Shown here: positions 1 to 64,000 of the stretch, in pieces
Layout of the letters: every line of letters begins with the position of its first letter
Numbering within the stretch: position 1 is the stretch's first letter
Assembly: GCF_039233145.1 (NCBI RefSeq)
Contig: NZ_CP136419.1
Location: 1,400,001-1,464,000 of the forward strand
Source of the DNA: Moorella humiferrea
Lineage (GTDB): Bacteria; Bacillota; DSM-521; Neomoorellales; Neomoorellaceae
DNA: 64,000 bases
Direction of reading: 5' to 3'
The notes under the pieces: generated by a model
Told to the model about the DNA's origin: nothing
The model's input: only the letters and a program-made list of their open reading frames with translations
Databases searched by the model: none
Program-made: the position numbers and the translations under genes

Positions 1-291
1 GTCAACTATCCGCACCCGCACCTTCAGGCCCTCACGAACGGTGATCTCCACCGCTTCGTTGGGGATGAATTTAGGTTCGGTGGTCATAATCATGCGACCG
101 GCGCCGCTCTGGGGCAGTTCGTCCCTGGCCCGTTCCCGTTCATTGGGGTTTTTAATATTTGGCAGTACCAGCTTTTCCATAAATTGAGTAATAAAAGTCG
201 ATTTGCCGCTGCGTACCGGGCCCATCACGCCGAGATAAATATCACCACCGGTACGTTCGGCTATGTCCCGGAAAATATCCCGATTTTCCAC
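1..291 (-). CDS. spoIVA: Stage IV sporulation protein A (N-terminal part)
   Basis: SpoIVA is the ATPase that polymerises on the outer forespore membrane and forms the base layer of the spore coat. Only the first 97 codons are present; the gene runs off the left edge. The translation begins MENRDIFRDIAERTGGDIYL and carries a P-loop (GPVRSGKST, residues 24-32), both typical of the family. The start is GTG at 291, about 10 nt after a GGGAGG ribosome-binding site. It lies downstream of gpsA but has its own sigma-E-like promoter. The assignment is firm despite truncation. Confidence 0.95.
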   Translation of the reverse strand, partial: MENRDIFRDIAERTGGDIYLGVMGPVRSGKSTFITQFMEKLVLPNIKNPNERERARDELPQSGAGRMIMTTEPKFIPNEAVEITVREGLKVRVRIVD

Positions 292-333
292 CCCTTAATC
301 TCCCTCCCCAGGCCTTAATTTACCCGTTCAAAG

Positions 334-363
334 ATGGTATGTTTTAACAATACATCTATATGA
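334..363 (-). promoter_or_regulatory. Sigma-E-type promoter for spoIVA
   Basis: On the minus strand a -35-like TCATATA (357-363) and a -10-like CATACCAT (334-341) are separated by 15 nt, which fits the mother-cell sigma-E consensus. It sits about 45 nt upstream of the spoIVA GTG. spoIVA is a sigma-E gene in Bacillus subtilis, so both position and sequence agree. Not experimentally shown here. Confidence 0.65.
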
Positions 364-432
364 TTTTGCCGCCGGAATATGACCGAAAATACCCCGGGTG
401 TTTAACCTTTTACAAATATATGCACCGGGGGA

Positions 433-461
433 AAATAAAATAACCCGCCCCTGTGGGCAGG
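433..461 (-). terminator. Intrinsic terminator after gpsA
   Basis: Just past the gpsA stop the minus strand forms a 7-bp stem CCTGCCC/GGGCGGG (one wobble, 4-nt loop, 444-461) followed by TTATTTTATTTT. It probably ends the der-plsY-gpsA transcript before spoIVA. Confidence 0.7.
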
Positions 462-463
462 CT

Positions 464-1477
464 TTATATCTGCCATACACTGGCCTCCATTTCATTAGTC
501 CGGGGACGCTGCATAAGGGCCCCCACACATTCCTGGGGAGGTTTGCCTTTATAAAGAACTTGATAAATTTCTTCAGTTATCGGCATGGGAATACCGTGCC
601 GCAGGGCTAAATCTCGGGCCGCCGCCGTAGTTCGCACCCCTTCAACCACCATACCCATCCCGGCTAAAACTTCATCCAGGGGTCTGCCCCTACCGAGTTC
701 AATGCCGGCGCGGCGGTTGCGGCTGTACATGCTGGTACAGGTAACAATCAAATCGCCGATGCCGCTTAAACCGGCAAAGGTCATGGGTCTGCCCCCTAGA
801 GCCACACCAAGGCGGGCGATCTCAACTATTCCCCTCGTCATTAAAGCCGCCCGCGCATTGTCGCCAAGGCCCAGTCCATCGGCAATACCCGTGGCCAGGG
901 CGATTATATTTTTTAAAGCGCCGCCAAATTCCACCCCTATCATATCGGGATTGGTGTAAACCCTAAATGCGGGTGTCATAAAAATATCCTGAACGTATTC
1001 GGCCACTTTCTTATCAACCGCGGCTACCACTACGGTGGTAGGCAGCCCACGACCTACTTCTTCGGCGTGGCTCGGGCCTGATAGGACGGCTATCCGTTCA
1101 AAACCTTCCTCTTTAAGGACTTCTGATAATCTTTTCTGGGTATCTAATTCCAGTCCTTTAGCTGTGTTTACGATAACTGCCTCCCTGGGCAGAAGGGGGT
1201 TCAGGTGGCGGGCAATCGTCCGCACGACGTGGGAAGGCACGGCTAAAACGACTAATTTCACACCTTTAACGCATTCTGCCAGTTCGACCATCGGGCGGAT
1301 ACCGTCGGGAAGTGTCACTCCCGGCAGGTAGGCTATATTCTCTCTCTTGGCATCCAGTTCGCGGGCTACTTCCTTTCGCCTGACCCACAAATTGACCGAA
1401 AAACCTTTTCCGGCCAGCAAGACGGCCAAGGCCGTACCCCAGCTGCCGGCACCAATGACTGCTATAGTACCCCCCAC
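464..1477 (-). CDS. gpsA: NAD(P)H-dependent glycerol-3-phosphate dehydrogenase
   Basis: Makes sn-glycerol 3-phosphate from dihydroxyacetone phosphate for phospholipid synthesis in the cytoplasm. The 337-residue length is normal. The N-terminal dinucleotide-binding motif is GAGSWG (residues 9-14), and the downstream blocks NTAKGLE, KNIIALATGIADGLGLGDN and GLSGIGDLIVTCTS are typical of GpsA. The start is GTG directly abutting the plsY stop codon, with GGAG a few bases upstream. It is adjacent to plsY, whose product consumes glycerol 3-phosphate, so the two are almost certainly cotranscribed. Confidence 0.97.
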   Translation of the reverse strand: MGGTIAVIGAGSWGTALAVLLAGKGFSVNLWVRRKEVARELDAKRENIAYLPGVTLPDGIRPMVELAECVKGVKLVVLAVPSHVVRTIARHLNPLLPREAVIVNTAKGLELDTQKRLSEVLKEEGFERIAVLSGPSHAEEVGRGLPTTVVVAAVDKKVAEYVQDIFMTPAFRVYTNPDMIGVEFGGALKNIIALATGIADGLGLGDNARAALMTRGIVEIARLGVALGGRPMTFAGLSGIGDLIVTCTSMYSRNRRAGIELGRGRPLDEVLAGMGMVVEGVRTTAAARDLALRHGIPMPITEEIYQVLYKGKPPQECVGALMQRPRTNEMEASVWQI

Positions 1478-2062
1478 TTAACTCCGCTCCCCCAGTTTAT
1501 GTTCTGTGCCCGTTAAAAGCCGTTTTATATTCGAACGGTGGCGGTAAATAATCAAGGCGGCACCTACTAAGGTAAAAAGGGTGTACGGCCAGGGACGATG
1601 GAAAAAAAGCATAAGAAAGGGAGCCACGGCCGCCGCAATGATTGAGCCTAATGAAACATACCTTGACAAAACAACTATGACAAGCCATAAGAGTCCCGCC
1701 CACAGGACTACAGCCGGCGCCATAGCCAGCACCGCTCCTGCCGTGGTCGCTACTCCTTTGCCCCCCTGAAATTCAAGAAACAACGACCAGCTGTGTCCGA
1801 TAATGGCCGCCAGGGCCGTAACAGCCGCCAGCCATGGACCGCCTGCAACCTGACCGAGCCAAACGGCAATCACGCCCTTCAAGGCATCCACCGCCAGTAC
1901 AACTAGGCCGGGGACAGTGCCCATAGTTCTCAAGGCATTTGTGGCACCTACATTGCCGCTGCCGCGTTTCCGGATGTCAAATCCGTAAACAAAGCGCCCA
2001 ACTACATAAGCCGTAGGAATAGAACCGATAAGATAGGCCAGTGCCAAGGCCAGAAGCCACAT
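1478..2062 (-). CDS. plsY: Acyl-phosphate:glycerol-3-phosphate acyltransferase
   Basis: Integral membrane enzyme that transfers an acyl group from acyl phosphate to glycerol 3-phosphate, the first step of phospholipid assembly. The 194 residues are mostly hydrophobic (about five membrane segments). All three PlsY signatures are visible: GSIPTAYVVGR near residue 13, GSGNVGATNALR near 35, and GHSWSLFLEFQGGKGVATT near 90. ATG start after GGAGGGG. It lies 21 nt after der and directly abuts gpsA, whose product is its substrate. Confidence 0.97.
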   Translation of the reverse strand: MWLLALALAYLIGSIPTAYVVGRFVYGFDIRKRGSGNVGATNALRTMGTVPGLVVLAVDALKGVIAVWLGQVAGGPWLAAVTALAAIIGHSWSLFLEFQGGKGVATTAGAVLAMAPAVVLWAGLLWLVIVVLSRYVSLGSIIAAAVAPFLMLFFHRPWPYTLFTLVGAALIIYRHRSNIKRLLTGTEHKLGERS

Positions 2063-2083
2063 ATTTTCCCCTCCGTTTAATTT

Positions 2084-3397
2084 TTATCCCTTACTCTGGC
2101 GGAACAGCAGGCGCAGCGGCGTACCTTCAAAACCGAAGGCCTGACGCAGCTGGTTTTCTAAATAGCGCTGATAGGAAAAATGTACGTCATCCGGACGATT
2201 GCAAAAGAAGACAAAGGTGGGCGGCTTTACTTTAACCTGAGTGGCATAGTAGATTTTCACCGCTTGACCTTTGACGGCAGGCGGAGGCGTCAGCATGATG
2301 GCTTCCCGTACCACGTCGTTTAAAGTGCTCGTAGCAACACGCCGGGCAGCGGCGGCACCCACCGCATCAACGGTAGGCAAAATACGGGCCACCCTCTGGC
2401 CGGTTAAAGCCGAAATAAACAGAATAGGTGCATAGGTCATAAAGCTCAATTCACGACGAATTATTTCCTCATAGCGGACCACAGTTTTATCATCTTTAGG
2501 TACGAGATCCCATTTGTTTACTACTATTATAGAAGCTTTCCCTAGTTCATGACCATAACCGGCTATTTTTTTATCCTGTTCGGTAACGCCTTCAGTGCCA
2601 TCCAGGATTAACAGCACGACGTCGGACCGTTCCACGGCCTTTAACGTACGTAAAACGCTGTAGTGTTCCGTAGCATTAACAATACGACTCTTACGCCGCA
2701 TACCGGCAGTATCGATTAATACATATTCCTTTTCGTCCCGGCGGATATATGTATCGATGGCATCTCTGGTGGTTCCCGGTAAATCGCTGACGATCACCCG
2801 CTCTTCGCCCAGCAGCCGGTTTACTATTGAAGATTTGCCGACATTGGGGCGTCCGACAACGGCCACGCGCAGGGCTTCACCATCGTCTACCTCATGAAAC
2901 CGGGGTAAAAGCTCGACGATCCTGTCGAGGAGATCACCTATATTTAATCCGTGAATGGCGGAAATGGGTACGGGATCACCCAGGCCCAGGCGGTAAAACT
3001 CATGGACGGGGGTGGGATCGCGGAAGTCTTCGACTTTGTTGGCCACCAGGATGACCGGCCGCCCAGAACGGCGTAAAAGATTGGCCACTTCTTCATCATC
3101 GGCGGTCAAACCGTTCCTCGCATCGACGACGAAGAGAATGACATCGGCCTCCGCAACGGCGGCTTCCGCCTGGCGCCTGACTTGAACTATCAGTGGATCG
3201 TCGTTCCCCACAGCAATACCGCCTGTATCAACAAGGGTAAAGGAGCAGCCCCGCCAGTCGGCATCATGGTAAAGACGATCCCGGGTTACTCCGGGAGTAT
3301 CTTCTACAATGGCTATCCGGCTTCCGGTAATGCGGTTAAAAAGCGTCGATTTGCCGACATTGGGGCGTCCGACAATGGCAACTACTGGTTTGGGCAA
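2084..3397 (-). CDS. der: Ribosome biogenesis GTPase Der (EngA)
   Basis: Essential double GTPase for 50S subunit maturation. The 437 residues contain two tandem G domains: GRPNVGKST (residues 10-18) with DTGGI and NKVEDF, then GRPNVGKSS with [18 protein letters not shown] and NKWDL. A C-terminal KH-like domain follows. The start is TTG at 3397, with GGAGG 7 nt upstream, and overlaps the end of the upstream PDZ/radical-SAM gene by 16 nt, which suggests translational coupling. Confidence 0.97.
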
Positions 3398-4743
3398 AAG
3401 GATTCCTCCATTTCAATACCGCAGCATCCGGCGATCAGCCCTTTTCCGTTAGTGGGAACCACTTCTACCTTAACACCAAGTTCCCTTGCCACAACTTCCG
3501 GCGTCAGATCATCGAGAAAAATCAGCGCTTCCCTCTTTAACATGACGTCGGGGATGAGAACCCATCCCTCTTTACCCCGTAACCATGAAACTGTCCCCTT
3601 TAACCCCTCTATCAAATCGCGGCCCGTCAACAGGCCGGCCACCGTAACCTCCGGGCCAAAAAAATGATTTGTTACGGGGACCACCATTAGCTCAAGTTCG
3701 CCCGCTTTGGCCTTAATTTTAGGAAGCAATTCCTTTAAAAGCGGTGCCGCTAGAGTGCCGGTGGCTATTGCAATCCGCCGCGGCCCGTCCGGCCTCGGTT
3801 CAGCATGGGCAAGGGCGGCGTCGAAGTCGTCTAAAAAAAGACGTGTCAGGCCGACGCCGTTTTCTACCTGGGGAAATTCGTCATAGTAGGCAGCCGGTGG
3901 AAGGGGAAGACCGGCCAGTAAATAAAATTCATCGGCGCCGTATACCAGGCCGCAACCGTAACGTCTACGAAAAGATGCCTGCCAGACTTCTATCTGGTCA
4001 ATGATCGCCGTCGCTTCTTCCGGCGTTACGCGCCTTAAAGGGTATAAATGTTTCCTCGACGAAGTCAGGCCTACGGGTACTACGGCGATGGACTGTACGG
4101 CCGGAAACAAGCCGCCAAGATCCTTTATCGTCCGTTCCAGCTCCGGGCCGTCGTTAAGGCCTGGACAGAGGACGATCTGAGTGTGCATCACAATTCCCGC
4201 TGCCGCTAGCCTTTTCAGCTGCGTCATTATTTCCCCTGCCCGGGGATTGCCCAACAATTTGTTTCTTAACAGGGGATTTGTCGTATGCACGGAAATATAT
4301 AAGGGACTGATATGCCAGCGGAAAATATAATCCCAATCCTCGGGTTTCAGGTTGGTTAGGGTTATAAAATTTCCGTGGAGAAAGGAATAACGAAAATCGT
4401 CATCCTTGACATAAAGAGACGATCTTAATCCCAGGGGCATTTGATCGACGAAACAAAAAATACATTTATTGCGGCAGCGACGCAGGCCGTCGAAGGTGGC
4501 AGAGGCAAATTCCAACCCCAGGTCTTCGCCGTAGTCCTTTTCTATTTCCAGTATCCATCTTTCGCCGTCCGGTTTAGCGACCTCGACCTCCAGGTTTTCA
4601 TCGGCAGTAAGGTAACGATAAACAATAAAATCGGTAACCTGCTCCCCATTAACGGTCAGCAAAATGTCTCCCGGGCAGATGCCCATTTCAGCCGCGATAC
4701 TGCCCGGCCGGACGTAGGTAATAACTGCCCTTTTTTCCGTCAA
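3382..4743 (-). CDS. DUF512 family protein with PDZ and radical-SAM-like domains
   Basis: A 453-residue protein of unknown function. Residues 1-65 resemble a PDZ domain ([20 protein letters not shown]). Residues C90, C94 and C97 form a CX3CX2C motif ([15 protein letters not shown]) as in radical-SAM enzymes, and the C-terminal half matches DUF512. The family is widely conserved in Clostridia beside der. Function is unproven; a [4Fe-4S] radical-SAM reaction is likely from the motif. Neighbours are the DUF3189 protein upstream and der, overlapping by 16 nt, downstream. Confidence 0.85.
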
Positions 4744-4815
4744 GAAATCTCCGTCCCCGTAAGTATTTACCCAAGTTTCGCCTTAATTATCCAACATATT
4801 ACGGCGGCCGTCAAG

Positions 4816-5763
4816 TTATTCTCCCCTTTCCTGACGTTTTGTCTTTTTTACAATATCGCCTATAACATGATAATCACGCGCCAGGGACCAACGGAGAAAC
4901 AAACGCCCCAACCAGCCAAGATAATTATAACGACGACAAAAGGCGCCTATCCGCCAGAAAAAAGATACCCTTCCGGAAACGTCAATCCATAGAACCCGCT
5001 CCGGCTCCCCATCCCAGGCTGCGAGGAAAGTTGCCGCTGCCCTTTTTGCCGTTTCGCCGTCGTGCCCAACGGCTGCGGTATAAACTGCATGACCGGAAGG
5101 TGTTAAAGCGAAAAAACGAAGTCCACCTTGCCCTTCAGGAGTGTCAAAATGGGGCAACTCTTTTAACTCCTTCCAATCAGGGAGATGATGGAAAGATAAG
5201 CGCCCGGCGTGGAGGGCGGCGGCAACAACTGCCGCATGGGTACCGCTGAAACAAGCATAAATTATAATATTTCTTTTTATTGACGGCTTCAGTGGTGTAA
5301 TTCTATTGTTTTGCCAAAGGTTACGATTTTCAGCGACAAAAAGCCCAAGACGAGGAAAGGCACGCCGCGTACCCCAAACAACCAACGGACGCCCCAAAAA
5401 GGTAAGGCCCATCCGGCGCGAAATGAAACCGCCGATACGCATGGACATGTTAACTAAGGGGGAAGTATTTAAAAGGAGTATATTTCTACGTGGTATACCT
5501 ATAACGGCCGCTAAATTATATAGAAAGGTTTCAAAACGGGCGCCTAAATTTTTCTTTCCCACCGCATAAACTTTGTTACCGTAAGCATCGGTACCCATGT
5601 ATTTGAGATCCCCTTCTTCGCCCCGGCTGCGGCCATCAAAATACGGCAGGGCCAAAAGCTCCGCTGCCGTAGGCAGCCTGTGACGGGATAGCAATCCCAG
5701 ATGAATGGCCGCTGCCGTAACTGAAGAGTGGGAACCACCAAAACAGTGGTATATGACCATCAT
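4816..5763 (-). CDS. DUF3189 protein with two tandem copies of the domain
   Basis: A 315-residue protein without a known function. Two halves resemble one another: residues 1-60 (MVIYHCFGGSHSSVTAAAIH, then LPTAAELLALPYFD) and about 165-225 (IIIYACFSGTHAAVVAAALH, then LPDWKELKELPHFD). This points to an internal duplication of a DUF3189 unit. Each half keeps a C-(F)-(S/G)-G-(S/T)-H segment, possibly a binding site. It starts 1 nt after the spoIIP stop, so it is probably expressed with this sporulation gene. Confidence 0.8.
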   Translation of the reverse strand: MMVIYHCFGGSHSSVTAAAIHLGLLSRHRLPTAAELLALPYFDGRSRGEEGDLKYMGTDAYGNKVYAVGKKNLGARFETFLYNLAAVIGIPRRNILLLNTSPLVNMSMRIGGFISRRMGLTFLGRPLVVWGTRRAFPRLGLFVAENRNLWQNNRITPLKPSIKRNIIIYACFSGTHAAVVAAALHAGRLSFHHLPDWKELKELPHFDTPEGQGGLRFFALTPSGHAVYTAAVGHDGETAKRAAATFLAAWDGEPERVLWIDVSGRVSFFWRIGAFCRRYNYLGWLGRLFLRWSLARDYHVIGDIVKKTKRQERGE

Positions 5764-5764
5764 G

Positions 5765-6967
5765 TTAATCCTTCTGCCAGTCAGCCCTTTCTTCGTTTAA
5801 TTGAAACTCCCTTTTATCTTCACGAGGTTTAGGTTGAGCATTTTCTTCTTCTTTTTTACGTCGCCATCCTATTAAATTTACCCATTCTATCGAGGTAAAC
5901 TCCTTAAGTCTGGCTACCGCTTTATCCCAGCCGCCCGATGAGATAAGCAGGAAGGCGCCGCCGCCAATTACTAAAGCCAGGATGACAAACAGGACCCCTT
6001 TCCAGTCGGCAGCCGTGCTGGGTGTCTGGGCGGCTGCCGGCCTGGCCGCAACACCCAATACAGGGGGTACGATATCGGCAAAGAGGGTGACACCCCTTTC
6101 GGCCTCGGCCATGGTGTTAGTATGGGTACCGACTTCCACGAGCATGGCCCTTGGTGACAGATCCTGATTATAACTTCCGGCACCGATAAAAATTCCCCTG
6201 ATTAAACCGGGATAGCGGGCATCGGCGGCAGCTTTAAGCCTTTTGGCAAAATCCAGGTTGGAACCCATATTCTGATTTTCCCGGCCGACAACCATACGAA
6301 TCATCGTTACGTCCTGACCGTTGATTGTTCGACGGTAAAAAGTTGGATCGGGAACGCCGTCACGGTGGACGTCAAAGATTGCCGCTGCTCCCTTTTGCAA
6401 CAAATTCATTGCCGTGCGGCGCGAGCGCCGATAGGCGCTATCGTCATGGGGGGCATGGGAGGTTTGATCTTCGATCACTGTTAGCCCTAGTCCCCGCAAG
6501 CGGTTGGCAAAGGTATTACCAACCTGGAGGATGCCGCCGCGTCCAGGTATACTTTCCGTTCCCTGGGTCGGTACGTACGATTCGTCATCGTGGGAATAAT
6601 ATACACCGATTACCTGGGAGCCTCCAGCCTGGGCGGGCATTACCTTTTCTACTTTTTCCTCAAAGGACAGCTGTTCTATTCCTATTTGACGGCAATAAGC
6701 GCGATTGCCTTCCACCCGTATCACTTTATAGCGCCGGTTGTCGGCAGAGATAAACTCGTCGTTAACGTAGACCCGGCGGGCCATCATATCTAAAACCCGG
6801 CCTTGTTCATCAACGAGTATAGAGTACTCCCCTTCCGTATGGGCCTGGCCCACGAGCAAATTTTCCAGAGTAAAAACCTTCACAACCCTATTCCGTTGAC
6901 TTTCCTGGAAAACAAAGAGGAGTGCCAGAACCGCAAAGATAAATAGAAGAAACAATCTTTTATTCAT
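5765..6967 (-). CDS. spoIIP: Stage II sporulation protein P (cell-wall amidase)
   Basis: SpoIIP cleaves the amide bond between peptide stem and glycan and works with SpoIID and SpoIIM during engulfment. Visible landmarks are an N-terminal membrane anchor (MNKRLFLLFIFAVLALLFVF), then the amidase core with HDDSAYRRSR, IFDVHRDGVPD, MVVGRENQN and VEVGTHTNTM. A second hydrophobic segment follows near residue 330 with a charged tail. I place the start at the ATG of MNKRLF; an upstream GTG at 6997 is possible. The gene overlaps the DUF1614 gene by 8 nt. Confidence 0.93.
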   Translation of the reverse strand: MNKRLFLLFIFAVLALLFVFQESQRNRVVKVFTLENLLVGQAHTEGEYSILVDEQGRVLDMMARRVYVNDEFISADNRRYKVIRVEGNRAYCRQIGIEQLSFEEKVEKVMPAQAGGSQVIGVYYSHDDESYVPTQGTESIPGRGGILQVGNTFANRLRGLGLTVIEDQTSHAPHDDSAYRRSRRTAMNLLQKGAAAIFDVHRDGVPDPTFYRRTINGQDVTMIRMVVGRENQNMGSNLDFAKRLKAAADARYPGLIRGIFIGAGSYNQDLSPRAMLVEVGTHTNTMAEAERGVTLFADIVPPVLGVAARPAAAQTPSTAADWKGVLFVILALVIGGGAFLLISSGGWDKAVARLKEFTSIEWVNLIGWRRKKEEENAQPKPREDKREFQLNEERADWQKD

Positions 6968-7715
6968 TTTTATCCTGCCCTTCACCTTGATCACCACCTT
7001 TGGTTACTTCGTTATTTGCAAAAGGTTTCAATGATGCCCCTTTAAGTCCGGACAGCAGGGCCCGGGGTCGCCTAGAAACCTCCGGCCCCCCCTGAAGCCT
7101 TTCCCGGGTTTCGCCGATTACTTCCGCAAGAAGCACTGCCACGACGGCGGCCAAAAAGGTCACATCGATTATACCGGCACCGCCAAAGGCCACCGTCCCG
7201 CGCAGTCCCCGTCTTAGATAATAAATCAAGTCGACAACGTCCAACAAAAGAACACCCAAAATGGCTCCGACAAAAGCTGCCCGGCGGGAACGACCTACCA
7301 GATAGGCAACTACACCGGCGATAAGGGGATAATAAAAAAGAGGATCCAACAGACTTAAGGCGTAAACGTTCCAGGCCTCCCGTCCCCGGGTTAGAAGACT
7401 AATTCCGTAAAGAACGGCGGCAGTAAAAACGGCACTTAGCATAGCCCTCCCTACTTCCCGCGGGGTGCCGGCCCGGTAAAGTACATACACGGCTATACCC
7501 AAAGGGATAAGGGCGCCCCCCACATTGACGGAAGTAACCAGCCTGCCGCCGGTCAGCGGTATGTTGATGAAACTGCCTAAAATCATGGCTACAATTAAGA
7601 TGAGGGCCGCCCTGTCGCTTAAATAAAGGCGGTCTAAAACCCTATGGGCCAGGCCGAAATACACTAGGGCAAAGACGATTACTAAAAGCAAAACTCCTGC
7701 CGTATATCCCATCAT
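6960..7715 (-). CDS. DUF1614 family membrane protein
   Basis: A 251-residue protein with about seven hydrophobic segments and the block SDRAALILIVAMILGSFINIPL typical of DUF1614. Function is unknown. The C-terminal 45 residues are hydrophilic. It precedes and overlaps spoIIP; ATG ATG start behind GGAAGGTGATT. Linkage with spoIIP suggests, but does not show, a role in sporulation. Confidence 0.8.
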   Translation of the reverse strand: MMGYTAGVLLLVIVFALVYFGLAHRVLDRLYLSDRAALILIVAMILGSFINIPLTGGRLVTSVNVGGALIPLGIAVYVLYRAGTPREVGRAMLSAVFTAAVLYGISLLTRGREAWNVYALSLLDPLFYYPLIAGVVAYLVGRSRRAAFVGAILGVLLLDVVDLIYYLRRGLRGTVAFGGAGIIDVTFLAAVVAVLLAEVIGETRERLQGGPEVSRRPRALLSGLKGASLKPFANNEVTKGGDQGEGQDKNE

Positions 7716-7779
7716 ACTTCAATCACCTTCCGGGGTTAGATTTTCCCCGTAAAGTGAGAAATATACCGTCAGTCTGGGT

Positions 7780-7827
7780 AAAAAACAAAAAGCATCCGCC
7801 GGTACCTTACGGTGACCGGTGGATGCT
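7780..7827 (-). terminator. Intrinsic terminator at the end of fni
   Basis: Minus-strand hairpin with outer stem AGCATCC/GGATGCT (7791-7827) and an inner CCGGT/ACCGG pairing, followed by TTTTTGTTTTTT. The 5' arm lies inside the last codons of fni. Confidence 0.85.
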
Positions 7828-8859
7828 TATATTTCTTTCTTTCAACCATTCCCTGGTTTTTCCTGTTATGACTAAGGGTTTATCTGCCAGCTCAGTTGGG
7901 CGGGTACATCCGCTTAGAAGGCAAATGCGTTTTAAATCTTCCTGCCAGCCCACCACTTCTTGAATTAGAGCATCTTCACCCTGTTCCAGGAGGATTTTTA
8001 AAAAATAACCCGCAACGCCGACAAGCTTTGCCCCTAAAGCCAGGGCCCGGGCTGCGTCCAGGGGATTGGAGATACCGCCGGTGGCTATGATATCTAGCGG
8101 CAGACCCAAAGCCTTTATTTCCAATATACTTACCGCCGTCGTCAGCCCCCATTCGGATAAAGCCGTTACCTCGCGCTGGCGGCGGCTGCTTTCTATAAGG
8201 GCAAAATTTGTACCACCGCGACCGCCGACATCAAAAATACGTACGCCGCTCTGGTATAACTTGAGGGCAGTTTCCCTGGATAGGCCAAATCCAACTTCTT
8301 TGGCAATGACGGGCACTTCCAGGTATTCTACCATTTCTCGGATGTTTTGCAACCACCCGCGAAAAGTTCTGTCGCCCTCCGGCATAACCAGCTCCTGGGC
8401 GGCGTTTAAATGTATCTGCAAACCGTCGGCAGCAATCATGTCCACTGCTTCGCGGGCGGCTTCCAGGGAATTACCAGCTCCCAGGTTGGCAAGGATGAGG
8501 CCTTCGGGGTTTTCACGACGGACGACGGCAAAGGTATCGGCCCACTGCTTGTTCTCAATGGCCGCTTTCTGGGAACCTACGGCCATGGCAATCCCCGTTC
8601 TCCTGGCCACCCTGGCCAGAGCGGCGTTGATCTCCAGGGTTTCCGGCGGCCCTCCGGTAAGGGCATTTATAATAAAAGGGGCGGCCAGGGTTTTCCCCAG
8701 CCACCGGCAGCTAAGATCGATATCTTGCCAATCTAGTTCCGGCAGGGCCTGGTGTATCAAATGTACATCCTCGAGGCCGCTCGTGCCTTTACCTTCAAGC
8801 CGGAAGAAACGCAGGTGCTCCAGTTTGCGCCGGCCTCTTCCTGCTATGCTTTCTTGCAT
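7807..8859 (-). CDS. fni: Type 2 isopentenyl-diphosphate delta-isomerase
   Basis: FMN- and NADPH-dependent enzyme interconverting IPP and DMAPP. The 350-residue length is usual. Seen: the N-terminal RKLEHLRFF segment, INALTGG near residue 67, AVGSQKAAIEN near 95, HLNAAQELVMPEGDR near 150, KEVGFGLS near 190 and the flavin-site block GGRGGTNF, with TGGISNPLDAARALALGA near 260. It lies 18 nt downstream of ispH-rpsA, which supplies its IPP/DMAPP substrates, so the pair forms a small isoprenoid operon ending at the terminator above. Confidence 0.95.
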   Translation of the reverse strand: MQESIAGRGRRKLEHLRFFRLEGKGTSGLEDVHLIHQALPELDWQDIDLSCRWLGKTLAAPFIINALTGGPPETLEINAALARVARRTGIAMAVGSQKAAIENKQWADTFAVVRRENPEGLILANLGAGNSLEAAREAVDMIAADGLQIHLNAAQELVMPEGDRTFRGWLQNIREMVEYLEVPVIAKEVGFGLSRETALKLYQSGVRIFDVGGRGGTNFALIESSRRQREVTALSEWGLTTAVSILEIKALGLPLDIIATGGISNPLDAARALALGAKLVGVAGYFLKILLEQGEDALIQEVVGWQEDLKRICLLSGCTRPTELADKPLVITGKTREWLKERNISIHRSP

Positions 8860-8877
8860 TCCTTGCTCCTCGCACTC

Positions 8878-11052
8878 TCATTTTACCTCTTCAAAAAGTT
8901 CACCGAAAAGATCCCCCAGCTTAACGCCGCTTTCTTCCTGGGGTTCCGGACTCTTTTCGGCCTGTTTGGGTTGCTTTTTGGCGCGATCCCTTAAGGCCTG
9001 ACGCAGGCTCAAGCTCATACGCTGGGCCTCCTGATCCACTCCCAGCACTTTAACGGGAATAACATCCCCCACCTTAACAACGTCTTCGGGTTTTTCTACG
9101 TGCCTGTCAGCCAGCTGGGAAATATGGACAAGCCCTTCAATACCCGGCTCTACTTCCACGAAGGCGCCAAAGGGAGCTAGACGCAACACTTTACCTTCCA
9201 CAATCGTCCCAACGGGGTAACGGCTGGCAGCCGTATCCCAGGGATTGGGCAGAAGCTGTTTGCGCCCCAGGGATACTTTACCTTCTTCCCGATCGACGCC
9301 CAAAACTTTAACTTCAATTTCCTGGCCTTCCTGCAGGGCATCGCGGGGATGTTCAACCCTGCCCCAGGAAATCTCCGAAACATGCAACAGGCCGTCGACG
9401 CCACCCAGATCTACAAAGGCCCCGAAGTTGGTCAAGCGACGGACGATGCCCTTGCGAACCTGGCCTACTTCCAGGCTCTCCCATGTAGCCTGGCGCTGTT
9501 TTTCATATTCTTCTTCAAGGATGGCCTTTTGCGATAGCACCACTTTATTTTTGCTCCGGTCCAGTTCGATAACCCTGAGACGCAGGGTTTTTCCCAGATA
9601 AGCGTTTAAGTCTTCGACGTAACCCCTTTCGATAAGGGAGGCGGGCACAAAACCCCTTACCCCTACATCGACCAACAAACCGCCTTTAACTACTTCTATA
9701 ACTTCTCCTTGAATTTCAGTGCCGTTTGCCAGGTATTGCTCTAATTTTTCCCAGGCAATGCGACGATCGGCACGCCTTTTGGACAACACGGGATGCCCTT
9801 CTTCGTTTTCAGGCTTGACCACCATAACATTGATCGTGTCACCAACGGCCACCACTTCGTGGGGGTCGCTGATATTACGGTGAGAGAGTTCATTCAAAGG
9901 AATGATGCCTTCGCATTTGCCTCCCACATCCACCAGCACTTCATTATCATTAACCTGAACTACAGTTCCCGTAACAATGCTTCCTCGCCGTAGCTCAGGC
10001 ATTTTGGCTTCAATTTGCTGCTGTATTTCATTTTTCTGTTCTTCTTGCTTTTCTGGAGCTGCAGTATTTTCTATAGCTCCATCAGTTTCCCCTGCCTCCA
10101 CGGTTGTCGCCCCGGACTCTGTTTCCGGCTTCACCTCAACAGCATTATTTTCCCCGGCCGGCGCCAATTCAGCTCCTTCCGGTCCCTTTTCCGGTTCCCT
10201 TTCCCCTTCAGGAACCATTAACTTTTCCTGTTCAGCCAGCATTACAACTACCTCCTCAATAATCCACGCTGGGGTCGAAGCGCCACCTGTAACCCCGACC
10301 CTCCGGGCATTTATAAACCACTGGCGACACAATTCTCCCGCCGTCTCAATGTGGTATGTCGGCGTACCCGTTGTCCGGCAAAGCTCTGCCAGATGACGGG
10401 TGTTGGCGCTTTCTCTACCGCCGACTACCAGCATTACGTCTACCCTCCGCGCAAGGTCCACTGCTGCTTCTTGGCGCCTGCGGGTAGCATGGCATACGGT
10501 ATTGTGTACCACCAGAGTATCCGTTTTTGTACGCAGAACAGCGGCTACTTCAGCCAGTTTTTCTTCCGGCTGGGTGGTCTGGGCCAAAACCGCCCGCCGG
10601 GGATAATATGGCAAAAGTTCAGCTTCTTCTCTATCGGAAACGACGACCGCCCCCGGGCCGGCCCAGCCCAGCAATCCTTTGACCTCAGGGTGGGAAGCTT
10701 CGCCGACAATTACTACTTGATAACCCTCCCGGGCCAGCTTCTGGGCCAGGTGCTGGGCCCGCGCCACATAGGGGCATGTGGCGTCGATGACCTCCAACCC
10801 TTTCTCCCTGGCAACCTCTAGAACATCCGGTGATACTCCGTGGGAACGAATTAGGACTCGCCCGCAGTCTACCTCTTCCAGGGAAGCAACGGGCTTTACT
10901 CCTTCTCGAGCCAGTTCTTCCACTACCAACCTGTTATGGATCAAAGAACCTAGGGAGGCGATGGGTTTGGGAGCTTCTTTGGCCTTTTTTACGGCCCGCG
11001 TGACGCCGAAACAAAAACCTGCATAATCGGCAACCAGCACTTCCAAAAACAA
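8878..11052 (-). CDS. ispH-rpsA: Bifunctional HMBPP reductase / ribosomal protein S1
   Basis: A 724-residue fusion. Residues 1-280 are IspH, the [4Fe-4S] enzyme making IPP and DMAPP in the MEP pathway, with its cluster cysteines in FCFGVTRAV, DATCPYV and NTVCHATRRRQ, and the motifs SHGVSP and GEASHPEVKG. A glutamate-rich linker follows (about 285-350). Four S1 RNA-binding repeats then occupy about 355-680 (for example GSIVTGTVVQVNDNEVLVDV and GLLHVSEISWG). The fusion is known in several Clostridia. The start is TTG at 11052 after GGGAG. Confidence 0.96.
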   Translation of the reverse strand: MFLEVLVADYAGFCFGVTRAVKKAKEAPKPIASLGSLIHNRLVVEELAREGVKPVASLEEVDCGRVLIRSHGVSPDVLEVAREKGLEVIDATCPYVARAQHLAQKLAREGYQVVIVGEASHPEVKGLLGWAGPGAVVVSDREEAELLPYYPRRAVLAQTTQPEEKLAEVAAVLRTKTDTLVVHNTVCHATRRRQEAAVDLARRVDVMLVVGGRESANTRHLAELCRTTGTPTYHIETAGELCRQWFINARRVGVTGGASTPAWIIEEVVVMLAEQEKLMVPEGEREPEKGPEGAELAPAGENNAVEVKPETESGATTVEAGETDGAIENTAAPEKQEEQKNEIQQQIEAKMPELRRGSIVTGTVVQVNDNEVLVDVGGKCEGIIPLNELSHRNISDPHEVVAVGDTINVMVVKPENEEGHPVLSKRRADRRIAWEKLEQYLANGTEIQGEVIEVVKGGLLVDVGVRGFVPASLIERGYVEDLNAYLGKTLRLRVIELDRSKNKVVLSQKAILEEEYEKQRQATWESLEVGQVRKGIVRRLTNFGAFVDLGGVDGLLHVSEISWGRVEHPRDALQEGQEIEVKVLGVDREEGKVSLGRKQLLPNPWDTAASRYPVGTIVEGKVLRLAPFGAFVEVEPGIEGLVHISQLADRHVEKPEDVVKVGDVIPVKVLGVDQEAQRMSLSLRQALRDRAKKQPKQAEKSPEPQEESGVKLGDLFGELFEEVK

Positions 11053-11144
11053 TTCTTCTCCCGACTTTTAAGCTAAAATCTAGTTTGCTAATTACAGCCA
11101 AACATTATTTACATTTCGCGAAAAAGAAGCAAATTCCTGCCGCT

Positions 11145-11173
11145 CGTAAAAAAAAGCCGGCCCTTAAGCCAGC
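11145..11173 (-). terminator. Intrinsic terminator at the end of plsC
   Basis: Minus-strand stem GCTGGC/GCCGGC (one G-T pair, 6-nt loop, 11156-11173), followed by eight T. It overlaps the last codons of plsC and separates the aromatic supraoperon from ispH-rpsA. Confidence 0.8.
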
Positions 11174-11742
11174 ATTTTGGCAACTTCTTGATATGCGGCG
11201 GCCGTCAGGTTTTCCACCTGGTGGGGGGGACTCGGACCATCAATATGATATTTTAAAGGCTTGCCAAAGGTTATCGTAATTCTCCCGCCGCGAAAAACTT
11301 TATCGGTATTTTTTATGGCTGCCGGTAAAAGGGGCGCCCCCGCCTTTAGTGCCAGCAGCGCGGCACCGTGTTGAAAAGGTAGCAGACGTCCGTCTCTGCT
11401 TCTTTTACCTTCGGGAAATATCCCGATAACCTGACCGGCCTTCAGCACTTCCAGGGCTGTCTTTAAAGCTCCCCGATCGGAACGACCGCGTCTCACGGGA
11501 AAGGCCCGAAGACCCTTGATAATCCATTTAACTACAGGAATGTGAAAAAGCTCCTCCTTGGCCATAAAGCGTACCATACGGGGAGACGCCACCCCTACTA
11601 CTACCGGGTCCAAAAGGGAAATATGATTGGCAACCACAATAACCGGCCCTTCAAGGGGAAAATTTTCCCTTCCTACAACTTTCCAGCGACAGAAAAAACG
11701 AAGAAAAATATAGCAGACAAATTTAGCAAAATAATAGAACAC
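11164..11742 (-). CDS. plsC: 1-acyl-sn-glycerol-3-phosphate acyltransferase
   Basis: Makes phosphatidic acid from lysophosphatidic acid at the inner membrane face. The 192-residue protein has a hydrophobic N-terminus (FYYFAKFVCYIFLRFF), the catalytic NHISLLDP (HX4D, about residues 39-46) and the substrate motif FPEGKRSRDG near residue 108. GTG start. It follows cmk by 24 nt and ends at a strong terminator, so it is the last gene of the aromatic/cmk transcription unit. Confidence 0.95.
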   Translation of the reverse strand: MFYYFAKFVCYIFLRFFCRWKVVGRENFPLEGPVIVVANHISLLDPVVVGVASPRMVRFMAKEELFHIPVVKWIIKGLRAFPVRRGRSDRGALKTALEVLKAGQVIGIFPEGKRSRDGRLLPFQHGAALLALKAGAPLLPAAIKNTDKVFRGGRITITFGKPLKYHIDGPSPPHQVENLTAAAYQEVAKMLA

Positions 11743-11766
11743 CCCAGCCCCGCCCCCTCCAAGTCG

Positions 11767-12489
11767 CTATACCGATAAACCGGAGTTAGTTGCGCCGCCG
11801 GTACCAAAATTATGGCGTTCATAAATTATACTGAGCATCTTGTCTACCACTTCTTCTATCCAGAGGTTGGTAGTATCGATGATTACGGCATCAGGTGCCG
11901 GCTGCAAGGGATCCACTTCCCGCAGACTATCCTGAACATCACGCTTATGTATTTCTTCTTTTATCTTTTCCAATGCGGCCGGCTGACCCGCGGCCAGAAG
12001 TTCCTGATATCGCCGCTGCGCCCGCTCAGCCAGGGACGCCGTCAGGAAAAACTTATAGGGAGCTTCCGGTAGAACGTTGGTGCCGATGTCGCGCCCATCC
12101 ATAACCACGCGGTTGGAAGCGGCCATCTTACGTTGTAGTTCAACCAAACGTCGCCGCACTTCCGGCACCCTGGCGACGGCGGAAACATGGCAGGACACAT
12201 TTTCCTGGCGGATGGCCTTAGTCACTTCTTCGCCATCACAGTAAACTTTAAGTATCCCGCCTGTTGTACTTTCCAGATAAATGTTAGTTTCTTCCGCCAG
12301 AGCGACAAGCTGTTTTTCGGCGAAGACATTTATACCCCGTTTTAGTGCCTTCCATGTTAGAGCGCGGTACATGGCTCCGGTGTCTATATAGAGATACCCG
12401 AGTTTTTGTGCCAGAAGTCTGGCCGCCGTACTTTTTCCCGCTCCGGCGGGACCGTCGATGGCTACATTACCAGACAATTTTTCCTTCAT
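11767..12489 (-). CDS. cmk: Cytidylate kinase
   Basis: Phosphorylates CMP and dCMP. The P-loop is GPAGAGKST (residues 13-21), followed by YIDTGAMYRALTW, and the catalytic-lid block is MDGRDIGTNVLP with RRYQEL. The 240 residues include a C-terminal extension of about 15 residues (NFGTGGATNSGLSV) beyond the usual family end. The ATG overlaps the aroA stop by 4 nt. The aroA-cmk-plsC-ispH/rpsA order is common in Firmicutes. Confidence 0.96.
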   Translation of the reverse strand: MKEKLSGNVAIDGPAGAGKSTAARLLAQKLGYLYIDTGAMYRALTWKALKRGINVFAEKQLVALAEETNIYLESTTGGILKVYCDGEEVTKAIRQENVSCHVSAVARVPEVRRRLVELQRKMAASNRVVMDGRDIGTNVLPEAPYKFFLTASLAERAQRRYQELLAAGQPAALEKIKEEIHKRDVQDSLREVDPLQPAPDAVIIDTTNLWIEEVVDKMLSIIYERHNFGTGGATNSGLSV

Positions 12490-13790
12490 TCCTCTTTTAC
12501 TTTAACCCCCAGGATAGACATATGGGCGGAAAACTGCGGGTAAGAAACGGCCAAGCATTCAGCGCCTCTAATCACCGTCGGTCCATCGGCAACTAGTGCG
12601 GCAATGGCCAGAGCCATGCCCAGGCGGTGGTCGCCATGGCTGTCTACAATCGCTCCCCGGAGGTCGCCTCCCCTGTTTCCTTGAATTAAAAACCCGTCTG
12701 GCAGGGCCTGGATAGAGGCCCCCATTTTACCTAGCTCCCTGGCCACCAAGGTGATGCGGTCGCTTTCCTTAACCCGTAGTTCGGCGGCGTCACGTATCAG
12801 TGTTTCCCCCGAGGCCACCGCAGCCGCGACGGCCAAAACCGGTATTTCATCTATCAGCCGGGGTATGAGGGCACCGCCTATTTCCACCCCGTGGAGCTGG
12901 CTGGAGGCCACGTGGATGTCGCCGACCGGTTCCCCGCTGCTTTCTCCCCGGGGTATTACCGTTATTTGCCCTCCCATTGCCTTTAAAACATCTATGATGC
13001 CTGTTCGGGTAGGATTTAAGTTAACATTTTTTAAGATAATATCCGCATGTGGATGGATACAGCCGGCCACCATGAAAAAGGCGGCAGCCGAAATGTCTCC
13101 CGGAACGACAACGGCCAGGGGTTTCAATGGCCGCCCACCGGAGATTTTGATGGTCTGACCTTCAACATCCAGTGCTGCCCCGGCCGCTTTGAGGAGGCGC
13201 TCGCTATGATCCCTGGTGGGAAAAGGTTCGCTTATTATCGTCTCCCCACGGGCAAAAAGCCCGGCGAGCAATAAAGACGATTTTACCTGTGCGCTGGCTA
13301 CAGGTAATGTATAGGAAAGGGACTGCAAATTCCCGCCCTGGATGCTTAAGGGTGCCAGTTCTCCCCCATTTCGTCCCCAAATTTGGGCCCCCATGGTTTT
13401 TAGGGGCCGCGTTACCCTCCCCATGGGCCGCCACCGCAACGAAGGGTCCCCGGTGATGACGCTGTAAAAGGGCTGTCCGGCCAGCACCCCCATAAGAAGG
13501 CGCATGGTGGTACCCGAGTTGCCGGCGTCGAGGACATCTTCGGGCTCCTTTAAAAACATCCCTTTACCGTAAATTGTGACATGGCCCCGGTGGGGACCTT
13601 CAATGTTAACTCCAAGGGCCCGGAGGCACCTTAAAGTACTGAGGCAATCGTCTCCCTCCAGGAAGCCCTCGATAACCGTGGTGCCTTCGGCCAGGGCGCC
13701 GATAATGGCGGCACGATGGGAAATGGATTTATCTCCCGGTGGCTTTAACGTTCCCGCCAAGGAAGATGGCGGCTCGATAAAAAGCTGCAT
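12486..13790 (-). CDS. aroA: 3-phosphoshikimate 1-carboxyvinyltransferase (EPSP synthase)
   Basis: Transfers enolpyruvyl from PEP to shikimate 3-phosphate in the shikimate pathway. The 434-residue length fits. Motifs seen: PGDKSISHRAAIIGALAEG (residues 18-36), the PEP-binding LDAGNSGTTMRL near residue 90, and RVKESDRI near 340. The catalytic block EIPVLAVAAA is present. ATG start after AGGAGGACGAGG. It lies 60 nt downstream of tyrA; no terminator was seen in the gap. Confidence 0.97.
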   Translation of the reverse strand: MQLFIEPPSSLAGTLKPPGDKSISHRAAIIGALAEGTTVIEGFLEGDDCLSTLRCLRALGVNIEGPHRGHVTIYGKGMFLKEPEDVLDAGNSGTTMRLLMGVLAGQPFYSVITGDPSLRWRPMGRVTRPLKTMGAQIWGRNGGELAPLSIQGGNLQSLSYTLPVASAQVKSSLLLAGLFARGETIISEPFPTRDHSERLLKAAGAALDVEGQTIKISGGRPLKPLAVVVPGDISAAAFFMVAGCIHPHADIILKNVNLNPTRTGIIDVLKAMGGQITVIPRGESSGEPVGDIHVASSQLHGVEIGGALIPRLIDEIPVLAVAAAVASGETLIRDAAELRVKESDRITLVARELGKMGASIQALPDGFLIQGNRGGDLRGAIVDSHGDHRLGMALAIAALVADGPTVIRGAECLAVSYPQFSAHMSILGVKVKEE

Positions 13791-13850
13791 CCTCGTCCTC
13801 CTGATTTTCTCCTTTCAAACTACCAGGAACCATCAATATTGTCAAGGGTA

Positions 13851-14990
13851 TCACAATATGCGGGCATTGATACCCATGCCCTGTAAAATCTCCAGGGCAC
13901 CGGCGGCCGCCTCGGCAGTGGTAAAGGCCAGGCGAATGCTGCCTCCTTCTCCTTCCCTTACCCGGAGGATCTCCAGATCTATTATGTTAATGCCCGCCCC
14001 TCCCAGAGCACTCGCCATCCGGCCGATAACCCCCGGACGATCGGGCACGGTCACAACAATCTCATGTAGGGTGGGCAGCAGGCCTTTCTGGCGGGCAGGT
14101 ACCTGGTTCCTTAGATGGCGGGCGTGCTGTAAAACCGCCTCCAGTTCCATAGCGTCTTCCCTGGCAATCACTCCTTCCAGGGCCTCGACCTGACGCCGCC
14201 AGAGCTGTAACACTTTAAGGATGGCTTGACGATTGGAGAGAAAAATATCCCGCCACATCTCGGGGTTTCCTGCGGCAATGCGGGTCGTATCCCGAAAACC
14301 CCCGGCGGCCAACATTAACGTGATGGGGTGCTCCCGTGAAAGCTCACCCGCCGTCTGCATTAAACTGACGGCTAACAGGTGAGGTAAGTGGCTGACCCCG
14401 GCCACTACCAGATCATGTTCTTCCGGGTCCATGGTGATTACCCTGGCCCCCAGGGCTTTTAAAAGCCCTTGAAGACGGGATAGCGCGCCGGAATCGGTGT
14501 TTTGTGTAGGCGTAAGTACATAGACGGCGTTTTCCAGAAGGTAACGATCAGCAGCTTTAATCCCGGCCTTCTCAGAACCGGCCATGGGATGGCCGCCGAT
14601 GTAAAAGGCGCGGGAATGGAAGATGTTTTCCATGGCGTAAACAATATCTCCCTTAACGCTGCCGGTGTCAGTCACTATAGCCCCCGGTGCCGTAAAAGGC
14701 GCGACGGCCGCGGCGACTTTAGTTAAGCTTCCCACAGGTACCGCAAGGAAAACTATTTCGGCACCGGCGACTGCCTCTTCCGAACTGAAAGCTGCCCGGG
14801 TTACGGCACCGAGCCGTACTGCCGTTTGTACTGCCTCCCCGTCGCGGTCATATCCCACTACCTCCTGGGCCAGGCCTCCCTGTACCAAGGCTAACCCCAG
14901 GGAACCTCCAATAAGCCCCAGGCCGATAATAGCCGCCCTTGCCACAGGAGGGCTTCCAGGAGGCAACCGGTAGGCTAAACCTTGTTCCAT
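13851..14990 (-). CDS. tyrA: Prephenate dehydrogenase with C-terminal ACT domain
   Basis: NAD(P)-dependent oxidative decarboxylation of prephenate toward tyrosine. The nucleotide-binding motif GLGLIGGSLG is near the N-terminus, with TDTGSVKG and GGHPMAGSEKAG in the middle and an ACT regulatory domain at the end (TVPDRPGVIGRMASALGGAG). The ACT domain suggests amino-acid feedback. I chose the ATG at 14990; a GTG 12 nt earlier is possible. It is 14 nt downstream of pheA in the same transcript. Confidence 0.94.
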   Translation of the reverse strand: MEQGLAYRLPPGSPPVARAAIIGLGLIGGSLGLALVQGGLAQEVVGYDRDGEAVQTAVRLGAVTRAAFSSEEAVAGAEIVFLAVPVGSLTKVAAAVAPFTAPGAIVTDTGSVKGDIVYAMENIFHSRAFYIGGHPMAGSEKAGIKAADRYLLENAVYVLTPTQNTDSGALSRLQGLLKALGARVITMDPEEHDLVVAGVSHLPHLLAVSLMQTAGELSREHPITLMLAAGGFRDTTRIAAGNPEMWRDIFLSNRQAILKVLQLWRRQVEALEGVIAREDAMELEAVLQHARHLRNQVPARQKGLLPTLHEIVVTVPDRPGVIGRMASALGGAGINIIDLEILRVREGEGGSIRLAFTTAEAAAGALEILQGMGINARIL

Positions 14991-15004
14991 CACAAAACCC
15001 ACCC

Positions 15005-15844
15005 CTATCCTAAAGCATAGGTCCCCAAAATTCGTAGCAAAACCGTGCGGGATTTTAGACCAGCCAGCACCTCATTCAACGGCGCCTCGTCACACCGGCC
15101 CTCGCAATCAATAAAGAAAAGGTATTCGCCCAGCTCTTTTTTAGTGGGTCGCGATTCAATGCGGGTTAAATTTATACCGGCTTCGGCAAAATCCTTTAAG
15201 ATGGTGTAAAGGGTTCCAGGTCTGTTGGCCGGGGCGGCCACCACCAAGGAGGTTTTATAAGGCCCGGTTAAAGATGGCGCCTCCCGGCCGACGACCCAAA
15301 ACCGTGTTTTATTTCCTGAATAATCCTGGATATCTTGCGCCAAAATCGGCAGGCGGTACAACGAGGCGGCGAAAGAGGAGGCAATGGCCGCCAGGTCTGG
15401 GCGTTTAAGAGCCTCTCCGGCGGCCTCGGCCGTACTGGTAACGGCTTTAATTTTTGCCCATGGAAGAACGGCGGCAAGGTAACGCCTGCACTGGGCCAGG
15501 GCCTGGGGATGGGACCAGACCTCCCGCACGGCATTTATGTCGTCTGCCTGGCTTAAGAGGCAGTGGTTGATGGGCAGTATCACTTCCCCGATTATCTGCA
15601 GTTCCATTTCTTCAAGGAGGAGATCCAGAGTCAGGTTGACGGCGCCTTCAATGGAATTCTCCACAGGCAGAATACCGGCCATCGCCCGGTGGTTTTTTAC
15701 GGCATCGACGACTCCCGGCAGTTCGGGGCATGCCAGGAGCTCCTCTACTTCTTTCTCACGTTCAGGTTCCAGGCGCCGCCTCCAGGTGACCGCCGCTTCA
15801 TGGGAAAAGGTTCCCGGCGGGCCTAGATACGCAATGGTCTTCAT
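15005..15844 (-). CDS. pheA: Prephenate dehydratase
   Basis: Converts prephenate to phenylpyruvate. The 279-residue monofunctional enzyme opens with the substrate motif [14 protein letters not shown] and has [10 protein letters not shown] near residue 62. The dehydratase motif [12 protein letters not shown] is near 180, and the Phe-binding ACT domain follows, with [17 protein letters not shown] near 235. No chorismate mutase domain is fused; AroH, encoded upstream of trpE, supplies that step. The ATG overlaps the aroF stop by 4 nt. Confidence 0.96.
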
Positions 15845-16869
15845 ACAGGTAGACGCCCCATTTCGCGTCCGACGGCGGTGATTATCGGTCGGATTTCCTC
15901 CATCAGACGGGCGAACTCCTTCGGTGTCAGAGACTGGGGACCGTCGGAGAGGGCTTCCTGGGGATTAGGGTGCACCTCAATGAGCAAACCGTCGGCGCCG
16001 GCGGCTAGGGCGGCCCGTGCCATGGGCGCTACCATACAGCGTCGTCCCGTCCCGTGGCTGGGATCGACTAATATGGGCAGGTGGGACAAATGTTTTACCG
16101 CCGGTACGGCGCTTAAATCCAGGGTATTACGGGTGTACGTCTCAAAGGTGCGAATGCCCCGTTCACACAAGATGACTTTGTTATTACCTTCGGCGAGAAT
16201 ATATTCGGCCGCCAGAAGCCATTCTTCGATGGTCGCCGAAAGACCCCGCTTCAAGAGGACCGGTTTTTGGACGCGGCCCACGGCCTGTAGGAGGGCAAAG
16301 TTTTGCATGTTCCGGGAACCTATCTGTAACACGTCGGCCACCTCGGCCACTTCCTTTATAAGAGAGGGATCCGTAATTTCCGTCACCACCGGCAGGCCGG
16401 TAACTTCCCGGGCTTCGGCCAGATATTCCAATCCCTTAAGGGCCAAGCCCTGGAAGGTGTAAGGGGAACTACGTGGTTTAAATGCCCCACCTCGCAGCAT
16501 GGTCGCTCCGGCTTCACGGACGGCCATGGCCGTCTCTAAAAGTTGCTCCCGGCTTTCTACCGCACAGGGACCGGCAATCACCTGTACCCGGCGTCCGCCA
16601 ACAAGCAAATCCCTTACCGGCACTATGGTATCCTCGGGATGGAAATCGCGACCGGCCAATTTATACGGGTGTAGTACAGGAACCACTTTTTCCACTCCCG
16701 GCATGGCGGCCAAAGTTTCGGCCTTTAAACGCGTTTTGTCGCCAATGGCCCCGATTATCACTCTCTCTACTCCTCGGGAAAGATGTACTTTAAATCCTTC
16801 CCGTTCCAGGCGTGCCATTACTTGCTGCTGCTCTTCCGGTGTTGCTCCAGGTTCCATGATAATTATCAT
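15841..16869 (-). CDS. aroF: 3-deoxy-7-phosphoheptulonate synthase (DAHP synthase)
   Basis: First enzyme of the shikimate pathway, joining PEP and erythrose 4-phosphate. It is of the AroA(beta)/KDO8P-like type with an N-terminal ferredoxin-like regulatory domain (residues 1-70, [15 protein letters not shown]). The barrel motifs are AGPCAVES near 100, [16 protein letters not shown] near 130, [19 protein letters not shown] near 210 and [10 protein letters not shown] near 275. I chose the ATG at 16869 preceded by GGGGGG. Unlike its neighbours it has its own promoter and attenuator-like leader. Confidence 0.96.
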
Positions 16870-16881
16870 CTTTATCCCCCC

Positions 16882-16915
16882 AAAAAAACAAAACGTCACC
16901 CCGCCAGGAGTGACG
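16882..16915 (-). terminator. Terminator hairpin in the aroF leader (candidate attenuator)
   Basis: Minus strand: stem CGTCAC/GTGACG (16894-16915) with further C/G pairing inside, then GTTTTGTTTTTTT ending 13 nt before the aroF ATG. Because it lies between an apparent promoter and the gene, it is better read as an attenuator than as the trpA terminator. Its CTCCTG (16905-16910) is complementary to CAGGAG (16933-16938) upstream, a possible antiterminator. Confidence 0.75.
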
Positions 16916-16931
16916 CCTAAAATTTACTTTC

Positions 16932-16990
16932 CCTCCTGCCGTGCTACCGTCCTACCATTTAGATTAAACCATTTCATACTACCATACTAC
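16932..16990 (-). promoter_or_regulatory. NAG-triplet array in the aroF leader
   Basis: The minus strand shows GTAGTATG twice in tandem (16975-16990), then after 19 nt three degenerate octamers GTAGGACG, GTAGCACG and GCAGGAGG (16932-16955). Each octamer has an AG dinucleotide in the same place, giving NAG triplets with an 8-nt period. The last repeat contains the sequence that can pair with the terminator loop. It resembles a binding array for a NAG-reading protein (TRAP or HutP type). Function inferred. Confidence 0.5.
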
Positions 16991-16997
16991 AATTTAG

Positions 16998-17026
16998 AAT
17001 ATAGCACAGCGCCCCCCTCCTGGCAA
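16998..17026 (-). promoter_or_regulatory. Promoter in front of the aroF leader
   Basis: Minus-strand TTGCCA (17021-17026), a 17-nt spacer and TATATT (16998-17003) preceded by TGC, an extended -10. The predicted start lies near 16991, directly before the first NAG repeat. This would give aroF-pheA-tyrA-aroA a transcript independent of trp. Confidence 0.6.
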
Positions 17027-17041
17027 GGGGCATTTTCCATT

Positions 17042-17824
17042 TTATATAACCTGGCGTAACTCCCTGACCAGCTCTGCCGCCGCGGCCAGCCCTTTTTTAT
17101 AAATTGTTTCAACCACAACGCTGCCGACGATGATGCCGTCGCAGTGGGGGGCTAACATTACCGCCTGGTCGGGGCTGCTGATGCCGAAGCCCACCCCCAG
17201 GGGAAGATCGGTCACCTTACGCACCCTTTCGAGGTAGGCCGCAATGCCGGGGGGCAAGCTATCCCGCGCTCCGGTTACTCCGGTCAGCGACACGCAATAA
17301 ACAAAACCTTCACCTATTGAAGTGATTTTATTAAGGCGCGCCGGCGTTGTAGTCGGTGCCACCAGGGGTATGGCAGCTATCTTCTTTGATTTTAATTTTT
17401 CCCGTAAAGGCCCCCCCTCTTCAAAGGGCAAATCAGGTACGATCAGGCCGTCAACACCGCACTCCGCCAGATCGCGCGCCAGTTTATCTAGGCCATATTG
17501 CAGGAGGGGATTATAATAGCTCATCAGGACCAAGGGCTGATTTAACCGCACCCGTAGCATTTGTACGAGCAGTAAGGTCTTTTCCAAGTTCATTCCATTG
17601 GCCAGAGCCCTGGCGCTGGCGGCCTGGATCACCGGGCCGTCGGCTACCGGATCGGAAAAAGGCACCCCCAGCTCGATAATATCGACGCCAATCTCTGCCA
17701 GGTGTTCCACGGCCGTAGCTACGGCTTCCGGGGAAGGATCGCCGGCACAAAGGTAGACAATCAAAGCCCGGCGCCCCTCCTGCTTCCTGTTGGTAAAAAC
17801 CGCGTCGATTTTTTCAACTCCCAC
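17042..17824 (-). CDS. trpA: Tryptophan synthase alpha subunit
   Basis: Cleaves indole-3-glycerol phosphate to indole and glyceraldehyde 3-phosphate in complex with TrpB. Motifs: catalytic [17 protein letters not shown] (Glu near residue 51, Asp near 62), [11 protein letters not shown], and the phosphate-binding [11 protein letters not shown] and IIVGSVVV. I chose the GTG at 17824, preceded by GGAAGGGAGAG, giving 260 residues, the usual length. It overlaps the end of trpB by 11 nt. A longer in-frame opening exists upstream but has no family similarity. Confidence 0.96.
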
Positions 17825-19019
17825 GGATTTTCTCTCCCTTCCGCAGCACCCTTTGAACCTGCTCGACGTCCTTATCGCCACGTCCGGAAATATTGATGAC
17901 GACGATTTCTTCCGGGGACAACCCGGGAACAATTTTCATGGCCAGGGCTACGGCGTGGGCGCTTTCCAGGGCCGGTATGATGCCTTCGGTGCGGCTCAAC
18001 AACTGAAATGCCTCCAGGGCCTCGAAATCGCTTATGGCCGTATAGACGGCCCGGCCCGTATCCTTTAGGTAGCTGTGCTCCGGCCCTACACCGGGATAAT
18101 CAAGGCCAGCCGAGATGGAGTAAACGGGTTCGATTTGGCCGTCTTCATCCTGGATGACGTAGCTGTAAGCCCCCTGAAAAACGCCCGGCCGTCCGGCCGT
18201 TAGAGAAGCGGCATGACGGCCGGTTGTTATACCCAGGCCGGCGGCCTCGGCACCCCACATTTTAACGCCGTCGTCCTGGATAAATGGATAAAAGAGGCCC
18301 ATGGCATTGCTGCCGCCGCCGACACAGGCAAATAGGTGATCGGGGAGGCGTCCGGTTTCTTCTAGGATTTGGCGGCGGGTCTCTTGACCAATAACTGCTT
18401 GAAAATCCCTGACGATCATTGGGTAGGGATGGGGACCGACGACGGAACCGATAAGGTAATGGGTGGTTTCAACGTTGGTAACCCAGTCCCGCAGGGCTTC
18501 ATTGACGGCGTCCTTTAAAGTACGGCTGCCGGCCGTAACGGGTATCACTTTAGCCCCGAGGAGTTCCATGCGAAAGACGTTCAATGCCTGGCGGTGGGTG
18601 TCTTCTTCCCCCATGTAAACCACACATTCCATTCCCAGCAGGGCGGCTGCCGTGGCGGCAGCCACGCCGTGCTGACCGGCGCCGGTTTCAGCAATCACGC
18701 GCTTTTTGCCCATACGCCGGGCAAGTAAAGCTTGCCCCAAAGCATTATTGAGCTTGTGGGAGCCGGTATGGTTTAAATCCTCTCTTTTTAAATAGATGCG
18801 GGCACCGCCCAGGTATTTAGTGAGGTTGGCCGCAAAATACAAGGGCGTCGGCCGTCCGGCATACTGTTCAAAGTAATAATTTAATTCCTTAATAAAGAGG
18901 GCATCTTCTTTGGCTTCCCTGTAAGCTTTTTCAATTTCCTCCAGGGCTGGCATCAGGGTCTCCGGTACAAATCGCCCACCGTAAGAGCCAAAATGACCGT
19001 TTACATCGGGTAAATGCAT
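17814..19019 (-). CDS. trpB: Tryptophan synthase beta subunit
   Basis: PLP enzyme joining indole and serine. The 401-residue protein has the PLP lysine in [18 protein letters not shown] (Lys near 87), the catalytic-loop sequence [10 protein letters not shown] near 110, and the glycine-rich phosphate site [10 protein letters not shown] near 233. It is a TrpB1-type sequence and pairs with trpA, which it overlaps by 11 nt. ATG start after GGAGGTAGCAAC. Confidence 0.98.
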
Positions 19020-19047
19020 GTTGCTACCTCCGCGCCATTTGATTTAC

Positions 19048-19677
19048 TTACAGCATAAGGCGTTTTTCAGCTTCCCGCACGGCGCGCACGAAAGAAAGTA
19101 TTTTCTTTAAATCCTTGCGACCGTCAGTTTCTACGCCGCCGGCGACGTCGACGGCATAAGGGCGTATTATTTGAATGGCCTTGCCGACATTCTCAGGTGT
19201 TAGACCACCTGCCAGGATGATGGGTTTACCCCTGGCAGTGGCTCCTTTTGCCAGCTCCCAATTAAAAGAACGACCGCTGCCGCCGGCTACACCGGGGACA
19301 TAGGTATCGAGGAGAAAACCATGGACATCGGGATAATGGTCCATAACCTGAAGAAAACCGGCATCCTTTACCCTTAAGGCTTTGACAACCCGCTGGGAAA
19401 TGCCCCGGCAGTATTCCGGCGGTTCGTCGCCGTGGAGCTGCAGGACGTCCAAACGGCAGAAAGAAGCTATTTCTAAAAGGCTGTAACGGGGTTCATTTAC
19501 GAAAACCCCTACCGTCGTCGTAAAAGGTGGGAGTCTTTGAATTATCTCCCTGGCGGTTTCCGGGTTTATCCTGCGGGGGCTTGGGGCAAAGACAAAACCC
19601 ATAACGTCGATCCCGGCGTCGAGGACCATCCGCGCTTCTTCATAGCTACGTATGCCGCAAATCTTTATCCTGATCAT
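19048..19677 (-). CDS. trpF: Phosphoribosylanthranilate isomerase
   Basis: Catalyses the Amadori rearrangement in tryptophan synthesis. The 209-residue TIM barrel opens with KICGIRSYEEA (catalytic Cys near residue 7), has LLDTYVPGVAGGSGRSFNW near 125 (catalytic Asp) and ILAGGLTPENVGKAI near 155, and ends with VDVAGGVETDGRKD. It stands between trpC and trpB as in the standard order. Confidence 0.97.
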   Translation of the reverse strand: MIRIKICGIRSYEEARMVLDAGIDVMGFVFAPSPRRINPETAREIIQRLPPFTTTVGVFVNEPRYSLLEIASFCRLDVLQLHGDEPPEYCRGISQRVVKALRVKDAGFLQVMDHYPDVHGFLLDTYVPGVAGGSGRSFNWELAKGATARGKPIILAGGLTPENVGKAIQIIRPYAVDVAGGVETDGRKDLKKILSFVRAVREAEKRLML

Positions 19678-19708
19678 TATTAAAAAAGGCTCACTTCCTT
19701 AAACTATT

Positions 19709-20485
19709 TTACTTCAGACACAACTCTTGGGCTTTGGCAACGACGTCCTTCGCCGTCATCAGGGCCTCTCCAACTAAAATGGCGTCGATACCGGCTGCGG
19801 CCACCTTAATGGCATCGCCTTTATTTTTAATGCCACTCTCGCTGACTACCACCGGTCCCGGGGGGATTAGTGGTCGTAATTCAATGGTGGTCTGCAGATC
19901 AACGCGAAACGTGCGTAAATCCCGGTTGTTAATGCCGATTAGTTGCGCCCCGGCACGGCAGGCAATCTCGACCTCCTCTGCCGTATGCACTTCCACCAAA
20001 GCCGCGAGGGCAAGTTTCGCGGCAAGGCGTAGATAATCCTGCAGTTCATAAGGTGTCAGTGCGGCAACGATAAGGAGAACGGCATCGGCCCCCAGGACCC
20101 TGGCCTCGTAGATCTGATAGGGATCAATGATAAAGTCTTTCCGGAGAAGAGGAAGGGGTGTCACCCCACGTACCAGCCGTAAATACTCAGGTTTTCCTTT
20201 GAAGTATTTATGGTCCGTCAGCACCGAAATTGCCGCAGCACCGGCAGCCGTATAAAGTTGCGCCTGCCCTTCAGGTTTGAAATCCGCCTGGATTAATCCC
20301 CGGGAAGGCGAGGCCTGCTTCAATTCGGCGATAAGTCGCAGTTGAGATCCCCGACGCCGCAGGGCGGCGGCAAAATCCCGTGTTAAGGGTAATTTTTGGG
20401 CTTCCCTTTCGAGGTCGGCAAGGGGCCTTTCTTCTTTAGCCGCCTCGACCTCCTTGATTTTATAAGCCAGAATTTCTGCCAGCAT
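19709..20485 (-). CDS. trpC: Indole-3-glycerol phosphate synthase
   Basis: Ring closure step of tryptophan synthesis. Motifs: AELKQASPSRGLI (Lys near residue 55), LTDHKYFKGKPEYL, LLRKDFIIDPYQIYEA (catalytic Lys near 110), IGINNRDLRTF near 185 and VSESGIK near 212. I chose the ATG whose A is also the last base of the trpD stop codon (TGATG), giving 258 residues. The overlap indicates coupled translation. Confidence 0.97.
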   Translation of the reverse strand: MLAEILAYKIKEVEAAKEERPLADLEREAQKLPLTRDFAAALRRRGSQLRLIAELKQASPSRGLIQADFKPEGQAQLYTAAGAAAISVLTDHKYFKGKPEYLRLVRGVTPLPLLRKDFIIDPYQIYEARVLGADAVLLIVAALTPYELQDYLRLAAKLALAALVEVHTAEEVEIACRAGAQLIGINNRDLRTFRVDLQTTIELRPLIPPGPVVVSESGIKNKGDAIKVAAAGIDAILVGEALMTAKDVVAKAQELCLK

Positions 20486-21510
20486 CAGGCGGCCCAACTT
20501 TCTATAAAAGACTTCATGGATTCAAGTTTGGCCAGGGCGGCACCGGAATCAATGCTTCTTGCCGCCGCCGCCAGGGCGCCGGGCAAAGAAGTCTCGCTTC
20601 CCGCCGCCAAGATGCCGAAGGCGGCGTTCAGAAGCACCACGTCCCGGGCCGGGCCCTTTTCTCCTTTAAGAACGGCAAGGGTAATGGCGGCGTTGTCGTC
20701 TGCCGTGCCCCCCACCAGGTCTTCTAAGCGAGCCCTGGCAATGCCTACATCCTCAGGATAAAAGATATATGTGTTAATGCTGCCGCCCTCAAGGCTTGTT
20801 ATCTGCGTTGGTCCCGTAGTGGTGACTTCATCCAATCCGTCGCCGTGTACGACATAAGCCCGTCTACACCCCAATCTCCCCAGAACCGCGGCCATCTTTT
20901 CCGTCAAAGAAGATTCATAAACGCCGACAAGTTGATAAGGAGCATTGGCCGGGTTGGTAAGAGGACCTAGGAGATTAAAAACAGTGCGGATGCCGATTTC
21001 CCGGCGGGGACCGGCGGCATGCTTCATGGACCCATGAAATACAGGTGCGAAAAGAAAGGTCAGCCCCACTTCATCCAGACAACGGGCCGCAGCCGCCGGC
21101 GGCAGCTCAACCTTGACGCCCAGGGCTTCCAGCACATCGGCGCTGCCGCAACGGCTGGATACCGAACGATTGCCGTGTTTGGCCACGGGAACGCCGGCCC
21201 CGGCAATGACAAAGGCCGCCGTAGTGGATATATTGAAGGTATGGCGGCCGTCGCCGCCGGTACCGCAGGTATCAACAAAAACAGTGTGACGGGTGGATAA
21301 AACGGCGGCTCGACGGCGCATAGCGCGGGCAAAACCGGTGATTTCCTCTACCGTTTCCCCCTTTAACCTGAGGGCGGTGAGGAAAGCGGCTATTTGGGCC
21401 GGGGTGGCTTCACCCGCCATTATTATATCCATCGCCTGCAAAGCCTCGGCTTCCGTTAAATCCCGTGCGGTCACTACCTGGGAAATCAAGGACTTAAACA
21501 CTCTGCTCAT
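20485..21510 (-). CDS. trpD: Anthranilate phosphoribosyltransferase
   Basis: Adds phosphoribose from PRPP to anthranilate. The 341-residue protein has the PRPP loop DTCGTGGDGRHTFNIST (near residue 80), KHGNRSVSSRCGSADVLEALG (near 110) and HGDGLDEVTTTGPTQI (near 220). It is separate from trpG, not fused. It lies 24 nt downstream of trpG and overlaps trpC by one base. Confidence 0.98.
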   Translation of the reverse strand: MSRVFKSLISQVVTARDLTEAEALQAMDIIMAGEATPAQIAAFLTALRLKGETVEEITGFARAMRRRAAVLSTRHTVFVDTCGTGGDGRHTFNISTTAAFVIAGAGVPVAKHGNRSVSSRCGSADVLEALGVKVELPPAAAARCLDEVGLTFLFAPVFHGSMKHAAGPRREIGIRTVFNLLGPLTNPANAPYQLVGVYESSLTEKMAAVLGRLGCRRAYVVHGDGLDEVTTTGPTQITSLEGGSINTYIFYPEDVGIARARLEDLVGGTADDNAAITLAVLKGEKGPARDVVLLNAAFGILAAGSETSLPGALAAAARSIDSGAALAKLESMKSFIESWAA

Positions 21511-21534
21511 CTCCCCTTGAAAAATAATTGCTCT

Positions 21535-22125
21535 CTATACATTTATCCGGGTGAACCCGGCATATACCTCGAGGAAGTTACGCAACAGTTCCTTTCCTAC
21601 AGACGTTAAGATAGATTCCGGATGGAACTGCACCCCCTCCACCGCCACCTGCCGGTGACGCAGACCCATTAATTCTCCTGTCTCACTGCGTGCCGTCACT
21701 TCCAGGCACGGCGGCAGGCTTTCCTCCTCAACAATTAAGGAATGGTAACGAGTAGCCGTAAAAGGATTGGGTAGATTACGAAAAATCGTCCTGCCGTCAT
21801 GGCGGATGTTCGAAGTTTTACCATGCATCAACCTGCCGGCCCGTACTACTCGCCCGCCAAAAGCCTGGGCAATACTCTGATGGCCAAGGCACACCCCTAA
21901 GATGGGAAATTTTCCGGCACAAGCCGTTACCGCCGCCAGAGAAATACCGGCCTCGGCAGGAGTGCAGGGACCTGGCGAAATAACTAAGTAATCCGGACGC
22001 ATGGCGAAGATTTCTGCCAGGGTGACGGCGTCGTTACGCCGTACCAGCACTTCCTGTCCCAGTTCTTGAAAATACTGGACAAGGTTATAGGTAAAGGAAT
22101 CATAATTATCAATCACTAGCAGCAC
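21535..22125 (-). CDS. trpG: Anthranilate synthase component II (glutamine amidotransferase)
   Basis: Supplies ammonia from glutamine to TrpE, and may also serve p-aminobenzoate synthesis. The triad is visible: Cys in [16 protein letters not shown] (near residue 79) and His/Glu in [10 protein letters not shown] near 170; the oxyanion loop is [14 protein letters not shown] chose the GTG at 22125 because GGGAGGGG lies 9-10 nt upstream; a GTG at 22134 would overlap that site. It overlaps trpE by 17 nt. Confidence 0.96.
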
Positions 22126-23599
22126 AGTCGTCACCCCTCCCGGCGTCCAGCACTTGAAGCATGGCTCGGGCTTTATTCAGGGTTTCCTCGTATTCGGCCG
22201 CGGGTTCGGAATCGGCGACTATGCCTGCACCGGCCTGGACGAAGGCCCTCCCGCCGGTAAAAATAATCGTGCGTATGGCAATGCAAGTATCCAGGTTGCC
22301 GTTGAGGCTTAAGTACCCGACGGCACCGGCGTAAGGACCCCTTGCCGTCGGTTCCAGTTCGGCGATGATCTCCATGGCCCGTACCTTGGGGGCGCCGGTA
22401 ACCGTTCCCGCCGGAAAGCAGGCCAGCAAAGCGTCCAGGGCCTTCTTATCCGGTGCCAGCCGGGCTGTTATGCTGGATACTAGGTGCATGACGTGGGAGT
22501 AATATTCTACGACCATTTGCCGCGGTACCTGGATGCTGCCCGGAACGGCCACTTTACCGACGTCGTTGCGCCCCAAATCGAGGAGCATTAGATGTTCGGC
22601 CCGTTCCTTTTCATCGTTTAATAGCTCCTGCATTAAATGCTGCTCTTCCTTGGGGGTACGACCCCGCGGCCTTGTTCCGGCTATGGGACTATAGTCGATC
22701 CTATCTCCCTCCACCCTGACAAGCATTTCGGGAGAAGACCCTACCAGCTGAACTCCCGGTAAGTTAAGATAAAACATATAGGGAGATGGATTGAGGACGC
22801 GGAGGCGCCGGTAGACGGCCAAAGGGTCGCCGTGAAAGGGGGAATTTAAGCGCTGGGACAGGACTACTTGAAATATGTCCCCGGCCGCTATATAATCTTT
22901 GGCCCTTTGGACCTTGGCTATGAATTCCTTCCGTGTCATGTTGGCCTGCCAAGAACCGCCGCTGACCACCCCTTTGTCCTTATCACCCTTTATCCTGGCA
23001 GGACGTTCTAAATTCTTCACAAGGGAATTAATTACGGCAACGGCTTCTTCATAACTCCTTGCGGCCTCTTCGCCACCCTGCCCCAGGCAGGCCACCCGCA
23101 CCGTCCGGCGCAGGTGATCATAAATGAGAAAAGTTCTGTGGAGGGTCAGATAGGCATCAGGTAACTGCAGGTCATCTACGGTATGTTGGGGCAGGTTCTC
23201 AATTTCCCGTACGAGGTCGTAGCCCAGGTAGCCGACCAATCCTCCCGAAAACCGGGAACTATTATTAAAGGGCAGGCTAAGTCGTGTTAGCAACCGGCGT
23301 AAAGCCGTCAAGGGTTTTTCCGGAAGAAGGTCGGTTTTCCTTCCCGCCGTGATATACGCCCTCCCGGCTCGTATAATAAAGGTAATTAAAGGGTCATAGC
23401 CGATTAAAGAATAACGTCCTAGCCTCTCGCCTCCTTCTATGCTTTCCAAAAGAAAACTATGGGGTTTATTGGCCAGCCTCAAGTACAGGGAAATTGGGGT
23501 TTCCGTGTCGGCCAGGATTTCAGTCCATACCGGTATATAGGGAACACGTGTAGATATCGATAAATCCAGGTAGGTTTGCCGATCGGGCCAGATAATCAT
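22109..23599 (-). CDS. trpE: Anthranilate synthase component I
   Basis: Converts chorismate and ammonia to anthranilate. It has 496 residues from the ATG at 23599, which follows GGGGGAGGGG; an upstream start would lie in the terminator-leader region. The N-terminal feedback-site sequence [18 protein letters not shown] is present, as are the chorismate-site blocks [40 protein letters not shown] and [11 protein letters not shown]. First gene of the trp operon proper, behind an attenuator. Confidence 0.97.
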
Positions 23600-23620
23600 A
23601 CCCCTCCCCCTTTTAGGCAA

Positions 23621-23651
23621 AATAAAAACCAGCGCTCAAGCGAGCCCTGGT
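23621..23651 (-). terminator. Attenuator terminator of the trp operon
   Basis: Minus strand: ACCAG-g-GCTC, loop GCTT, GAGC-g-CTGGT (23628-23651), then TTTTTATTTTG. It lies 20 nt upstream of the trpE ATG and downstream of the apparent promoter, so it acts inside the leader. Its 5' arm CCAGGGCTC (23642-23650) can pair instead with GAGCCTGG (23683-23690), giving an antiterminator with a single bulge. Confidence 0.85.
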
Positions 23652-23662
23652 CGGTATAACAA

Positions 23663-23721
23663 CTTAGCTCCTTACCTCTCCTCCAGGCTCAACTCCAACT
23701 CTCCTCGGCTCAACTCAGCTA
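23663..23721 (-). promoter_or_regulatory. Eleven-triplet NAG array in the trp leader (TRAP-like binding site)
   Basis: Reading the minus strand 5' to 3', the 59 nt parse into one TAG, nine GAG and one AAG, separated by 2, 2, 2, 2, 3, 2, 4, 2, 5 and 2 nt. The Bacillus TRAP protein is an 11-mer that binds eleven (G/U)AG repeats with 2-3-nt spacers in just this position. The seventh and eighth triplets overlap the antiterminator strand. The leader has no Trp-rich peptide and no T-box core. The binding protein is not identified in this window unless it is the HutP-like product of 24188-24592. Confidence 0.75.
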
Positions 23722-23739
23722 TATTCCCTTGTTGGTAAC

Positions 23740-23769
23740 AGCATAACACGGGAAGTAAATAACTGTCAA
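23740..23769 (-). promoter_or_regulatory. Promoter of the trp operon
   Basis: Minus-strand TTGACA (23764-23769) and TATGCT (23740-23745) with an 18-nt spacer (17 nt if TTATGC is used). It starts 10 nt after the aroH stop and leads into the NAG-array leader. Confidence 0.75.
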
Positions 23770-23779
23770 TAGTTTTTTG

Positions 23780-24136
23780 TTAAGCCAAATCGGGACGCAG
23801 TTCGGAGGCCCTGCCCAAATAAACGTGAACCGGTTCCCGGTCGCTGTAGGCATGGATTAAAACGCGGATTATTCCCGGAAGGCTTCCCGGTACAGGGATC
23901 TCGGTGGCGCACATTAAAGCGGTACTGTGCCAGCCCAAACGCCTGGCGGCTTCGGCCGGAAAGGCGGCATTAAGATCCGGTGTCACCGTAAAAATGGCAC
24001 TGATTATATCCTCTACGGCCAGCCGGTTTCGGTTTTGCAGCTCTCGCAGCAAGCGCTCGGTAGCCTCGAGGATGGCCGCCGCCTTATTTTCTTTTACATC
24101 AACCGCCCCGCGGAAACCCCTTACCTTAGTCATCAT
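23780..24136 (-). CDS. aroH: Chorismate mutase, AroH type
   Basis: Rearranges chorismate to prephenate for Phe and Tyr. The 118-residue monofunctional enzyme has the AroH family landmarks RGFRGAVDVKENKAAAILEAT, VTPDLNAAFPAEAARRLGW, ALMCATEIPVPGSLPGIIRVL and VYLGRA. ATG start after GGGGAGGAAC. It lies 51 nt downstream of the hutP-like gene and directly upstream of the trp promoter, as in the Bacillus aro supraoperon. Confidence 0.96.
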   Translation of the reverse strand: MMTKVRGFRGAVDVKENKAAAILEATERLLRELQNRNRLAVEDIISAIFTVTPDLNAAFPAEAARRLGWHSTALMCATEIPVPGSLPGIIRVLIHAYSDREPVHVYLGRASELRPDLA

Positions 24137-24187
24137 GTTCCTCCCCTACCGTCCTGCTTTATTTTTTGAAAACCTGCCATACTGCCG

Positions 24188-24592
24188 TTATACGGCTCGA
24201 TGTCCCAGACCGATCCCGACCTCATCAAGATGTAGCAGGCCGATGCCGAAAAAAATAGCCACGCTCAAATGGTCCTGCCAGCGAGCAATACCGATTTTGC
24301 CGCCTACGTTCAAACCGAGGGCTTTAGGCATAATTTGGGATAAGGCTTCCCTGGTCGCCCCGGCGACGGCGCCTTCCTCAGGGTGGGTTTCTTTGATGAC
24401 TCCTTCACGTTTGGCGGCTACCACGGCCCGTTCCACGATTTTCTGCATGGAATTGATGAATTCGCCGCCATAATCGACTGCCACTGCCTTTATACCGCTG
24501 GCCGCATATTCTTTTTTTAAGCGCCCTTCTTCTTCCCGGTTTTCACTGAGGGCCATCCTGAGGGCCGCTGCCGCTACCTTTCTGCTGCCCAT
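24188..24592 (-). CDS. HutP-family RNA-binding regulator homologue
   Basis: HutP of Bacillus subtilis is a hexameric antiterminator that binds NAG motifs in hut mRNA with Mg2+ and L-histidine. This 134-residue protein aligns by eye along the family: GGEFINSMQKIVERAVVAAKREGVI, then ATREALSQI, then WQDHLSVAIFFGIGL and a GIGLGH ending. The C-terminal His is kept, but the two histidines in HutP's SHALYHATMEAL block are Gly here (EEGAVAGATREAL), so ligand or metal use may differ. I chose the ATG at 24592 because GAGGT lies 7 nt upstream; ATG 24598 is also possible, but ATG 24631 would fall upstream of the predicted transcription start. First gene before aroH-trp. Confidence 0.8.
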   Translation of the reverse strand: MGSRKVAAAALRMALSENREEEGRLKKEYAASGIKAVAVDYGGEFINSMQKIVERAVVAAKREGVIKETHPEEGAVAGATREALSQIMPKALGLNVGGKIGIARWQDHLSVAIFFGIGLLHLDEVGIGLGHRAV

Positions 24593-24633
24593 TTCCATGA
24601 CCTCTGCACCTACCCGTTTTTTCCCATGCACCG

Positions 24634-24662
24634 ATTATATTATATTCTGCCATAAAAAACAA
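24634..24662 (-). promoter_or_regulatory. Promoter of the hutP-like/aroH unit
   Basis: Minus-strand TTGTTT (24657-24662), 17-nt spacer and a perfect TATAAT (24634-24639). It overlaps the U-tract of the hppA terminator. Predicted transcription start is near 24627. Confidence 0.65.
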
Positions 24663-24691
24663 CACCCTTAACCATTTGCAGGTTAAGGGTG
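24652..24691 (-). terminator. Intrinsic terminator of hppA
   Basis: Perfect 11-bp stem CACCCTTAACC/GGTTAAGGGTG (24663-24691, 7-nt loop), followed on the minus strand by TTGTTTTTT. Confidence 0.9.
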
Positions 24692-24719
24692 ACGCTACCC
24701 ATTCATTTATATAACACAT

Positions 24720-26738
24720 TTATAACTGCATAAATAAGGGGGCAAATACTAGGGCTACAATAGTCATGAGCTTTATCAAAATATTCATGGCCGGGCCCGC
24801 CGTGTCTTTGAAGGGGTCGCCTACGGTATCGCCGTTGACGGCCGCGGCATGAGCCGGCGAACCTTTGCCGCCAAAGTTGCCGCCCTCAATGTATTTCTTG
24901 GCGTTGTCCCAGGCGCCTCCGGCGTTGGCCATCATCACGGCCAGTAAAAAGCCGGTCACGGTTGCTCCTGCCAGGAGGCCTCCCAGGGCCTCTTTGCCCA
25001 GACCGGGAATGAGGCCCACCGCCAGGGGAACCGCAACTGCCAGGAGACCGGGAACGATCATTTCTTTTAAAGCTGCTCCTGTGCTGATGGCCACACAGCG
25101 GGCGTAGTCCGGCCGTCCCTTGCCTTCCATTAGTCCCGGAATGGTTTTAAACTGACGGCGCACTTCTTCGATCATGTGGAAAGCGGCTCGCCCGACGGCC
25201 TTCATGGTTAAAGCTGCAAAAAGGAATGGCAGCATCCCGCCGATAAATAGGCCACCGACAACCTTGGGATTGGTTAAATCGATAGTCGTTATTTTGGCGG
25301 CCGTTGTATAGGCGGAAAAGAGGGCCAGAGCCGTCAAAGCGGCCGAGCCGATGGCAAACCCCTTGCCTATTGCCGCGGTAGTATTACCAACGGAATCTAG
25401 GGCGTCTGTTACCTTACGGACTTTGGGATCCAGTTCGGCCATTTCAGCAATACCGCCGGCATTGTCGGCAATTGGTCCATAGGCATCAACGGCCACCGTG
25501 GTCCCGGTTGTCGACAGCATACCTACGGCCGCCAAGGCTATACCGTACAGCCCGGCAAAATGATAGGCCGCCAGGATGGCCACGACAATTACTAAAATGG
25601 GCAAAACGGTACTTAACATTCCTGTGCTCAGACCTTCAATAATGTTGGTAGCGGTGCCGGTTTGAGATGCCTTGGCGATTTCCTTCACCGGTTCATAGTC
25701 GCCGGAGGTGTAGTATTCGGTTATACGCCCGATAAGGACACCGGCAATAAGCCCGGCGATGGTGGCGATAAATACACCCATGGAAGTATAAATTGTTGAA
25801 CCGACTACGAACTGCGCGGGCAATAGCTGAGTGGCAAGGTATGTCCCGATAATGGCCAGAATGCTGGCCACCATAGTACCGGTGTTTAACGCCTTCTGGG
25901 CATTGGCCCCTTCGCCCGTCCTGACAAAGAAGGCGCCGATTATTGAAGAGATTATCCCGGCGGCGGCAATCATAAGGGGTACCAGGGTGCCATTGGGGAT
26001 ATTCAGGGTCGCCGCCAGGGCAATACCGGAGATGATAGAACCCACGTAGGATTCAAAAAGGTCGGCGCCCATGCCGGCAACGTCCCCCACGTTATCTCCG
26101 ACGTTGTCGGCAATGACTGCAGGGTTGCGGGGGTCGTCTTCCGGAATGCCGGCTTCCACTTTACCAACCAAGTCCGCGCCTACGTCGGCCGCTTTAGTGT
26201 AAATTCCCCCGCCCACCCGGGCAAAGAGGGCAATAGAGCTTGCCCCGAGGGCAAAACCGTTGACGATGCTGGGGTTTTTAAATATAAGATTAACTATACC
26301 AAGGCCCAAAAGGCCCAACCCGACCACCGCCATACCCATGACCGAACCGCCGGAAAAGGCGATATCCAGGGCGGCGTTAGAGCTCTGGCGGGCGGCGTTG
26401 GCCGTCCTGACGTTGGCCTTGGTTGCAACCCGCATACCGATATAGCCTGCCCCTATTGAACAAAGGGTACCGGCGACATAAGCAACGGCCGTGACAGGCT
26501 GCATGCTTTCAGCGCCCTTGGTCAAAAGCCCGGCAGCTACAATTAAAGCCGCCATACCTACCACAAAAAAGGTCAAAGTACGGTATTCTCGCATCAAAAA
26601 GGCCATGGCGCCTTCTTGGATGGCAGCGGCAATCTCCTGCATGCGCGCATTCCCCGGATCGGCCCTGTTTATTTTGTTAGAAAGATATAGGGCAAACAAA
26701 AGGGCCAAGATCCCTGCTACAGGCGCTAAAATTTCCAC
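24720..26738 (-). CDS. hppA: Membrane-bound ion-pumping pyrophosphatase, K+-dependent type
   Basis: Couples pyrophosphate hydrolysis to H+ and/or Na+ export. The 672-residue protein has about 16 membrane segments. Substrate motifs include [20 protein letters not shown] and [15 protein letters not shown]. The signature [18 protein letters not shown] has Ala and Gly where K+-independent enzymes have Lys and Thr, so K+-dependence is expected. The pumped ion cannot be decided by eye. GTG start after AAGGAGTGGAAGAAAG. Single-gene unit flanked by a terminator. Confidence 0.96.
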
Positions 26739-26834
26739 CTTTCTTCCACTCCTTATAGAATTGTTTGATTTAGCTTAAATTATTGCTAAACAATAATAGC
26801 TACCACTCCCCTCAAGTATTATTTTTATAAGGTA

Positions 26835-26859
26835 AAGCCCCAGGAAATCCCCGGGGCTT
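26835..26859 (-). terminator. Hairpin downstream of ilvC
   Basis: Stem AAGCCCC/GGGGCTT with extra C/G pairs inside, 30 nt past the ilvC stop. The minus-strand sequence after it (TTACCTTATAAAAAT) is not U-rich, so termination by it is uncertain. Confidence 0.35.
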
Positions 26860-26888
26860 GTCCTGCCCGCCGATATATGACCACTTCT

Positions 26889-27896
<1,008 letters not shown>

Positions 27897-27990
27897 TTAA
27901 ATGCGGCCGGGAATTCACCTCCTGTAAAAAGTTTTAAACTTACTTATTCGCACCTTAAAGGGAAATTCCTGCCTGTTACGCCTGATTAAA

Positions 27991-28518
27991 TTAATACTCT
28001 ATCCCTTTTCTCGCTTTTATTCCTTTTTCATAAGGGTGTTTGATCTGGCGCATCTCTGTAACCAAATCGGCAGCCGCCACGATACCGGCCGGAGCATTGC
28101 GGCCGGTGAGGATAACTTCCACCTGGGGCGGCCTTTCCTTTAAAAAAGTTAAAACTTCGTCTTCCGCTAAAAGGCCGAAATAAAGGGCATTGTTGATCTC
28201 GTCCAGGATGAGGATATCTATTCTGCCGCTTAATACCGCTTCCCTGGCGTAGGCCAGGGCCGCCCGGGCCTGTTCATAATCTTCCGGCCTGGCACCTTCG
28301 CGGTGGATGAAACCTTTACGGCCAAAGGTTTTTACCTCCACCTCCGGCAACAGTCGTCTAAAGGCCTTGTGTTCGCCGTAATCGGGGGTTTTCATAAATT
28401 GAACGATCAACACCTTCAACCCGTGCCCGCAGGCCCTTAAGGCCAGTCCGAAGGCGGCCGTCGTCTTTCCTTTGGCATCACCGGTATAGACCTGCACCAG
28501 CCCCTTTTCTAGCCCCAC
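27991..28518 (-). CDS. cobO: Cob(I)yrinic acid a,c-diamide adenosyltransferase
   Basis: Attaches the 5'-deoxyadenosyl group to cobalt in cobamide synthesis or salvage (CobA/CobO/BtuR family). The 175 residues carry the P-loop YTGDAKGKTTAAFGLALRA (near residue 11), VQFMKTPDYGEHKAF, LDEINNALYFGLL and VEVILTGRNAPAGIVAAADLVTEM. GTG start. Corrinoids fit an anaerobe with the acetyl-CoA pathway. No other cobalamin gene is nearby. Confidence 0.94.
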   Translation of the reverse strand: MGLEKGLVQVYTGDAKGKTTAAFGLALRACGHGLKVLIVQFMKTPDYGEHKAFRRLLPEVEVKTFGRKGFIHREGARPEDYEQARAALAYAREAVLSGRIDILILDEINNALYFGLLAEDEVLTFLKERPPQVEVILTGRNAPAGIVAAADLVTEMRQIKHPYEKGIKARKGIEY

Positions 28519-28554
28519 TGCGTCTCCCTCCTTTTACCCTATTTTACCACACCA

Positions 28555-29292
28555 TTAGTTTTTATATTGAGGTGAACTTAAACCAACCATTTGATACAGC
28601 CGGGCGACTTCATGTGGGGCTAGATAACGGTATTCTCCCGGTTTTAAATCGCCGAGGGTGAGAAAGGCGAATTTAATACGTTTGAGCCACTTCACCGGGT
28701 GACCAACCGCAGCCAGCATTCGTCTTACTTCCCGTTTACGACCCTCGCGCAAAGTCAATTTTAATAGAGCCCGTCCGTTTTTTATGCGTCGAATTTCCAC
28801 TTCCGCCGGAGATGTGGGGCCGTCCTCCAGTTCAACGCCCCGGCGTAGCCGTGCTACGGTTTTAGCTCCAGGGACCCCCTCTACCAGGGCTAAATAGGTT
28901 TTCGGTATGCGATAGCGGGGATGGGTAAGCCTTAGGGTGAGCTCTCCATCATTGGTTAGCAAAAGAAGGCCTTCCGTTGCATAATCTAGACGTCCGACCG
29001 GATATATGCGCCCAGGTACGTCCCGCAGGAGATCGAGTACCGTAGGCCGCCCCTGGGGATCTTTAACTGTTGTTACGTAACCAGAAGGCTTATATAATAA
29101 TACATAGACTTTTCTTTCTGGTTCGTTAACCGGCCTCCCGTCTACCGTTACTTCGTCCCGGCCCGGCTCTATTTTAAAGCCCATGACGGTAACTACTTGC
29201 CCGTTAACCTTAACCCGTCCGGCGCGAATTAAATCTTCAGCGTGACGTCGCGAGGCCACTCCCATATGGGCCAGGTATTTTTGTAGGCGCAT
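28555..29292 (-). CDS. rluB: 23S rRNA pseudouridine synthase, RluB type
   Basis: Makes a pseudouridine in 23S rRNA helix 89-90. An S4 RNA-binding domain (RLQKYLAHMGVASRRHAEDLIRAG, residues 2-25) precedes the RsuA/RluB catalytic domain, with the active Asp in GRLDYATEGLLLLTNDG near 102 and the conserved LREGRKREVRRMLAAVGHPV near 185. I chose the ATG at 29292 behind GGAGGTTCGT, giving 245 residues. Divergent from the PAP2 gene. Confidence 0.93.
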   Translation of the reverse strand: MRLQKYLAHMGVASRRHAEDLIRAGRVKVNGQVVTVMGFKIEPGRDEVTVDGRPVNEPERKVYVLLYKPSGYVTTVKDPQGRPTVLDLLRDVPGRIYPVGRLDYATEGLLLLTNDGELTLRLTHPRYRIPKTYLALVEGVPGAKTVARLRRGVELEDGPTSPAEVEIRRIKNGRALLKLTLREGRKREVRRMLAAVGHPVKWLKRIKFAFLTLGDLKPGEYRYLAPHEVARLYQMVGLSSPQYKN

Positions 29293-29392
29293 ACGAACCT
29301 CCGGCAACGTTATTATGCTAACATATTTGCCTCTAAAAAAGCAATAGTGCTATACTATTTTTAGCCAAACCTTTATTGGTAAGAAGGCCGTC

Positions 29393-29989
29393 ATGCGTAA
29401 TAAATTTATCTTTTTAGCCGTTATTTCCCTTCTTATCTTTATAGTTTTTGCCGCGGCAATACCCCGTACCACCAACATCGATGTTTTTCTCCTTAAAGTG
29501 GTAATGTCCACACGCATTCCTACCGCTACTGGCTTTTTTAAGTTTATAACCTTTTTCGGCACGCCGGCATTCTTTTATCCCGCAACGGCTATTTTAAGCC
29601 TTATATATTATTTCTGGCGTCAATGGCGAGGTTTTGCAGCGGTAATAATCACCATGGTTGCTTCCTGGATAATCATGGAAGGCCTCAAGCTTTCTTTTCA
29701 TCGTAACAGACCCGCCCTGGACCCGTTACAGACGGCATCGGGTTATAGTTTTCCCAGCGGCCACGCCATGATGGGCACCGTTTTTTTTGCCCTACTGGCC
29801 CTGTGGTTGATTAAAAAAGTCCCCCTTCCCCTTCGCCGCGTTATCCCACCTGTTACTGTTATTTTTTTATTTTTCCTCGGCTATAGCCGCATTTACCTTG
29901 GCGTTCATTATCCTACCGACATCCTGGCGGGATATGCCGCCGGAACAAGTATCTTCGCCATTTTCCTGGCCTGGTGGAAAGAAAAATAA
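29393..29989 (+). CDS. PAP2-family membrane phosphatase
   Basis: Membrane lipid phosphatase of the type 2 phosphatidic acid phosphatase / undecaprenyl-pyrophosphatase superfamily. The 198-residue protein has about six hydrophobic segments and the three family motifs KLSFHRNRP (near 103), YSFPSGHAM (near 120, catalytic His) and SRIYLGVHYPTDILAG (near 167). The substrate cannot be told; undecaprenyl pyrophosphate or PA are candidates. First of two plus-strand genes in an otherwise minus-strand region. Confidence 0.9.
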   Translation: MRNKFIFLAVISLLIFIVFAAAIPRTTNIDVFLLKVVMSTRIPTATGFFKFITFFGTPAFFYPATAILSLIYYFWRQWRGFAAVIITMVASWIIMEGLKLSFHRNRPALDPLQTASGYSFPSGHAMMGTVFFALLALWLIKKVPLPLRRVIPPVTVIFLFFLGYSRIYLGVHYPTDILAGYAAGTSIFAIFLAWWKEK

Positions 29990-30008
29990 TATTTCGGGAG
30001 GTTTGGTT

Positions 30009-30554
30009 ATGCCTAATAAAGCACTGTTCCTTACCTTTTACCCTTCCCCCATCGGCCGGTTAACAGTAGTTACAACGGGGGAGAAGCTATGCCGCTTGGC
30101 TTTTCCCGGAGAGGAACACGAAGGGATCATGAGTGACCTAAAACGTAAATTACCCGGTACGACCATTAATGTGGATGAAGGCGGCAGTACCTGCAGGGAA
30201 ATAATAAATCAGCTGGATGAGTACTTTAGCGGCAGCCGATTTTCCTTTACCATACCCATGGAATTATATGGCACGCCTTTTCAGTTAACAGTATGGTCAG
30301 CACTACGCGAAATCCCCTATGGTACTACTTTAAGTTACGGCGATATAGCCGAAAAAATAGGTAGGCCCAAAGCAGCCCGTGCAGTAGGACAGGCCGTGGG
30401 GCGCAACCCCCTGGGTATTATTATACCCTGTCATCGGGTGATTGGGAAAAACGGCCAGTTGATCGGCTTTGGCGGCGGCCTGAAAATCAAGGAGTGGTTG
30501 TTAAATTTTGAAGCAAAGCACGTAAAAACTAGGCAAACATCAACCGGCAAATGA
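30009..30554 (+). CDS. ogt: Methylated-DNA--protein-cysteine methyltransferase
   Basis: Suicide repair protein removing alkyl groups from O6-alkylguanine. The 181 residues show the helix-turn-helix segment GTTLSYGDIAEKIGRPKAARAVG and the active-site PCHRVIGKNGQLIGFGGGL (Cys near 140). I chose the ATG at 30009, preceded by GGGAGGT, not the upstream in-frame start inside the PAP2 gene. The 3' end overlaps the convergent spmB by 26 nt. Confidence 0.95.
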   Translation: MPNKALFLTFYPSPIGRLTVVTTGEKLCRLAFPGEEHEGIMSDLKRKLPGTTINVDEGGSTCREIINQLDEYFSGSRFSFTIPMELYGTPFQLTVWSALREIPYGTTLSYGDIAEKIGRPKAARAVGQAVGRNPLGIIIPCHRVIGKNGQLIGFGGGLKIKEWLLNFEAKHVKTRQTSTGK

Positions 30555-31062
30555 CAATCGCGGCCACCAGACTGGAAATATCGGCCAAAAGGCCCAGGGC
30601 AAGGGCATACCGATAACGCCGCACGCCTACCGACCCAAAATAAACCGTAAGTACATAAAAAGTCGTATCTGTGCTGCCCTGCATGACGGAGGCCAGACGG
30701 CCAATGAAGGAATCCGGACCGTAGTTTGAAATCAGCTCCGCCGCGATCCCCAAGGCTCCCCCTCCGGAAAGGGGACGCATAATGGCCAGAGGCAGGACTT
30801 CTCCCGGTACGCCGATAAGCCGAAGTAGCGGGTTCAAACTCCGGGCCAGGAGATCCATGGCACCGGAAGCACGAAAAATTGCAATGGCCACCAACATACC
30901 CACAAGGAAGGGAATGATTTTTATTGCCACTTTGAAACCGTCCTCCGCACCGGCAACAAAGGTTTCATAGATCGGCACACCCCGCAGGTATCCATATAAA
31001 GGAATAAAAAAAAGAACTAGAGGAATTGCCCAGCGCGAAACCTCAAGGATAATTTCGGTCAT
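30529..31062 (-). CDS. spmB: Spore maturation protein B
   Basis: Membrane protein needed for normal spore core dehydration. The 177 residues have about five hydrophobic segments and the family blocks PLYGYLRGVPIYETFVAGAEDG, FRASGAMDLLARSLNP and MRPLSGGGALGI. The ATG overlaps the spmA stop by 4 nt, the usual spmA-spmB arrangement. Confidence 0.95.
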   Translation of the reverse strand: MTEIILEVSRWAIPLVLFFIPLYGYLRGVPIYETFVAGAEDGFKVAIKIIPFLVGMLVAIAIFRASGAMDLLARSLNPLLRLIGVPGEVLPLAIMRPLSGGGALGIAAELISNYGPDSFIGRLASVMQGSTDTTFYVLTVYFGSVGVRRYRYALALGLLADISSLVAAIVICRLMFA

Positions 31063-31658
31063 CTTCCGTCACCCCTGAAGCCGTTGTAAAGCTTGCGTAA
31101 AAAACGATCGGCAATCACGGCGACTATCATGCTAAACCCCGTCGCTAAAATCGTCGGTCCCACGATGATCGTCGGATCGGTAGAATTGGCGGCGGCCCGG
31201 ATGCCGATAATTGTCGCCGGAATGAGAGTCAGGCAACCGGTGTTCAACCCCAAAAAGGTACACATAGCCGGGGTAGCTTCCTCGGGACGGTTGTTTAAAG
31301 TCTGCAATTCCTGCATGGCTTTAAGGCCAAAGGGGGTAGCGGCATTGCCTAACCCCAAGATATTGGCGCTTAAATTCATGATAATGGAACCTATAGCCGG
31401 GTGATCCCGAGGGATCTCCGGGAAAAGATACCGGGTAAAGGGGCGTAACAACCGCGCCAGAAGCCCCACGAGGCCGGCTTCCTCGGCGATTTTTAAAAGA
31501 CCGAGCCACATGGCCATAAGACCTATAAGTTCAAAGGCCAGATTTACGGCCGTCTGCGCCGCCTCGAGGGACGCTTCGGTAACTACTTCAATACGACCGT
31601 TATAGCCGGCTACGATAATTCCGGAAAGGAGCATCAAAAGCCAGATAAGATTAACCAT
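31059..31658 (-). CDS. spmA: Spore maturation protein A
   Basis: Partner of SpmB. The 199-residue membrane protein has the nucleoside-recognition (Gate) domain typical of SpmA: GLMAMWLGLLKIAEEAGL, FPEIPRDHPAIGSIIMNLSAN, GNAATPFGLKAMQELQ and NTGCLTLIP. It starts about 80 nt after the gerW terminator, so spmAB is a separate unit. Confidence 0.95.
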   Translation of the reverse strand: MVNLIWLLMLLSGIIVAGYNGRIEVVTEASLEAAQTAVNLAFELIGLMAMWLGLLKIAEEAGLVGLLARLLRPFTRYLFPEIPRDHPAIGSIIMNLSANILGLGNAATPFGLKAMQELQTLNNRPEEATPAMCTFLGLNTGCLTLIPATIIGIRAAANSTDPTIIVGPTILATGFSMIVAVIADRFLRKLYNGFRGDGR

Positions 31659-31740
31659 TTGCCTTTCCCTCCATAATTTACCTTCCTGGTAACATTTATG
31701 AAGGGGGGTTATTATCTAGAACCCTCCCCTTTGGCCCTGA

Positions 31741-31773
31741 AAAATTAAAAACCCCGGCATTTAAAACCGGGGA
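31741..31773 (-). terminator. Intrinsic terminator after gerW
   Basis: Stem CCCCGG/CCGGGG (31753-31773, 9-nt loop) followed on the minus strand by TTTTTAATTTTT. Confidence 0.88.
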
Positions 31774-31795
31774 AGATTAACCTATGGTAGTTATG

Positions 31796-32257
31796 TCATT
31801 CTCCTCCCTGGGGCCGGATAACCATCTTCGTCCGCCCGGCGGCAGGAGCATTATCGCCGTTTCCCTTTTCCTTTTTATTTTTTCCCATAAATTCCTGAAG
31901 CTTCTCCAGTACCTGGGGGGCGACATCAATTATACGGTCGACGACGGCATTGCCGTCGACCGGCAGCAGGCGAATTTGCTCCTTCCCTACCACCAGGAAA
32001 CCAACTGGCTGGACGGAAACGCCGGCACCACTGCCGCCGCCGAAGGGCAAAGATTTACCGTTTCCTCCGCCGTCTTCCTGGGGCGGTTCATATTCGCTGC
32101 CGCCGGCGACAAAACCAGCCGAAACCCTGGATACGGGAACTATTACATGGCCGTCAGGGGTTTCTATGGGTTCGCCGACTACGGTATTGACATCTACCAT
32201 ATCTTTGATGCTTTCCATTGCCGTCTTCATCAAAGCCTCTATGGGATGCTCGGGCAA
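31796..32257 (-). CDS. ytfJ: GerW/YtfJ family sporulation protein
   Basis: Conserved spore-forming-specific protein; in Bacillus it is sigma-F controlled and affects germination. The start is TTG at 32257 behind a strong GAGGAGGGG, giving PEHPIEALMKTAMESIKDMV, which matches the Bacillus N-terminus; a start at 32302 would add 15 unrelated residues. The core VGEPIETPDGHVIVPVSRVS and a Gly-rich segment follow. The C-terminal tail is rich in Lys and Gly. It overlaps the DUF2953 gene by 19 nt. Confidence 0.93.
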   Translation of the reverse strand: MPEHPIEALMKTAMESIKDMVDVNTVVGEPIETPDGHVIVPVSRVSAGFVAGGSEYEPPQEDGGGNGKSLPFGGGSGAGVSVQPVGFLVVGKEQIRLLPVDGNAVVDRIIDVAPQVLEKLQEFMGKNKKEKGNGDNAPAAGRTKMVIRPQGGE

Positions 32258-32889
32258 CTTTTGCCCCTCCTCATCAGCCGTGCTTCCTTTAACACCAGCC
32301 ACAGGGACTGTAGGCAGGCACTAATAATATGACCTAACCTCAGGACGAATATGCACCTGAAATCGACAGTTATTGTCGGCTTATCGAAGGAAGGCTGTAT
32401 ATGCCATTCAGGTGTAAAAAAATCCAAACAAGCGTGTTGTTTTAAATTGCGGTACATCCAACCCGTTACCACCCAAACGGCACCACAGGTGAAAGCTGTA
32501 GTTGCCGGGTCCCCTGTGCCCAGTGTCAAAAAAAGGCGCCACCGGCGGCAGGTCACCAGGTTAAAGAAGCGCCCCCATATCTCAATAATTTTCCTCAATT
32601 TATGGAACCGGAAGGTTGAACGCCGGCTTACCCGCCTTCTCCTGTCCCTGCCGGTCCCCGCGTCGCTATCGTTCCATAACGCCCCTCCGACGCCATTCTG
32701 CAAAAAAATAGCCCACCATTGCCGCGAGGAAGCGACGTTAACCTCCCAGACGCCCCAACCTCCCGGCAGTCCTAGTTGCAATTTAAGATCGGTATTGCCG
32801 TTATTTTGCCGGAAGGTAATTTCCAAGTGCACCGGTAATAAAAGCATCAGGAGGCAAGCTGTAAAAAATCCTGCCGTCCAAGCCCACAA
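32239..32889 (-). CDS. DUF2953 family protein (YtfI-like)
   Basis: A 216-residue protein with an N-terminal hydrophobic anchor (GFFTACLLMLLLPVHLEITF) and a central RRWRLFLTLGTGDPATTAFTCG block typical of DUF2953. It is found directly upstream of ytfJ in Bacillus (ytfI), and the same pairing and overlap occur here. Biochemical function unknown; linkage implies a sporulation role. Confidence 0.82.
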   Translation of the reverse strand: MWAWTAGFFTACLLMLLLPVHLEITFRQNNGNTDLKLQLGLPGGWGVWEVNVASSRQWWAIFLQNGVGGALWNDSDAGTGRDRRRRVSRRSTFRFHKLRKIIEIWGRFFNLVTCRRWRLFLTLGTGDPATTAFTCGAVWVVTGWMYRNLKQHACLDFFTPEWHIQPSFDKPTITVDFRCIFVLRLGHIISACLQSLWLVLKEARLMRRGKSCPSIP

Positions 32890-32949
32890 CAGTTACGCCC
32901 CCCGGCAGTAAATCTGACCCTATTTTCCCACCGGGAACGTCTTATATAC

Positions 32950-33492
32950 TTATTCCCGGACGTCTGCTGCTTCCTCTAAAGGCGGTAGTTCCGATAAATC
33001 CTTTAAACCCAGTAATTCGAGAAAACGCGGGGTGGTAACGTAAAGGATGGGGCGACCCGGGGCGTCTTTCCTGCCGGCTTCTTTTATTAAACCGCGATTT
33101 AAAAGACTAGTTAAAATCCCATCTACTTTAACTCCGCGAATGTGTTCAATTTCCGCCCGCGTGACCGGTTGACGGTAGGCGATGACGGCCAGGGTTTCAA
33201 GGGCGGCCATGGAAAGGGAAGGCAGTTCGGGCCGCAGAAAGGTTTCAATATAATGGGCATACTGGGGCCTGGTACACATTTGGTAGCCGCCGGCTACCTC
33301 CCTAATCTGCAGTCCCCGCCCTTCTTCGTTATAAAGTTTTTTTAACTCTAAAGCCAGCTCTATTACGTCCTCATTACTTAATCCCAGGGAGGCAGCTAGG
33401 GTTTCAACAGTCACCGGCCCCCCGGCGACGAAAAGGAGACATTCAAGGGCCGCTTTTTTTTCTTCCCTAAAAAATAAAGGCAAAGGGTTCAC
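32950..33492 (-). CDS. scpB: Segregation and condensation protein B
   Basis: Kleisin-interacting winged-helix subunit of the SMC-ScpAB condensin. The 180 residues contain AALECLLFVAGGPVTVETLA, LQIREVAGGYQMCTRP, LSMAALETLAVIAYRQPVTRAEIEHIRGV and LLNRGLIKEAGRKDAPGRPILY, all characteristic. It lies 18 nt downstream of scpA. Confidence 0.96.
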   Translation of the reverse strand: MNPLPLFFREEKKAALECLLFVAGGPVTVETLAASLGLSNEDVIELALELKKLYNEEGRGLQIREVAGGYQMCTRPQYAHYIETFLRPELPSLSMAALETLAVIAYRQPVTRAEIEHIRGVKVDGILTSLLNRGLIKEAGRKDAPGRPILYVTTPRFLELLGLKDLSELPPLEEAADVRE

Positions 33493-33510
33493 CTCCTTGA
33501 AGAGGCAGTT

Positions 33511-34263
33511 TCACCGCTTTGCTGCCGTCACCGTTATGGTCCCAAAAACCTCTTCCTGGTAGATGTTTACCCTGCCCCGACGCGCCAGTTCCAAAAGGGC
33601 AAGGAAAGTCAAAGCCGCTTCCAGGCGCGTAGGTTGGGGGCTTAAAAAATCGCCAAGGGTGAGGGTTTCCGTTTTTTTCAAACGTCTTAGGATAACGCGA
33701 ATTTGTCCTATTAGGGTAAAGGCCGGCTTGGTAAGGGTACTTACCACCGGCTTTGAAGGGGTTGAAACCTTCGCCAGCAATCTGGTCATGGCCCGGGAAA
33801 GGTCCGCCGGCCCTATTCCGGACAGGGGATTAATTCCGGCCAATGCCCGGGCAACGGCATCCTGATCCAGAGGACGGCCGTATACAAGCCCCCCCTTGGC
33901 GGCCATCTCGGCCAGCTTGCGGGCCGCCTCCCGGTAACGCCGGTAGGTCAGCAGCCGGTCGACCAAAACCTCTCCCGGTTCTTCGCTCCCGTCCTTTTCT
34001 TCCTCCTCCAATTCATTATCGCCCGGGTGCCGCAGAAGGAATCTGGCTTTAAGGGCCAGGAGCTCTGCTCCCAGGACTAAAAATTCACTGGCCCAGTCAA
34101 GATCGAGCTCTGTTACTTCGTTGAGATATTCCAAGTACTGGGAGGTTACTTCGGCGACAGATATGGCCTGAACGTCAATTTCCCGGCGTTCTATAAGGGT
34201 GAGGAGGAGATCGAGGGGGCCCTGAAATACATCGAGCCGGACATTGCCGATCATACGCCCCAC
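33511..34263 (-). CDS. scpA: Segregation and condensation protein A
   Basis: Kleisin subunit bridging SMC heads. The 250 residues begin with LDVFQGPLDLLLTLIERREIDVQ and contain EFLVLGAELLALKARFLLRHP and a C-terminal winged helix (ALTFLALLELARRGRVNIYQ). The start is GTG at 34263 or the ATG at 34254. It follows trpS by 10 nt. Confidence 0.96.
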   Translation of the reverse strand: MGRMIGNVRLDVFQGPLDLLLTLIERREIDVQAISVAEVTSQYLEYLNEVTELDLDWASEFLVLGAELLALKARFLLRHPGDNELEEEEKDGSEEPGEVLVDRLLTYRRYREAARKLAEMAAKGGLVYGRPLDQDAVARALAGINPLSGIGPADLSRAMTRLLAKVSTPSKPVVSTLTKPAFTLIGQIRVILRRLKKTETLTLGDFLSPQPTRLEAALTFLALLELARRGRVNIYQEEVFGTITVTAAKR

Positions 34264-34273
34264 ACCACTTTAA

Positions 34274-35251
34274 CTACACTCCCATGGCCTCCCGCACCAT
34301 GGCCATAGTCTGGCGTGCCGCGGCTCTGGCTTTGGCGGCGCCGGCCGTCAATATCTCCTCCAGGTAATTTGGCCGCGCCGTCCAGTACGCCCGTCTTTCC
34401 CGTACCGGTTCTAAAAAGGCATTTATTTTTTCCGCCAGGCGCTTTTTACAAGCCACACAACCTATACGGCCGCCACGACAGCTTACCCTGGTTTCTTCCA
34501 CTTCCTCACCGTTATATATTTCGTGATAACGATGGACCAGGCATATCTCGGGATGCCCGGGATCGGTTTTATGAATCCGCGCGGGATCGGTTACCATCAT
34601 CCGTACTTTTTCAAAAACCTCTTCCGGTGAAGCCGACATGGGAATGTCGTTATGATAACTTTTACTCATTTTACGGCCATCAACGCCGGGCAACATGGCT
34701 ACCTCCGCTAGTAACGCCTGGGGTTCGGGAAAAAGTTCGGTTTTATACAGGTAGTTAAAGCGGCGCGCCACCTCCCGGCAAAACTCCAGGTGGGGCAGCT
34801 GATCCTCACCTACTGGTACGCCGTCGGCCCGATAGATCAGGATGTCGGCAGTCATCAATAATGGATAACCTAAAAAACCGTAGGTGGAGATGTCTTTACC
34901 CTCCTTGCCGAGCTGCTGGATTTGATCCTTGTATGTGGGAACGCGCTCCAGCCACGACAGGGGAGTAATCATGGAAAAAAGGAGATGCAGTTCGGCATGT
35001 TCCTTAACATGGGATTGTACGAAAATTGTACTGCGCTCCGGGTCCAGACCCGCTCCCAGCCAGTCCAGGAGCATGGACCGGATATTTTCCTTAAGCTCTG
35101 AAGTATCATCATAGGCGGTGGTGAGGGCATGCCAGTCGGAGATAAAATAAAAACAATCATTTTCTTCCTGAAGACGCACCCAATTTTTCAGTACGCTCAA
35201 GTGACCGATATGCAGGCGCCCCGTGGGGCGCATACCGCTCAAAATACGCAT
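34274..35251 (-). CDS. trpS: Tryptophanyl-tRNA synthetase
   Basis: Charges tRNA-Trp. Class I signature GRLHIGHL (HIGH, residues 12-19) and the KMSKS loop GRKMSKSYHN near 195. 325 residues. A CxxC pair occurs in GCVACKKRLAEK near 267. No T-box leader is present; the gene sits 23 nt after the M50 protease gene. Confidence 0.97.
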   Translation of the reverse strand: MRILSGMRPTGRLHIGHLSVLKNWVRLQEENDCFYFISDWHALTTAYDDTSELKENIRSMLLDWLGAGLDPERSTIFVQSHVKEHAELHLLFSMITPLSWLERVPTYKDQIQQLGKEGKDISTYGFLGYPLLMTADILIYRADGVPVGEDQLPHLEFCREVARRFNYLYKTELFPEPQALLAEVAMLPGVDGRKMSKSYHNDIPMSASPEEVFEKVRMMVTDPARIHKTDPGHPEICLVHRYHEIYNGEEVEETRVSCRGGRIGCVACKKRLAEKINAFLEPVRERRAYWTARPNYLEEILTAGAAKARAAARQTMAMVREAMGV

Positions 35252-35274
35252 TTTACCGCAACACTCCTCAAAAA

Positions 35275-35904
35275 TTATATAAAGGCCAGGCCGCTGGCCG
35301 AAATAATCAAGTTAAGGACCAACGTCACCAGTGGGCCCATAATCCGACCGATAATACCCGTGGCGATAAGAAGAAGCAAAATCAGGGTTCCGTAGCTTTC
35401 CATACGATAAACAGCCGCCGCCCCTTCCGGGGGTATTATACCCGCCAGGACGCGGGACCCGTCAAGGGGAGGTATGGGAATCAGGTTGAATACGGCCAGA
35501 ACTACGTTGTAACCAACGAGTAGATTTAAAAAAGTAATCAGCCAATAACTGCCGATATCTAGCCGTAAAAAAATATGCAAGGCAACGGCAGCCAAATATG
35601 CCAGCACAAGATTCATAACCGGACCCGCCAGGCCTACCAGCATCATCCCCTTACGACGATCCATTTGGAAATAGTAAGGGTTGATCTGCACCGGTTTGGC
35701 CCAGCCAAACCCCGCCACAATAAGGAGCAGCGTTCCCAGGGCATCCAGGTGGGCCAAGGGATTTAAGGTAAGACGCCCCTGATTCCGTGCCGTCGGGTCC
35801 CCCAGAATATAGGCCATCTTGCCGTGGGCGTATTCGTGAAAAGTCAGGGCTATCAAAATGGCCGGGATGCCGAAGACCAGCTGGCTCAGGCTTTTAAGGT
35901 GCAT
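35275..35904 (-). CDS. M50-family membrane zinc metalloprotease (site-2 protease)
   Basis: Integral membrane protease of the Rip/YwhC type. Zinc ligands are in [13 protein letters not shown] (HEXXH, near residue 21) and the third ligand in [14 protein letters not shown] (NPDG-like, near 135). 209 residues from the ATG at 35904, preceded by AAAGGGG; an upstream start would overlap cca. Substrate unknown. Confidence 0.92.
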
Positions 35905-35924
35905 GGTTTTCCCCTTTCCGTGGC

Positions 35925-36977
35925 TTAAACCCAGGGCGGTAATTGACTCCACCCCGTCATAGCCAGGGCAAATATTACAACTTCCGGAGCCATACCCTTC
36001 TCTCTCGATAGGGGCAACTGCCTGCCCATAAGAGAGGGCGTTAATACGGGTAGAAGTCTCCTGGCGGCATATACCTTGTTTCGTTTTTTGCGGCCAAAAT
36101 TTAAATACTCAAGAACATCCTCAAGTTCTTCCGCCTTTAATCTTGCCGTAGCTACCAAAAAATAAACCAAACTGGGATCCAGGGGGCCTTTTCCCCACCA
36201 CTTCCACTGGTAAAGGAGTTTTTCCACCCGGCGCCCGGCTACCATATCCGGCAGTCCGGCTTCAGGAAAGCCCCTCCATCCCAGCTCAATTAAACCCTCC
36301 CATGCCGCTACAGGCCGCCGTTCTTTCAGCAGCAAGAAAAATTCCTGCCAGTATCGTTCCGCTGCGATACGTTCCAGATAACCATCCATTAAGGCCTGAC
36401 GCGCCAAACAATAGGTCTTTTCTTCCAGAGTAAACTTTAAACGAGTTACAAAGCGAATACCCCTTAAAAGGCGGGTCGGATCATCACTAAAGCTGTCTTC
36501 ATGAAGCACCCGTAATATCCGCTTGTCTAAATCGAGACGACCCCCAAACGGATCTACAATGGCATTTAAATCGCCGGCATTCAGCGGCAGAGCCATGGCG
36601 TTAACGGTAAAGTCGCGGCGGGCCAGATCCGCCTCCAGATCCGCCAGCTCTACTTCTGGTAAAGAACCTGGATGGGGATAAAACTCCCTCCTGGTTGTTG
36701 CTACATCGACCCTTTCTCCACTCCAGTAGACGGTGGCCGTCAAAAAGCGCTCGTGAAAAACCACCCGCCCTCCCAGCTGACGGGCCAGCTCCCCGGCGAA
36801 GGAAAGACCGTCACCCTCCACGGCCAGATCTAAATCGACTTCCGGACGGCCCAGAAAAAGATCGCGAACCGTCCCGCCCACCAGGTAAACGCGCAAACCC
36901 TTGGCAGTGGCTATTTTTCTTGCCTGGGATAAGATGCGCTGTTGAACGCGGTGAAAAAATTTCCGGTAGGTAATCAT
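35925..36977 (-). CDS. cca: CCA tRNA nucleotidyltransferase / poly(A)-polymerase family
   Basis: Adds or repairs the CCA end of tRNA. The nucleotidyltransferase head has VYLVGGTVRDLFLGRPEVDLDLAV (GG and DXD, residues 30-53), then RRDFTVNAMAL near 123 and the tRNA-binding block DPTRLLRGIRFVTRL near 167. The 350-residue length is short for a full enzyme with HD domain; it could be a CC- or A-adding half, which sequence alone cannot settle. Confidence 0.88.
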   Translation of the reverse strand: MITYRKFFHRVQQRILSQARKIATAKGLRVYLVGGTVRDLFLGRPEVDLDLAVEGDGLSFAGELARQLGGRVVFHERFLTATVYWSGERVDVATTRREFYPHPGSLPEVELADLEADLARRDFTVNAMALPLNAGDLNAIVDPFGGRLDLDKRILRVLHEDSFSDDPTRLLRGIRFVTRLKFTLEEKTYCLARQALMDGYLERIAAERYWQEFFLLLKERRPVAAWEGLIELGWRGFPEAGLPDMVAGRRVEKLLYQWKWWGKGPLDPSLVYFLVATARLKAEELEDVLEYLNFGRKKRNKVYAARRLLPVLTPSLMGRQLPLSREKGMAPEVVIFALAMTGWSQLPPWV

Positions 36978-36994
36978 TTTACCCCGATGTATTC

Positions 36995-38314
36995 TTACCT
37001 ACAAACCAACCGGTGGGGAATCACGTCATTGCGAAGCAGGTCATTGTAATCTTCCCGTTTTAAAATCAAATCGGCAGTTCCATCCTTTACTAAAACGGCA
37101 GCCGGTCGGCCTAGGCGGTTGTAATTGCTGGACATAGCATAGCCATAAGCGCCGGTACAAGGTATGACAAGGATGTCTCCTGTCTCTACCTGAGGTAGCT
37201 CTGCCTCCCAAATAAGCATATCACCGGACTCGCAGCATTTGCCGGTTATAGCTACTTTCTCGACAACTGAACGATCGGCCTTGTTGGCCAATATGGCTTC
37301 GTATTTGGCACCGTAAAGGGCCGGGCGAATATTGTCGGCCATGCCGCCGTCAACGGCAACGTACTTACGCACGCCGGGAATTTCTTTAATTGTGCCTACG
37401 GTATAGGCAGTGCTCCCGGCTGGTCCCACAATGGATCTGCCCGGTTCGACGATTATCAGGGGACGGGGGATTTTTAAATTCCGGGCGGCCTCCTCGACTG
37501 CAGTAAAGATGGTTTCGGCATAGGCACCGATGGGCTGGGGATGGTCCTCAGCAGTATAATATATGCCGAACCCCCCTCCAAGATCAAGCTCGGAGGTTAT
37601 TAAACCCGTCGCCTCCTTGATAGCCGCGGCCAACTCCATCATAACCGTCGCCGCCAGCCTGTAAGGCTCCAGTTCAAAAATCTGGGAGCCTATATGGCAG
37701 TGTAAGCCTTTAAATTCCAGGCCCGGTAGTTCTTTCAACCTTTTGGCGGCTGCCAGGGCCTGACCGTTGGGCAGGGTAAAACCGAATTTAGAATCAATCT
37801 GACCGGTACGTATATAATCATGGGTATGGGCTTCAATGCCCGGCGTCACCCTTAAAATTACCGGTGCCTTAACCCCCCTTTCTGCGCTTAAGCGGCTCAA
37901 CAGCTCCAATTCGGCGAAATTATCTACCACAAACCTGCCAATACCCGCCTCCAGGGCCTGGCAAATTTCGGCATAACTTTTGTTGTTACCGTGAAAGTAA
38001 ATATTTTCAACAGGAAAACCGGCCGCCAGGGCGGTGTACAACTCCCCGCCGGAAACTACATCCAGACCCAGTCCCTCGTCGGCGATTATCCGGCACATGG
38101 CCATGGTCAAAAAGGCCTTGCCAGCATAAATTACCTTGCCTAAACCTTCCTCAACGGCAAAAGCCCTGATAAACTTCCGGCAGTTATCGCGTATACAATC
38201 TTCGTCAAAAATATATAAGGGGGTGCCGAATTCCCTGGCCAGTTCGACAACGCTGCATCCCCCGATGGTGAGGTGTCCTTTAGCATCGATGTGCATGGTG
38301 CCATGTAAGTGCAT
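36995..38314 (-). CDS. lysA: Diaminopimelate decarboxylase
   Basis: PLP enzyme for the last step of lysine synthesis. The 439 residues contain the PLP lysine in VIYAGKAFLTMAMCRI (near 61), HCHIGSQIFE near 205, the phosphate-binding LDLGGGFGIYY near 245, EPGRSIVGPAG near 293 and the active-site CESGDML near 360. ATG start. Transcribed as the upstream neighbour of cca. Confidence 0.96.
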   Translation of the reverse strand: MHLHGTMHIDAKGHLTIGGCSVVELAREFGTPLYIFDEDCIRDNCRKFIRAFAVEEGLGKVIYAGKAFLTMAMCRIIADEGLGLDVVSGGELYTALAAGFPVENIYFHGNNKSYAEICQALEAGIGRFVVDNFAELELLSRLSAERGVKAPVILRVTPGIEAHTHDYIRTGQIDSKFGFTLPNGQALAAAKRLKELPGLEFKGLHCHIGSQIFELEPYRLAATVMMELAAAIKEATGLITSELDLGGGFGIYYTAEDHPQPIGAYAETIFTAVEEAARNLKIPRPLIIVEPGRSIVGPAGSTAYTVGTIKEIPGVRKYVAVDGGMADNIRPALYGAKYEAILANKADRSVVEKVAITGKCCESGDMLIWEAELPQVETGDILVIPCTGAYGYAMSSNYNRLGRPAAVLVKDGTADLILKREDYNDLLRNDVIPHRLVCR

Positions 38315-38387
38315 TAAAAACCCTTACTCCCCTCCAAACATATATATACTCATTTTAACCAACGGCGCCCTCCATGTCTAGAATAAT

Positions 38388-38419
38388 TAAATTAAGGGAA
38401 CCATAACCGGTTCCCTAAC
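38388..38419 (-). terminator. Intrinsic terminator after the glycosyltransferase gene
   Basis: Minus-strand stem GGGAACC/GGTTCCC (6-nt loop) at the end of the GT4 gene, followed by TTAATTTAATTATT. Confidence 0.65.
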
Positions 38420-39605
38420 TGGCTTTGGGCAGGGACAGCAGCTCCCTGTATACCTCCAGGGTATTGCGGGCCATTACGGACGTTGTAAATTTTTCTTCGG
38501 TAATTTTACGGCCGTTCTGACCGATAACCTTCCCCACCTCCGGGCGGCGTAATAAGAAGGTGATGTACCGGGCCAACTCTTTATAATCACCCATGGTAAC
38601 TAGAAAGCCGTTATGGCCGGGAACAATGATTTCCGGCATCCCCCCGGCCCTGCTGACAATAAGGGGTTTAGCCGTAGCCATGGCTTCCAGCATTACCAAC
38701 CCGAAGGGTTCCTGGAAGGCCGAAGGATAAATACACACCTCGGCGGCCTTGTAGACCGACGGCATCTCATGCCATGGGAAAAAGCGTACGAAAACATTTT
38801 TCTCCAGTTCCAAATCGGCGATAAGGCGATACATCTCAGTTACTTCTGCCGGCTGTTTCTGCCCCCAGTCGACGGTGTTGGTGGTGCCCGCCAGAATAAG
38901 TAAAGCATCGGGAAATTCCCGGCGCACAAGGTCCATGGCTTTGATGCTCACGTCACAACCCTTAGCTCGGCTCATCCGGGCTGGGTGGAATATAATGCGC
39001 CGGCCCTGCCATTCCGGGTAAGCGGCCAAGATCGAGTGCAGCTCAGCCCCGGAAGGCGCCTTGAAAGTAGTTGTGTCGGTGCCATGATAGACTACCGTTA
39101 CCCTCTCGGCCGGATAGCCGTCAACCATTAACTCCTGACGGATGTAATTACTGACGGCTATCACCTGATCCCATCCTTCGGCCAGGGTATTCATTTGCAC
39201 CCACAAATCGTCTTGCCAAACATTGTGGGCCGTAAGTACCAAAGGCCACCCGTGGCGGCGGCAAATTTCCTGGAGGGCGGCAGCATGGATGTAGCTGAAG
39301 TAATGGAAGTTGTGGGCATGGACAATGTCGGGCTTAAAATCCAGCAAGAAATTTTCCAGCAACCGCTTTATGTCTTCAGCCCGGGATTCTATACTTTCGG
39401 GTGTCAAAGAGTTTAAATCGAGCAAGGGCGAACGGAGTATGGACACGCCCCGCCAGGTTTCCCTCTCCGGCACCCCCTGGGCCGTAGCCGTTAGGAGGCT
39501 CACCTGGTGTCCCTGCCGTACCAGGTAGGGGCAGAGTAGGGCTAAATGGGATTCCACTCCCCCGATAATCGGCGGAAACGCCCAGTGTAACATGGCAATA
39601 CGCAT
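38415..39605 (-). CDS. GT4-family glycosyltransferase
   Basis: A retaining GT-B enzyme of 396 residues. N-terminal GGVESHLALLCPYLVRQGH and VHAHNFHYFSYIHA, middle IIFHPARMSRAKGCDVSIKA, and the C-terminal nucleotide-sugar motif EPFGLVMLEAMATAKPLIVSRA (EX7E) are typical. Donor and acceptor cannot be told from sequence. It lies 86 nt downstream of a glucosidase and near otsAB-galU, so a role in glucan or compatible-solute metabolism is reasonable. Confidence 0.88.
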   Translation of the reverse strand: MRIAMLHWAFPPIIGGVESHLALLCPYLVRQGHQVSLLTATAQGVPERETWRGVSILRSPLLDLNSLTPESIESRAEDIKRLLENFLLDFKPDIVHAHNFHYFSYIHAAALQEICRRHGWPLVLTAHNVWQDDLWVQMNTLAEGWDQVIAVSNYIRQELMVDGYPAERVTVVYHGTDTTTFKAPSGAELHSILAAYPEWQGRRIIFHPARMSRAKGCDVSIKAMDLVRREFPDALLILAGTTNTVDWGQKQPAEVTEMYRLIADLELEKNVFVRFFPWHEMPSVYKAAEVCIYPSAFQEPFGLVMLEAMATAKPLIVSRAGGMPEIIVPGHNGFLVTMGDYKELARYITFLLRRPEVGKVIGQNGRKITEEKFTTSVMARNTLEVYRELLSLPKAS

Positions 39606-39691
39606 ATTACATCAGCCTCCTTTTAGGTTAAAATATACCAGATTTAATTTTAGCCAGGGGCTAGGGAAAAATCAATAAAGGACAAAGTTGC

Positions 39692-41851
39692 TTATGCTTC
39701 AATAATTACCTTTATTTCCCCTTCTTTCTTTAAAACATTGGTAAAGACCTTGCCTTCCCCTTCCTCAAAGGCCAAATCCAACCTGCTCCCGGCAATGGCT
39801 AAATTTCTGAGAACTACCCTTTTAGTGCCCGGCAGAAGGATAGGCCGTGATATATAAAGGGTGTTTTCCCGTAAATCCAAGCCGAGTAAATGTTGCAAAA
39901 AGGTAAAGAGGCTTCCCACCGCCCAGGCCTGGGGATCACAGGCAACAGGGTAACGCACCGGTCCGCTCAACCCCCGACGGGTAAAACCGCAGAATAGTTC
40001 AGGCCAGCGGCGGTAATTGAAGAAGGAAGCGGCGGCAAACAGACCGTCGGCCAATCGTGCCAGCTCTTCCAGACATTGATAACGGCGCAGCCCGGCCGCG
40101 ATAATGGCATTATCATGGGGCCAAACAGAACCGTTGTGATAGCTCATGGGGTTATATGCCTTTTCGTTTTTGCTCATGGTGCGAATACCCCAACCTGAGT
40201 AAAAGTCGTCGGAAAGAAGCCTCCTGGCCACTCTTCTGGCCCGTTCCGGCGCGAGGATGCCGGTAAAGAGGGCATGCCCGCCATTGGAAACCATAGTGGT
40301 AATGGGCCTTTTTTTACCATCGAGGGCAAAAATCAAATAACCTTCATCTTCGAGCCAAAAATCGCGGTTAAAACGTTCTTTCAATTTTTGGGCCCGAGTT
40401 TCCAGCTCCAAGGCCGCCCTTTTTTCCCCCAGTACCTTCAAAAGGAAGGACCCTTCACAGAGGGCGAGGTAGTAGTAAGCCTGCACCTCAACCAGGGCCA
40501 GGGGCCCTTCGGGAATGCGGCCATCTTTATCCACCACCCCGTCCCAGGAATCCTTCCAGCCTTGATTGGTTAAGCCTGCCGGCGATTCTCGCCAGTACTC
40601 CAGGTAACCGTCGCCGTCCAAATCACCGTAGCGCCAGCACCAATTAAGGCAGCCCTTTAAAGGAGCGGCCATTTCCCAGAGCATTTCGCCGTCCAAGGTC
40701 CACCTGTAGGTGTTGCCTAAAAGGATTACAAACCAAAGGGTGGCGTCTATAGAACCGTAGTAAGGGCTGTGGGGCACTTCCCGGCAGCGAGTCATCTCGC
40801 CGCGTCGCAGTTCGTGAAGGATTTTTCCCGGCCTTTCCTCTCGCCATTTGTCAATTCCCTTTCCTTGATACCGGGCCAGGAAATGCAGGGTGTTTTTAGC
40901 TATTTCCGGATTTAAGACCAGGGCCTGCCAGGAAGCGATGAGGGAATCCCGGCCAAAGGGTGCCGTATACCAGGGTATGCCGGCGGCAATAATCTTGCCT
41001 TCATCAGGAAACTCGATTTCCAAAGCCTTGAGGTCGGTGACCGCTATTTTAAACATATCGTTAATAAAATTGTTATCCGTCCAAATCTGAGTGCATTGCT
41101 TTTGCCAGCGGCGGTAAGATGCGGCCAGCTCAATGGATACCGCGGCAAAGCTTCCGTTGATTTGGCCGTCGAAAACACCGCGACCGTCGGGTTCTATTTT
41201 TAAGTAAAGATATATCTTTTTTTTAGGGGGGAGAACTATTTCATAGGTGCCCTCCCCACGGCCGGGCTGTCCTATAATGCTGCATGGCGCCGGTTCAAAG
41301 GTAATGCTGGTTGTACGGAAGACGTTATCCAACCCTTTGTAGTTAAGGATGAAACCGAAAGGATGAACCTCGGTCTTCTGCAGTTCCCCCCGGCGCGGGC
41401 GCCTACTACCCCGCACTTCGAAAATATCACGAAAATCGGCGGCAAAGGTGAAATGGAGTGTCAAGCTGACGGGAAAGGCGTTAAAATTAATAAGGCGCAG
41501 CCGCTGGTAAAGGGCACCTTTAATCAACCTTAAAAGGCGAAGGTGAATTGTCTGGGCGGGGACCAAGGTTCCATCTGCCAGGGTAAAAGGAGGATTGGTG
41601 AGCTCAATCTGGCTGAAGTGGCTGTCGCGTACCGTAGAAGAAAGATAAACGGCCCGCCATCCATTAACGGTAAATTCCATGAAATGGAGATAGCGCGTAT
41701 CGTTATAGTACAGACCCAAACTGCCGCCTTCAGCGTCATTTAGGGAACCGTCCGGTAAAAAAACAAAAAACATGCTCCCTTCCTTTAAAACCTCGGTCCG
41801 CGGCTCCATAACACAAGGATTGTTTCGTAAATCTAAAGAAGTTTCCAGCAT
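39692..41851 (-). CDS. Amylo-alpha-1,6-glucosidase-like glycogen debranching protein
   Basis: A 719-residue protein with the glycogen-debranching N-terminal beta domain (LGLYYNDTRYLHFMEFTVNG) and an (alpha/alpha)6 glucosidase domain: PWYTAPFGRDSLIASWQAL near 295, LEYWRESPAGLTNQGWKDSWD near 455 and YHNGSVWPHDNAIIAAGL near 580. Such proteins act on alpha-1,6 or alpha-glucosyl bonds; the true substrate is unknown. ATG start after AAGGAGGGGGAGAT. Faces the IS110 element. Confidence 0.88.
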   Translation of the reverse strand: MLETSLDLRNNPCVMEPRTEVLKEGSMFFVFLPDGSLNDAEGGSLGLYYNDTRYLHFMEFTVNGWRAVYLSSTVRDSHFSQIELTNPPFTLADGTLVPAQTIHLRLLRLIKGALYQRLRLINFNAFPVSLTLHFTFAADFRDIFEVRGSRRPRRGELQKTEVHPFGFILNYKGLDNVFRTTSITFEPAPCSIIGQPGRGEGTYEIVLPPKKKIYLYLKIEPDGRGVFDGQINGSFAAVSIELAASYRRWQKQCTQIWTDNNFINDMFKIAVTDLKALEIEFPDEGKIIAAGIPWYTAPFGRDSLIASWQALVLNPEIAKNTLHFLARYQGKGIDKWREERPGKILHELRRGEMTRCREVPHSPYYGSIDATLWFVILLGNTYRWTLDGEMLWEMAAPLKGCLNWCWRYGDLDGDGYLEYWRESPAGLTNQGWKDSWDGVVDKDGRIPEGPLALVEVQAYYYLALCEGSFLLKVLGEKRAALELETRAQKLKERFNRDFWLEDEGYLIFALDGKKRPITTMVSNGGHALFTGILAPERARRVARRLLSDDFYSGWGIRTMSKNEKAYNPMSYHNGSVWPHDNAIIAAGLRRYQCLEELARLADGLFAAASFFNYRRWPELFCGFTRRGLSGPVRYPVACDPQAWAVGSLFTFLQHLLGLDLRENTLYISRPILLPGTKRVVLRNLAIAGSRLDLAFEEGEGKVFTNVLKKEGEIKVIIEA

Positions 41852-41872
41852 ATCTCCCCCTCCTTGTATGAT

Positions 41873-41903
41873 ATGACCAACGGTTAAATTTCCAGTTGGT
41901 CAT
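41873..41903 (-). promoter_or_regulatory. Inverted repeat upstream of the glucosidase gene
   Basis: Perfect 9-bp arms ATGACCAAC (41873-41881) and GTTGGTCAT (41895-41903) separated by 13 nt, just upstream of the ribosome-binding site. It could be an operator or an RNA hairpin. The IS110 left end lies in or next to it. Confidence 0.45.
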
Positions 41904-41939
41904 TTATTTTGTCATAAAAAGTGTTTGACCTTTGAGGTA

Positions 41940-42200
41940 TCCTTTGGGACAATCACGGTAGAACCGTGGCGGGGCAGTTTTCTCCCTCCTGCACTTTCAA
42001 GTGCTTTTTGAGACTGCTCCCCGGGCCTGACGGCAACCGCTTACGCGCGGGTCGCACGCCCTTTAGAGGTTCTCCCTTCAGCAAGGAGCTACGCACCAGT
42101 CTCTTAAGGGTCGGTGCTCATCAGCAAGGTTGCTGTTACGTCAGGTTCCCAGGGATACCCCAATTTTGGTTTGCTATTTCCCCGGGAAAGGAGGTGTTTT
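41940..42200 (+). ncRNA. Candidate bridge RNA region of the IS110 element
   Basis: IS110 elements of this layout express a bridge RNA from the non-coding part before the transposase. Here a 6-bp hairpin CACGGT/ACCGTG lies at about 41954-41968. Long-range complements GAGACTG (42010) / CAGTCTC (42097) and CCTGACG plus GCAACC (42026-42038) / GGTTGC plus CGTCAGG (42128-42145) are also present. No reading frame covers the region. Exact ends and guide loops are not determined. Confidence 0.5.
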
Positions 42201-42203
42201 GCT

Positions 42204-43433
42204 ATGGGAAAAACTCTTTTTGTCGGTATCGATATAGGGTCCGACACCAATGTGGTGCGCATCCTCGACGATACCGGCGAAGATGTCTGCGGTTTTAGCG
42301 TTTCCAACGACCTTCCCGGAGCTGAAAGGCTTGTGGAAAGGATTGTTACTGAAGCTGAGCTCATTGATGCTGATAAGGTTAAGATTGGCATGGAAGCTAC
42401 TAACCTGTATTGGTGGCACCTTTCCCAGGCCCTGCATGAGGCCCCTGAACTCTCGGCTTTTGATGCGGAAATAGCGGTGATTAACCCTAAGGTAATTGAT
42501 GGTTTTAAGCGTATCTATCCGGATATGGCTAAGACCGATTCCTTGGATGCCCGGGTTATTGCTGATTGCTTGCGGTTTGGACGGGTACGTCCAACACCTC
42601 CTCCTGATATGACCTATGCTCCTTTGCAACGGCTTACCCGGTTTCGCTATCACCTGGTCAGTAACCTCACTCGTGAGAAGAATAGGGCCCTCAATCTGAT
42701 ATTCCTTAAGTTCTCTACCTACCAGAAGGAGTGCCCCTTCTCCGATTTGTTCGGGCAGGCCTCCCGGGCCGTCGTTGGCAACCTCACCCCTGATGAAATT
42801 GCTAATATGCCGGTGGAAGAACTGGTCGATATGATGCTTGAGCACGGTAATAACCGCTTGAAGGATGTCCCGGAGATGGCCAGAGTTATTAAACAGGCGG
42901 CCTGCAGTTCCTACCGTTTAAACCCTAAAATGCGGGATGCTGTTGATGTTACCCTGGCCATGTCCCTGGAAACCATCCGCTTCTTTGAAACCCAGCAGAA
43001 GAAAATCGACCAGGTCATTGCTAAAGAACTTAAAGCCATTCCCCAAACGTTAGATACTGTTCCTGGTATCGGGCCAGTTTACTCTGCCGGCATTGTAGCC
43101 GAAATTGGTGACATCTCCAGGTTTAAGAACCACAATGCCCTTGCTAAATTTGCGGGCCTGACCTGGCGGCAGCATCAGTCTAGCAAGTTTTCTGCCGAGG
43201 ATATCCCCTTAACCAGGTCCGGTAATTATTACTTACGGTACTACCTCATTGAAGCGGCTAATTCCGTCCGGGTGCGGGAGCCGGAATACGCCGCGTTCTA
43301 CCGCAAGAAATTTACCGAAGCCAGGCATCATCACCATAAACGTGCCTTGGTCTTGACTGCCCGCAAGCTCGTGCGCATGGTCTTCACGCTGCTGAGTGAG
43401 GGCCAAATTTACCGGCAAAGGAGGTTGGGTTAA
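42204..43433 (+). CDS. IS110-family transposase (DEDD recombinase)
   Basis: 409 residues from the ATG at 42204, preceded by AAAGGAGGTG. The N-terminal RuvC-like domain has FVGIDIGSDTNVVRI (first Asp), IGMEATNLYWWHL (Glu) and TDSLDARVIADCLRFGRVR (two Asp). The C-terminal Transposase_20 part has LDTVPGIGPVYSAGIVAEIG, FAGLTWRQHQSS and RSGNYYLRYYLIEAANSV. It appears intact and could be active. Base and codon use are close to those of neighbours. Confidence 0.95.
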   Translation: MGKTLFVGIDIGSDTNVVRILDDTGEDVCGFSVSNDLPGAERLVERIVTEAELIDADKVKIGMEATNLYWWHLSQALHEAPELSAFDAEIAVINPKVIDGFKRIYPDMAKTDSLDARVIADCLRFGRVRPTPPPDMTYAPLQRLTRFRYHLVSNLTREKNRALNLIFLKFSTYQKECPFSDLFGQASRAVVGNLTPDEIANMPVEELVDMMLEHGNNRLKDVPEMARVIKQAACSSYRLNPKMRDAVDVTLAMSLETIRFFETQQKKIDQVIAKELKAIPQTLDTVPGIGPVYSAGIVAEIGDISRFKNHNALAKFAGLTWRQHQSSKFSAEDIPLTRSGNYYLRYYLIEAANSVRVREPEYAAFYRKKFTEARHHHHKRALVLTARKLVRMVFTLLSEGQIYRQRRLG

Positions 43434-43607
43434 ACTTTCTTTAAAGTTTACTTTTAGTGTTTGTGCTGGCAATTATTGTCTCGGTTTGCCGGCTTGGTTT
43501 TTTATTGCCTTTTTTACATTTTGAGACATTAAAATTTCCAGTTCAGGGTCTTGACATTTTACCGCGGGTCTCTTTTGTTATATATTACCAATAGTGTAGA
43601 GGAATAT

Positions 43608-43635
43608 TTGCATTTTGTTACCATTATGATATAAT
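43608..43635 (+). promoter_or_regulatory. Promoter in front of the otsA riboswitch
   Basis: TTGCAT (43608-43613), 16-nt spacer and a perfect TATAAT (43630-43635). The aptamer begins about 17 nt later. Confidence 0.65.
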
Positions 43636-43651
43636 ATAGTCTGTATATATC

Positions 43652-43795
43652 CCATCACGCTGAATTGCGGTAAAACAACCGTAAGCGGGGGAACCAGTTT
43701 TTCGGGGGTGAATCTTGCCGGCAGCGGCCGGCGAGTAGGGCGTATAAATTTTACGTCCGAACCCGTCAGCTAACTTCGTAAGCGTGGAGGGTATA
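43652..43795 (+). ncRNA. Cyclic-di-AMP riboswitch (ydaO/yuaA class)
   Basis: Conserved aptamer blocks are seen in order: CGCTGAATTGCGG, GCGGGGGAACCA, GGGGGTGAATC, AGTAGGG and CCGAACCCGTCAGCTAAC followed by TTCGTAAGCG. These match the ydaO class known to sense cyclic-di-AMP and usually turn genes off. A terminator follows before otsA, so high c-di-AMP should lower trehalose synthesis. Sequence recognition is strong; the regulatory sign is from family knowledge. Confidence 0.93.
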
Positions 43796-43811
43796 TATTG
43801 TTATTGAATTT

Positions 43812-43842
43812 CCCCGGTTCCCCCGGGGTTTAACTTTATTTT
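43812..43842 (+). terminator. Riboswitch expression-platform terminator
   Basis: Stem CCCCGG/CCGGGG (43812-43828, 5-nt loop) followed by TTTAACTTTATTTT, lying between the aptamer and the otsA ribosome-binding site. Confidence 0.8.
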
Positions 43843-43899
43843 AAAGGAGTTGAGGGTATCTCGACAACGGCACAGGTCAAAAAAAGGAGGTATGCCAAA

Positions 43900-45357
43900 G
43901 TGGCTAAAAAACAAACAGCTAAAATCATCATGGTTTCCAACCGGGGAGCGTACAATCTTCAAGCCACTGAAAGCGGTATCCGTCCTGTACCGGCCATCAG
44001 CGGCCTCGTTTCGGCAGTTGAACCTCTTTTAAAAGAAAAGGGAGGCGTGTGGATAGCCTGGGGTGGACGTGAGGCTCCACGGAAAAACGCCACAGGCCTA
44101 CGGTTACCAGTACCCCAGGACGATCCGCTGTATTCTTTTCAGGAAGTTCCTTTAACTGCCGAGGAAATAGAACTTTATTATAATGGTTTCAGCAACGGCG
44201 CCCTGTGGCCCCTGTGCCATTATTTTTTAGAAAAATGTAGCTATAAAGCAGCAGAATGGGAGACATATGTTAAGGTTAATAACAAATTTGCCGAAGCTGC
44301 TCTCTTGGAAACAACGGAGGGCGATGTTGTTTGGGTAAACGACTATCACCTGGCCCTCGTTCCTTCAATCATTCGTAACCGTCAACCCAAGGCAAAACAA
44401 TTCTTTTTCTGGCACATCCCCTTCCCCCATCACGATCTTCTGTCTACCCTTCCTTGGGCGTCCCATATCCTGCGCGGTCTTTTGGGAACCGATGTGCTGG
44501 GTTTTCATTTACGGTCGTATGCCGACAACTTCCTTAATGCAGTCGCGTCCCTGCTGGACGCCGAAGTGGATTTTGAACATAATACCGTCTACTGGCAACA
44601 AAGGTGCATTTATGTAGGGGCCTGGCCTATGGGTATCGATTACCACAACTTCCGCCGCCGGGCCATGGATCCGGCAACTGTATCCAGGGCGATGGCCCTT
44701 CGCAGTCAATTCAATGTAGAACGCCTGGCTTTGAGCGTAGAAAGGCTGGATTATACCAAAGGTATAGTGGAAAAACTCCTCGCCTGGGAGCGTTTCCTGG
44801 ACAAATCGCCCAAATGGCGTGGCCGGACCTCCCTGATTCAAATTGCGGTGCCCAGCCGTACCGCCGTACCGGCTTATCGATTACTAAAGGAAGAAGTCGA
44901 AGCCGTGGTACAGCGCATTAACCATCGCTTCGGCCAAGGAAGCTACCGTCCCGTACATTTTTTCTGGCAGGGGATACCTCGTCAGGAATTGGTATCCTAT
45001 TACCTTGCCGCCGACGTCATGCTGGTCACCCCTCTGCGCGACGGCTTAAACCTGGTTGCCAAAGAGTATGTAGCTTCCAGACGTGACGGCAGCGGGGTTT
45101 TGGTGTTAAGCCGTTTCGCCGGTGCCGCCCAGGAATTGAAGGGTGCCGTCCTCGTCAACCCCTATGACCTCGACGGTATGGCCGCCCTCTTTACCAGGGC
45201 CTTAAATATGGATCGCGAAGAACAGGAAAAAAGGATGCGTCTAATGCAGGAAAGGGTACGCCGTTACGACATCCGCTGGTGGTTGGGCTGTTTCTATCAA
45301 GCCATGATGGCCGCCGAAAGGGAAATTTCCCATGTCTCCGAATCAACTGGCAGCTAA
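43900..45357 (+). CDS. otsA: Trehalose-6-phosphate synthase (GT20)
   Basis: Makes trehalose 6-phosphate from a nucleotide-glucose and glucose 6-phosphate. The 485 residues have the N-terminal [27 protein letters not shown] near 147, [18 protein letters not shown] near 168, a donor-site block [20 protein letters not shown] near 285, and [17 protein letters not shown] near 380. GTG start 7 nt after AAAGGAGGT. Overlaps otsB by 26 nt, so trehalose 6-phosphate would be used at once. Confidence 0.95.
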
Positions 45358-46081
45358 AATTCGCGCCGGCGGCGAAGTGCTTTTAATGTGCGATTACGAC
45401 GGTACCCTTGTCCCCCTGGCCCCGCACCCCAGTTTAGCCCAACCCGGGCCCCATCTTTTAGATTTGCTGCGGCGCCTTGTTATGAGGCCCCATTTACATA
45501 TGGCCGTAATCAGCGGCCGCAGCCTTGACGAATTGCGGGAACTCCTGCCCGTTGCAGGTCTTTATCTTGCCGGTCTGCACGGGGCGTACGTGTTAACCCC
45601 TGACAAACGGGTTGTAAGCCTTATTCCTTCAGGTAAAGAAAAAATCCCCTGGGCGGAAATTTTTAAACTGGCCCAAAAGTTAACGGCAGGCCTGCCGGGA
45701 TTTTATCTAGAAAATAAAGGCGAGGCCGTAGCCATCCACTACCGGCTGGTCCCTCCCAAAACGGCGGCGTCGGTTTTACATGAGTTCCGGCGGTCCATGG
45801 AGCCATATCACATCTTCGGCATCGAATTCCTTGAAGGAAACAAAGTCCTCGAAGTGCGCCGTCGTGGTATCAATAAAGGCCTAGCGGTAACCTACTTTAT
45901 CAAAAAATGGCCCAGGGCGCTGCCGGTTTATTTGGGTGACGACAAAACCGACGCCGACGCTTTTTCCGCCCTGCCCCCGAACGGCCTGGCAGTCCGCGTC
46001 GGCAACGTACTTACCACTGAAACTCCCTATTTTTTACCTTCGGCGAAAGAAGTCGTCGAACTTTTAGCCCACTTGGTTTAG
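45332..46081 (+). CDS. otsB: Trehalose-6-phosphate phosphatase
   Basis: HAD-superfamily phosphatase finishing trehalose synthesis. The 249 residues show the nucleophile motif MCDYDGTLVPLAPHP (Asp near 21), VISGRSLDELRELLP near 58, EVRRRGINKGLAV with the Lys of motif III near 175, and LGDDKTDADAFSAL near 205. It overlaps otsA and precedes galU, which supplies UDP-glucose. Confidence 0.95.
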   Translation: MSPNQLAAKIRAGGEVLLMCDYDGTLVPLAPHPSLAQPGPHLLDLLRRLVMRPHLHMAVISGRSLDELRELLPVAGLYLAGLHGAYVLTPDKRVVSLIPSGKEKIPWAEIFKLAQKLTAGLPGFYLENKGEAVAIHYRLVPPKTAASVLHEFRRSMEPYHIFGIEFLEGNKVLEVRRRGINKGLAVTYFIKKWPRALPVYLGDDKTDADAFSALPPNGLAVRVGNVLTTETPYFLPSAKEVVELLAHLV

Positions 46082-46105
46082 CATTTTTTAGTGAGGTGGT
46101 AAGAT

Positions 46106-46984
46106 GTGGCACTTATAAAGAAGGCAGTTATTCCCGCCGCAGGCTGGGGCACCCGCTTCTTACCGGCCACTAAAGCCCAGCCTAAAGAAATGCTCCCCAT
46201 CGTCGATAAACCGGCCATTCAGTTTATTGTAGAGGAAGCCGTTGCTGCGGGAATGGAAGACATTCTAATTATAACCGGTAAAAACAAGCGGGCCATTGAA
46301 GATCACTTCGACCGTTCCCTGGAATTAGAAAACCTCCTGCGGGAAAAGGCTAAAGAAGAACTTTTGGCCCTGGTAGAAGGAGTGTCCGAGTTAGCGGACA
46401 TCCACTATATCAGGCAAAAAGAACAGCTGGGTTTAGGCCACGCCGTTTACTGCGCCCGTAAATTTATCGGGGAGGACCCCTTCGCTGTTCTTTTGGGAGA
46501 CGACATTATCGTCAATCGCCCTTCCTGTCTTGAACAAATGCTGGAAGTCTACCGGGAAGTCAAGGCCGCAATCATTGCCGTTCAGGAGGTACCCCGGGAA
46601 GAAGTCGATCGATACGGTATTATTGAACCGCTGGACATCAAAGGGCGCCTTATTGAAGTAAAGGATCTGGTAGAAAAACCGCGGCCAGAAGAGGCGCCTT
46701 CCAACCTGGCCGTCATCGGCCGCTACATCTTGATCCCAGAAATCTTCCCCCTTCTGGCCGAAGTCAAGCCTGGAGCCGGGGGTGAAATTCAGCTCACCGA
46801 TGCCCTGCGCCTGCTGGCCCGGGAACGCCGGGTTTACGCCTACCGTTTCGAGGGCAAACGTTACGACATCGGCGATAAATTGGGCTTCCTTCAGGCTACG
46901 GTGGAATTCGCCCTGGCACGTCCTGACCTGGCGAAACCTTTCCGGGAGTATCTTACCGCCCTTCTTCAGCAGCGCACTTCCTAG
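46106..46984 (+). CDS. galU: UTP--glucose-1-phosphate uridylyltransferase
   Basis: Makes UDP-glucose. The 292 residues open with KKAVIPAAGWGTRFLPATKAQPKEML (activation loop), then ILIITGKNKRAIEDHFD, QKEQLGLGHAVYCA and FAVLLGDDII (metal Asp near 132), and end with YDIGDKLGFLQATVEFAL. GTG start at 46106. Third gene of the otsA-otsB-galU unit, probably feeding OtsA with UDP-glucose. Converges with the activase gene, overlapping 4 nt. Confidence 0.96.
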   Translation: MALIKKAVIPAAGWGTRFLPATKAQPKEMLPIVDKPAIQFIVEEAVAAGMEDILIITGKNKRAIEDHFDRSLELENLLREKAKEELLALVEGVSELADIHYIRQKEQLGLGHAVYCARKFIGEDPFAVLLGDDIIVNRPSCLEQMLEVYREVKAAIIAVQEVPREEVDRYGIIEPLDIKGRLIEVKDLVEKPRPEEAPSNLAVIGRYILIPEIFPLLAEVKPGAGGEIQLTDALRLLARERRVYAYRFEGKRYDIGDKLGFLQATVEFALARPDLAKPFREYLTALLQQRTS

Positions 46985-47940
46985 ACTGCTACGGCGTTAC
47001 TCCATTTGCCGCACCTGTCGCCCCAGCGGGCTAGTAGGCGGCTCCCTTCGCGGAGTTCCACTACTTCGCAGTGATTGGCACAGCCCTGGCATTCAAAGCC
47101 ACCGGTTTTAAATTCCATCTCCGTAAGATTAAAACCCCTGAAGGCGCTTTCTCTAAGACCCATATCCTTAGCCAGCAGGGCGGCGCCAAAGGCGCCCATG
47201 ACGCCGTAATGTTCGGGGACTATAACTTCGGTGCCCAGGGCCCGGTTGAAGGCCCGGCGCATACCGGCATTGGCCGCTACCCCGCCCTGGAAAACGACGG
47301 GCGGCAAAATCTCTTTTCCTTTACCGACGTTGTTCAAGTAATTGCGTACCAAAGCCTCGCACAAACCGGCAATAATGTCTTCAATGGGATGGCCCTGTTG
47401 TTGTTTGTGGATCATATCAGATTCGGCAAAAACGGCACAGCGCCCGGCTATACGTACGGGGCTCCTGGCTTCCAGGGCACGACGGCCAAAATCTTCAATC
47501 GGAATCCCCAGGCGGGCCGCCTGCTGATCGAGGAAGGAGCCGGTACCGGCGGCGCAGACGGTATTCATGGCGAAATCGGTGACTATACCGTGGCGGAGAA
47601 TGATAATCTTGGAATCCTGCCCGCCTATCTCAATTACCGTCTGCACCCCCGGCACGGCAAAATTGGCAGCGACGGCGTGGGCCGTAATTTCATTTTTCAC
47701 CACATCGGCACCCACCATAACGGCCGCCAAGGATCTACCGCTTCCCGTAGTCCCTACACCCTTTACTTTAAGGTCCTTTCCTAAAGCCGTTAACAACTGA
47801 CGCAGTCCTTCCTGAATGGCCTGGATGGGCTGACCCTTCGTACGCAGGTAAACGGTGTGGAGTACCTTCCCTTGTTCATCAAGGGCGACAACGTTGGTGC
47901 TGACCGAGCCTACATCTATTCCTAGGTAAACTGCCTTCAT
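46981..47940 (-). CDS. Acyl-CoA dehydratase activase (HgdC/BadF-type ATPase)
   Basis: [4Fe-4S] ATPase of the ASKHA fold that injects electrons into 2-hydroxyacyl-CoA dehydratase-like enzymes. 319 residues with YLGIDVGSVSTNVV near 6, GTTGSGRSLA near 63, IEIGGQDSKII near 97, NTVCAAGTGSFLDQQA near 122 (cluster Cys) and GRCAVFAESD near 162. No dehydratase alpha/beta subunit is adjacent. Last of three activase-type genes. Confidence 0.9.
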   Translation of the reverse strand: MKAVYLGIDVGSVSTNVVALDEQGKVLHTVYLRTKGQPIQAIQEGLRQLLTALGKDLKVKGVGTTGSGRSLAAVMVGADVVKNEITAHAVAANFAVPGVQTVIEIGGQDSKIIILRHGIVTDFAMNTVCAAGTGSFLDQQAARLGIPIEDFGRRALEARSPVRIAGRCAVFAESDMIHKQQQGHPIEDIIAGLCEALVRNYLNNVGKGKEILPPVVFQGGVAANAGMRRAFNRALGTEVIVPEHYGVMGAFGAALLAKDMGLRESAFRGFNLTEMEFKTGGFECQGCANHCEVVELREGSRLLARWGDRCGKWSNAVAV

Positions 47941-47944
47941 AACT

Positions 47945-49078
47945 TTAACTCCCCCTGCCGACTCCTAAGAAATACCCCCATGCCCCGGCACTTCTCCTTT
48001 CCTTGTCCCTCTTTTTCTTCCAATACAGCATATCTACAAAGGCTTCCAGGCGCGTCTGCAGGCCGGCTTCCCCGGTCTGCTCGTCCAAATACAGGGTCAT
48101 TACGGGTACACCACCGGCTTCTTGAACAGCGGGCATGACGGAATGGGCTACTATTTCCGGCATACAGGTAAGGGGTGCGAGCTGAATGACGCCGTCACAA
48201 CCATGCCTGGCGAAGGTTACCGCATCCCCCACCGATTCCCAACCGTGACCCCCGACAAAATGATTTAAAAAAGGCGGAGCCGTCTTCGCCGGGTCGTGGC
48301 TGGGTAGGGGCAGGAGCCCTTTAAAAAGATTGTCGTTAATCCAGCGGCTGATAAAAAGTCCCCTTACCACTTCGACACCCAGTGTTCCCAGGCGCTTCTC
48401 GATATTTAGATTGACCAGGGGTTCGAGGACGGTGTAAATCTCGCCGACGATGCCTATCTTTAAAACCGTCCGTCCTGTATGGAGGGGTAATGTAGCCATT
48501 TCCCTCTCTGCCTGTCTAACTATTCTTTTAATCTCCCTGCGGCTTGCGGCGGCAGCCAGTTCCCGTAAAGCCCGCTGAAAGACGGCATCAACCCGGCCCG
48601 GCTGGGCTTCCCTCGGCCTTAGATGTTGTACCCTCTGTTCCAGGTAATCTAAAGCGCAGGCCTTCTGCCAGGCCAGCATCACCCCTCGCAACCCTTCCTG
48701 CCAGGGACGACGATTTAAGTATTTAACTTTCTCTAAGACCTCAGAAAAATGAACATCAGGAGGTTCAAAGACCACCATCTCGTATTCACAGCCGATATCC
48801 CGTAGAATTTCCCGCTGTACCTGGGCGTAATAACCAATACGGCAGGGCCCGACCCCGCCGGCCATAACGATGGTATCGGCGCCCAGCTCCTTGGCTTCGA
48901 GGAAATTCCCCAGATTGACTTTCAAGGGTAGACAGGCCGATTCCGGGGCATGGCGCACGCCGAGTTCCAGGGTACGGCGGGTACAGGGGGGTGGTACCAC
49001 CACCTCTAAACCTATACCTTCAAGGGCGGTTTTTAAAACCACCCACAGATGACCCATATGGGGAAAAGTAACCTTCAT
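47945..49078 (-). CDS. Acyl-CoA dehydratase activase-related protein (DUF2229-like, second part)
   Basis: A 377-residue protein with FPHMGHLWVVLKTALEGIGLEV, APESACLPLKVNLGNFLEA and GPCRIGYYAQVQREILRD, then QLAPLTCMPEIVAHSV and TLYLDEQTGEAGLQTRLEAF. It matches the CoA-activase-associated family in which conserved Cys residues may bind an Fe-S cluster. Equivalent regions occur fused in large single-chain activases elsewhere. It overlaps the upstream gene by 4 nt. Function unproven. Confidence 0.8.
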   Translation of the reverse strand: MKVTFPHMGHLWVVLKTALEGIGLEVVVPPPCTRRTLELGVRHAPESACLPLKVNLGNFLEAKELGADTIVMAGGVGPCRIGYYAQVQREILRDIGCEYEMVVFEPPDVHFSEVLEKVKYLNRRPWQEGLRGVMLAWQKACALDYLEQRVQHLRPREAQPGRVDAVFQRALRELAAAASRREIKRIVRQAEREMATLPLHTGRTVLKIGIVGEIYTVLEPLVNLNIEKRLGTLGVEVVRGLFISRWINDNLFKGLLPLPSHDPAKTAPPFLNHFVGGHGWESVGDAVTFARHGCDGVIQLAPLTCMPEIVAHSVMPAVQEAGGVPVMTLYLDEQTGEAGLQTRLEAFVDMLYWKKKRDKERRSAGAWGYFLGVGRGS

Positions 49079-50022
49079 GCCGTTCGCCTCCGGTAGAGCA
49101 TATCCATGAAGGCCTCTATCCTTGTGTTTAGACCCGCTTCACCGGTATGTTCATCCAGGGTCAACAGTAAAAAGGGCTTCCCCCGGCGACGGGCATAACG
49201 CTCCGCCAGATCCCCTACCAAAGAGTCGGGGCCGCAGCCAAAGGCTGTTAAATGAATTATACCGTCGATATCGTCTCTATCCATGAAATGTAGAGCTGCA
49301 CCCATAATTTTTTGCCCCAGCGTCCAGTACAAACGTTTAGACAACTGCCGGCAGGCTTCTTCTACCTCACCTTCTGTCAAATGTTCAGGAAATACGACCT
49401 TACCGCCCATGCGGGCCACCTTTTCGGGAACATCCATACCGAGATAGCGGTCATAGAGGAGATATCCGTGGCCGATAATCCCCACCGTTAATTTCTGCCT
49501 GGCGGTATTTTCTTTTAAACCGTCAGGAGTAAAGATTTGTTCCCTGTACCGGGCTTTTGCTGCAGCCACCGCCTCTACGACACGATTTGCGCCCATGCCC
49601 AAGGCCTTGGCCATCCCTTTTATGGCAGACTGCAATCCCTCTTCCCGTCGACGGGCAAGATCTACGGTTGTATCTATAATAGGCGGACAGGGTTTCAAGG
49701 CCGCCCGCAGCATATCCGGCAGACCCATGAGCTTGGGACAGATATAGCTTTTGTCTTCCACACTTACCAGGCGTGGAACAAAAAGGGCATCAACGCGCGG
49801 AGCCAACCAGGCGGCATGGCCGTAATAAACCTTTACCGGCAGACAGGCTTCGGCCACTGCCAATTCCACACCCAAATCCATAATCTCCCGGCAGGTGGCA
49901 GGGGATACCACTATTTCGACCCCCAAGTGGTGAAAAAATGTTTCCCACCAGGAACCGTAGTAATAGTAAAATAGGGCGCGCGGCACACCCAGACGCCATT
50001 TTTTATTTTTTAGTCCCATCAT
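49075..50022 (-). CDS. Acyl-CoA dehydratase activase-related protein (DUF2229-like, first part)
   Basis: A 315-residue relative of the next gene: GVPRALFYYYYGSWWETFFHHLG, AEACLPVKVYYGHA, VSVEDKSYICPKLMGLPDM and LLTLDEHTGEAGLNTRIEAFMDMLY. The last block is nearly the same as in the product of 47945-49078, so the two genes share ancestry. The ATG overlaps the spoVAF stop by 20 nt behind GGGGAGGAAA, suggesting coupling to the spore operon. Confidence 0.8.
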   Translation of the reverse strand: MMGLKNKKWRLGVPRALFYYYYGSWWETFFHHLGVEIVVSPATCREIMDLGVELAVAEACLPVKVYYGHAAWLAPRVDALFVPRLVSVEDKSYICPKLMGLPDMLRAALKPCPPIIDTTVDLARRREEGLQSAIKGMAKALGMGANRVVEAVAAAKARYREQIFTPDGLKENTARQKLTVGIIGHGYLLYDRYLGMDVPEKVARMGGKVVFPEHLTEGEVEEACRQLSKRLYWTLGQKIMGAALHFMDRDDIDGIIHLTAFGCGPDSLVGDLAERYARRRGKPFLLLTLDEHTGEAGLNTRIEAFMDMLYRRRTA

Positions 50023-51559
50023 TTTCCTCCCCTTCCCTTCGCCAGATGTCTTCCTCTCGTATCATGGGCTTGCGGGCCGGCTCGGGATAGGGCTGTCGGT
50101 CCACATCCAGGGGATGAAGGACCCGGGGACGCACCTTTTGCAGGGGTACCGGCGGTCGGATTAAGATGTCCTTTAAGGCGCTGCCGTTAAAAGGCAGCAA
50201 AGGCCATAAATAAGGCAAACCGAAGGATTTGGTGGTGGCCAGCAACAAAAAGGTTCCCAGGGTGACGGCCACCAGGCCGGGCAGACGAAACAGCCCGACA
50301 CCGATTAACAGGGCAATTCTAACCAAGGTATTGGCCATTCCCAGTTCATAACTCGGCGTGGAAAAAATGCCCACGGCAGCAATGGCCATATAAAGGATTA
50401 CCTCCGGGTTAAAAAAGCCCACCGCCACGGCAATATCGCCGATCAATACGGCGGCAATTAATCCCAGAGCCGTAGCCAAAGCCGTAGGAGTATGGATGGC
50501 AGCCAAACGCATGAGATCGATGCCCAGTTCGGCAAAAAGGAATTGCCAGAATAAAGGAATGGCGCCTAAACTTTTAGGCCCGATCCATGACAGGCCCGGC
50601 GGCAACAATCCCGGCTGCAGGGAAAGCAACAGCCAAATAGGGGGTAAAAATACGGAAATGAGAACCCCCAAAAAGCGTACAATCCGCAAAAAGGTGCCGA
50701 TTAAAGGCGCCTGGCGGAATTCTTCCGCGTGCTGGAGGTGATGGAAAAGGGTGGCCGGGAGAATCATAACGCTGGGCGATGTATCTACTAAAACTAATAC
50801 ATGGCCTTCAAAAAGGTGGGCGGCGGCCACATCCGGGCGTTCTGTATAACGCACGCGGGGGAAGGGGTTCCAGTAACTCCCCGAACCGATAAACTCCTCC
50901 AACGACTTTTCTGCCATGGGCAGGCCGTCCATTTTAATGGCTTTGATTTTCTCTTTAATAATGTCCACCAGACCGGGATTGGCAATGTCCTTAATGTAAA
51001 CTACAGCCACATCGGTTTTGGAGCGACTGCCTACCTGAAGCAGTTCCATCCTTAATTTCGGATCACGCACCCGGCGCCTAAGGAGATTGGCATTAAACAA
51101 AATGGTTTCAACAAAGTTATCCCTGGAACCGCGTACCACCCTTTCGAGATCCGATTCTTCCGGCATCCGGGCGGGGTATTTGCGTACGTCAATGGAGATC
51201 ACCTTCTTAAACCCATCGACAATTAAGGCGATTTCGCCACTGACGATCTTGTCAACCGCTTTATGGAGATCGTCGACATCCTCGACCTGAATGTAACTTA
51301 CATACCTGTTATATAACTGCAAAAAGGCGTCGGGGGTCAAATCTTCCTCTTTTAGATCGGCAAGGGCGGTAAGGATATAGGTCATAACTTCGTCCTTTAC
51401 CAAACCGTTGATATAAAAAAGGGTGGCCCTTCTCCCCGCCAGGGTTATATCACGCCGGATCACATCAAAGCTTTGCCCTACTCCCAGTTCCTCCATTATC
51501 CATTTGACGTTGACGTCTAGGTTATTATCGACTTTTACAATATCACCTAAAATGGTCAT
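50003..51559 (-). CDS. spoVAF: Spore germination protein SpoVAF (GerA family)
   Basis: Homologue of GerA-type A subunits linked to the SpoVA calcium-dipicolinate channel. 518 residues from the ATG at 51559. A soluble N-terminal domain precedes FVETILFNANLLRRRVRDPKL, then four to five membrane segments from about residue 290 (LLLSLQPGLLPPGLSWIGP, FPELIFAELGIDLMRLAAIH-like block), and a polar, proline-rich tail. It follows spoVAE by 17 nt. Confidence 0.92.
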   Translation of the reverse strand: MTILGDIVKVDNNLDVNVKWIMEELGVGQSFDVIRRDITLAGRRATLFYINGLVKDEVMTYILTALADLKEEDLTPDAFLQLYNRYVSYIQVEDVDDLHKAVDKIVSGEIALIVDGFKKVISIDVRKYPARMPEESDLERVVRGSRDNFVETILFNANLLRRRVRDPKLRMELLQVGSRSKTDVAVVYIKDIANPGLVDIIKEKIKAIKMDGLPMAEKSLEEFIGSGSYWNPFPRVRYTERPDVAAAHLFEGHVLVLVDTSPSVMILPATLFHHLQHAEEFRQAPLIGTFLRIVRFLGVLISVFLPPIWLLLSLQPGLLPPGLSWIGPKSLGAIPLFWQFLFAELGIDLMRLAAIHTPTALATALGLIAAVLIGDIAVAVGFFNPEVILYMAIAAVGIFSTPSYELGMANTLVRIALLIGVGLFRLPGLVAVTLGTFLLLATTKSFGLPYLWPLLPFNGSALKDILIRPPVPLQKVRPRVLHPLDVDRQPYPEPARKPMIREEDIWRREGEENDGTKK

Positions 51560-51576
51560 TTTTACCTTTCTTCCCT

Positions 51577-51933
51577 TCAACCTTTGGGATTAAAAAGGGT
51601 GGCCATACAAAAACCGAAGACAACCGCCGCAGCTATACCGGCGGCACCGGCGGTAACGCCTCCGGTGAAGGCACCTAAAAAACCTTTAGCTTGAACTGCC
51701 TCAAGGGTTCCCTGGGCCAGGGTATGCCCAAAACCACTAATCGGAATGGTAGCCCCGGCACCGCCGATTTTCACCAGCGGCCCATAAAGACCCACGGCGC
51801 TTAAAAGTGCGCCCCCCGTCACAAAACCCACCAAAATATGTGCGGGAGTCACATTATATGGCGTCAATTCCATAATGAGCTGCCCTACCAGGCATATTAG
51901 CCCCCCTATAAGGAAGGCCATTATGATGCTCAT
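51577..51933 (-). CDS. spoVAE: Stage V sporulation protein AE
   Basis: Small membrane subunit of the SpoVA channel for Ca-dipicolinic acid. The 118 residues have about three hydrophobic segments with GQLIMELTPYNVTPAHILVGFVTGG-type blocks and ATIPISGFGHTLAQG, typical of SpoVAE(b). Between spoVAD and spoVAF in the normal order. Confidence 0.95.
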   Translation of the reverse strand: MSIIMAFLIGGLICLVGQLIMELTPYNVTPAHILVGFVTGGALLSAVGLYGPLVKIGGAGATIPISGFGHTLAQGTLEAVQAKGFLGAFTGGVTAGAAGIAAAVVFGFCMATLFNPKG

Positions 51934-51965
51934 ATATTTTCCTCCATTCCGCTTTGTAAATTTGC

Positions 51966-52982
51966 CTACAGCTTTTCTATCACCACGCCATGACCGATGC
52001 CGGGAATGGATTCCCCCTGCTGGGTTGCCGTCGGACTTAACAGGGCCCCGGTGCCTACCCCCAGGATGCGCTTATAGCGGCCTTCATTAAGTTTACCCAT
52101 TAAATGGCCGGCAAAAACTACCGCCGAACAGGCACAGCCGCTGCCTCCGGCATGGGTGTCCTGGCGTTCGTGATCGTAAATCAAAATGCCGCAGTCGTTG
52201 TAATTCTTAGAGACATCGTACCTTTGCTCGCCCAGGAGCTTGGTGGCGATCTCATGGCCGACCCGGCCCAGGTCGCCGGTAATAATCAGATCGTAATCCG
52301 CAGGACCGCGGCCGGTGTCCTGGAAATGACGGACGATGGTGTCGACAGCCGCCGGAGCCATGGCCGATCCCATATCATTGGGATCTTTAATACCCACATC
52401 AACTACCCGGCCGATGGTGGCATGGGTGATCCGGGGACCATTGCCGGCCGGAGCCATTAAAACGGCCCCAGCGCCGGTAACCGTCCACTGGGATGTGGGC
52501 GGACGCTGCACGCCCTGCTCGGTGGGAAAACGGTACTGGCGCTCTGCTGTATCATAATGGCTGCTGCTGGCGGCCACAACATGGTGGGCAAAGCCTCCGT
52601 CAATGAGCATGGCGGCCAAGGCCATCCCTTCATACATGGTGGAACAGGCGCCATAAAGTCCTAGAAAGGGTATTCCCAGGTTTCGGGCGGCATAATTGGC
52701 GGAAATGGTCTGGTTTAAAAGGTCACCGGCTAAAAGAAAATCAATATCCTGGGGTTTTAACTGGGCCTTGGCAATAACCATTTTCACGGCTTCTTCCAGC
52801 ATTTTCCGCTCGGCTTTTTCCCAAGTTTCTTCACCGAAATAAGTATCATCTATAACCATATCAAAGGTATTGCCCAGGGGGCCCTCCCCTTCTTTAGGAC
52901 CAACAATGGAGGCCGTAGCCACAATCACCGGCGGGTTGGCAAACTGGATGGTATGCTGACCTACCCTTTTGGGTGCCTGCAA
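51966..52982 (-). CDS. spoVAD: Stage V sporulation protein AD
   Basis: Thiolase-fold protein that binds dipicolinic acid. 338 residues. Landmarks: KEGEGPLGNTFDMVIDD, GDLLNQTISANYAARNLGIPF near 110, GACSTMYEGMALAAMLIDGG near 135 and GGSGCACSAVVFAGHLMGKL near 290. ATG start. The gene lies 12 nt after spoVAC. Confidence 0.97.
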   Translation of the reverse strand: MQAPKRVGQHTIQFANPPVIVATASIVGPKEGEGPLGNTFDMVIDDTYFGEETWEKAERKMLEEAVKMVIAKAQLKPQDIDFLLAGDLLNQTISANYAARNLGIPFLGLYGACSTMYEGMALAAMLIDGGFAHHVVAASSSHYDTAERQYRFPTEQGVQRPPTSQWTVTGAGAVLMAPAGNGPRITHATIGRVVDVGIKDPNDMGSAMAPAAVDTIVRHFQDTGRGPADYDLIITGDLGRVGHEIATKLLGEQRYDVSKNYNDCGILIYDHERQDTHAGGSGCACSAVVFAGHLMGKLNEGRYKRILGVGTGALLSPTATQQGESIPGIGHGVVIEKL

Positions 52983-52994
52983 ATATCTTCACCC

Positions 52995-53507
52995 CTACTT
53001 CACGAAATAGGCAATGAGACCTATTAATACGGAAACTATAAAGCCGTAAACCAGTACCGGCCCGGCGATGTTAAACATCCGCGCCGCCACCCCGAAGACA
53101 AAGCCTTCCCTCTTAAATTCCATGGCCGGAGCCACAATAGAGTTGGCAAACCCGGTTATGGGAATAATGGAGCCGGCGCCGGCGATCTTACCGATTTCAT
53201 CATACAACCCTAAACCCGTCAAAAAGGCTCCCAAAAACACCATTACGATTACCGTTGCCGAAGCGGCGTCCCGGGTCGACATGCCCGCGGAAGTAAAGAT
53301 AATGGTAATGAGCTGGGCCAGGGCGGAAATAGTTCCTCCTACCCAAAAGGCGTTTATGGCGTTAATTATCACCCGCGGTTTGGGCTTTACGCTGCTGGCC
53401 AGGCGCTGATAGGCCTGCTGGTCGTAGGTCTGCTTTTGTTGCATAACCTGTTCCGCTAGGGTCAACGGCTTCTTGGGCGGCCCCGGCTGTTTGGTACTGT
53501 CGGCCAT
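52995..53507 (-). CDS. spoVAC: Stage V sporulation protein AC
   Basis: Membrane channel subunit for dipicolinic acid, reported as mechanosensitive in Bacillus. 170 residues from the ATG at 53507. A charged N-terminus is followed by about four hydrophobic segments, with FWVGGTISALAQLI, FLGAFLTGLGLYDEIGKIAGAG and PITGFANSIVAPAMEFKREG. First gene of the spoVA operon. Confidence 0.96.
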   Translation of the reverse strand: MADSTKQPGPPKKPLTLAEQVMQQKQTYDQQAYQRLASSVKPKPRVIINAINAFWVGGTISALAQLITIIFTSAGMSTRDAASATVIVMVFLGAFLTGLGLYDEIGKIAGAGSIIPITGFANSIVAPAMEFKREGFVFGVAARMFNIAGPVLVYGFIVSVLIGLIAYFVK

Positions 53508-53539
53508 TACCTTCACCTCTATTTTTATCCCTCGGCTTA

Positions 53540-53570
53540 TATTATCGACCGCGGAGAACCCCCTTTATAC
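53540..53570 (-). promoter_or_regulatory. Candidate forespore (sigma-G/F) promoter of spoVA
   Basis: Minus-strand GTATA (53566-53570), 18-nt spacer and CGATAATA (53540-53547), resembling forespore sigma-G boxes. It lies about 35 nt upstream of the spoVAC start. spoVA is sigma-G dependent in Bacillus. Confidence 0.45.
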
Positions 53571-53604
53571 GTAAAAAAAGACAGATGGTTATTCATACCA
53601 TCTG
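53571..53604 (-). terminator. Intrinsic terminator after torD
   Basis: Minus-strand stem CAGATGGT/ACCATCTG (53582-53604, 7-nt loop) followed by TCTTTTTTT. It closes the DMSO-reductase-type operon. Confidence 0.88.
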
Positions 53605-53631
53605 CCGGTATTGGTTGTGCTATATTTATGT

Positions 53632-54309
53632 CTAGTTGTCGTTTTCTTCGATTACAACTTCCAGCTCCACGCCGTCGGCTTCCAGCCATCCTCGGGTAAA
53701 TACGGCAAGGCCCCGGAAGAATGCGGTACGGGCGGCCCTCTGGATATCACCGCACAGGGCCGGTACCCACTGCTGCAGATGTTCCTTTAGAAAACGCCGT
53801 TGCCCCTGCAAAAATTCAGCGAACCCTTCGCCGGCTGCGGCCTTTGCCGCCGCTTCTCGGTTAAGATAGGCCATAAATTCCATTTCTAGGCCTATATGAT
53901 CTTCAGGTTCTCTATTTTTGTTCTTGCTCTCCAGACCGAAGGAACGATAAAATTCCCTTACCGCCATCGTTTCTTCCCCAAAAAGGAGATGCTCCTTAGA
54001 ACGGTAAACCGATTCCCACGGGGGGGCTTCCAAGTGGCCGGGGCCAACAAAAAGTCGGTGGTAATCTTCCCGCAGCTCATCTTGATAGGCTTTAAGGTCG
54101 CCGGACCGGGAAGCAATTTCAACCTGCATTTCCCGACACCCTTCTATGATGTCCTGGTTCTGGCTACCCGCGGCCACTTCTTCCAAAAAAGGTTCTCCAC
54201 TCAGGGCGGATAAAAGTTCTATGACCGGCCCTTCTTGATATATCCTGGCAAAAAATCGATAAACAAGTTCTCGTCCCTGAAGCCATTCCAGCAGTAATTC
54301 CTTTTTCAT
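53632..54309 (-). CDS. TorD/DmsD-family chaperone for a molybdoenzyme
   Basis: Cytoplasmic chaperone that protects the Tat signal of a molybdoenzyme until cofactor insertion. 225 residues from the ATG at 54309, behind AAAGGAG. Family features include EDYHRLFVGPGHLEAPPWESVYRSKEHLLFG (split: YHRLFVGPG near 85, PPWESVY near 97) and EDHIGLEMEFMAYL near 138. It looks intact although its likely client, the DmsA-like subunit, is broken. Confidence 0.9.
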   Translation of the reverse strand: MKKELLLEWLQGRELVYRFFARIYQEGPVIELLSALSGEPFLEEVAAGSQNQDIIEGCREMQVEIASRSGDLKAYQDELREDYHRLFVGPGHLEAPPWESVYRSKEHLLFGEETMAVREFYRSFGLESKNKNREPEDHIGLEMEFMAYLNREAAAKAAAGEGFAEFLQGQRRFLKEHLQQWVPALCGDIQRAARTAFFRGLAVFTRGWLEADGVELEVVIEENDN

Positions 54310-54337
54310 AGTTTCTCCTTTCTGCAAAAGTGGTTTT

Positions 54338-55521
54338 TTATTTTTCAAGCATAATCTTAACCTGGAAGGCCGTATATAAATTTACCAGAACATCAATACG
54401 CCGTAAATCCTGACCCAGTATCTCTTCGATCTTTTTCAAACGGTAGCGCAAGGTGTTGACATGAATGTACATGCTATTAGCCGCCCGCTGATAGTCACCG
54501 GAGGAATATAAATATGCTGCCAGTGTTTCCATTAAATTGGTGTTGTGTTCGTCGTCGTATTTTTGAATCGCCCCCAAGGTTTCCTCGTAATAGTCCATTA
54601 ATTCCTGTTCCCCATTGTTAAAAATCAAACGCAGGGCCCCCAATTCGTCATAAAAGGTCAAAGTCCCCCGTCGGCGTAAAAGGCGGGTGATCTCCAGGGC
54701 CACCTTGGCTTCCTGATAGGCACGGTAGAGATCGGCCACATTTTCATAAAAACGCCCCACCCCGGCGCAAAAAGTCCTTCCCTCAAGATGGGAGGAGGTC
54801 GTTTTCTGCAGGAAGTCAACTAAGCCGGCGACCTGACCTTTACTAACTCCCTTTTCACCAGAAGCTACGGGGACTAAAAGAATTAACTGGTCGCTGCGGT
54901 CGGCAAGAATGGCCCGCGATACCCTCTGTTTTAAATGATGTTGTACAACCTGACGCCATCGTTCCCAGAGGGCTTCGTCTTCGGGCCCTCTTTCTTCCAG
55001 GTCCAGGGATAGCACTACCACTAAATGGGGCCGGGTTAAATCCCATCCCCAGAGGCGTCCCCGGTTAACCATGGCTTCCCTATTCGGTAGATTGTTGTAT
55101 AATATATCGTAGATGAACTCGTTGCGATAACGCCTCTCCGTTTCCCTGGCGATAACCATCCGCGACAGTTCGATCATTGCCGCCAGGGAAGCAGCTTTCA
55201 GCGGCTCCCGGTATAAGTGCCAGTCGGCATCAACTCCCAAAAGGAAAATATAACCGTACGGGACGGTTTCTCCTACGGTCACCATGAGAAAGGGTATTTC
55301 CCGGCTTTCTTCTCGGAAAGAGCCGCTGTAAAAAATGTCTTCTACCGGTTTTTCCGGAAGTTGTACAATGAAATAATCTCCAATTGCCGGCGTATTATGG
55401 TCAGGTATATTGCCGACCAGGATGCGTAAGGTCAGGTCACAGAGGATGGCCGGACGGCCACAGGTTTCTGATCTCCCGCAGCAGCCAGTTCCATAAATTT
55501 ACACCATTTTTGTGGTTCCAT
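54338..55521 (-). pseudogene. PucR/CdaR-type transcriptional regulator with an N-terminal frameshift
   Basis: The C-terminal 315 residues (from 55285) end in an HTH_30 PucR domain (YLYSSGDYQRAANSMYIHVN, TLRYRLKKIEEILGQDL). Upstream the same frame stays open, but the best coding sequence switches frame. An ATG at 55521 gives MEPQKWCKFMELAAAGDQKP and hits TGA at 55432-55434 after ...RPSSVT. A one-base shift joins it to LTLRILVGNIPDHNTPAIGD. Restoring the frame gives about 394 residues. Could be a real frameshift, a sequence error or slippage. Likely regulator of the reductase operon. Confidence 0.7.
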
Positions 55522-55546
55522 ACAATTTTCACCGTTTATTTTTGTA

Positions 55547-55834
55547 TTATTCTACAAGCATTTTGCCGGCAATTAATTCATATGCTTCATCCCAGGATAT
55601 ACGCCGCCAGTTGCCCGAACCACGGGGCACCTGACGCAAAGGATAAATTACCCGTTCAGGATGATAAAATAAGTCGAGATAACGATAACCAAAGCGGCAG
55701 AGGTGTCCCCGGCTGTAGCCGTGGGCGGGATCGCCATATAGCCCTGTGATTCTCCTATCCTCTACTAGGGATACCAGCCCACAAGTATTGTAGCAATTGC
55801 GGGGGCATATATGCCGGCAAAATTTGGACGCCAT
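55547..55834 (-). pseudogene. Truncated molybdopterin oxidoreductase, N-terminal [4Fe-4S] fragment
   Basis: Only 95 residues. CRHICPRNCYNTCGLVSLVE is a molybdopterin-oxidoreductase Fe4S4 motif (CX3CX3C), and GHLCRFGYRYLDLFYHPERV and ISWDEAYELIAGK follow as in full enzymes. It then stops where a normal protein continues for 500 or more residues. No continuation is visible in any frame before the regulator. ATG overlaps the stop of the Fe-S protein (TGATG). Probably a deletion remnant. Confidence 0.7.
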
Positions 55835-56991
55835 CAACCGCCCTCCTTCCCAGCTCCACGGCCCGGAAGCTGACGGTTTAAAGCGCAGCGCAGGCATTCC
55901 TCGGCCCAAAGGTTGGCTCGGAAGGTCTCCCCGCATTTGTTGCACCTGTGTTTTGTTGCCGTGGCCAGGATGCAGCACCCTTCTGTAGCTACCATCTCCA
56001 GGGAGAGGTTTTCTCCCCAGGTCAGACTGTGGTGGGGGCAAACCGCCTGGCAAAGGCCGCAGTGGGTGCAGCGGGCAGGGTAAAACTTAAGTTCTCCTTC
56101 AATTAGCTGCAAGGCTCCTGCTGGGCACAGACGGCTGCAAATATTACACAAATAGCAGGGGCCGGTTATCTCCAGGGAAGCCAGTTCAAGACAGGCGTTT
56201 GCGCTATAGCCGCCGGTGGGTCTCGCTTCCATCACGGCCCTCTGCAAGATGGCGGTCCTCGAAACGTTGACTAACTGAGCGGATGGAGAACTTGCCAGCT
56301 CAACCTTTACTCCCTGAAGCTTGAGCCCACGCACCAGGGAGCGAAAAAATTCGCGCCGCCCCATGGCCGCCGTACCATAAGCATAACCCGTGCCCTTACC
56401 TGGAGTCTTTCGGTTAGAGGAAAGTGTTGCAAAGGTAGAACCTTTATAAAGGCGCTGTTCTGACAGTCCCATAGAGGCAATGGTTTTTTTGGCCCAGTTA
56501 AAGGAAGCCAAAAAAACCTCTTCGCCTTTAGGTCCCCAGGGACACGCGGCGCACCTATCCGTATGATAGGAAAAGGCCACCTGCCCCTTCACGGCCAGGG
56601 CGACCATAACTTCCGGGGCAACGGCTCCCAAACATGACGCCGCGATCCACTCATCACGTTTCTGCTCTTCCGCTTGACGGCTGCAGGTAAAACAGGCCTG
56701 CCCGGTGGCGGCAATACTTTCCTGGCCCCGGGCCAAATAAAAGGAATGGGTACGTTCTGGATCGGCCAGGGCGCCCGTAGGACAGGCTACGGCACAAAGA
56801 CCGCAGCGCTGACATTCCCTTATTTCCGGGTAACCCTTTGCCAGCTCAATTCCCCCAACCGGGCACACATCCCGGCAGTAATTACATGTTGCCCACGGCG
56901 ATTTTCCCCTGATGCAGGCATCACTTTTTAGCCGTACCTGCCCCAGCCCTGCCAGGGAATTGGCGATGGACTCTAGATCCAGTTTCCCCAC
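55834..56991 (-). CDS. Multi-cluster 4Fe-4S ferredoxin-type protein
   Basis: 385 residues. The N-terminal half carries CNYCRDVCPVGGIE and CQRCGLCAVACPTGAL. Further single Cys motifs lie in CFTCSRQ and CAACPWGPKG. The C-terminal half has CYLCNICSRLCPAGAL and CTHCGLCQAVCPHHSL, then a zinc-ribbon-like pair CNKCGETF and CLRCAL. It probably moves electrons for the adjacent reductase or serves as a maturation factor; not proven. A polar middle of about 100 residues is unlike known domains. Confidence 0.78.
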   Translation of the reverse strand: MGKLDLESIANSLAGLGQVRLKSDACIRGKSPWATCNYCRDVCPVGGIELAKGYPEIRECQRCGLCAVACPTGALADPERTHSFYLARGQESIAATGQACFTCSRQAEEQKRDEWIAASCLGAVAPEVMVALAVKGQVAFSYHTDRCAACPWGPKGEEVFLASFNWAKKTIASMGLSEQRLYKGSTFATLSSNRKTPGKGTGYAYGTAAMGRREFFRSLVRGLKLQGVKVELASSPSAQLVNVSRTAILQRAVMEARPTGGYSANACLELASLEITGPCYLCNICSRLCPAGALQLIEGELKFYPARCTHCGLCQAVCPHHSLTWGENLSLEMVATEGCCILATATKHRCNKCGETFRANLWAEECLRCALNRQLPGRGAGKEGG

Positions 56992-57012
56992 CCCCGTTTC
57001 CTAATGTGGTAA

Positions 57013-57039
57013 AGAGACGGGCCGTTAAAGCCCGTCTCT
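57013..57039 (-). terminator. Hairpin between dmsC and the Fe-S gene
   Basis: Perfect 10-bp stem AGAGACGGGC/GCCCGTCTCT with a 7-nt loop. Downstream U content on the minus strand is low (TTTACCACATTAG), so it may be a partial terminator or an mRNA-end stabiliser. Confidence 0.5.
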
Positions 57040-57085
57040 ATATTTCTCATTAAATATTATCCACTTTTTCGTATTAAGGATCAAG

Positions 57086-57922
57086 CTATAACTGGCCCAC
57101 CATGATGCTGACGCCGGTGGCATAGAAGAGGTAGCGGCCGGCCAGTTCGGCCAGGACGAGGAGGGCCAGGGCCCCGTACACCCATTGGCCCGCCGCCGCG
57201 CCCTTTTCGCCCCCTTTCAGGGCGTAGACGCCGAAGAAAATGCCCCCTATGACCGCCAGGGCCTGGCTCAAAATCAGCACCGGTGCCGCTCCCGTCAGCT
57301 GCCGGGCCGTCTCCTGGGCGGCTACCGGCCCCGCCCCTAGATATGCCAGGTACGGCGGCAGGCTCACCAGCTGCAGGGCTATACCGATAATCGCCAGCAT
57401 CGCCGCCTGTTTGAACCGTCCTTCCTCCCCCGCCCGGTGGGTCAGCACCGCATAGAGTACCGCCCCCAGCACCAGGGCCGTGCTGTAAAAGGCGATGTGG
57501 GTGTAGGCCGTCGTCCATGCCGGCAGAATGGTGTGGACGTAGATGTTGGCCATGCTTACTACCGCCACCACCCCGCAAAGGCTCGCCAGCCACCCGGTCG
57601 TCGCCTTTATCCCGTCACTTGCCTGGCTCCGCGTCTCGAGTACGTAGTTTAGCGCCCATAGTACGAAAAACCAGGCGGCAAAGAAGATTTCCCGGCTCAG
57701 CCAGGAACTTTTGAGGTTTAGTATCGCCCGCGGCGCCCCCAGGGGACTGCCCAGGTGGCCCAGGGAGATGAGCATGCTGGCCGCCATGAGGATGCCTACC
57801 CACGGCAGCACTGCTTTAAGCCCGGTTCTGTCTTTGGCGTTTAAGGCCTGGGCCACGACCATCAACCCTACGCTCGCCTGCGCCAGCAGGGTGAATAGCA
57901 CCAGTGCCCATTCTTTTCCCAT
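57086..57922 (-). CDS. dmsC: DmsC-type membrane anchor subunit
   Basis: Membrane subunit that takes electrons from quinol for a DMSO-reductase-like complex. 278 residues with eight hydrophobic segments; LVLFTLLAQASVGLMVV, SLGHLGSPLGAPRAILNLKSSWLSREI (split: SLGHLGSPLGAPRAIL near 53, SSWLSREI near 72) and ALNYVLETR are typical. It is open and full length, although dmsA and dmsB beside it are deleted in part. Confidence 0.9.
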   Translation of the reverse strand: MGKEWALVLFTLLAQASVGLMVVAQALNAKDRTGLKAVLPWVGILMAASMLISLGHLGSPLGAPRAILNLKSSWLSREIFFAAWFFVLWALNYVLETRSQASDGIKATTGWLASLCGVVAVVSMANIYVHTILPAWTTAYTHIAFYSTALVLGAVLYAVLTHRAGEEGRFKQAAMLAIIGIALQLVSLPPYLAYLGAGPVAAQETARQLTGAAPVLILSQALAVIGGIFFGVYALKGGEKGAAAGQWVYGALALLVLAELAGRYLFYATGVSIMVGQL

Positions 57923-57943
57923 TTCGTTTTCCTCCTTTTGCCT

Positions 57944-58213
57944 CTATTTCCCCACGGCCGCCGTCCGGTGGGGGGTTATTAATAGCGAAGGTTTGGTGAT
58001 GTTGGGGTCGGGTATCCCTTTTATCTGCCGGGTGCCGCCGTATTTTTTCTCGAGCTCTTCTATCGGGCCGTAGTCCAGCACCCGCATGGGGCAGGCGGCA
58101 ACACATGCCGGCGCTTCTCCCTTCGCCAGTAAATCCCGGCAAAAGTCGCATTTGCCTACCTTACCCGTCTTGGGGTTGTACTGGGGCGCGCCGTAGGGGC
58201 AGATATTTCTCCC
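57944..58213 (-). pseudogene. dmsB: DmsB-type iron-sulfur subunit, C-terminal remnant
   Basis: In the frame ending with TAG at 57944 the minus strand reads NICPYGAPQYNPKTGKVGKC, then CDFCRDLLAKGEAPACVAACPMRVLDYG and a tail with IKGIPDPNITKPSLLI. This is the last part of a DmsB four-cluster subunit. The N-terminal half with the first clusters is missing; an in-frame TAA is found at 58214-58216. The remnant lacks a start codon in a suitable place and its 5' part overlaps the end of dmsA in another frame. Confidence 0.8.
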
Positions 58214-59616
58214 TTAAGGGGTCCTGGGGTCCCTCCCACGCCGGAATGTATTTCGGAATGGCCGGAATTTCCTTGGGTTTGTTCATGGCCCACAGTTGGG
58301 TTGAAAAAATCTCGATTTTCCCCGATGGAGTTTTGAAGGGGTTATTTACCGGGTCTTTTATCTGTTTTTCATAGGCCACAACTGGTTCTTTAGGGGCAAC
58401 TTTGTAAATCCCCTTACGACGAAACTCTTCAAAGGTCGGGAAATTGGGGTCCTTCTGCCTGGCTACTTCCACGGCTTCCCGCAGCCAGTCCTGCTCGCTC
58501 TTCCCTTCGGTGTAACGATCGCCAAAGCCTAAGCGCCTGGCCAATTCGCTGCAGACTTCATAGATGCTGCGGCACTCATACATGGGCTCAACAACTTTTT
58601 GATGGTAAATGGCATAACCGATGCCTGAAGAAAAGGTAACAATATCCTCCCGTTCAAAATGAGTTACATCAGGTAAAAGAATATCGGCAAATTTAGCGCT
58701 CGGCGTCATAAAGACATCATGAACTAAAATAAACTCGCATTTTTTCTCATCCGCCAGGATTTTGGCAGTTTTATTTATATCTGCATGTTGATTTAACAAC
58801 GTATTGCCACCGTAGTTCCAAATCATTTTTATATCCGTCGATAACTTATCTACTCCCTTGACGCCGTCGGCGGCAGTCAACTCATGCCAGCGTTCTACGG
58901 CTTCCGGCCACATAAAGCAGGGAATGGAGGCTTTTACCGGATTCTGCCCGGCCGGCATCCAGCCTACAGTTACCCCGTGACCGCCGTTACGCAAACCGGG
59001 GCCCCCACCTTTAATGCCTATATTTCCAGTCATTGCGGCCAAAACCGGAAGTCCGCGTACGGGCTGCTCGCCGTAGGCGTGGCGCTGCCATCCCAACCCT
59101 TGAAGGAGGCAACAGGGTTTTATGCCGGCAATCTGACGGGCGAGTTTTATAATAGTATCTTTGGGAACGCCGGTAATGGCTTCCGCCCATTCCGGTGTTT
59201 TGGGAGTCTTATCTTCACCCAATCCTAAAACATAGCTTTTATAAGAATTGCCGGGTGGAATGCCGGGAGGCATGTGTTCTTCATCAAAGCCCAAGCAATA
59301 TTTATCCACGTCCCCTTAGGCAGGCACGTACTTGAGGAAATTCAGGGCTGTCGCTCCCTTCCTGATCCGGAGAAAACCAGATCACCACACCGTCTTTAAC
59401 ATGGGCATACAAAGGGCAGCGGCCGCCGCAGTTATGAACGCAACTGGTAGGAATGATTTTTTCGTCAGCCGCTTTGCTAGCTTCACCGGCTGCCACCGCC
59501 TCTCTTCCTAAAGGCAGGGATGTGAGGGCGGCAGCGCCCCCGGCTACCGCTGCACCCAAGGCTAAAAACTTACGCCTGGAAATGGGTTTAAGCCATAATT
59601 TGGCGTTTTCGCTCAT
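58161..59616 (-). pseudogene. dmsA: DmsA-type molybdopterin catalytic subunit with an internal deletion
   Basis: Two open parts. 59302-59616 gives a Tat signal (SRRKFLALGAAVAGGAAAL), the Fe-S motif CVHNCGGRCPLY and ends ...VRACLRGRG. 58161-59309, in another frame, resumes with DKYCLGFDEEHMPPGIPPGN, then GWQRHAYGEQPVRGLPVLAA, GNIGIKGGG and MIWNYGGNTLLNQH. Intact DmsA proteins have about 200 residues between these, so a deletion with frame change is inferred at about 59306. The C-terminal end is also lost: homology stops at EGPQDPLREKY, where it runs into dmsB. Confidence 0.8.
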
Positions 59617-59783
59617 CTTTCGTTCCCTCCTTTACAATATGCACGCGCATTCACGAATTTCGACACACAGGTTTTGCTCTCCTTTGTTTTTAAGCCTAAA
59701 TATAAGTCTCCGTAATTATATAAAAGCACAAAAAGAAAGGTGTAAAATGGAACCTTTTTGGTAACCAATACTTTGCATTCCAT

Positions 59784-59792
59784 CATAAGATA
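59784..59792 (+). promoter_or_regulatory. Possible sporulation promoter -10 box before cotJA
   Basis: CATAAGATA resembles mother-cell -10 boxes (sigma-K CATANNNTA, sigma-E CATACANT), about 30 nt before the cotJA start. The -35 is not clear (an AC 18 nt upstream would suit sigma-K). cotJ is sigma-E controlled in Bacillus. Confidence 0.35.
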
Positions 59793-59823
59793 AAAATAAC
59801 CATTAATAGGAAGGGGTTTTGTT

Positions 59824-60000
59824 ATGTCCACCAATCAAGATAAAGAGGTTCTCGAGAAACAATCATTCTCTTACCAGTTAGCCCGGGCATATATACCCTG
59901 GCAGCGTTATACCAATCGTTGGGATCCATTAGAAGGACTTACCAAAGGAACGATTTTCCCGGAACTCTATATGCCCTATCAACCGTATAGAACACCTTAA
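59824..60000 (+). CDS. cotJA: Spore coat-associated protein CotJA
   Basis: A 58-residue protein, so easily missed. It has the CotJA pattern of tyrosine- and proline-rich segments: FSYQLARAYIPWQRYTNRWD, LEGLTKGTIFPELYMPYQP and YRTP. ATG start behind AGGAAGGGG. First gene of cotJABC; the three are made in the mother cell and assembled into the inner coat. Confidence 0.93.
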   Translation: MSTNQDKEVLEKQSFSYQLARAYIPWQRYTNRWDPLEGLTKGTIFPELYMPYQPYRTP

Positions 60001-60020
60001 AAAATAATGGGGGGAAAACG

Positions 60021-60278
60021 ATGGACATCCAGCGCATCAATCTTTTAAAGAAAATCATGGCTTTAGAGTTCACTTGCATAGACTTTAATCTTTATCTCGA
60101 TACCCACCCGGAGGATTACCGGGCTTTAGCCGATTATAATGCCGCCTGCGAAGAACTGCTTGCCGCCAAAAAACAGTATGAAAGTCTATATGGTCCGTTG
60201 ACAAACTTCGGTAGCTCGCCCAGCCCCAAGGCCTGGCGTTGGATCGAAGAACCCTGGCCGTGGGAGAGAACTTTCTAG
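60021..60278 (+). CDS. cotJB: Spore coat peptide assembly protein CotJB
   Basis: 85 residues with LLKKIMALEFTCIDFNLYLD, LDTHPEDYRALADYN and the C-terminal YGPLTNFGSSPSPKAWRWIE, all typical of CotJB. It starts 20 nt after cotJA behind GGGGGGAAAACG and precedes cotJC by 15 nt. Confidence 0.95.
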   Translation: MDIQRINLLKKIMALEFTCIDFNLYLDTHPEDYRALADYNAACEELLAAKKQYESLYGPLTNFGSSPSPKAWRWIEEPWPWERTF

Positions 60279-60293
60279 ACGGAGGGATAATAA

Positions 60294-60866
60294 ATGTGGA
60301 TATATGAAAAAAAATTGGAATACCCAGTCCGCGTCAGTCGCCCCAACCCGCGACTGGCCAAGGTTATAATTACCCAGTATGGCGGGCCGGATGGGGAATT
60401 GGCCGCTTCTTTGCGCTACCTCACCCAGCGCTATACCATGCCCATACCCCAGGCCAAAGCAGTTTTGACGGACATCGGCACGGAAGAGCTGGCCCACATG
60501 GAGATCGTCGCCGCCCTGGTCTATAACCTGATCAAAGACGCGCCCCTTGAAGAAATAAAAAGAGCCGGCCTGGACGGCTATTATGCCGATCACGACCGCG
60601 CCCTCTATTTCGTCAACGCCGAGGGAGCTCCCTGGACGGCCGCCTACATCCAGTCCAAAGGCGACCCGGTTACCGACCTCTATGAGAATATGGCCGCCGA
60701 GCAGAAGGCCCGTTCTACCTACGAATACCTGATCCAGCTCTCCGACGACCCGGATGTCAGCGATACCTTGAAGTTCTTGCGCGAAAGGGAAGTTGTCCAT
60801 TTCCAGCGCTTCGGCGAAACATTAAATCTGGTCCATGAGTATCTGGAGCGGAAAAAGTATTACTAA
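60294..60866 (+). CDS. cotJC: CotJC manganese-catalase-family coat protein
   Basis: 190-residue di-iron/manganese four-helix protein similar to manganese catalase. Metal-ligand carboxylates and histidines appear in DGELAASLRYLTQRY, GTEELAHMEIVAALVYNLIK (EXXH, near residue 64), MAAEQKARSTYEYLI and REREVVHFQRFGE (EXXH-like, near 163). May protect the spore from peroxide; catalysis is assumed from family. Confidence 0.96.
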   Translation: MWIYEKKLEYPVRVSRPNPRLAKVIITQYGGPDGELAASLRYLTQRYTMPIPQAKAVLTDIGTEELAHMEIVAALVYNLIKDAPLEEIKRAGLDGYYADHDRALYFVNAEGAPWTAAYIQSKGDPVTDLYENMAAEQKARSTYEYLIQLSDDPDVSDTLKFLREREVVHFQRFGETLNLVHEYLERKKYY

Positions 60867-60897
60867 GCGGGGTACCCCGTTTTATCCTGTCTTCAGG

Positions 60898-60945
60898 AAG
60901 GAGCGCACCGGCACCGGCCGTAGCGTGACGCTCCTTCATTTAATT
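60898..60945 (+). terminator. Terminator after cotJC
   Basis: 8-bp stem AAGGAGCG (60898-60905) / CGCTCCTT (60929-60936) with a GC-rich 23-nt loop, followed by CATTTAATTTTA. A second small hairpin CGGGG-TA-CCCCG then TTTT directly follows the cotJC stop. Confidence 0.7.
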
Positions 60946-61047
60946 TTACTTTGGTCCCCATAGAAAAAATGTCGCTAGAAGCCATTTCTCCGGCGTCATA
61001 TTTGATTTTGAGCGTGTAAAATTTAAGTATGAGAAAAAGGGGTCGAA

Positions 61048-61118
61048 GAAGAAAAAACCTCACCGGTTGTCCTTCTAGGACAACCGCCCATACACAAAAT
61101 CCCAGGGAAGGTGAGGTC
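61048..61118. repeat. Nested inverted repeats at the end of the IS3 remnant
   Basis: Outer arms ACCTCACC (61048-61055) and GGTGAGGT (61111-61118) enclose an inner hairpin CGGTTGTCC/GGACAACCG (about 61055-61078). It may be an IS end or a transcription stop. Origin unknown. Confidence 0.5.
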
Positions 61119-61451
61119 TCATGTTAAAAATTCGCGACGTTGTAGAAATAATTCTACTAGTCATAATATGACGACGGTAAAAGTTGGCCGGTGACAGGTA
61201 GTGTAAATTGGAGTACAACCGGCGGTTGTTGTAACGGCTAACGAATTCTATGACTGCCTGATATGTTTCCGCATAGGTCTGAACTCGCCCATCGACAAGC
61301 ATTCATCCTCAAGAAGCCAATGGTGCGATTCGATATATGCGTTCATATTAGGTGTCTTGGGCGATATTGTCTCGTGTAGAACATCACATTGCTCACATTC
61401 CAATTCAAACAGATGGCTTACAAACTGGGGGCCATTATCCGAACGGATGAT
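61075..61451 (-). pseudogene. IS3-family transposase, C-terminal remnant with frameshift
   Basis: From 61451 the minus strand reads IIRSDNGPQFVSHLFELECE, then HETISPKTPNMNAYIESHHW and LLEDECLS, the D and E segments of an IS3 integrase core. The frame then changes (about 61270-61290) and continues YAETYQAVIEFVSRYNNRRL and YSNLHYLSPANFYRR to 61075. The N-terminal two thirds are absent. Non-functional. Confidence 0.85.
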
Positions 61452-61473
61452 GGTAATGATAAATCTGGATAAA

Positions 61474-61881
61474 TTAACCAAGACTACGTATCTCTTTAAC
61501 CACCAGAATTTCAATCTGATCGACAAGAGATTTTACTTCATCAAACCAGGGAGCAACAATATCGGCTTCAAATTTAACCAGGTCGGCATAATCAGCTTTC
61601 TGGCGGGCATCGAACAGCCTGTTATATAATGTTCCGGCCGATGGGTTAACCAAACCAGGTTTTACGATCATCTGGTGGAAAAGCGAACGGATACCTGAAT
61701 GTTTGGCTGACGAGTAACCCTTGGCAAGGAGAATGGCAGAAACGGCGTAGAAACAGGCATAATATAACCGGTTAACGGAAGTACGTATATGGCCTTCTGA
61801 AAAAAGCAATTCCGCCTCAGTTATAGCTTCTTTAGCGCGTTCCATCCTGTATAGGAATAACTGCTTAATTTCTTCTTTCAC
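61474..61881 (-). CDS. HEPN-domain protein (toxin of a HEPN/MNT pair)
   Basis: 135-residue all-helical HEPN protein. MERAKEAITEAELLFSEGHI and the core SVNRLYYACFYAVSAILLAKG (RLYY... region) are typical; many such proteins are RNases or AMPylation targets of the partner. The strict RX4-6H motif is not clear (RLYYACFY). ATG overlaps the nucleotidyltransferase stop by 4 nt, the usual type VII toxin-antitoxin layout. Confidence 0.85.
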   Translation of the reverse strand: MKEEIKQLFLYRMERAKEAITEAELLFSEGHIRTSVNRLYYACFYAVSAILLAKGYSSAKHSGIRSLFHQMIVKPGLVNPSAGTLYNRLFDARQKADYADLVKFEADIVAPWFDEVKSLVDQIEILVVKEIRSLG

Positions 61882-62252
61882 AGAACTATCCCCTCACGTC
61901 TTACATTCTGGGTGAAAGGCATGGCCTGGTATAGAGGGGAATTCCACTCCTGTTCGCTAAAAACCGCTATAGATAAAGCTGCTCCTGTCTCTAACTCCAA
62001 CGGGTAAAGTTTCTCGCGGATCACCTCTTCCAGGTGCCAATTAGCAGGTCCTTTCGTTAGGATTAGTATATCATAGTCCGAATCTGGTTCGGCATCACCA
62101 CGAGCTCTGGAGCCATACAGGATTACTGTTGCATCGGGAACAACTTCGCGAATAAGATCACGGCAGCGTTCTAATAAGCGTTGTCCCTCATCGCTTGGGT
62201 AGTGGCGAATAACTCGGGAGCTTGTCGGGTTGCTCTTGTTCTCAACGACCAC
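61878..62252 (-). CDS. MNT-type nucleotidyltransferase (antitoxin of a HEPN/MNT pair)
   Basis: Minimal nucleotidyltransferase with the motif YGSRARGDAEPDSDYDILI (GSX10DXD) near residue 47. In related pairs it adds AMP to the HEPN toxin. I chose the GTG at 62252, with GGGGTGAT 8 nt upstream; the GTG at 62273 lies only 2 nt from a TATAAT -10 box (62275-62280) and would be untranscribed. 124 residues. Confidence 0.82.
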   Translation of the reverse strand: MVVENKSNPTSSRVIRHYPSDEGQRLLERCRDLIREVVPDATVILYGSRARGDAEPDSDYDILILTKGPANWHLEEVIREKLYPLELETGAALSIAVFSEQEWNSPLYQAMPFTQNVRREGIVL

Positions 62253-62339
62253 GTCAGTAATCACCCCTGCCACTATTATACACTATGACTACAACTGCAT
62301 ACCAGTATTTTCAAATTCGTCATGTCGTTAAATTATTTT

Positions 62340-62647
62340 TCATTCCAGCCCGGCCACCAGGGCGTCATCTATCCCTTTTCCTCTTTCGATCTAGCTCTCC
62401 ATATAGCGTCCCTGACCGTTATACCCAGTTTCTTTAATTCTGCCACCAGCATTCTTTTACCCCTGGCCACTTCTTTGTTGGTTTTCTGGTCCCTGTCATA
62501 AGCGATAATTACTTTTTTTACCCAAGTTCCAGTACTTCTGGGCCCACCGGTTTCCAGGAGGTGGCGCCCTGATGGGGAGATGCCCGCTATAACCTGAACT
62601 ATAGCCGCATTTTCGTAACGTTCCCGGTTATCGCCCCACTCTGCCAG
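62340..62647 (-). pseudogene. DUF3854 (Toprim-like) protein remnant
   Basis: An open stretch without a good start begins after a TAG at 62648. It gives AAIVQVIAGISPSGRHLLET, then VKKVIIAYDRDQKTNKEVAR and KRMLVAELKKLGITVRDAIW, ending at TAG 62369 after KEEKG. A one-base shift continues GIDDALVAGLE to 62340. The AYDxDxxTN block and the GIDD ending are DUF3854/Toprim features seen in phage and plasmid replication proteins. Broken at both ends. Confidence 0.65.
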
Positions 62648-62706
62648 CTACCAGCTTCCCTACCGCCTCCGGCAGGTGGGGGCTATTTTACGTTTACCAA
62701 AAATAC

Positions 62707-63041
62707 TCACAGAGGTATCCCCTCTTCCTGGATGGACTTATAGAATAATGTTTCCCGGAAAAGTGGACCTGAATAACGAGCCGCTGACATGATTATTGGT
62801 GAGATTACCACGTCATACTTTAAATTAATTTCTACTGCCGCGTCGATTACTATTTCCCTCGTTGGCTTATCCTCGTTTTCTACAACGACAAGTATATCAA
62901 TATCCGACTCGGGTGTAGCAGTACCCCGGGCCACCGAACCAAACAGGCGAGTTGCTAGAATTTTTCCCCCAACTGTTGCTTCAAAAGTTCACAAAAATCT
63001 TTGATAGCCTTATCGTTCCTACCGGATATAGTCTTTTTCAT
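62707..63041 (-). pseudogene. Second MNT nucleotidyltransferase, frameshifted in a G5-A5 run
   Basis: The ATG at 63041 (GAGG 9 nt upstream) starts MKKTISGRNDKAIKDFCELL and stops at TAG just after KQQLGEKF. Skipping one base in GGGGGAAAAA (about 62966-62975) joins it to KILATRLFGSVARGTATPES and DIDILVVVENEDKPTREIVI to 62707, a normal MNT with GSX10DXD. No HEPN partner is adjacent. Homopolymer error, phase variation or a true pseudogene are all possible. Confidence 0.75.
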
Positions 63042-63305
63042 GGTCACCATCCTCTTTTCGGCTTCTTTAAACTTCGCCCGCCGGTAGATAATGTCCTGCC
63101 TATACCCTGCCTAACCGGTATACTACTGATAACATATTTTTCCATCATATATGTTATAGTATCATAAGGTATCGCAGAAGGCAATCATCCTGGTTTTGCA
63201 TTTCCTTCCAAAGGGCATTACCCTACGTTCTGTAATATATGGCCAGACTTTGGACGGAATCTTCTCCTGGAAAGCAAGGCCAAGCACATTTGGATTTTTT
63301 ACCTC

Positions 63306-63334
63306 TTGTCGTATCCCTTCATCTATAGTATTAT
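63306..63334 (+). promoter_or_regulatory. Promoter of the fluoride riboswitch
   Basis: TTGTCG (63306-63311), 17-nt spacer and TATTAT (63329-63334), followed about 17 nt later by the aptamer. Confidence 0.55.
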
Positions 63335-63350
63335 GTAATATATAACGTCT

Positions 63351-63400
63351 AGGCGATGGAGTTCGCCTTTAAATCTGCGTTATCGCAGTGATGACTCCTA
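63351..63400 (+). ncRNA. Fluoride riboswitch (crcB motif)
   Basis: The core GGCGATGGAGTTCGCC, an AAAT link, CTGCG...CGCAG stem and TGATGACTCCTA match the crcB fluoride aptamer. It precedes two crcB genes and overlaps a terminator, so fluoride should prevent termination and turn on export. Confidence 0.95.
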
Positions 63401-63440
63401 CCCCGAAGGGTATCTTTATGCCTGAGAGGTAGGATTTTTT
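63396..63440 (+). terminator. Fluoride riboswitch terminator
   Basis: Stem TCCTACC (63396-63402) / GGTAGGA (63428-63434), then TTTTTT. The 5' arm is shared with the aptamer's last conserved block, the expected mutually exclusive design. Confidence 0.85.
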
Positions 63441-63472
63441 GTGGTTTTGCTAATCTGGGGGAGGAGTTTAAG

Positions 63473-63892
63473 TTGGTCTACATATATATCGGGATTTTCG
63501 GTTTTCTGGGAGCCATAGCCAGGTTTGAGCTTGGTCGCTTTATTACCGCTTTTTGGCCTTCAACTTTTCCTTTAGGAACATTAATTATAAACATCGTAGG
63601 ATGTTTTGCCATGGGTTTAATCCTTACCTACAGCTTGGAACGTTTGACCTTAAGTCCTGAATTAAGATTGGGTTTAACTACAGGCTTTATAGGCGCCTTT
63701 ACGACCTTTTCCACCTTTAGCGTAGAGACGATAAACCTTTTGTTCGGGGGCCTAATAACTTCTGCCATAATGTATATGCTGGTATCTACTATTGGGGGAT
63801 TAATAGCGGTGAGGGCAGGAACAGTCCTGGCTAGAATGCCAATTTTACTGGTATTTAAGGGACAGGAAACTGAGTTGGAAAATAACAGGTAG
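63473..63892 (+). CDS. crcB: Fluoride channel CrcB/Fluc, first copy
   Basis: Exports fluoride. 139 residues with four membrane segments and motifs GFLGAIARFELGRFI (near 10), FPLGTLIINIVGCFAMGLIL (near 31) and GLTTGFIGAFTTFSTFSVE (near 68), which hold the fluoride-lining Phe and Ser/Thr residues. The start is TTG with GGGGAGGAG 7 nt upstream. A second crcB follows after 12 nt, as in heterodimeric Fluc pairs. Confidence 0.95.
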   Translation: MVYIYIGIFGFLGAIARFELGRFITAFWPSTFPLGTLIINIVGCFAMGLILTYSLERLTLSPELRLGLTTGFIGAFTTFSTFSVETINLLFGGLITSAIMYMLVSTIGGLIAVRAGTVLARMPILLVFKGQETELENNR

Positions 63893-63904
63893 GCGAAAAT
63901 CGAA

Positions 63905-64000
63905 ATGCACTATCTATATATAGGGCTGGGCGGATTTTTAGGTGCAATAGTTCGTTTTACTTTAGGCCAGGCATTATCAAAAAGAAGCAAGGGTACCTTC
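63905..64000 (+). CDS. crcB: Fluoride channel CrcB/Fluc, second copy (partial)
   Basis: 32 codons before the window edge: YIGLGGFLGAIVRFTLGQAL follows the CrcB N-terminal pattern and resembles the first copy. Two adjacent crcB genes often encode subunits of one dual-topology or heterodimer channel. The 3' part lies outside the window. Confidence 0.88.
   Translation, partial: MHYLYIGLGGFLGAIVRFTLGQALSKRSKGTF

Follow-up and report, generated by a model that had tools for sequence, protein, structure and literature searches.

HutP, whose activation depends on L-histidine and Mg2+, is known from one histidine-use regulon in Bacillus, where the hut RNA presents its triplets at a 7-nt period with 4-nt spacers and the HutP-RNA complex contains His and Mg contacts. 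TRAP (MtrB) also binds NAG triplets; a TRAP leader holds about 11 of them, and the second TRAP target is the trpG ribosome site. T-boxes and riboswitches are common controllers of aromatic amino-acid genes in these bacteria. According to PMC7430163, the RNA site of HutP consists of two NAG-triplet clusters about 20 nt apart.

The locus described here lies in a window of 64,000 nucleotides from Moorella humiferrea, by which we mean the whole stretch of DNA that was analysed. The minus-strand gene order in the window is hutP-like gene - aroH - trpE G D C F B A - aroF - pheA - tyrA - aroA - cmk, with the trp genes, aroA, and cmk named by eye. The relevant features are:

17026-16998, minus strand: promoter TTGCCA-17-TATATT of the aroF leader, 10/12 consensus matches, TG before the -10 element
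16979..16990, minus strand: NAG cluster 1 of the aroF leader, GTAGTATGGTAG, two triplets at 8-nt units
16931..16955, minus strand: NAG cluster 2 of the aroF leader, GTAGGACGGTAGCACGGCAGGAGGG, three triplets, 8-nt period
16881..16918, minus strand: intrinsic terminator before aroF, stem CACTCCTGGCGGGGTG plus T run
15841..16869, minus strand: aroF, DAHP synthase (PF00793), first putatively controlled gene
23663..23721, minus strand: trpE leader with NAG triplets at 5-nt period (TRAP type) and a terminator
23780..24136, minus strand: aroH, chorismate mutase type I (PF07736), second putatively controlled gene
24146..24184, minus strand: second 8-nt array, GCAGTATGGCAG ... GCAGGACGGTAG, between hutP and aroH
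24188..24631, minus strand: aro-type HutP-family protein (PF09021), presumed array reader, likely start ATG at 24595

An earlier note on this DNA had reported the promoter just after trpA, the octamers GTAGTATG (twice), GTAGGACG, GTAGCACG, and GCAGGAGG, and a terminator directly before aroF. We recovered all of these, together with the gene order trpA - leader - aroF - pheA - tyrA - aroA. Shuffled versions of the aroF leader region yield means of 0.5 promoter-like and 0.1 terminator-like sites, and the promoter is conserved by eye across the window's family. The NAG triplets start at 16989 and 16981 and then at 16954, 16946, and 16938; set beside the two clusters of three NAG about 20 nt apart of a HutP site, the aroF leader thus has 2 + 3 triplets at an 8-nt period and a 24-nt gap between the clusters. 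The terminator stem (16918-16891) comprises 12 pairs, and is followed by the T run, which leaves about 12 nt to the start of aroF at 16869. The CAGGAG of the last repeat is complementary to the CTCCTG of the terminator, just as the earlier note had claimed, and the CAGGAG of cluster 2 is presumed to be the antiterminator strand. For the window leader alone, offset 8 occurs in three NAG pairs (dinucleotide-shuffle P 0.0096), so that the 8-nt periodicity is only modestly unlikely by chance; it becomes solid with the relatives.

This layout resembles TRAP attenuation of trpEDCFBA, in which a NAG array overlaps the antiterminator before a terminator, and a second target at a ribosome site recalls TRAP control of trpG translation. 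TRAP is, however, an unrelated protein with a 5-nt period, whereas the locus described here combines an 8-nt period with 2 + 3 triplets and a co-occurring protein of HutP type. The trpE leader shows what is expected of a TRAP leader, namely about 11 G/UAG triplets with a 5-nt period; the aroF leader does not. B. subtilis HutP, the antiterminator of the hut operon, has the family PF09021 and the fold in common with the window protein, and its target is likewise a terminator. In contrast to that system, the period here is 8 nt and the unit spacing 5 nt, the linked genes are aroH, aroF, and trp instead of hut, i.e., biosynthetic rather than catabolic, one array adjoins a ribosome site, and the terminator lies downstream of the array. 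As an antiterminator, B. subtilis HutP also acts with the sign opposite to that proposed for aroF. T-box control of Gram-positive aromatic genes and transporters concerns the same class of targets and is also terminator-based, but no T-box was found at the leader or at 20 array loci, and what is predicted here is a linear array read by a protein. In the open-access literature, we found no description of such a system or of a tie between HutP and aromatic amino acids; a 2003 study by Panina et al. reportedly deals with aromatic amino-acid regulation in Gram-positive bacteria and could hold related observations. We class the aroF leader as a putative protein-read attenuator of a new type.

The earlier note mentioned neither the hutP gene of the window, which lies some seven kilobases from the aroF leader on its upstream side, nor the array at the hutP-aroH junction; both were found here. 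The hutP product matches Pfam PF09021 over the full length with 176.5 bits (cut-off 25), and PF09021 was detected in 44/61 relatives. A search of NCBIfam with the window protein gave no match, including to the HutP equivalog NF002838. A purpose-built profile splits the aro-linked group (at least 167 bits) from canonical HutPs (at most 52 bits). The metal-binding histidines of HutP, which we take to be H73, H77, and H138, include an HxxxH pair that is retained in B. subtilis HutP and in 6/6 canonical paralogues aligned, whereas it reads GxxxG in 11/11 aro-type proteins aligned; the position of the third histidine in the aro-type alignment is ambiguous. An AF2 model of the window protein, for which seven sequences were used (pLDDT 79, with a weak C terminus), superimposes on the HutP structure 1vea with Z 15.3 and rmsd 2.6 over 128 aligned residues. 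The six best rows of the structural alignment are HutP, and the next family follows at Z 8.2. When the window protein was the query, HutP was absent among the 50 Foldseek matches listed for the model and phmmer found no PDB chain; the canonical paralogue as query found the solved HutP. On sequence comparison, the window protein belongs to the HutP superfamily without being a HutP orthologue; the aro-type proteins are predicted to keep the HutP fold while having lost the metal-binding histidine pair. The aro-type hutP is linked to aroH, trp, and aroF rather than to histidine-utilisation genes.

The own genome holds a second, canonical HutP copy outside the window. The canonical paralogue L156 (C1:180659-181048, plus strand) has kept HxxxH; the gene immediately behind it is not a hut gene but, judged by eye, acyl-CoA-carboxyltransferase-like. 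Three further proteins of about 262-276 aa (L162, L163, and L164) carry a HutP-like domain after an apparent CBS-domain pair (by eye).

The second 8-nt array runs from the hutP-aroH junction into the aroH ribosome site GGGGAGG. The motif YAGNAYGGYAG occurs at this junction in 13/16 loci of the window's family. Single motifs are not enriched in the own genome (41, compared with 55 matches of the reversed pattern), so that only clusters are informative; as read by eye from the list, same-strand clusters within 60 nt are confined there to the aroF leader and the hutP-aroH junction. A looser three-unit pattern was discarded, as it gave 14 matches against 7 in the control, with 6/14 in one low-complexity stretch.

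The promoter, arrays, and terminator are retained in 17/17 leaders of the window's family that were read by eye, and the octamers, whose absence from relatives would have spoken against the earlier note, are kept in all of them. The gap between the clusters measures 23-28 nt in 12/17 family aroF leaders. The motif YAGNAYGGYAG was picked after inspection of aroF leaders of relatives and fixed before counting up to 500 nt upstream of aroF. Because some of the leaders that were counted had also served to define it, the controls were the genomes lacking HutP and the antisense strand. It is present upstream of aroF in 31/41 genomes with aro-type HutP and in 0/14 without (Fisher 4.5e-7), and antisense occurrences upstream of aroF in relatives numbered 0. 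One of the 14 HutP-less genomes (G015) should be dropped because its main aroF sits at a contig edge with the upstream region unassembled, which leaves 31/41 versus 0/13 (1.0e-6). Outside the window's family, the counts are 14/24 versus 0/13 (P 3.5e-4). Among the named genomes in which arrays precede aroF are those of Desulforamulus aquiferis (L065) and Syntrophomonas wolfei subsp. methylbutyratica (L004), and a MAG of Thermincola ferriacetica (L011). Ten of the 41 HutP carriers have no exact motif near aroF (G020, G021, G025, G029, G031, G033, G041, G043, G059, and G060). Variant arrays are visible by eye near aroF in G020 and G021, the motif lies upstream of hutP in G059 and G060, and in G029 it lies between hutP and aroF.

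The period itself was followed through YAG-YAG offsets in the 300 nt upstream of aroF. At 22 loci from genomes that carry HutP and do not belong to the family, they peak at 8 (35 counts), with 3-16 counts for every other offset from 4 to 20. Offset 8 reaches 55 counts upstream of aroF at 17 family loci and is flat (4 counts) at 12 HutP-less loci. In second, more distant aroF copies of relatives, YAGNAYGGYAG was not found. The own genome likewise has a second DAHP synthase gene (L195, C1:2583404-2584414), 61% identical and with the motif absent upstream, which may be under another control.

A three-unit pattern gave 17 matches in 15 of 22 genomes of the class and 0 in the reversed control; 14 of these matches are at aroF, 1 is at pheA, 1 at a transporter, and 1 in a genome (G007) without a matching gene behind it. 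The unguided three-unit search over 398 genomes of the phylum was positive in 75 genomes, with 6 for the reversed control. PF09021 was found in 257/398 genomes. HutP is present in 70/75 array genomes versus 187/323 others (Fisher 4.3e-10), and TRAP in 48/75 versus 151/323 (P 0.01), both values being uncorrected for relatedness. HutP was not found in two array genomes that have aroF sites, G139 and G364, which are 80% and 87% complete. In at least 32/75 genomes, an array and hutP share a contig and are no more than 17 kb apart (no more than 10 kb in 30 of them), and 32/32 are on the same strand. Taken together with the single-locus data, this suggests that the arrays are probably read by the HutP relative encoded a few genes away. 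The proposal of the earlier note, a NAG-reading protein that follows an 8-nt rule and controls DAHP synthase apart from trp, gains support at the sequence level because the period is 5 nt in the trpE leader and 8 nt in the aroF leader, HutP is encoded nearby, and HutP tracks the arrays far better than TRAP does.

We read 83/85 array sites, omitting G075 and contig 106 of G220, and tallied the downstream genes by eye. Of the proteins encoded there, 14 were searched against Pfam, and other transporters were named by sequence likeness. Aromatic-pathway genes or hutP follow at 54 of the 83 sites and transporters at 20:

aroF: 35 sites
aroH or the hutP-aroF interval: 9 sites
hutP: 4 sites
tyrA: 3 sites; pheA: 1 site
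aminotransferase, then aroF: 1 site; shikimate kinase: 1 site
ABC_sub_bind transporter: 14 sites; DctP transporter: 4 sites; SSF sodium symporter: 2 sites
AMP-binding ligase (phenylacetate-CoA-ligase-like): 1 site; GHMP kinase: 1 site
no gene assigned: 7 sites (a minisatellite in G042; G022 and G238, which are HutP-less; G171, G319, G392, and G141)

These genes point to a widespread RNA-level aromatic amino-acid regulon, a reading we hold to be rather likely. In it, a HutP relative that lost its histidine/metal site and gained an aromatic ligand would read 8-nt NAG arrays and control synthesis (aroF, aroH, pheA, tyrA, shikimate kinase), uptake (ABC, DctP-type, and sodium symporters), and perhaps breakdown. 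Some of the genes would be controlled by transcription attenuation and others through obstruction of the ribosome site, and the protein would regulate its own gene in some genomes. At one locus (L291, 612-3000), an 8-nt array precedes the phenylacetate-CoA-ligase-like gene, behind which a ferredoxin-oxidoreductase subunit is encoded, hinting that aromatic amino-acid breakdown may be part of the regulon.

Counting hairpins with dG -6 or lower within 100 nt, a terminator follows 49/57 arrays compared to 100/570 shuffles. The last NAG of the array and the GGAG behind it are able to pair with CTCC of the terminator, and if such antiterminator pairing is used, an array tail should form better duplexes with the terminator behind it than with terminators taken from other species. 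Against simple shuffles, the antiterminator was weakly supported, with a p of 0.05 for the array-terminator duplex reached in just 14/60, and we therefore swapped terminators between species. A first test took the most stable hairpin, which is sometimes the wrong one, and covered 47 leaders (61 minus 8 without a terminator and 6 without a motif cluster); the own pairs had a mean of -11.0 compared with -9.4 for swapped pairs (sd 0.29, P < 5e-5). With the nearest hairpin, a rule that also miscalled a few (e.g., L108, L015, L315), the values for 51/61 leaders were -9.55 and -8.59 (P 4e-4). Limiting this second test to one leader per family (29/29, with L111 and L065 having a single motif) gave -9.23 and -8.25 (P 0.002), the family of L002, L010, L015, and L065 being assigned by likeness. 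In the predicted fold of the nascent window leader minus the terminator 3' arm, CAGGAG pairs with CTCCTG. The predicted equilibrium fold of the full leader contains the terminator and no antiterminator, and the attenuation step would therefore have to be kinetic.

We put at roughly three in four the probability that the aroF leader works as an attenuator and that its reader is a HutP-family protein re-purposed for aromatic amino acids. Strand specificity and the position of the arrays after the promoter argue for recognition of RNA, not DNA. The TRAP-like layout of array and terminator is supported by the sequence comparisons, and the following sign of control is the one we infer. With an aromatic amino acid abundant, a ligand-loaded hexamer would bind both NAG clusters, one per face, and would cover the last NAG and the adjacent GGAG; pairing with CTCC would then be prevented and the terminator could form. 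With the aromatic amino acid scarce, GGAG and CTCC would pair and aroF would be transcribed. For aroH, a block of translation is proposed because the array abuts the ribosome site, which binding would cover. The aromatic class of the ligand is inferred from the identity of the target genes, and Phe or Tyr is likelier than Trp because trp has its own TRAP leader.

The hexamer might also act with the opposite sign. The HutP relative would then melt or block the terminator, e.g., in a free or precursor-loaded form that signals need, much as B. subtilis HutP prevents terminator formation (PMC7430163). The default fold of the full leader, which is the terminator, fits this version in that an activator would have to overcome it. 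We nevertheless judge it unlikely, since the terminator comes only after the complete array, the sequence around the last NAG covaries with the 5' arm of the terminator in a TRAP-like layout, and at aroH the array adjoins the ribosome site, where binding should repress. Still less likely, in our estimate, is that TRAP, tolerating looser spacing, recognises the aroF array in addition to that of trpE. The gene for TRAP is present in the own genome, about 0.55 Mb from the trpE leader, and its association with arrays across the phylum is weak (48/75 versus 151/323, as given above). However, TRAP is missing from 27/75 array genomes, 24 of which have HutP, and occurs without HutP in only 2/75, one of these being a minisatellite. 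The aroF leader moreover has a period of 8 nt, not 5, and 5 triplets instead of about 11, and it is hutP, not mtrB, that is linked to arrays in the own genome.

That the terminator merely closes the trp operon while the promoter serves aroF, with the octamers being chance or DNA operator sites, would agree with the modest improbability of the single window array (P 0.0096). This is hard to reconcile with a terminator downstream of the aroF promoter, with terminators after 49/57 arrays, and with arrays that are conserved, strand-specific (0 antisense), and also found before genes without trp neighbours, and we consider it highly improbable. The same holds for direct sensing of the amino acid by a riboswitch or T-box in which the NAG runs are part of the fold. 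T-boxes have been surveyed (PMC2494555), but the cluster gap and the surroundings of the arrays vary freely, Rfam returned no family at the aroF leader even at E up to 10, and at gathering level no family and no T-box was found at 20 array loci.

Under the HutP-based reading of the aroF leader, one branch of HutP gains an RNA target, a pathway, and a ligand class. If true, TRAP would be joined in the same pathway and gene cluster by a second NAG-triplet reader that follows another spacing rule, which would allow one to ask how two NAG readers keep apart, and the 8-nt array rule would predict substrates of unassigned transporters. At other positions of the window, Rfam identifies a c-di-AMP riboswitch (RF00379; 43648-43798, plus strand, 83.2 bits) and a fluoride riboswitch (RF01734; 63343-63407, plus strand, 45.3 bits).

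Follow-up and report, generated by a model that had tools for sequence, protein, structure and literature searches.

The 150-base leader between aroH (stop at 23780) and trpE (ATG at 23599) on the minus strand of Moorella humiferrea is very probably a transcription attenuator of the trp operon under the control of TRAP, the product of mtrB. The window, that is, the whole 64,000-nucleotide stretch that was analysed, covers bases 1400001-1464000 of a single-contig genome of 2,671,946 bases. From 23769 to 23621 a sigma-70-like promoter is followed by NAG triplets in an array, which overlaps one half of a putative antiterminator, and then by an intrinsic terminator; trpEGDCFBA comes directly after it. 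The first-pass annotation of this DNA had proposed a TTGACA promoter, a NAG array and a terminator before trpE, together forming a TRAP-type system. All three elements were located on the minus strand by sequence, and the proposed mechanism is supported by the presence of a TRAP gene, by the conservation of array and terminator, and by the co-occurrence of arrays and TRAP across the phylum. Both the mechanism and the protein family are already known. The features of the locus are as follows.

23764-23769, minus strand: -35 element TTGACA (sequence; most relatives also have it before the array)
23740-23745, minus strand: -10 element TATGCT (sequence)
23663-23721, minus strand: predicted TRAP-binding array of 11 NAG triplets, one UAG, nine GAG and one AAG (chain scoring)
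23683-23690, minus strand: putative antiterminator 5' strand GAGCCTGG, within the array (folding, pairing energies)
23642-23650, minus strand: putative antiterminator 3' strand CCAGGGCTC, equal to the terminator 5' arm (folding, pairing energies)
23624-23652, minus strand: intrinsic terminator (attenuator) GACCAGGGCTCGCTTGAGCGCTGGTTTTT, a GC-rich hairpin with a U-run (sequence, folding)
23780-24136, minus strand: aroH (monofunctional chorismate mutase), the gene that immediately precedes the trp promoter (PF07736, TIGR01796)
24188-24631, minus strand: HutP-like protein in which only one of the three HutP metal histidines is kept (PF09021, alignment)
22109-23599, minus strand: trpE, anthranilate synthase component I (PF00425, PF04715)
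21535-22134, minus strand: trpG, glutamine amidotransferase subunit, within the trp operon (PF00117)
20485-21510, minus strand: trpD (PF00591, PF02885)
19709-20497, minus strand: trpC (reading of the translation, sequence only)
19048-19677, minus strand: trpF (reading of the translation, sequence only)
17814-19019, minus strand: trpB (PF00291)
17042-17932, minus strand: trpA, start codon uncertain (reading of the translation, sequence only)

The promoter boxes are 18 nt apart, or 17 if TTATGC is taken as the -10 element, and transcription would start near 23733. Downstream of trpA, after about 142 bp and on the same strand, lies a DAHP synthase gene (15841-16899) that possibly belongs to the same transcription unit.

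The triplet array is beyond chance. When triplet chains were scored by dynamic programming, the best chain, UAG-CU-GAG-UU-GAG-CC-GAG-GA-GAG-UUG-GAG-UU-GAG-CCUG-GAG-GA-GAG-GUAAG-GAG-CU-AAG, obtained 8.75, against 3.55 for the runner-up in the window on either strand. Its spacers measure 2, 2, 2, 2, 3, 2, 4, 2, 5 and 2 nt, 8 of the 10 being 2-3 nt long. In 2000 dinucleotide shuffles of the leader this score was never attained (maximum 7.8), and shuffling the whole window 60 times gave a best score of 3.9. Stable TRAP binding has been described for seven or more (G/U)AG repeats (PMC4027176), a number that the array reaches with spacers mainly of 2-3 nt.

Array and terminator occupy the same position in all 14 readable trpE leaders of the family, so that the comparison of Moorella-group leaders suggested by the first-pass annotation came out in favour of its reading. 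The first seven or eight triplets, like the CCUG spacer, hardly vary among the closest Moorella genomes. Towards its 3' end the array differs between relatives, and for this reason their scored chains contain from 8 to 17 triplets; in our leader the last triplets are poorly spaced, with a 5-nt gap and a terminal AAG. The earlier count of exactly eleven (nine GAG, one TAG, one AAG) is thus reproduced by the best chain of this leader but does not extend to relatives as a conserved number. Triplet number also departs from 11 elsewhere within the TRAP family: Bacillus halodurans, whose TRAP is a 12-mer, has 19 triplets in its trp leader (PMC3184956), compared with 11 in the present one.

No mtrB gene had been visible in the initial reading, which is true of the window but not of the genome. 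A PF02081 (TRAP) match of 134.8 bits (cut-off 21.3) is located at 1970178-1970378 of the same contig, approximately 0.5 Mb from the trp operon, and the encoded protein matches solved TRAP chains at about 1e-29. The residues that we take to be the RNA contacts of TRAP (K37, K56 and R58 in B. subtilis numbering) correspond to K40, K59 and R61, and those that presumably contact tryptophan (T25, T30, Q47, T49 and S53) correspond to T28, T33, Q50, T52 and S56; all are invariant in seven diverse homologues. The TRAP gene is present in 17 of the 18 genomes of the family, the sole exception being a genome that is 58% complete. In the Moorella-family loci that were read, mtrB is flanked by coaD and pfkA (gene names from translations), whereas the B. 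subtilis gene neighbours folE. Unlike in B. subtilis, no anti-TRAP was found: in a search of the class, a query with an approximate sequence of B. subtilis RtpA matched only within open frames 256-388 aa long, most of which have the length expected of DnaJ zinc-finger proteins.

The array also contains the candidate antiterminator strand. GAGCCTGG (23690-23683) pairs with CCAGGGCTC (23650-23642) at -12.0 kcal/mol with one bulge, and the array segment GAGCCUGG is complementary to CCAGGGCUC, the terminator 5' arm. Truncated before the terminator 3' arm, the leader folds into the antiterminator. When K-AG triplets were masked to mimic TRAP, the terminator formed in 12 of the 12 leaders folded. 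The minimum-energy fold of the full leader contains the terminator even without TRAP, so the switch would have to operate co-transcriptionally. Most leaders retain the position of the pairing, and in other genera it is formed by different sequences (in L025, GAGCAAGGUUA with UAACCAGUGCUC). Compared with spacer-shuffled arrays, 13 of 14 native pairings fall below the shuffle mean with single p values of 0.05-0.27, the pairing of L026 showing no advantage, and arms swapped between genera pair almost as well as native ones (-11.0 versus -11.7 kcal/mol). These coevolution tests are only mildly positive, one cause being that GAG repeats pair with CUC in any case, and for this reason we treat the antiterminator as inferred. 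The pairing of array and terminator arm suggested by the first-pass annotation is therefore present and kept in position, while its covariation support is modest; as a regulatory step it is plausible, and the antiterminator complement would explain the irregular 4-nt spacer CCUG.

We infer TRAP binding, tryptophan dependence, antiterminator function and the size of the TRAP ring (11 or 12) for the following scheme. RNA polymerase would start near the predicted site and read through the NAG array. At low tryptophan TRAP would be inactive, and GAGCC(U)GG of the array could pair with CCAGGGCUC; the resulting antiterminator would block the terminator and allow trpEGDCFBA to be transcribed. With tryptophan present, the Trp-TRAP ring would wrap the GAG/UAG triplets, the triplet at the start of the antiterminator among them; the terminator at 23652-23624 would then fold, and transcription would end before trpE.

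The main effect of TRAP bound to the array might instead be to stall polymerase, to release it or to block translation, without preventing an antiterminator. The weak covariation leaves room for such action, and B. subtilis TRAP is reported to induce termination independently of the attenuator RNA (PMC3913778). However, every relative retains a full terminator, the CCUG spacer conserved in Moorella matches the antiterminator complement, and the strong ribosome site of trpE (GGGGGAGGGG) lies beyond the reach of the array, and we regard this alternative as unlikely. T-box and leader-peptide attenuators are common upstream of trp operons, and a terminator placed between promoter and trpE would suit a Trp T-box or a Trp-codon leader peptide, in which case the triplets would be incidental. 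Against this, the window contains no Rfam T-box match, neither a T-box nor any other Rfam family overlaps the leader, and about 110 nt are insufficient space for a T-box; no transcribed open reading frame with Trp codons is visible by eye; and the array is conserved across all 14 leaders. Both forms of control, already reported absent in the initial reading, were rejected on the Rfam search and the reading of the leader, and we give them next to no probability.

A different reader of the triplets is offered by the HutP-like protein encoded beyond aroH, which could bind them and control the terminator in place of TRAP, as HutP does at hut. HutP recognises NAG triplets, the neighbour matches PF09021 at 176 bits, and its gene adjoins the trp operon and stays near aroH-trpE in most genomes of the family. 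The HxxxH motif and a C-terminal histidine, which we take to be the Mg2+ ligands of HutP, are nevertheless incomplete: all six sequences of this family have G and G at the HxxxH positions and keep only the C-terminal His, whereas both solved HutP and the second HutP copy have HxxxH. Known HutP sites have few triplets with longer spacers, unlike the 11 triplets with 2-nt spacers seen here, and arrays track TRAP across the phylum (the comparison was made with TRAP only). With two metal histidines missing, the neighbour was judged an unlikely reader of the array, and the case for it appears very weak compared with that for TRAP. The second HutP copies were located at C1:180659-181048 in the same genome and at L061 in genome G004, the latter retaining HxxxH.

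TRAP control probably reaches a second Moorella operon. A search of the whole 2.67-Mb genome for six triplets spaced by 2 nt, one mismatch being allowed, returned only two matches, the trp leader and a site at 2244068, while the reversed control pattern gave none. The second array (C1:2244068-2244764; L080, L096) precedes an operon that encodes a TrpP-family transporter (PF17099) together with an ECF ATPase. Its leader contains nine G/U-AG triplets, and a conserved GAGACGAGACUGGCCGG forms with CCUGGCGGUUUUCGUC an antiterminator whose energy in six leaders is about -19 to -23 kcal/mol, set against a strong terminator; this pair of antiterminator and terminator is very conserved. It is a well-formed attenuator, predicted to be of the TRAP type. 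An array also precedes trpP (yhaG) in B. subtilis, where it covers the ribosome site and translational repression by TRAP is reported in a paper cited by PMC4347634; in Moorella, an attenuator made up of array, antiterminator and terminator lies 5' of the trpP-ECF ATPase operon. In another genus the trpP-type element also stands before a trpB2-like gene (L065).

The trp leader itself resembles that of B. subtilis in its 11 (G/U)AG-type triplets with spacers mostly of 2-3 nt, and in an array that overlaps a putative antiterminator competing with a terminator before trpE (PMC4027176). It differs in that the array begins ~12 nt after the predicted start, which leaves no space for a 5' stem-loop, and none is present between that start and the first triplet. 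This stem-loop is an accessory of the B. subtilis leader rather than a defining part of TRAP control generally. Only 14 nt separate the terminator from the ribosome site, too few for a long trpE translation-control helix, and trpG is located within the trp operon. Compared with the hut leader, the likeness ends at NAG-triplet recognition; number and spacing of the triplets differ. The probable attenuator extends a textbook RNA control from Bacillus to thermophilic acetogens.

To place the leader in its phylum, 398 genomes were surveyed for TRAP presence and for exact matches to a six-triplet array. TRAP genes were found in 199 of them. Named carriers of TRAP include Heliophilum, Desulfotomaculum, Pelotomaculum, Thermincola, Syntrophaceticus and Carboxydocella. 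The description of the system as one outside Bacillus was correct, yet with half of the genomes carrying TRAP it is not rare. TRAP genes outside Bacillus are mentioned in earlier reviews; no discussion of TRAP in Moorella was found in the papers searched. Arrays occur in 101 of the 199 TRAP-positive and 8 of the 199 TRAP-negative genomes (Fisher p = 3.7e-28, each genome counted regardless of kinship, with both groups spanning many families). The eight genomes with an array and no TRAP match are G369, G403, G102, G127, G107, G141, G220 and G338; in G403 at least, the array is a pure GAGCA tandem repeat, and a few others in the survey are likewise simple tandem repeats (e.g. L149, L153).

Most survey arrays lie upstream of trp or aromatic genes, the following gene being mainly trpE, trpB2, trpP, iorA, trpG/pabA, trpD or DAHP synthase (from translations). 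In six trpB2-like genes (L152, L156, L160, L162, L163, L077) the array spans the ribosome site and start codon, an arrangement suggesting that TRAP represses their translation directly. In L091 and L155 an array and a terminator precede iorA, an indolepyruvate oxidoreductase gene, which is predicted to be a new TRAP target. On the evidence of the survey, TRAP may rank among the major tryptophan regulators outside the Bacilli. It is probably an old and widespread regulator in the phylum, with a repertoire broader than in Bacillus that would include trpP-ECF, trpB2, iorA, pabB and DAHP synthase besides trpE, through attenuation or covering of start sites, and would operate in Moorella without anti-TRAP or a 5' stem-loop. 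We consider the target list (iorA, trpB2, pabB and DAHP synthase being the new predictions, drawn from sequence) and the phylum-wide association the more interesting part of this work. The natural set of leaders could be used to probe what TRAP needs in triplet number, spacing and antiterminator geometry.

Three further observations were made. The pabB-like leaders of Moorella relatives (L036-L043) combine NAG arrays, a conserved stretch CGACTCGGAG...GGGGTGAG...CCAGC and a terminator; this stretch has no Rfam match, and no consistent alternative (antiterminator) fold was found in these leaders. A methyltransferase-like gene has its start under a NAG array in two genomes of family f24 (L145, L146). 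The window also holds a c-di-AMP riboswitch at 43648-43798 (RF00379, 83.2 bits) and a fluoride riboswitch at 63343-63407 (RF01734, 45.3 bits).
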